From Nitrososphaerales archaeon TH526 (GTDB lineage Archaea; Thermoproteota; Nitrososphaeria; Nitrososphaerales; Nitrososphaeraceae): a stretch of DNA of 18,344 bases. This document shows, in pieces, positions 1-18,344 of this stretch. The notes under the pieces are model-generated. The model searched no databases. It saw nothing but the letters and a program-made list of their open reading frames with translations, and had not been told where the DNA came from. The DNA is taken from NCBI GenBank assembly GCA_014523665.1, contig JAATVR010000030.1:1-18344 (forward strand), read 5' to 3'. The translations under genes were made by a program, and so were the position numbers. Within the stretch, counting starts at the first letter, position 1. Every line of letters starts with the position of its first letter.

Positions 1-1127
1 GCAATAAGCCCCACATGGCCAGTATGGAATCTCATCAAACGTTTATCTTTACTTGATACCAAGTCATTCAATGCAGCACTGGATGCCGGGGCAACCAAGT
101 GGTCTTCTTCAGCGACTATATTTAGTAGTGGTACTGTAACTTTTGATAGATCTATAATGTTATGATCGTCTGTTGCGTAATTGTCTCTACCTGAAATTTC
201 TTTTATTCGCATTTCGTTCTTTGCGAGCAAGTTGTTTTGGTATATATCTTTTATCCACTGCCTAAACGTTTCACCTGCAATAGGGGGGGTGTCATAAAGC
301 CATTTCTCAACTCCTAGGAAGTTCTCTACGAACTTTTTATTGTCAATATTTTGCACCAAGTTAATGTATTTGTTCACCCCCTGCTTAAATGGCTTAAGCA
401 TCGAATAGCACGTGTACAATTGTTCAGAAGTAAAATTCCCTAAAGTATCTACAAGTTTATCGACATCTATATTCTTGGCAAAATTTGCGAGAACTGTTGA
501 GTCTTGATCGGCATCTATTATGGGGGCAATAGTCACTAGATTCCTAACTTTTTCCTGATGTGTTGCTGAATACATTACAGACATCGTTGCACCAAGACAA
601 TAACCATGTAATGTTACTTTTTCCACATTTCTTTTTTTCTTTACAGTTTCAACACAACGGTCTAAGTAGTAATTTACGTAGTCATCGAAAGAAATGTATT
701 TATCAATAGATGATGGAGCGTTCCAATTAATCAGATAGACATCAAACCCTTGGCGAAGAAGATTTTGGATCCAACTTTTTCCAGGCTGGAGATCAAGTAT
801 ATATGATTTATTCATAAGGGCGTATACAACCAATATAGGAGTTGGGAATGTCTTGTTTGTCATAGGCCGATAATGCAAGAGAGTATAATTCCTCGTTTCA
901 TGAAGTATTTCATTGGGTGTGGTTCCTACTCTGATCGTCTTACCTGCCAGATGGAGCGTTTTTCGACATGTTTCCAAACGCTTAGAATAATCTACTACCT
1001 CCTGAGCGAAATCTAGAGACGAATCCGGATCGGTAGCAGGTTGACCGTGATCGGGTTTTGGCAACTTTAACGTCTCGTCATTGGGTTCAACTCTATGTTC
1101 AGTGGTGGTTTCTTCCTGCTTAGTCAC
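1..1127 (-). CDS. phaC: Poly(3-hydroxyalkanoate) synthase PhaC, C-terminus cut by window edge
   Basis: Polymerises 3-hydroxyacyl-CoA into polyhydroxyalkanoate storage granules. I translated 376 residues from a GTG at 1127; the frame is still open at the window edge, so only a short tail is missing. The alpha/beta-hydrolase fold is clear: PILVVYALMNKSYILDLQPG at about 97-116, the lipase-like box GYCLGA with catalytic Cys177, the Asp in AEEDHLV (Asp342) and the His in TGHVGL (His371). WLYDTPPIAGETFRQWI near 276 is typical of PhaC. The length fits a class III-type enzyme, which normally needs a PhaE partner; none is in the window. The box ends in GA where GG is usual. A TATA-like ATTTAAAAA (1177-1185) would give a start site near 1155 and a short leader to GTG 1127. 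An in-frame GTG at 1172 lies too close to the TATA element, so I prefer 1127. Confidence 0.93.
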   Translation of the reverse strand, partial: MTKQEETTTEHRVEPNDETLKLPKPDHGQPATDPDSSLDFAQEVVDYSKRLETCRKTLHLAGKTIRVGTTPNEILHETRNYTLLHYRPMTNKTFPTPILVVYALMNKSYILDLQPGKSWIQNLLRQGFDVYLINWNAPSSIDKYISFDDYVNYYLDRCVETVKKKRNVEKVTLHGYCLGATMSVMYSATHQEKVRNLVTIAPIIDADQDSTVLANFAKNIDVDKLVDTLGNFTSEQLYTCYSMLKPFKQGVNKYINLVQNIDNKKFVENFLGVEKWLYDTPPIAGETFRQWIKDIYQNNLLAKNEMRIKEISGRDNYATDDHNIIDLSKVTVPLLNIVAEEDHLVAPASSAALNDLVSSKDKRLMRFHTGHVGLI

Positions 1128-1176
1128 AAATATCGCCTGCTTACGTAGCCTTCTCCTTCTAATTCTTATCACTGAG

Positions 1177-1185
1177 ATTTAAAAA
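1177..1185 (-). promoter_or_regulatory. Putative TATA box of phaC
   Basis: On the minus strand this reads TTTTTAAAT, centred about 54 bp before the chosen GTG start of phaC. A start site 26 bp downstream would leave a leader of roughly 28 nt, containing purine-rich AGAAGGAGAAGG. This is inferred from archaeal promoter spacing only. Confidence 0.35.
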
Positions 1186-1383
1186 CTTATAGATTTTGGA
1201 TTGGTCAGTGATACAACAATAGGTTACTAAAAGTATGAGGCGTGATGGGACCTGTTCGTGAGGCTTATGAATTTAAACACTGTTCATGATTTATGCAGAT
1301 GGGTACCCTGAACCAGGCCAATATGATAGACATCCAGTCCAATGCTGACGCCAATTAAATGGTGTTCATAACCACTGAAAAAA

Positions 1384-2370
1384 TCATAGCCATTCAGAAA
1401 GTACTGGATAATAGGCCTTACGTCGCGTGTCATCGAGGCTATTTTTCTCGAGAACCAATCCTTGTTCCTTAAGATCTTCAATGGCATTTTGAATTGTTCT
1501 CCTCGGCAAATGACTTATTCGAATCAATTCACTCTGTTCCACAGGGTATTTAGTTTTTATTATATAGTAGATAAATTTGGATGCAGGACCACCTTCTGGA
1601 TCCTTTCGAAAATAAGAGACCCCGTATGCTGCTTTTGACATTAAGCCTCTTCTTTGTGTTTCGACAGACATAAGCAGATCTGGTCTGACTTCTGCCAAGT
1701 TTACGCGTTGTCCAAACTCAGCTATAAGAGCCGATTGCTGCGATTCAAGTGGGGCTTCAAAAACGAATGCTCTTGGAGGAAATTTTGAAGTGAGAGCACC
1801 CATGAGATGCCATTTCACCGCACCACGTTCGTCGTAAATGCCTACACCTATCCCTTCATTTGCCTCAAGTATAACCTTGTTACTACCGAGCTTGATACTT
1901 TGTTCGGTTCTTGAGAGAATCTGTTCAACGGTCAATTGATGCCTAGGATCCTTCCTTCCGATTTTCCAAAAGTATTGCATGTCCTTTGATTCGATGGTCT
2001 TAATGATCTTTTCTTTTTCGTCTAAACTCAAATCACGATTGTTTTCACTTATTTCTATGACGTCAATGCCCATTCTGGCAGCCTCAGATATGAATCTCTC
2101 AAATACATTTTCGATTATTGCATACTCGGTCATCGTACTACCCAGCGACACTTGAACGTCATGCTTGTGATAAATTTCAATTTTCTTTTCGAGAATAATA
2201 TCAGGAATCAAAAGTGGATATGCTCCATAAATCTTCACCATATCAACTATCGGTGACAGAGTCTCAATACCTTCGTTATCCATGCTAGGTAGCCTATCTA
2301 TCATGTATGTTAACCCTTCTTCCCGCGGTTTTTTCGAGTCGATTCGATCCTTTATTATATCTTCAAGCAT
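1384..2370 (-). CDS. ComA-like phosphosulfolactate synthase with C-terminal winged-helix domain
   Basis: 328 residues from ATG. Residues about 15-245 match the ComA/phosphosulfolactate synthase TIM-barrel family, which adds sulfite to phosphoenolpyruvate in coenzyme M synthesis (plant Hsa32 is a relative). Family-like strings in order are EEGLTYMIDRLPSMD, IVDMVKIYGAYPLL, KIEIYHKHDVQVSLGSTMTE, MGIDVIEISEN, WKIGRKDP and ILEANEG. ComA proteins are usually about 250 residues. Here about 65 more follow (262-326), and KYPVEQSELIRISHLPRRTI plus AIEDLKEQGLVLEKNSLDDTR look like a MarR-type winged helix with its wing. The fusion suggests a regulator, or an enzyme that binds DNA; the substrate is unproven. 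Ammonia oxidisers do not make methane, so a role in coenzyme M cannot be assumed. An inverted repeat lies at -19 to -36 and could be a self-binding site. Confidence 0.85.
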   Translation of the reverse strand: MLEDIIKDRIDSKKPREEGLTYMIDRLPSMDNEGIETLSPIVDMVKIYGAYPLLIPDIILEKKIEIYHKHDVQVSLGSTMTEYAIIENVFERFISEAARMGIDVIEISENNRDLSLDEKEKIIKTIESKDMQYFWKIGRKDPRHQLTVEQILSRTEQSIKLGSNKVILEANEGIGVGIYDERGAVKWHLMGALTSKFPPRAFVFEAPLESQQSALIAEFGQRVNLAEVRPDLLMSVETQRRGLMSKAAYGVSYFRKDPEGGPASKFIYYIIKTKYPVEQSELIRISHLPRRTIQNAIEDLKEQGLVLEKNSLDDTRRKAYYPVLSEWL

Positions 2371-2388
2371 CTTGTTTGAGAATATTCA

Positions 2389-2406
2389 ATAGGCCTCTTT
2401 GCCTAT
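2389..2406. promoter_or_regulatory. Inverted repeat in front of the ComA-like gene
   Basis: ATAGGC (2389-2394) and GCCTAT (2401-2406) form a perfect 6-bp inverted repeat with a 6-nt spacer, ending 18 bp before the ATG at 2370. It overlaps the only TATA-like string there (CAATATAGG on the minus strand, 2402-2410). It could be an operator, possibly for the gene's own winged-helix domain. A chance repeat of this size is possible. Confidence 0.35.
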
Positions 2407-2617
2407 ATTGAAGTTGCTTACTTGATCTGTGTATCGATAATCGAGAATACCCTCGAGCTTTAAAAAACACATCAAAAATAGTGACGATTATTATCATAAG
2501 TCCTATCCATCTCAACCAGATCATTTTAATATGTTACACCGGCTTCTCATTTTCGGAAGTAGAGCAATTCTAATTTAGTGTGGTATGACTCATACTTCGA
2601 ACTGAGGAAATGCGCAA

Positions 2618-3523
2618 TCATGCTCGATTCATCGCATCTTGAACCTCTAGAAGCGCAGAAACCAGCTGTTCTGAGTGGACCGCAGTCAACCGTTTGGTAT
2701 TTACGAAAGGATCACTTGCTCTTGTTTTCTCATTCTTAATAGTCCCAACATCGACGTACATAGCAACTCCAGCTTCCCCTTGCATTAACTTATTGTAATC
2801 AATCAACACTGAGGGAACTTGATATAGTTCTACTACAAGGTCCTCCAATTCTTTGAATAGTAATTTCTTTTGATAATCAATGTCAAGATATTGAGGGAAT
2901 CCGCTTTCAATTGACTCGGCCTTCTTCACTAAATCACCATAGAGCCCTTCATTTTCAAGTAAGTTCTTGAATAACTCATCCTCGCTCAGGTTCGAGAGCC
3001 CCCTAGATGACAGTTCCTCTTTTATCTCATTATTCGCTTGCTGAGAGATCTGGGAATAGTATTGGATGCCTTCATCTTCCAATCGTCTGAGGTTTCTTTG
3101 TATGTCAAGCACATTCCTATTGACCTGATAATATGGTAGAGCATGAAACTGAATTCCAAAATACCCTTTGACATCATACTTGCCAACAGTTTTCCTAAAT
3201 TCGCAATAGATCCTATTCAAATCCTCGATTTGTGACCTTGATATGCCAGAATTTTGCCACCCAGAGAGAGATTGTATCAAATGTTCGTAGAATTTCGACA
3301 CGCTTCCAATGTCGAATGTATGTGATTGTGTTACACTTCCATCTGCCAACATAACGTTTACCTCCCGCATCGAGATGCTAGGAGATATAGAACGAATGAA
3401 ACACTCTCCTACTCGATAGAATATAGAATTTACTTCTTGAATATTACGGTTGTTAGTATCCTTAAACGGCAGCCTCATTACAAGTTCAAGGGTCTTATTT
3501 CGCTGAAGATACTTATAATTCAT
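2618..3523 (-). CDS. Hypothetical soluble protein, family not recognised
   Basis: 301 residues from ATG to stop, with no in-frame break. I do not recognise the family. No signal peptide or membrane segment is visible. The middle (about 130-215) is rich in Glu, Gln, Leu and Arg and probably helical or coiled-coil, for example NVLDIQRNLRRLEDEGIQYY. The C-terminal part holds a strand-like stretch, EAGVAMYVDVGTI. There are no Cys clusters, nucleotide-binding loops or obvious catalytic motifs. The gene stands alone, 247 bp upstream of the ComA-like gene on the same strand. The first 18 bp after the A of its start codon recur at 4279-4296, in front of another short reading frame, so this region may once have held a related gene. 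The long open frame and normal composition make it likely to be real. Confidence 0.7.
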   Translation of the reverse strand: MNYKYLQRNKTLELVMRLPFKDTNNRNIQEVNSIFYRVGECFIRSISPSISMREVNVMLADGSVTQSHTFDIGSVSKFYEHLIQSLSGWQNSGISRSQIEDLNRIYCEFRKTVGKYDVKGYFGIQFHALPYYQVNRNVLDIQRNLRRLEDEGIQYYSQISQQANNEIKEELSSRGLSNLSEDELFKNLLENEGLYGDLVKKAESIESGFPQYLDIDYQKKLLFKELEDLVVELYQVPSVLIDYNKLMQGEAGVAMYVDVGTIKNEKTRASDPFVNTKRLTAVHSEQLVSALLEVQDAMNRA

Positions 3524-3595
3524 TGTGTGGTTTAATATCTTGTTAGTTGTGGCAGAGCTGGTGATAACAAATACATAGGAGTAATAAATTCAAAA

Positions 3596-4196
3596 ATGAG
3601 GGATATTTTGATTATTGCACCAAATATTAAGACCGCTACAGGATAAGATGAAGCCAGTGTTATTGATGCATTATAGCTGGCCTTTGTAGCTGATCCAGCC
3701 ACATGTTGGGTATGGCCAAATCCACAGAAATATCATTCACATTTCTCTAGCTTTGCTAAAGCTATTGGAGGAAAAGCATTTGCGTATGAGAATTCCCACT
3801 ATATTGGAAACTATGCTGGCGCAGCTCTTTGGCTTCCGCCAAACGCTCATCCTGATGTAGAACAGTTGACTACATTACTACTAAGTACTGGATCTGATGA
3901 GGCCAAGAAGGACGGCCCAAAAGTATTCGAGAAAATGGGTAGCTATCACCCAAAGGAACCTCACTGGTACTTTCCGCTTCTTGGAGTTGATCCACTTCAT
4001 CAAGGCAATGGACTCGGCTCAGCTTATTGCAGCATACATTAGCTGTGTGTGATATCAAGACAATAAGTTTGCCTATCTCGAATCATCAAACCTGAAGAAC
4101 ATTCCATTTTACGAACGGCATGGATTTGAATTGCTTGGCACAATCCAGATAAACACGTTACCACCCATCTTTCCAATGCTTCGTAAACCGCGTTAA
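3596..4196 (+). pseudogene. GNAT-family N-acetyltransferase pseudogene
   Basis: Translation from ATG 3596 gives a recognisable GCN5-related acetyltransferase that is broken several times. In-frame stops occur at 3644-3646 (TAA) and 3674-3676 (TAG). After them the frame reads ATCWVWPNPQKYHSHF and then HWYFPLLGVDPLHQGNGLGS, the acetyl-CoA-binding motif A (Q-x-x-G-x-G). The frame is lost at about 4025-4030, where a one-base loss shifts it to LQHTLAVCDI. It shifts again near 4055-4062 to DNKFAYLESSN, followed by NIPFYERHGFELLGTI and the normal end FPMLRKPR-stop at 4196. Two nonsense codons and two frameshifts make a true dead gene more likely than sequencing error. It probably encoded a small-molecule or antibiotic-type acetyltransferase of about 200 residues; the substrate cannot be told. 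Confidence 0.85.
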
Positions 4197-4297
4197 GTTA
4201 CGCTGCAATTAATTCCTAAGAGAAGTAACAACGTCTTAAGGTAAGCCAAAAGCATACCTTTTTTGGCGGTCTTTACTAGAAGATACTTATAATTCAA
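4193..4297 (-). other. Short frame repeating the N-terminus of the 2618-3523 gene
   Basis: From a TTG at 4295-4297 this frame reads NYKYLLVKTAKKGMLLAYLK and runs 34 codons to TAA at 4193. The unknown protein encoded at 2618-3523 starts MNYKYLQRNKTLELVM. An 18-bp string (4279-4296) is identical to 3505-3522, and the flanking GGTCTT is shared too. It is best read as the leftover start of a duplicated gene or promoter-proximal segment, not as a working gene. It overlaps the stop of the acetyltransferase pseudogene. Confidence 0.35.
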
Positions 4298-4377
4298 TTG
4301 CGTCAGTTGGCAATAAACCATTCTTGACTAACTCGGAAATTAGGCACATTGCCTGTCCCGTACTCCATTACCGATAG

Positions 4378-5122
4378 CTAGGACATGGCAAAGAGTTTGT
4401 ATAGATTTCCGGTTGTTCTGTTTGTATATTTCCAGTCGTTAACCTGTGGTGTAATCTCAGAAAACCTTTTTCTCAAAATAGGATCTAATGCAAAATAAAC
4501 GTCTTCACCAACGGTAATTTGATCGGCTTCCGTAATGGAGGTTATCTTAGAGGTAATGCTTATACAATATCCAAGTATATCGACTAAAGAAATCTTGTTT
4601 TGTCCATACAATACAACTACATTCTCACCTTCGTCTATTCCTATTTTTACGCTCAGCTCAGGATAATCATATTGATTTAGGATTGGATTAATTCCATTCT
4701 TTATTACATTCAAGATAGACCTAGCGCATTTAACCGAATTTTTACATGCAACGAGTCTGTCAGAACTTGAAGGGAAAAATGCAATAACGGCATCACCGAC
4801 ATACTTCAATACATACCCACCGTGGCTCTGTATTACATATGTCACCTCGTAAGAAAACGCTTATAGTTACGAGTTTGTCACCAGGCAATGTCATGCTCAT
4901 ATTCGTAGAACCGACTAAGTCTACGAACATAATTATGAGGCGTACTTTGGAACTGGCATGATTAAGAAGATATCCTTTGCCATCCTCGAAACTAGTGTCA
5001 TATTCATGTAATCTCTTTAAGGCTTTCCAAACTCGGCTTTGAGTTTGAGTGACAAGTGTTTCTGTATCGCAATCACCCAATTGCGGATTTTCCGATCCGT
5101 AATCGATACCATTAGCCGCCAA
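4378..5122 (-). pseudogene. Class III adenylate/guanylate cyclase, frameshifted
   Basis: Two overlapping frames together make one class III nucleotide cyclase of about 245 residues. The first frame, from TTG 5122, ends its homology at IIMFVDLVGSTNMSMTLPGD and KLVTI. The second carries on with FSYEVTYVIQSHGGYVLKYV then GDAVIAFFP, and later NLYKLFAMS. The two metal-binding Asp residues of the family are present (VDLVGST and GDAVIAFFP), so the catalytic fold was intact before the break. The junction is at about 4853-4864: removing one base there joins VTI to AFSYEV as the family expects. There is no membrane segment or N-terminal sensor domain. Such cyclases are common in Nitrososphaeria. A single shift may be a real mutation, a sequencing error beside the run of four A, or recoding; mutation fits the decayed neighbourhood. 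Confidence 0.8.
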
Positions 5123-5243
5123 GGTGCTTATTTCTAATTGAGTAAGACGGTCATATTACCTTATTCGACTATCTGAAGAATTAGAATCATTATCGTACTG
5201 TGAAAGTATCACGTAGCACTTCCCTCATTCTCGAAAACGATAA

Positions 5244-5257
5244 GGAGAAGCATATAT
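5244..5257 (+). promoter_or_regulatory. BRE/TATA promoter of mqnD, leaderless
   Basis: GGAGAAG followed by CATATAT places a TATA box (ATATAT, 5252-5257) centred about 26 bp before the GTG at 5281, with a purine-rich BRE-like stretch just upstream. At archaeal spacing transcription would begin at or next to the start codon, giving a leaderless mRNA. No Shine-Dalgarno sequence is present between them, which agrees. Confidence 0.6.
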
Positions 5258-5280
5258 GACTCTGATACACTCAACCTTGT

Positions 5281-6114
5281 GTGGTTGAATTAAGATTAGG
5301 ACATACTCCTGACGCTGATGATGCATTCATGTTTTACGGAATTGCATCGGGCAAGGTGAATAATCCTGCATTTGAAATCAAGCATGTAATAGAGGATATC
5401 GAAACCCTCAACAAGAGGGCATTGAATCACGAACTTGACGTCACTGCGATCTCAGCACACGCATATGCTTATCTGAGAAATTATGTGATTTTACACTCTG
5501 GTGCCAGTTTTGGACTTAACTATGGTCCAGTGATTATTTCAAAGAAAAGATTTACAATATCTGAACTCAGTCACACCACGATTGCCATACCAGGAAGAAT
5601 GACCTCAGCGTACTTAATTTCAAGGATTGCATTAGGTAACTATCCTGACACGCAAATGCCTTTTCACAAGATTCCAGGTGCTGTAAAGAATGGAGAAGTG
5701 GAAGCTGGTTTAGTAATCCATGAGGGGCAAATAACCTTTGAGACGTATGGTCTCATAAAGAGTCTAGACCTGGGAAGATGGTGGAGTGGCATCACAAATG
5801 GTCTTGCAGTTCCATTGGGGATAAACGTGGCCAGTTCAAAAACTATGTCAAATTTCCAGATTAAAGAATTTGAAAATTTGTTTAAAGAATCGATCCTCTA
5901 CGGGCTTAACCATTTTGATGACGCATTGGACTATGCCATGACGTATGGAAGAGGTCAGGCCAGGGAGGTGATTGGCAAATTCATAGGAATGTACGTAAAC
6001 AAGCTGACAGTGGATATGGGAACTGAAGGTCTTGAATCTATTCAGAAAATGTTTGACCTAGCATCTAGTAAAGGAATATTAAAGGAAAATATCTCGAATC
6101 TGATTAAGGTTTAG
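5281..6114 (+). CDS. mqnD: 1,4-dihydroxy-6-naphthoate synthase (futalosine menaquinone pathway)
   Basis: 277 residues, starting with GTG. MqnD converts cyclic dehypoxanthine futalosine to 1,4-dihydroxy-6-naphthoate, the last step making the naphthoquinone ring. The fold is the periplasmic-binding-protein type shared with MqnA, but soluble: there is no signal peptide. Visible family marks are LGHTPDADDAFMFYGIASGK at 6-25 (substrate loop), ELDVTAISAHAYAYL at 51-65, GPVIISKKRF at 82-91, EAGLVIHEGQITFETYG at 141-157 and LDLGRWW then GLAVPLG near 162-180. The IHEG motif and the D-L-G-x-W-W string favour MqnD over MqnA. Length is normal. It converges on mqnE with a hairpin between them. The start is set by the leaderless promoter. 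Confidence 0.9.
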   Translation: MVELRLGHTPDADDAFMFYGIASGKVNNPAFEIKHVIEDIETLNKRALNHELDVTAISAHAYAYLRNYVILHSGASFGLNYGPVIISKKRFTISELSHTTIAIPGRMTSAYLISRIALGNYPDTQMPFHKIPGAVKNGEVEAGLVIHEGQITFETYGLIKSLDLGRWWSGITNGLAVPLGINVASSKTMSNFQIKEFENLFKESILYGLNHFDDALDYAMTYGRGQAREVIGKFIGMYVNKLTVDMGTEGLESIQKMFDLASSKGILKENISNLIKV

Positions 6115-6170
6115 TCGAATTATATCAAATGGAATAATTAAGTGGTGTGACACATGAGTATTATTGCAAG

Positions 6171-6205
6171 AGCTTTTGAATATAGTATAAAAACTCTCAA
6201 AAGCT
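6171..6205. terminator. Hairpin between convergent mqnD and mqnE
   Basis: AGCTTTTGA (6171-6179) and TCAAAAGCT (6197-6205) are a perfect 9-bp inverted repeat with a 17-nt loop. It lies 56 bp past the mqnD stop and two bases past the mqnE stop, so it could serve both genes. There is no long T-run beside it on either strand. Archaeal termination usually depends on T-runs, so a role in 3'-end stability is as likely. Confidence 0.45.
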
Positions 6206-6207
6206 AA

Positions 6208-7353
6208 TCAAAAACGTCTGAGAATGTTGAAAAATGTATCCCGTTGCGCAGGTTGTCTATTAATTTCGCCCACTAGATTGATTAGCTCTTCTGTTGAAGT
6301 TACATTGTGTTTTCCTGTTGCTTTGAATATTTCCTCAGAAAACGCTGTCCCGACCAAATCGTTGCCGCCGTAATGAAGAGCGACTTGAGCTAGCTTCTTT
6401 CCAAGGGCTATCCAATATACAGAGATATTGTTTAGCACGTTTGATAGTAGGATCCTTGAGATCGCTATAACTCTCATGTCGTATGTAGATGGACTTTCTC
6501 TCTGAATCATATGTTTCTTTTCCAATTCCGTATTTTCTAGGCTAAATTTTAGCGGGATGAACGTAGTGAAGCCGTTAGTATTCTTGTTTAACTCTCGGAT
6601 CCGAATGATGTGATCAACGATGTGTTCAGGTTTCTCGATATGGCCAAAAAGCATAGTACAATTGCTCCTTAGGCCTATCTCGTGAGCTTGACGAGCAGTA
6701 TCAAGCCATTCCTCTCCGGAGCATTTACCTCTCACAATCAAATTTCTAGCTTGCTCGTGAAAAATTTCTGCACCACCCCCTGGTAATGCGTCCAGCCCAG
6801 AATCCTTCAATCTCCGAAGTACTTCCTTTATGGAATTCTTGGTCAGCTTGGAAATGAAAAAAATCTCAGCTGGTGTGAGTGCTTTTATACATACGTGGGG
6901 GAATTCCTTCTTAATAGATATGATCATGCGTTCATAATAATCCAGCCCCAATTTCGGATGAAAACCTCCAACAATGTGTAATTCTGTGGCTCCCAATTCG
7001 TTCACTGCTACCCTTGCCCTTGTGAGGAGTTGGTCGATGCTAAGGGTATAAGCGTCTGCCTCTTGACCCTTTCTATAAAAAGCACATAATGGGCAACTTG
7101 CGGCGCAGATATTCGTGTAATTGAGATAGTACGAACAAACAAATGTTACTGTATTTCCGCTATTTTTCTTGCGTAAATTATCTGCAGCTGCTCCCAGCAA
7201 AAATAGGTTCTCTTCATTCATGAGTTGCATTCCATCATTAAATGATAGTTCTTCGCCTGCCATCGCCTTCTCGAGTGCAGGGGTCACTTTTCCAATACCT
7301 TTTAGCAATCTATTTGACTTATGTCGGTGAATGTCAATATAAAACCTATGCAA
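6208..7353 (-). CDS. mqnE: Aminofutalosine synthase, radical SAM (menaquinone pathway)
   Basis: 381 residues from TTG 7353. MqnE joins 3-[(1-carboxyvinyl)oxy]benzoate to S-adenosylmethionine to form aminofutalosine, using a [4Fe-4S] cluster. The cluster ligands are Cys83, Cys87 and Cys90 in NYTNICAASCPLCAFYR. MqnE-type signatures follow: ELHIVGGFHPKLGLDYYERM, IKALTPAEIFF, GLDALPGGGAEIF, RSNCTMLFGHIEKPEHIVDH and YWIALGKKLAQVALHYGGND. HIVGG and LFGHIE fit MqnE better than MqnC (compare the paralogue at 7602). The end, RDTFFNILRRF, is also typical. The usual enzyme is about 360-390 residues. The start is uncertain: TTG 7353 has no clear Shine-Dalgarno sequence, and an in-frame TTG at 7308 is a second choice. 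It is transcribed away from mqnC, with 248 bp between the two starts. Confidence 0.9.
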   Translation of the reverse strand: MHRFYIDIHRHKSNRLLKGIGKVTPALEKAMAGEELSFNDGMQLMNEENLFLLGAAADNLRKKNSGNTVTFVCSYYLNYTNICAASCPLCAFYRKGQEADAYTLSIDQLLTRARVAVNELGATELHIVGGFHPKLGLDYYERMIISIKKEFPHVCIKALTPAEIFFISKLTKNSIKEVLRRLKDSGLDALPGGGAEIFHEQARNLIVRGKCSGEEWLDTARQAHEIGLRSNCTMLFGHIEKPEHIVDHIIRIRELNKNTNGFTTFIPLKFSLENTELEKKHMIQRESPSTYDMRVIAISRILLSNVLNNISVYWIALGKKLAQVALHYGGNDLVGTAFSEEIFKATGKHNVTSTEELINLVGEINRQPAQRDTFFNILRRF

Positions 7354-7573
7354 AGATCAGCTATCAAATAGGCAGGAAAGTACTTTCATCCAATTGTCAT
7401 GTTTTTCTTTTGTATTCTTCACAGATTGATCTAAAAGAGTAGATTAAGTGCTCGTGAATTGAATGAACTAAATGGTTCTTGTTCATTCCTTGAATTAGAA
7501 GTACTGCAGAAAGCAGGATAATTGTGACAAAAGTATGCCTTTTCTTGGCTCGTCAGCCGTCGGGCTTGTAACG

Positions 7574-7581
7574 AATAAATA
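7574..7581 (+). promoter_or_regulatory. TATA box of mqnC, leaderless
   Basis: AATAAATA is centred about 25 bp before ATG 7602. No ribosome-binding sequence lies between them, so the transcript probably begins at or within a base or two of the ATG. Confidence 0.55.
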
Positions 7582-7601
7582 GCATCAGTAATCCACATAT
7601 C

Positions 7602-8741
7602 ATGTATATATTGAATAGCGTGACCGGGTTTGTTCAGAGCTTGATCAACAAGTCAGATATTTCAGATATTGTATACAACGTTCTAGATGGAGGTCGCCTT
7701 AAATTAGGCGAATATCTCAGACTTTTGGAATCTGACGACATTTATTCTCTTGGTATTTCAGCCAATTATTTGCGCAATAAATTATTCGGGAACGATGCCA
7801 GCTTTGTTAATAATATAATACTCAATTATACCAACGTATGTGTAACCTATTGCAAGTTCTGTGCATTCTATAGACCTCCTGGACATTCAGAATCATACAC
7901 ACTATCCTTAAAACAGATACTCGAGCGCGTAATTGAGGCTAAGGAGAGGTATAGCATCACTCAAATTCTTATTCAAGGTGGTCATAATCCAAATCTTAGG
8001 ATCGAGTATTATGAGGAAGTATTCAGAGCAATAAAAAAGCGTTATCCTGAAATTGGTATCCACGGTCTCTCTGCATCCGAAATAGACATGATAGCGAGAG
8101 TCGAGAGGAGCACCACAAGAGAAATTCTTCATCGATTAAAGTTGGCTGGGCTGGATTCACTCCCCGGTGCTGGTGCAGAGATACTTGACGATAAAGTAAA
8201 ATCAACAATCAGTCCATTGAAAATTAAGACCGATGAATGGTTAAGAATCATGGAGGAAGCTCATAACTTGGGCATCAGGGCTTCCGCTACGATGATGTAT
8301 GGCACAGTTGAGACGACGGAACAGAGGGCGAATCATCTACTCCGAATTGCGAGATTGCAAGAAAAAACGCAGGGTTTTATGTCATTTATACCATGGAGCT
8401 TCGAGCCCAACAAAACTGAAATGCAATCTGATGGCTCTGTGAGATATTCTTCAGGTGGATTAGGATTACTAAAAATGATCGCGATCTCCAGGATAGTCTA
8501 CTACGGCTTGATTGATCATTTGCAGTCTTCATGGCTAACCAACGGTATAGGTATGGCCCAGCTGGCCTTGAATTATGGGGCAGATGATTTCGGAGGGACA
8601 CTTATCGGAGAAGAAGTTGTTAGCGCTACAGGGGCAAGGTCCACAGAATTAACCGCAAGCAAGATTATAGAGTCCATAAGGCAGATAGGGTCTAGACCAT
8701 GCGAAAGAGACAACTACTATAACATAATTAGGTACTTTTGA
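7602..8741 (+). CDS. mqnC: Cyclic dehypoxanthine futalosine synthase, radical SAM (menaquinone pathway)
   Basis: 379 residues from ATG. MqnC is the radical-SAM cyclase that turns dehypoxanthine futalosine into its cyclic form, the substrate of MqnD. The cluster motif is Cys80, Cys84 and Cys87 in LNYTNVCVTYCKFCAFYRPP. Then come QILIQGGHNPNLRIEYYEEV, IHGLSASEID, GLDSLPGAGAEIL, RASATMMYGTVETTEQRANH and GFMSFIPWSFEPNKTEM. QGG..P.L and the FIPW string are MqnC features, which separates it from the divergent paralogue mqnE. The C-terminus RDNYYNIIRYF resembles that of MqnE, as expected for sister families. Both MqnE and MqnC read as intact. Promoter and short spacing indicate its own leaderless transcript. 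Confidence 0.9.
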   Translation: MYILNSVTGFVQSLINKSDISDIVYNVLDGGRLKLGEYLRLLESDDIYSLGISANYLRNKLFGNDASFVNNIILNYTNVCVTYCKFCAFYRPPGHSESYTLSLKQILERVIEAKERYSITQILIQGGHNPNLRIEYYEEVFRAIKKRYPEIGIHGLSASEIDMIARVERSTTREILHRLKLAGLDSLPGAGAEILDDKVKSTISPLKIKTDEWLRIMEEAHNLGIRASATMMYGTVETTEQRANHLLRIARLQEKTQGFMSFIPWSFEPNKTEMQSDGSVRYSSGGLGLLKMIAISRIVYYGLIDHLQSSWLTNGIGMAQLALNYGADDFGGTLIGEEVVSATGARSTELTASKIIESIRQIGSRPCERDNYYNIIRYF

Positions 8742-8865
8742 GTGGCTGTTCCTCTGTCAAGGATTGGGCTACAAAGGATTGTATTTGTAGGATGTAAAAC
8801 AATAAGGGACATATTGACGAAGTCAATCGAGTTAAGACGTTTAGTCAAATAAGCTTAGACGTACC

Positions 8866-8872
8866 TTTAAAT
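8866..8872 (+). promoter_or_regulatory. TATA box of HMG-CoA synthase
   Basis: TTTAAAT lies centred about 31 bp before ATG 8900. At usual archaeal spacing the 5' leader would be only about five bases. No Shine-Dalgarno sequence is visible. Confidence 0.5.
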
Positions 8873-8899
8873 TGTCTATAAAGATCCACTCCTATCATC

Positions 8900-10300
8900 A
8901 TGCCAGTAGGAATCGATGATCTGGCTATTTACGTTCCAAAGCTCTATGTAGATTGTAATGACTTTGCGAAGGCGAGGGGCATTGATCCACACAAGCTAGA
9001 ATACGGAATAGGGATTAGGAAAATGGCTATAGTTGATGTTAATCAAGATCCAGCCTGTATGGCGGCCAACGCCTGCTTAAAGCTAATGGAGAAGAATGGT
9101 TTGCAGCCCCAGGATATAGGGAGGATGTATGTAGCAACTGAATCAGGACTTGACGAATCAAAAGCAATGAATTCGTTTGTGATCGGGATGCTGGAGCAGG
9201 TTTATGGTGAAGGTTCTTTTGAGCATGCAGGTGGAATAGAGTGCAAATTTGCTTGTGTAAGCGGATCTTACGCTCTTTATGATAATGCTAATTGGATACG
9301 TGCCGAAGAAAATAATGGCAAAGCTGCAGTTGTGATTGTAAGTGATATTGCCAAGTACGATATTGGTTCGACGGCTGAATACACGCAGGGAGCCGGCGCA
9401 GTGGCGATGTTGATTAAGGAGAATCCTAGACTATTGGCCTTCGATCAAAAGGTCACGTCAACTATTATTACAAACGAGTATGACTTTTACCGACCATTCG
9501 GAAAAGAAACACCTTTAGTAAATGGGAATTATTCAAACCTATTATATTTGATACAGGTTAGGAAGGCCTTCGATAGTTATAAAGAGAAAGCATTGAGGTA
9601 TGGACTAATCGATCTGAAGGATGGAGAATCTATTACTGATCATATTGATCTAATCAGTGTTCATCTACCGTATGGGCGAATGGGTGAGAAGGCATTGGCG
9701 TATCTCTTAAGACACGAGTGGAGAAATCTACCTAGATGGAAAGAAGTAATAAGGGAAGTAGGAATCGAAGAACCTACTCCAAGGGATCCTAGGGGAACCA
9801 TCGAATCTATCCTGGCGGATACAGAATTTATGAAAGCAGATGAAAAGTTCCGGAAACTGTTTATGCAGACAGCCCTTTATCACGAGGCATTTGAGAAGAA
9901 GATGGCGAGCTCTTTAAAGGCTTCCGAATTGATAGGCAATCTATATACTGCTTCAATGTATATGGGGTTCAGAAGTTCGTTAGAGTTTGAATACAAGAGA
10001 GGAACTGATTTGAATGGCAAAAGGGTAGGCTTCGGTTCGTATGGTAGCGGTAGCAGTGCAATGGTTTTCAGTGGTGTAATTCAACCTTCCTATAAGGAAA
10101 TAGTATCTGCAATGAATCTAGAAGAAGAGATCGGTACTAGAATGAAGGTTTCAATGGACGAATACGAAGGATTGCACAGAGGAATAGGAAGGGGTTTGTT
10201 CGATTCCATCAATCATAGCAATAAGGAATTTGTATTGATCAAAATAGGAGGTAAATTGACCAAAAAAGCCGGATTAAGGGAATATGTCTATACAACGTAG
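8900..10300 (+). CDS. Hydroxymethylglutaryl-CoA synthase
   Basis: 466 residues from ATG. It condenses acetyl-CoA and acetoacetyl-CoA to HMG-CoA, the entry to the mevalonate pathway for archaeal lipids and quinone side chains. The catalytic triad is in place: Glu81 in VATESGLDES, the acyl-carrying Cys119 in GGIECKFACVSGSYAL, and His255 in LISVHLPYGRMGEKALAYLL. YDFYRPFGKETP (194-205) and GSYGSGSSAMVFSG near 383-396 are further family marks. The residues around the Cys differ from the usual NACYGGT. The length is nearer to eukaryotic or bacterial enzymes (about 390-520) than to the roughly 350-residue enzyme of many archaea. The added length includes a helical stretch at about 280-345. It follows mqnC on the same strand after 158 bp but has its own TATA box. 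Confidence 0.9.
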   Translation: MPVGIDDLAIYVPKLYVDCNDFAKARGIDPHKLEYGIGIRKMAIVDVNQDPACMAANACLKLMEKNGLQPQDIGRMYVATESGLDESKAMNSFVIGMLEQVYGEGSFEHAGGIECKFACVSGSYALYDNANWIRAEENNGKAAVVIVSDIAKYDIGSTAEYTQGAGAVAMLIKENPRLLAFDQKVTSTIITNEYDFYRPFGKETPLVNGNYSNLLYLIQVRKAFDSYKEKALRYGLIDLKDGESITDHIDLISVHLPYGRMGEKALAYLLRHEWRNLPRWKEVIREVGIEEPTPRDPRGTIESILADTEFMKADEKFRKLFMQTALYHEAFEKKMASSLKASELIGNLYTASMYMGFRSSLEFEYKRGTDLNGKRVGFGSYGSGSSAMVFSGVIQPSYKEIVSAMNLEEEIGTRMKVSMDEYEGLHRGIGRGLFDSINHSNKEFVLIKIGGKLTKKAGLREYVYTT

Positions 10301-10440
10301 AAAATACATCTGATTTAAAGATAATATGTATAAGGTTTATTGTTTCAAGTTATGTTATTAGTATTTGTCAGATATTATCACGTCATGAGCAAACGGCTAG
10401 CTAGCAATTTCTATTATGGAGGAGAATAATAATACCGACT

Positions 10441-10614
10441 TCACCTGGCTATTACTCTTGCTCCTTTGAATAGATCAAACACAATTCCAATTCCAATAGT
10501 CCTAAATGCGTCTAATTCAGATTTAAATTCCAGTACCACTGTCTGGGCGAGGGGAGCTAGCAACGTACTGTAAGTTCGCCAACTCAGGTAACTCATGTCG
10601 TATCGAATGCGCAT
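10441..10614 (-). CDS. Possible small protein, 57 residues
   Basis: The frame runs from ATG 10614 to TGA and contains FKSELDAFRTIGIGIVFDLF followed by KGARVIAR. It has one hydrophobic helix (TIGIGIVFDLF) with basic residues after it. A good TATA box (TATAAATA on the minus strand, 10665-10672) sits about 54 bp upstream, giving a leader of roughly 28 nt. An in-frame second ATG lies six codons in. I do not recognise the family. The promoter and the amphipathic C-terminus are the only arguments that it is real. Confidence 0.35.
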   Translation of the reverse strand: MRIRYDMSYLSWRTYSTLLAPLAQTVVLEFKSELDAFRTIGIGIVFDLFKGARVIAR

Positions 10615-11050
10615 AGTACTTAATTTGGATGTTTAAAGCTGAATTAGTTGCTTTTGTAAACTTTTATTTATACAAATTACATGAACTAAGGCGTATCGCA
10701 TGCAGCTCATTGACGTACCAACAGTCCATAGTTATAACATTTATCTAATTTAATAATACAAAATGTATTGATAGATTTTGATTTTTGAAGATCTGGGAGC
10801 CAATGACCTGTCAGTGACCAGTAGTAACAGTATTTAAAAATGTGATTGCCGAATAGAGTTTCTCTACTTTTGTATTTGTCAACACATTGAGAACACTTTG
10901 AGCGAATAAACAAGGTAGGAATAGGCGCCACCTAGTTAATATGATATTCGAAAGAAAGGATAAAGATTTTTAGGCGCACAAGAGTGGTCCTATGTCTAAA
11001 GCATTTTTTCATCGTTTGCGGATGCATAATGTACATAATGTATCTGATTT
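10615..11050. other. Mostly non-coding stretch between small ORF and next gene
   Basis: This AT-rich stretch holds the TATA box used by the possible small gene (10665-10672). A minus-strand frame at 10707-10931 would encode 74 residues with scattered Cys (KCSQC, KYCYY). It has no recognisable family, no clear ribosome-binding site and unusual composition, so I do not call it a gene. No RNA gene is visible. Confidence 0.4.
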
Positions 11051-11797
11051 TTATCGAATTTCATTTAACTCTGCTTTGGTTCCTTCCAAGAGATGCATAA
11101 ATTTCCTATCAGAGGCAATAAGGCCTTTCATTGAACTTTCCAATTCATATAGTGAAACCCTTGCACTATCATTTTCCACAAGTGCAGAAGAAATGGTCAA
11201 TAAATTTGACTCACTATACATTAGTGCTATCTTCACTGCGAGGACCTTGATCAAATCCTCCAATTCATACCCTAAGTAGTTTTCTCCCCTATCATGGCTC
11301 TCCGTTTCGGATTTTGGAGTGATATTTTGAGCGATCAGTAATCTTGCACATTCATTCAAATATTCGGTGATTGCCTCATAAAATCTAGCAGTGCCTTGAC
11401 TTATCGTTTTAGTTTCAAAATACGGAAAAACAAGCGTTTTGAGGATGATATTCACGTTATAATTCAGGAGTAGCTGCGGAGGATAGATTAACTTGTTTGC
11501 GAAAATATAAAGCAATCCATTAGTAGTAAACCTATATATCATACTTCCACCGAATATTTTTCTCTGCTCTTGATTTTCTTCAACATATCGAAGCTCTATA
11601 AGCCGTTTTAATACCGGATAATCATTTCTTTCTTGGGAGTTTTGCTGTCGAAATTTAAACTTTGATGATGCAATTCTATAGGTTGATGCTTCAGAGTTGA
11701 TTATTCTGTAAATTAGAGCCCTCTCGTTACTGGCTATATCTCTAAGTAGATAATCTCTTGTTATATTTATTAATTCTGTGTAATCCATTTGGTGCAC
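11051..11797 (-). CDS. Hypothetical protein, possible N-terminal winged helix
   Basis: 248 residues; not recognised with certainty. The first third looks like a DNA-binding winged helix: NERALIYRIINSEASTYRIA is followed by LKRLIELRYVEENQEQRKI and IYRFTTNGLLYIFANK, a helix-turn-wing pattern with a closing T-x-x-G-L-x-Y that is frequent in archaeal regulators. The C-terminal two thirds (about 105-248) is helical and has no membrane segment or catalytic motif. It stands alone on the minus strand. A second ATG four codons in is an equal start choice. A role as a transcription regulator is inferred from pattern only. Confidence 0.6.
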   Translation of the reverse strand: MHQMDYTELINITRDYLLRDIASNERALIYRIINSEASTYRIASSKFKFRQQNSQERNDYPVLKRLIELRYVEENQEQRKIFGGSMIYRFTTNGLLYIFANKLIYPPQLLLNYNVNIILKTLVFPYFETKTISQGTARFYEAITEYLNECARLLIAQNITPKSETESHDRGENYLGYELEDLIKVLAVKIALMYSESNLLTISSALVENDSARVSLYELESSMKGLIASDRKFMHLLEGTKAELNEIR

Positions 11798-12109
11798 TTC
11801 AATGAGTAGTTACTCCTAATAGTAGTTGTCAATTGAATTAAAACGTATCTGTACTAAGGAATCTAATAGATCAAATGATTGTTGCATGATTACTGTTACA
11901 CTACAAGCATTCAAACCTTTCTGGCATTTGATAGGTATTGATATTTCAATTTCCCATAGATGTTTTAGATACTTAAAATAAGACCAAAGTATTATAGGTT
12001 CCCTCCCTTCCGAGGTCAACCATTAGTCGAATGAACCATCCGATTGAATGATAAACTGGAAAAATAAATTGGATTAGTTCAGAACCTGAATTTTAAAGAC
12101 TTGCGAGAT
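11798..12109. other. Intergenic stretch, no supported gene
   Basis: The stretch separates the unknown 248-residue protein from the PDCD5-family gene, both on the minus strand. A 67-codon minus-strand frame (11816-12019) is present, but it shows no family resemblance and no start signal. I see no RNA gene or clear hairpin. Confidence 0.4.
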
Positions 12110-12532
12110 CTAATCGGTCTCAATTTCATTTTTAACATTGTCAGCCTTCAACTTATCAGAAAAAGAAACCAACTTACCATGATCCTCGATTTTTATAGTC
12201 GTGTTCATTCTGATATTCAAGCCCATCATACGGAAAAGCGACAACAATTCCCCTCCCGATATTTTCTGTTGTATATCTCCTCTTTCTATTAAGTCGAGTA
12301 TGCGATCCATTATCGCCATGGTCTGTGACGGAAATTGAGATTCAGCTGCTGACAATACTTCATCCCCTCTGTCGTAAATATTTTTGAGAAAAATCTGTTT
12401 CTTTGACTTTTCTAAAGATTTGGATTCATCTTCAATTTTTCGTCGCTTTTCAATGGCAGCAGCTTGCTCTCTCAGCTTTAGCATTTTTCGAGCTTTTATG
12501 ATCTCTAAGTCTGTATCTTCTTCCGACTTCAA
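12110..12532 (-). CDS. PDCD5/TFAR19-family double-stranded DNA-binding protein
   Basis: 140 residues. PDCD5-type proteins are small helical nucleic-acid-binding proteins found across archaea. Here a charged N-terminal helix (LEIIKARKMLKLREQAAAIE and following KRRK) leads into a three-helix core: KSKKQIFLKNIYDRGDEVLS, MAIMDRILDLIERGDIQQKI and GGELLSLFRMMGLNI. The protein ends with TTIKIEDHGKLVSFSDKLK, the basic and turn-rich tail expected for the family. The start codon is TTG at 12530-12532; it overlaps the TGA of rtcB (TTGA), with GGTG about 10 nt upstream as a possible ribosome-binding site. The overlap means it is translated from the rtcB transcript and is probably coupled to it. The exact role is unknown. 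Confidence 0.8.
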   Translation of the reverse strand: MKSEEDTDLEIIKARKMLKLREQAAAIEKRRKIEDESKSLEKSKKQIFLKNIYDRGDEVLSAAESQFPSQTMAIMDRILDLIERGDIQQKISGGELLSLFRMMGLNIRMNTTIKIEDHGKLVSFSDKLKADNVKNEIETD

Positions 12533-14034
12533 CCCTTCATTACACCTAACGGTACCAACCTTGCCACCTTCGTTGCAATTCCAACGGAATGAGAAATACT
12601 AGCGACCCTATCAACGTCTTTGTAGGCATGAGGTGTTTCCTCCACGACACCTTCTTTAGTTAGGGCCTTGAGATAAATACCTTTATCTGTAAGATTATGT
12701 CTAACCTCGTCCAAAGAATAAGTTCGCTTTGCAGCCGATCTTGACATTGTTCTTCCAGCCCCGTGGGCGGTAGAGCCGAAGCTCAAATCAAGGGATTTCT
12801 TATTGCCCAGTAAAATCCAACTTGCAGTTCCCATAGATCCTGGTATGATGACTGGCTGTCCAACGGCGCGATATCTTTCTGATACTTGTGACATTCCGGC
12901 AGGAAATGCCCTGGTCGCGCCTTTACGATGAATCATCAAATCGCGTGTTCCCTCGCCATCGATGTCGTAGCGCTCTACTTTAGCGATGTTGTGAGAGACA
13001 TCATATACTAGTTTCATATCTAGCTCTTGTTCACTCATCCCGAACAGTTTTTCGAATGTCTTTCTAGTCCAATGGGTTATTAATTGCCGATTGCACCAAG
13101 CAAAGTTGAGCGCAGAATACATTGCTTTTCGATAGCTCATTCCTTCCTGAGAGTTATTTGGAACACAAGCTAATTCCCTGTCAACTAGTTTTATTTCGTA
13201 CTTTCTTGAGATACTTTCAGAAAGACGTAGATAATCGCTACATACTTGATGCCCGAAACCTCTGGATCCACAATGAATGAGGATAGTCACTTGGCCTATT
13301 TCATTTAAACCCATAGCAGCAGCAGCCCTCTCATCGAGGATTTTATCTATCTTTTGGATTTCTAGGAAGTGGTTCCCCGAGCCAAGGCTTCCTAGCTGGT
13401 TCATACCTCTTTTCTTAGCGGTCTCTGAAACACTCTCTGGATCAGCTCCATTCATCCTTCCTCCCTCCTCACAAACCTCAGCGTCCTGCTCCCAACCGTA
13501 CCCGTTTTCGATAGTCCATTTCACACCTTCAACGAGAAATTCGTCAAGGCTAGATTTCGTTAATCTAATCGAACCAGTTTTTCCTACGCCAGAAGGAATG
13601 GTTTTAAAGAGTTCATCAACTACCTCCTTGACTCCTCTCTTGGACAGATCTTTTTCAGTTAGGCTTGTACGGATCAGTCTCACACCACAATTAATGTCGT
13701 ATCCGACTCCTCCTGGACTGATGACACCTTCGACCAAATCAGTTGCGGCAACCCCTCCTACAGGAAATCCGTAACCCTCGTGCCCGTCAGGCAGGACCAC
13801 GACATGCTTTTTTACGCCTGGAAGTGTGGCTACATTAGCAGCTTGATCGATCGTTCGATCTGTGACCATCTTGGAAATTAGAAGATCGTCGGAGAAAATG
13901 GTAACTGGAACATTCATTCCTTTTCTTTCATTCTTTTCGAGCCGGAATTCAAACTCATTAACCTTTTGAATCTTATGATTGCCATGTTTAGTAAATAATT
14001 CATTCATCACACAAGCTTCATTGTAGCTTGTCAT
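12529..14034 (-). CDS. rtcB: RNA-splicing ligase RtcB (tRNA ligase)
   Basis: 501 residues. RtcB joins 2',3'-cyclic phosphate and 5'-OH RNA ends using GTP and Mn2+, sealing tRNA exons after splicing. All active-site residues known from the Pyrococcus enzyme can be placed: Asp113 and Cys116 in GVGYDINCGVR, Asn221 and His222 in LGSLGSGNHFLE, His254 in LIHCGSRGFGHQ, His349 in DVSHNIAKVE, and the guanylylated His424 in STAHGAGRTMSRSAAKR. There is no intein. Length is near the archaeal norm of about 480. ATG 14034 is the longest start; ATG at 14007 (MNELFTKHGNH) also fits, and the N-terminal ten residues are not needed by the family. It overlaps the PDCD5-family gene downstream and faces an intron-bearing tRNA gene 104 bp away. 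Confidence 0.96.
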   Translation of the reverse strand: MTSYNEACVMNELFTKHGNHKIQKVNEFEFRLEKNERKGMNVPVTIFSDDLLISKMVTDRTIDQAANVATLPGVKKHVVVLPDGHEGYGFPVGGVAATDLVEGVISPGGVGYDINCGVRLIRTSLTEKDLSKRGVKEVVDELFKTIPSGVGKTGSIRLTKSSLDEFLVEGVKWTIENGYGWEQDAEVCEEGGRMNGADPESVSETAKKRGMNQLGSLGSGNHFLEIQKIDKILDERAAAAMGLNEIGQVTILIHCGSRGFGHQVCSDYLRLSESISRKYEIKLVDRELACVPNNSQEGMSYRKAMYSALNFAWCNRQLITHWTRKTFEKLFGMSEQELDMKLVYDVSHNIAKVERYDIDGEGTRDLMIHRKGATRAFPAGMSQVSERYRAVGQPVIIPGSMGTASWILLGNKKSLDLSFGSTAHGAGRTMSRSAAKRTYSLDEVRHNLTDKGIYLKALTKEGVVEETPHAYKDVDRVASISHSVGIATKVARLVPLGVMKG

Positions 14035-14101
14035 TATAAGCCTTGCTTACCAAACTCCTATCACAGGATACTTGTGAAGAGGATAAACTAGCGTGACATA
14101 G

Positions 14102-14110
14102 AATTAAATA
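14102..14110 (+). promoter_or_regulatory. Putative TATA box of tRNA-Gly
   Basis: AATTAAATA is centred about 33 bp before the first base of the tRNA, giving a predicted start site a few bases upstream of it. It lies in the 104-bp divergent gap shared with rtcB. Confidence 0.45.
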
Positions 14111-14177
14111 GCCATTGTTTCCGAGGCTAAATTGATGTGCGGTCATCGTATAGTTTGGTTAGTACACTGGCCTTCCA

Positions 14178-14198
14178 TGTATCCTAGGATACGAGGTT
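14178..14198 (+). other. tRNA intron 1, canonical position 37/38, 21 nt
   Basis: A strict bulge-helix-bulge can be drawn. The 4-bp central helix pairs CTTC (14172-14175) with GAGG (14193-14196). The 5' bulge is C-A^T (cut after 14177) and the 3' bulge is T-T^A (cut after 14198). The intron hairpin pairs GTATCC (14179-14184) with GGATAC (14187-14192). The anticodon stem forms the outer helix. Confidence 0.9.
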
Positions 14199-14213
14199 AG
14201 CCCGTAACCCGGG

Positions 14214-14243
14214 ACTCGATCTTTTATCAAGATAGGGCGGGAA
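14214..14243 (+). other. tRNA intron 2, non-canonical position 53/54, 30 nt
   Basis: The central helix pairs CCCG (14208-14211) with CGGG (14238-14241). The bulges are G-G^A (cut after 14213) and A-A^T (cut after 14243). The inner stem pairs CTC with GGG and ATCTT (14219-14223) with AAGAT (14229-14233), with one G-A mismatch and loop TTATC. Removal restores T-stem CCGGG and loop TTCAAAT exactly. The outer helix is weak, as in relaxed motifs at such positions. Confidence 0.87.
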
Positions 14244-14464
14244 TTCAAATCCCGGTGACCGCACCAACTATATGAATTCACATTCTAGACCCAATATCAA
14301 CGATATGAGTATCCGTATGGTATACACTATGCTTCCTAATCTGGACCAACTTATGGGGTTGAGAAAAGGCGTCCATCAAGATTTCAACTCTGTTAGCTAA
14401 CGTCCAGTCACTTCCCAATAAATAAAATAGCACTACAATTATGGATTTTTATAGTTACATGCAA

Positions 14465-15015
14465 TAAGAAGGATCTTCCGAAAGCCATAAGATAAACAAT
14501 CTCAAAGGTGTCATGGGCTTTGCAAAGTACTTAGGATATTAATAAAAAAGAACAAGTTCTGTCCTATTTTAATGGAAGAGTTAGAGATCCTCAGCTTGAC
14601 CTAGGTAAACGATGGAAAACAACATGGAATTATTATCTAAACAGAATAAATCTTTTTTTCATTGATATACAATTACCATTTGCAGCATCAGATACAGGTT
14701 TCTTCAATCGAAGAAAGAACTAATTAGATTACCCCGGATTTTGTCAAAATAAAACAGAAATCGTCTAAACGCGTTAGTCCATACTTTGAAACCGAAATTA
14801 AAGCAGAAGATACTTACAAGACTCGGCATTTATACGAGAGAGCAATGCAAAACATCCCTGCCATATCAGAGTGCCGTCGATGCATACTAGGAAATCGGAT
14901 TGAAAATAGATACAGTTCTCAATGTGGGTATCCTCCAACAGTCACAACATTCGAAGAAATGAAAGAAGTTGAAGATATGAGGATGAGGATATTTCAAGAT
15001 ATTTATGAGACTTAA
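14465..15015 (+). pseudogene. Thaumarchaeal-type integrase (tyrosine recombinase) relic
   Basis: Pieces of one integrase appear in order with frame breaks. HKINNLKGVMGFAKYLGY ends at stops near 14540. A shifted frame gives KKEQVLSYFNGRVRDPQLD then LGKRWKTTWNYYLNRINLFF (core-binding SAM-like domain). A further shift gives ITPDFVKIKQKSSKRVSPYF and ETEI. The text then jumps to AEDTYKTRHLYERAMQN and a degenerate zinc-ribbon tail, CRRC...YSSQCGYP, ending DIYET-stop at 15015. The region that should lie between ETEI and the tail, with the Arg-His-Arg-Tyr catalytic residues, is missing, so the gene is dead. It starts about 200 bp after tRNA-Gly on the same strand, where integrases of tRNA-targeting elements usually sit. 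The left boundary is approximate. Confidence 0.75.
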
Positions 15016-15021
15016 TCTAGG

Positions 15022-15043
15022 TAAGGCATATATTTTTGCCTTA
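15022..15043. repeat. Hairpin-forming inverted repeat after the integrase relic
   Basis: TAAGGCA (15022-15028) and TGCCTTA (15037-15043) form a perfect 7-bp stem with an 8-nt T-rich loop, seven bases past the relic's stop. It could be the old terminator. The string CATATATTTTT inside it also resembles a TATA box for the small ORF at 15070. Confidence 0.4.
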
Positions 15044-15069
15044 GTCTAATTAAGTAGATAGCAAACTAC

Positions 15070-15240
15070 ATGGATAATAAAATAACAAATCCACCGAAGA
15101 TTTTGATAAATTTTATTTTTTCAACACTTTTGTTTTGTCAGGGTGTCAGTTATCTGTCTACTCAGATTTCTAATAGTGTTCCAATAACGGGTATTGATAA
15201 TATCACAAGGATCTTTGACACATTTTTGTTGCCGGGTTAA
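15070..15240 (+). CDS. Possible small membrane protein, 56 residues
   Basis: ATG 15070 to TAA 15240. After a polar start (MDNKITNPPK) comes a hydrophobic helix, ILINFIFSTLLFCQGVSYL, so a single membrane segment or signal anchor is plausible. The family is not recognised. The same frame continues after two stops as a second open stretch at 15256-15477 (LAAFLTYTCRV, IASVFLGSPIVLLNILGSLG), also hydrophobic. The two may be parts of one interrupted membrane protein gene. Evidence is weak. Confidence 0.3.
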   Translation: MDNKITNPPKILINFIFSTLLFCQGVSYLSTQISNSVPITGIDNITRIFDTFLLPG

Positions 15241-15622
15241 TTAGTTCTTTAACACATGATAATGATAAGACATGCTATCTACCGCAACATGAATTCAGTT
15301 ATATCCCAGCTAGCCGCATTCTTGACTTATACATGTAGAGTACCTTCCGAGGAATTAAATAATAGCCTCTCACAGTCACATAAACTATGGATCGCGTCAG
15401 TCTTTCTAGGTAGTCCAATTGTATTGCTAAATATTTTGGGTTCTTTAGGTCATTCCATTTTCAATTTACATTGTTAATCATTTACCAAATATCCAACGTG
15501 GTTTGATCATATTTAACAGGAAAGGAAACTGCTTTGTAGTGTATGTAATGCTATTGGTTGGCTGTCCCATGTTAAGCGCTTTCGTCAGTGTACTTACTGT
15601 CTTAGTTTTCATTCTGGATACA
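15241..15622. other. Stretch without a firmly supported gene
   Basis: A plus-strand frame of 73 codons (15256-15477) encodes two short hydrophobic segments and shares its frame with the small ORF before it. I see no start signal or family match. The rest, up to the convergent cupredoxin relic, shows no hairpin or RNA gene. Confidence 0.35.
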
Positions 15623-16605
15623 CTACGAGTTTGGTAATACAAACTGGTCTCGCACTGGTGGTAAAATCTCGTTGTTATCTTTTGCGGTTATTTGCACATC
15701 TATAGCATAGGGTACATTTTCAATCAATATTGGTCCTTTAATATGAAATGTGCCATCATTATTGATTGCTTTCTGACCTATAAAATCTGGTCCCCATGTA
15801 ACAAAGTGTGAAGCATTCTCACCTGCATGAGATGGAACTAGTTCTAAGTCTAGTATTCCATCACTATCATCATACTTGTCGTTGAAGAGCACCCTACCAG
15901 TTGAGGCATTTAAGAGAGAAACATTATAAGTTAATGCAATATCAGGGGGAAATGTAACAGTTTTTGGTACAAATGATAGGACGATTCTCTCAGGTATGCT
16001 TGAGTTGAATGGGACCGCATTCCCTCCTATCAGCATGTTCATGTTCTTGCCTTCCTCTACAGCACTCCCTACATTAATCGTGCCTCGGGCTGACGGATTA
16101 GAACTATCGTAGTAATGGTATACTCCAGGCTTATCGAAGGTGTGTATGAAAGAACCTCCCGTCTGTGAGTACGGGTCCCGAATCAAAACTTTCAGGTGAA
16201 GTATATGTTTCGTTAGAGGCTGTTGTAGTTACTGAATGATCTCCGTCATCATCATTGAACCATATAACTGTCATACCTGTTGGTATAGAGATCTCTGGAG
16301 GATTGTAGCTTGAAAAACCTGAAGAACTAAAAGGAATGTCAATTACATATTACATATGAAGGTTCGCTTCTTAATTCATAAAATATTGGCGGTGGGAAAT
16401 TGGTCTCCGGTTGACCATAGGTCTTTCCAACATAGTGGTTGGCAAGAATCATGCTGCTAGCTGCCAGCATTATTACGATCAATAGTGGTACAGGTTGAAA
16501 CCTAGATCTAAAAATGTGGAACCGCAGGTCCTGCTTACTATTATTCACACCATAATGGGAACTGCTCATTTTCACATATCTAACATAATTACATCTAATC
16601 CACAT
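15623..16605 (-). pseudogene. Membrane-anchored cupredoxin-like protein, broken by two frameshifts
   Basis: Three minus-strand frames join into one protein of about 325 residues. The N-terminus has a membrane segment, VPLLIVIMLAASSMILANHY, then GKTYGQPETNFPPPIFYELR. The frame breaks at a tandem 7-bp duplication, TTACATA twice at 16343-16356; deleting one copy restores SYVIDIPFSS. The second piece, SIPTGMTVIWFNDDDGDHSV, is the first half of a plastocyanin-like domain with one His ligand. Another one-base shift near 16170-16176 leads to GGSFIHTFDKPGVYHYYDSS and ARGTINVG, the second half. The position of the usual Cu-binding Cys is Asp (HYYD), and the following His and Met are missing, so type 1 copper binding is unlikely. 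A C-terminal beta-rich domain follows to 15623. Cupredoxins of this layout are numerous in ammonia-oxidising archaea. Confidence 0.75.
16343..16356 (-). repeat. 7-bp tandem duplication causing a frameshift
   Basis: TTACATA occurs twice in tandem. One copy keeps the cupredoxin frame (PSYVIDIPF); two copies give PSYVICN-stop. Confidence 0.75.
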
Positions 16606-16686
16606 TAATAAATTAGATTTAACTATGTTATCTCATTGCTAGCGTTTACTTTAAGCCCGGTACAGGTTATTCATTTAGGTGGATAG

Positions 16687-16710
16687 TACTCTAAAATAAC
16701 AGATAGAGTA
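16687..16710. repeat. Inverted repeat downstream of the SPFH gene
   Basis: TACTCTA (16687-16693) and TAGAGTA (16704-16710) pair perfectly over 7 bp with a 10-nt loop. It lies about 135 bp after the stop of the minus-strand SPFH gene and upstream of the cupredoxin relic. It could be a 3' hairpin or a regulator site; no T-run follows. Confidence 0.3.
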
Positions 16711-16844
16711 TTATATGGCGCCAACGCCGACTGCGGGAGACCAAATGATTATATAATAACAAATCTAGGTCCAATTGCCAGTGTTAGATCAGATAATGTA
16801 GTATGGAATTTCAAATATCACGATACAGATCTGGAAACTCGTCT

Positions 16845-17834
16845 TCATTCATCAGTCGTTGATCCGCTTATTTTAGATGTTCTCTGCTGTAGATGTTTAG
16901 ATATGGCTCTTCTTGTGTTTTCCAAATAAGCAATAGTTGTCGCGAGGTTACCGAACCCCATTGAATTGAGTGTTTCAGAAGGAACCAAAACTATTGTATT
17001 ACCATGAACCTTTACCGCTTCATACAGCATATTTGACTGTCGTAACGCATATGCTACTGGATTATCAGCATATACCCTAGATGCCTCTTCGAATCTTTTT
17101 GCGACTTGGACTTCTGATTCTCCAAAAGTGATTCTGGCGTTCTTTTCCCTTTCAGTCTGCGCCTGCATAGACATCGCAGATTCCAGTTCCTGGGGAATGA
17201 TTACCTGCCGAATTTCTACTCCTGTTACTTCTATACCCCAACTTCCAGCCTCTTCAGAAATCACATTTTTGACAGTATGGTTAATGTCTTCCCTTTTTGA
17301 TAATATATCTTGAAATAGTGCTGAACCGATGTTGTTTCTAAGTGTTGTTTGTGAAACTTGTTTTATCATCTCATTGAAATTTTGGACATTTAATATAGCG
17401 TCCTTGGATCGTGTTTCCATTACCTCATATCTAAGTATGGCATCTATGGTTACAGGAACATTGTCCTTTGTAAGCATCCTCTCAGCTTTGAATTCACTTA
17501 CCCTCTCTCTTATATCAACTACTAATACATTGTCGGCAAAGGGAATTCTCGTTTGAATACCCGGGCCAACCTGCCTTCTGTACCTTCCCAGCCTAAGTAC
17601 TACTGCTCTTTCATATTGCCTGACTATGATAAGAAATGAAGAAAATATGATAGCTCCACCTGCAATGAGCGATAGATAGGAGAGCAAGTCGCTTCTTCCT
17701 GTTATCCAAACTCCAATTCCTATAATTAAAGCCAATATACCTAGTGCAAAGTAGGCTCCTGAGCCTTTTTGACTAACAATTTTATCAATGGGATCGATTA
17801 TCACAGATGATGGTGATAATTGTGATGACAACAT
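16845..17834 (-). CDS. SPFH/Band 7 (stomatin-like, slipin) membrane protein
   Basis: About 329 residues. Two adjacent hydrophobic segments near the N-terminus, GAYFALGILALIIGIGVWIT and YLSLIAGGAIIFSSFLIIV, anchor the protein. The SPFH domain follows: RQYERAVVLRLGRYRRQVGP, IPFADNVLVVDIRERV, LTKDNVPVTIDAILRYEV, GSWGIEVTGVEIRQVIIPQE and then the helical stretch AMSMQAQTEREKNARITFGE. Slipins form oligomeric scaffolds in membrane microdomains and often pair with an NfeD-type protease; none is seen here. The ATG at 17832-17834 is the likely start. GGAGGTG (17838-17844) is a strong Shine-Dalgarno sequence in front of it and overlaps the alternative GTG at 17840, which therefore is a poor start. It is one of few genes here with such a site. 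Confidence 0.93.
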   Translation of the reverse strand: MLSSQLSPSSVIIDPIDKIVSQKGSGAYFALGILALIIGIGVWITGRSDLLSYLSLIAGGAIIFSSFLIIVRQYERAVVLRLGRYRRQVGPGIQTRIPFADNVLVVDIRERVSEFKAERMLTKDNVPVTIDAILRYEVMETRSKDAILNVQNFNEMIKQVSQTTLRNNIGSALFQDILSKREDINHTVKNVISEEAGSWGIEVTGVEIRQVIIPQELESAMSMQAQTEREKNARITFGESEVQVAKRFEEASRVYADNPVAYALRQSNMLYEAVKVHGNTIVLVPSETLNSMGFGNLATTIAYLENTRRAISKHLQQRTSKISGSTTDE

Positions 17835-17840
17835 TACCAC

Positions 17841-18344
17841 CTCCGCTGAATCTTTATTATCATTGAAGTATGCGTTCCCGGTTCTGTATTATCATAATAA
17901 TTCAAAATAATCACCGAGAGTTTATAATTAATAACTTCGTAAAGCCTACTGAAGGTCATCAGTGAATTTGTATTCATATACATATGTGTGTATGTACTAT
18001 CTACCTAATATTATTGAATTAACAAAGTTAGTTAACTTGCTGTGTCGCTACCTGTTAGGTCTACACTACTCACACCCCATATCCTGGAGGAAACTAAAGG
18101 TCCAGATACTTACAGAGAATATTCTAATAGAACTAAAAGTTGTACTAATAGAAAGGCATTATCTTCTTCTCTTGTCATCTAATGTTATGTCTTGCTGAAA
18201 AAAATTTCTTTCAGTCTTGCAGTATTGCTTGGATCCTTCGCATTTTCTAATCCCTATCTAATGATTCGTTATTTTAAACTCAAACCAATTCGGTCTTCAA
18301 GTATTCTTGGAGTTGTTGCATGTCCAAGTTACTTCAGGAATGAA
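17841..18344. other. Right-hand end: no gene seen
   Basis: The first 100 bp must hold the promoter of the SPFH gene. A 78-codon plus-strand frame (17962-18198) has no family resemblance and very skewed composition (Leu, Tyr), so it is not called. A 6-bp inverted repeat (CTGAAA 18195-18200, TTTCAG 18209-18214) and a near-palindrome AAGTTAGTTAACTT (18025-18038) are present, with no known role. Confidence 0.4.

Follow-up and report, generated by a model that had tools for sequence, protein, structure and literature searches.

The window, as we call the whole 18,344-nt stretch of DNA from a soil archaeon analyzed here, carries a tRNA-Gly(UCC) gene on its forward strand (14139-14263), which opens with GCGGTCA, runs to TGACCGCA and is interrupted twice. 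Once both introns are removed, a 74-nt tRNA with the anticodon UCC is left. A canonical tRNA is restored in this way, with stems laid out by eye rather than by energy folding. The initial annotation had read the locus as a gene with a 21-nt intron at position 37/38 and a 30-nt intron at 53/54, both with 3-nt bulges and a 4-bp central helix, giving a 74-nt product. The sequence and its homologues bear out this reading of the introns, the product and the motif geometry, the 53/54 motif being of a relaxed form, and the thaumarchaeal origin given in that annotation is correct as well. The CCA that follows at 14264-14266 varies within the genus: CTA, CCT, TCA or a contig end is found there in its other four genomes. 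We therefore let the gene proper end at 14263. The features of the locus are listed in Table 1.

The tRNA gene is divergent from rtcB, which lies upstream across a gap of 104 bp, a link that goes unmentioned in the initial annotation. The two adjoin each other in all five genomes analyzed of the window's genus (g1, G000 to G004); in six other genomes of the family, where both could be placed on one contig, the distance between them is 3.3 kb (G019), 7.5 kb (G030), about 30 kb (G014) or at least 185 kb (G015, G027, and G032). Since the adjacency is confined to genus g1 among the genomes compared, it is no more than a lead toward a promoter common to rtcB and the tRNA gene or toward their joint regulation. 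The gene overlapping the 3' end of rtcB encodes a PDCD5-like product. A second RtcB homologue, about 65% identical, is encoded in the window's genome (G000:C192:1-1017) and in a sister genome (G001:C90:733-2268). Between 5281 and 8741, the window also holds a menaquinone-type gene set, which encodes a VitK2_biosynth protein together with two proteins of the radical-SAM type that have CofH/MqnC regions at the C terminus.

Table 1. Features at the tRNA-Gly(UCC) locus of the window and, in the last line, an island in a relative
Feature	Position	Strand	Remarks
PDCD5-like dsDNA-binding protein gene	12110..12532	-	PF01984; overlaps rtcB 3' end by 4 bp
rtcB, tRNA-splicing RNA ligase	12529..14034	-	Pfam RtcB, 573 bits
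A+T-rich promoter-like element, -39 to -26	14100..14113	+	at the place of the relatives' TTAATA; putative role
Exon 1, positions 1-37	14139..14177	+	read from sequence and homologues
Intron at canonical position 37/38, 21 nt	14178..14198	+	CTTC/GAGG central helix, 3-nt bulges
Exon 2, positions 38-53	14199..14213	+	read from sequence and homologues
T-arm intron at 53/54, 30 nt	14214..14243	+	CCCG/CGGG central helix, 3-nt bulges
Exon 3, positions 54-73	14244..14263	+	in genus g6, the repeat bounding inserted islands
Palindromic motif TATATGAATTCACATTCT	14269..14286	+	5 nt behind the tRNA; one match with 3 mismatches (expected in the window, 0.04)
G086 island, L299 (G086:C35)	about 4283-9225		DUF2252, chloride channel, 468-aa ORF without Pfam match

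Splice motifs and processing of the transcript

Both introns of the window lie in a bulge-helix-bulge (BHB) motif, in which a central helix of 4 bp is flanked by a 3-nt bulge on each side. At 37/38, CTTC (positions 32 to 35) pairs with GAGG, and the bulges are CA^T and TT^A; at 53/54, CCCG (positions 48 to 51) pairs with CGGG, and the bulges are GG^A and AA^T. An intron helix is present in each case as well. The 37/38 intron takes the strict hBHBh' form, with a U28-C42 mismatch in its exon helix. By inspection, the 53/54 intron departs from this form, its outer exon helix being reduced to the single pair A46-U55, and we thus claim for it only the relaxed HBh' form, which is named together with hBH in PMC4090602 (in excerpt).

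Neither Rfam at its gathering threshold nor ARAGORN, even when introns were permitted, gave a tRNA match in the window, and the fact that ARAGORN and the Rfam tRNA model both overlook this gene is a warning. Energy folding did not recover the motifs either, since neither of them is complete in the top-ranking folds predicted for the unspliced transcript. The best fold has an energy of -47.0 kcal/mol, and in it the CGGG strand of the 53/54 intron pairs with the 3' T-stem strand instead. Forcing the 53/54 helices gives -44.1 kcal/mol, forcing the 37/38 central helix -41.8 kcal/mol, and forcing both central helices -40.1 kcal/mol. The same program gives no cloverleaf for the mature tRNA, so that energy folding is weak evidence against the motifs.

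With the gene of G029 added, both splice sites are present in 47 of 60 distinct homologous gene sequences, which argues that the motifs are not due to chance. The 59 other genes yield only 13 distinct mature tRNAs, compared to 45 distinct introns at 53/54 (19 to 33 nt) and 51 at 37/38 (15 to 42 nt). With G029 included, the four central pairs are kept in all 46 distinct 53/54 introns and in 51 of 52 distinct 37/38 introns, the sole central-helix mismatch being that of G076. All 46 of the former begin with AC, have CGGG at the place of the central helix, and end with GCGGGA followed by A, G, or C. The helices inside the introns are maintained as well. The first five inner pairs at 53/54 are paired in 94.7% of cases versus 80.2% after shuffling, and the four inner pairs at 37/38 in 92.2% versus 64.0%, with none of 2,000 shuffles reaching the observed value in either case; here the 3' arms were exchanged among the 45 and 51 distinct introns, respectively, with relatedness ignored. 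The intron helices covary. The introns differ widely, the mature tRNAs hardly at all.

The gene is the only tRNA-Gly(UCC) that we found in its genome, where a diverged copy is possible. TTAATA or TTTAAT, which resembles the archaeal TATA region, occurs between -48 and -20 in 39 of 46 distinct upstream sequences; the sequences of genus g1, including the window, have AGAA(A/T)TAAATA at that place instead. The genome of the window encodes two tRNA-intron endonuclease paralogues, L111 (185 amino acids) and L112 (215 amino acids). L111 is closest to PDB 3p1z_B, and its residue 40, a lysine, aligns with Lys44 of that chain in a stretch free of gaps. We take 3p1z to be a crenarchaeal heterotetramer and Lys44 to be the lysine of the crenarchaea-specific loop. 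This loop and its lysine are described as going with relaxed substrates (PMC12397907, in excerpt), and Thaumarchaeota are reported to have alpha2-beta2 endonucleases (PMC4090602, in excerpt). L112 is the likely structural partner of L111.

In the transcript, the 37/38 intron can adopt a canonical BHB motif. For the 53/54 intron, a relaxed motif is available, which has the central helix and the intron helix and lacks a stable outer one; a hairpin formed by the intron 3' end and the T-loop strand competes with it. A heterotetrameric endonuclease would cut both introns, and RtcB would join the exons. We infer these steps of transcription, cleavage, and ligation from sequence and conservation.

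A decayed or disrupted tRNA pseudogene, with the inserts as neutral debris, would also account for two inserts, for the silence of the tRNA finders and for the U28-C42 mismatch in the mature anticodon stem (14168 and 14203 in the window). We give this explanation practically no credence. The same mismatch is found in all 13 distinct mature sequences, including those of two intronless outgroup genes, and the small number of mature sequences next to the many introns described above speaks against decay. Furthermore, a promoter-like element lies upstream, and no other tRNA-Gly(UCC) turned up among 33 tRNA-bearing loci of the sister genome G003, which is 99% complete. This census, run with ARAGORN with introns allowed, comprised 33 regions covering 35 of 40 RF00005 matches, and ARAGORN returned nothing in L225 and L228. 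Three of the G003 tRNA loci (L220, L227, and L228) are longer than 100 nt. The gene of the window is real, very probably functional, and ordinary for its family.

Distribution and history of the two introns

Among 70 Nitrososphaeraceae genomes, 50 have a tRNA-Gly(UCC) gene with both introns; the 37/38 intron alone is found in 11, the 53/54 intron alone in 1, and no readable gene in 8. The last are six genomes with no match (G012, G020, G034, G036, G068, and G089) plus G082 and G084, in which tRNA-Gly(CCC) or its 3' end only was matched. The initial annotation had called two introns in one tRNA of a probable mesophilic thaumarchaeon unusual, a view that does not hold: the double intron is the commonest state in the family, and thaumarchaeal tRNAs with several introns have already been published. 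A 5'-half pattern gave 42 loci in GTDB genome contigs, to which searches of relatives added more. The titles of the 42 are mostly Nitrososphaerales, Nitrososphaeraceae, Nitrososphaera, or Nitrosocosmicus, and also include Nitrososphaeria, Nitrosothermus, Nitrosopumilus, Thaumarchaeota, and one "bacterium." At the level of genes, 59 distinct full sequences were obtained, 46 with both introns, 10 with only 37/38, 1 with only 53/54 (L139, from G074), and 2 with neither. The two intronless genes come from outside the family, namely, L037 (G038, of the same order) and L089 (Candidatus Nitrosothermus, Nitrosocaldaceae). These gene counts omit genes with a nonmatching 5' half, such as that of G054 (L038), which is intronless and has an odd 5' end.

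A species tree built on RtcB alone was rejected, its deep nodes being open and the outgroup being placed inside. Because of this poor resolution, we concatenated RtcB, HMG-CoA synthase, and RpoB from 30 genomes and rooted the tree on G037 (supports are given as SH-aLRT/ultrafast bootstrap). RpoB of G011 is partial, G079 and G081 lack HMG-CoA synthase, and G073 has a long branch (0.346); where RtcB had a reported stop (e.g., in G014 and G079), the longest open piece was used. The Nitrososphaeraceae node is fully supported (100/100). One clade within it (86.7/82) consists of 15 genomes, all of which have both introns. G007, also with both introns, groups with Nitrososphaera (99.7/100) and falls outside it (Nitrososphaera, 99.5/100).

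Both introns are kept inside Nitrososphaera in G027, G032, G073, and G085, and G074 has retained the 53/54 intron and lost the other one. G015, G075, G077, G079, and G081 form a clade (97.3/99) without the 53/54 intron. G022 lacks it too, with a weakly supported placement (15.2/55). The remaining genomes with only the 37/38 intron (G072, G076, G078, G080, and G083) are outside the three-protein tree, and three of them (G072, G078, and G083) sit in the corresponding 53/54-less clade of the RtcB tree (97/92).

This comparison of the locus in related genomes, by which the initial annotation had proposed to date the T-arm intron, places the gain of the 53/54 intron most simply on the Nitrososphaeraceae stem. 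In the simplest reading, the intron was then lost once or twice in Nitrososphaera, and the 37/38 intron was lost once. The number of 53/54 losses rests on the weak G022 node, so that two losses or a second gain remain compatible with the tree. Independent gains of the 53/54 intron in several lineages are unlikely in our view. Its patchy occurrence in Nitrososphaera, with both introns in four genomes, the 53/54 intron alone in G074 and the 37/38 intron alone in 11, would fit such gains, as would the greatly differing intron bodies. However, the start and end shared by all 46 distinct 53/54 introns argue for one origin, as does the presence of the intron both in G007, the sister to Nitrososphaera, and throughout the other clade.

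If the 53/54 intron was gained once and then lost, its exact loss could have used an intronless tRNA-Gly(CCC) as the donor. This gene ends in TAACCCGGGTTCAAATCCCGGTGACCGCA in G007, G022, and G082, as does its 3' end in G084, and these 29 nt are identical to those with which most UCC genes end after splicing. G027 has TTCGAAT in the T-loop of its UCC and CCC genes alike. The loss may thus perhaps have occurred through recombination with tRNA-Gly(CCC), whose 3' end is identical in some Nitrososphaera, the conversion route being suggested by these sequences. Against this route, G007 has a CCC paralogue with a matching end yet keeps its 53/54 intron. No second exact copy of exon 3 was found in G015, and in G003, of the window's genus, the 3' end of the CCC gene is different (L207).

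Islands bounded by exon 3

In genus g6, insertions were found directly behind the tRNA gene. G024 (L105/L143) has an exact copy of the 20-nt exon 3 on the same strand, 1.65 kb downstream of the intron-bearing gene. In four relatives with an empty site (L079, L083, L093, and L107), a winged-helix gene starts 248 to 266 nt after the tRNA; the same gene follows at 2.06 kb in G024 and at 5.2 kb in G086. G086 has a similar right end about 4.9 kb behind its intron-bearing tRNA. Another one adjoins the same winged-helix gene in G088, whose tRNA sits on a separate contig. In both genomes, the exon-3 copy has one mismatch. The shared right end comprises 69 bp, including the exon-3 copy, and is 85 to 88% identical. 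These g6 relatives thus show two features expected of a tRNA-targeting element, namely, a copy of the tRNA 3' end that bounds the insertion on its far side and, in close relatives, an empty site. The islanded g6 genes, like those of their empty-site relatives, carry both introns.

The G024 insert contains an 87-amino-acid ORF without a Pfam match (L143, 2111-2374; L307, 1404-1667), and its middle (about 690 bp) has relatives, 68 to 79% identical, at other places in nine g6 genomes, among them G024 itself (contig C12) and the empty-site genomes G018, G090, and G092. Behind the tRNA of G088, the sequence holds a gene of the aquaporin family, a fragment with an MCM domain, and a FUN14 gene. A motif scan for tyrosine recombinases 3' of the tRNA at 43 loci (0 to 10.9 kb each) gave none, and no recombinase was detected by Pfam among selected ORFs of the G024, G086, and G088 islands, the last being interrupted at contig ends. 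Elsewhere in the 70 genomes, a second exact match to the exon-3 pattern is part of a tRNA-Gly(CCC) gene (G007, G022, and G027) or of a UCC gene that is present twice or lies at a contig edge (G087, G093, and G026). Downstream of the tRNA in the window (4.1 kb) and in G003 (L108, 6.9 kb), no exon-3-like copy with up to five mismatches was found.

A palindrome, TATAGGAATTCATATACT, centered around GAATTC, marks many of these sites. Scanning for the 18-mer with up to 4 mismatches, we found it on the tRNA strand, starting 3 to 5 nt after the tRNA, at 19 of 43 loci, including the window. The scan gave 20 other matches in 300 kb, of which nine are the same sites on the other strand, three lie at the two G024 island ends, and eight lie elsewhere. 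Within g6, the palindrome is present beside the tRNA in the islanded G024, G086, and G088 and absent at the empty sites L079, L083, L093, and L107. An inverted, diverged copy precedes the far-end copy of exon 3 by 9 to 10 nt in G024 and G088. In addition, L322 (G026:C230) and L312 (G063:C101) each harbor, around position 1501, an exon-3 copy with a different first base and the palindrome on both sides, an arrangement like that expected of an attP or of the junction of two islands.

Fourteen pattern matches were obtained, and those of G024, G088, G026, and G063 are att-like. We rejected the others: the G028 match is the tRNA gene itself, that of G068 looks like the 3' end of another tRNA, those in G006, G090, G087:C68, G018, and G009 lack a Gly exon-3 continuation, and in G061, G069, and G093 the motif is present with exon 3 only in part. 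A search for an attP in IMG/VR contigs gave no exact match to exon 3 or to the motif plus exon 3. Overall, the palindrome pattern suggests island ends at the tRNA-Gly(UCC) locus across several genera.

These islands bear on the suggestion of the initial annotation that intron gain could protect the gene against integration. As an absolute barrier, this protection is contradicted by the exon-3-bounded insertions in G024, G086, and G088 together with the empty sites in at least four relatives: islands bounded by copies of exon 3 lie beside intron-bearing genes. Published thaumarchaeal elements are in agreement with this, since 10 of 39 that target tRNA genes reside in intron-containing ones, and their att sites have a median length of 17 bp (PMC6563490, in excerpt). 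With its 20 bp, exon 3 alone is therefore long enough, and we infer from the repeats and the empty sites that it can act by itself as an attachment core.

Under the protection hypothesis, which is already in print (Randau and Soll, cited here after PMC4090602 and PMC3293823, both in excerpt), the T-arm intron would owe its gain or its retention to the break that it makes in the att site used by tRNA-targeting integrases, and the T-arm DNA is indeed interrupted by the intron. We nevertheless consider this explanation very unlikely here. Not only do published elements enter intron-containing tRNA genes, but insertions adjoin intron-bearing genes in G024 and G086 (with the same far boundary in G088, on another contig). 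Moreover, the 11 genomes with only the 37/38 intron showed no second exact match to a 19-nt exon-3 pattern apart from the tRNA-Gly(CCC) of G022, a search that misses diverged or shorter scars.

More tentatively, and with considerable doubt, we propose that the intron sets the edge of the att site, the core of the islands being exactly exon 3 and the palindrome TATAGGAATTCATATACT being a putative recombinase binding site. Islands would then enter just 3' of the T-arm intron and leave the gene intact, and the exon-3 core would reflect either an adaptation of the elements to the intron or the culling by the intron of elements with longer cores. If so, the locus would be a natural test of intron protection. 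As for the whole, we are highly confident that the window holds a working tRNA-Gly(UCC) gene with two introns removed by the endonuclease, that the T-arm intron goes back, in the simplest reading, to a gain on the family stem followed by one or two losses in Nitrososphaera, and that it does not bar integration.

Comparison with known systems

Noncanonical tRNA introns are well known from these archaea. tRNAscan-SE 2.0, which has a dedicated model, counted 107 of them in the thaumarchaeal genomes surveyed, and tRNA genes with more than one noncanonical intron are reported for certain species of both Crenarchaeota and Thaumarchaeota (PMC8450103, in excerpt). Thaumarchaeal tRNAs with several introns are thus already known, and this gene adds one more. 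Among the matches listed in a literature search on Nitrososphaera tRNA introns, none was about this tRNA-Gly by its title or the opening of its abstract, and the gene may already be catalogued.

Like the thaumarchaeal tRNA-targeting elements, the islands of genus g6 end, on the far side, in a copy of the tRNA 3' end, have a short core (20 bp), and are integrated on the 3' side (PMC6563490, in excerpt). They differ in that no integrase was found by the scans used and in that the repeat starts at an intron boundary. A link between intron gain and mobile elements has been proposed for Caldiarchaeum, where tRNA-Thr(GGU) has one or two introns beside a mobile element and, in the authors' proposal, integration of an element and recombination brought the intron and scattered a 5' tRNA fragment (PMC3293823, in excerpt). 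As in that case, intron number is polymorphic at a single tRNA locus and an insertion with a tRNA fragment lies nearby. Unlike in Caldiarchaeum, it is a copy of the 3' exon that bounds the insertions here, and islanded and empty-site genes are both doubly interrupted. The locus allows a direct check of the idea that tRNA introns protect, which so far fails as far as an absolute barrier is concerned.

With the archaeal BHB introns of Thermoproteales, Caldiarchaeum, and Thaumarchaeota, the two introns share their motif geometry, their positions in the anticodon loop and the T-arm, the occurrence of more than one intron per gene, and host organisms with alpha2-beta2 endonucleases. What sets them apart is the retention of one pair of sites by a single isoacceptor in most members of a family, together with separate losses of each intron visible within one genus. 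The locus is of value because a noncanonical tRNA intron can be followed here, in a well-sampled family of archaea, from a placed gain through repeated losses.
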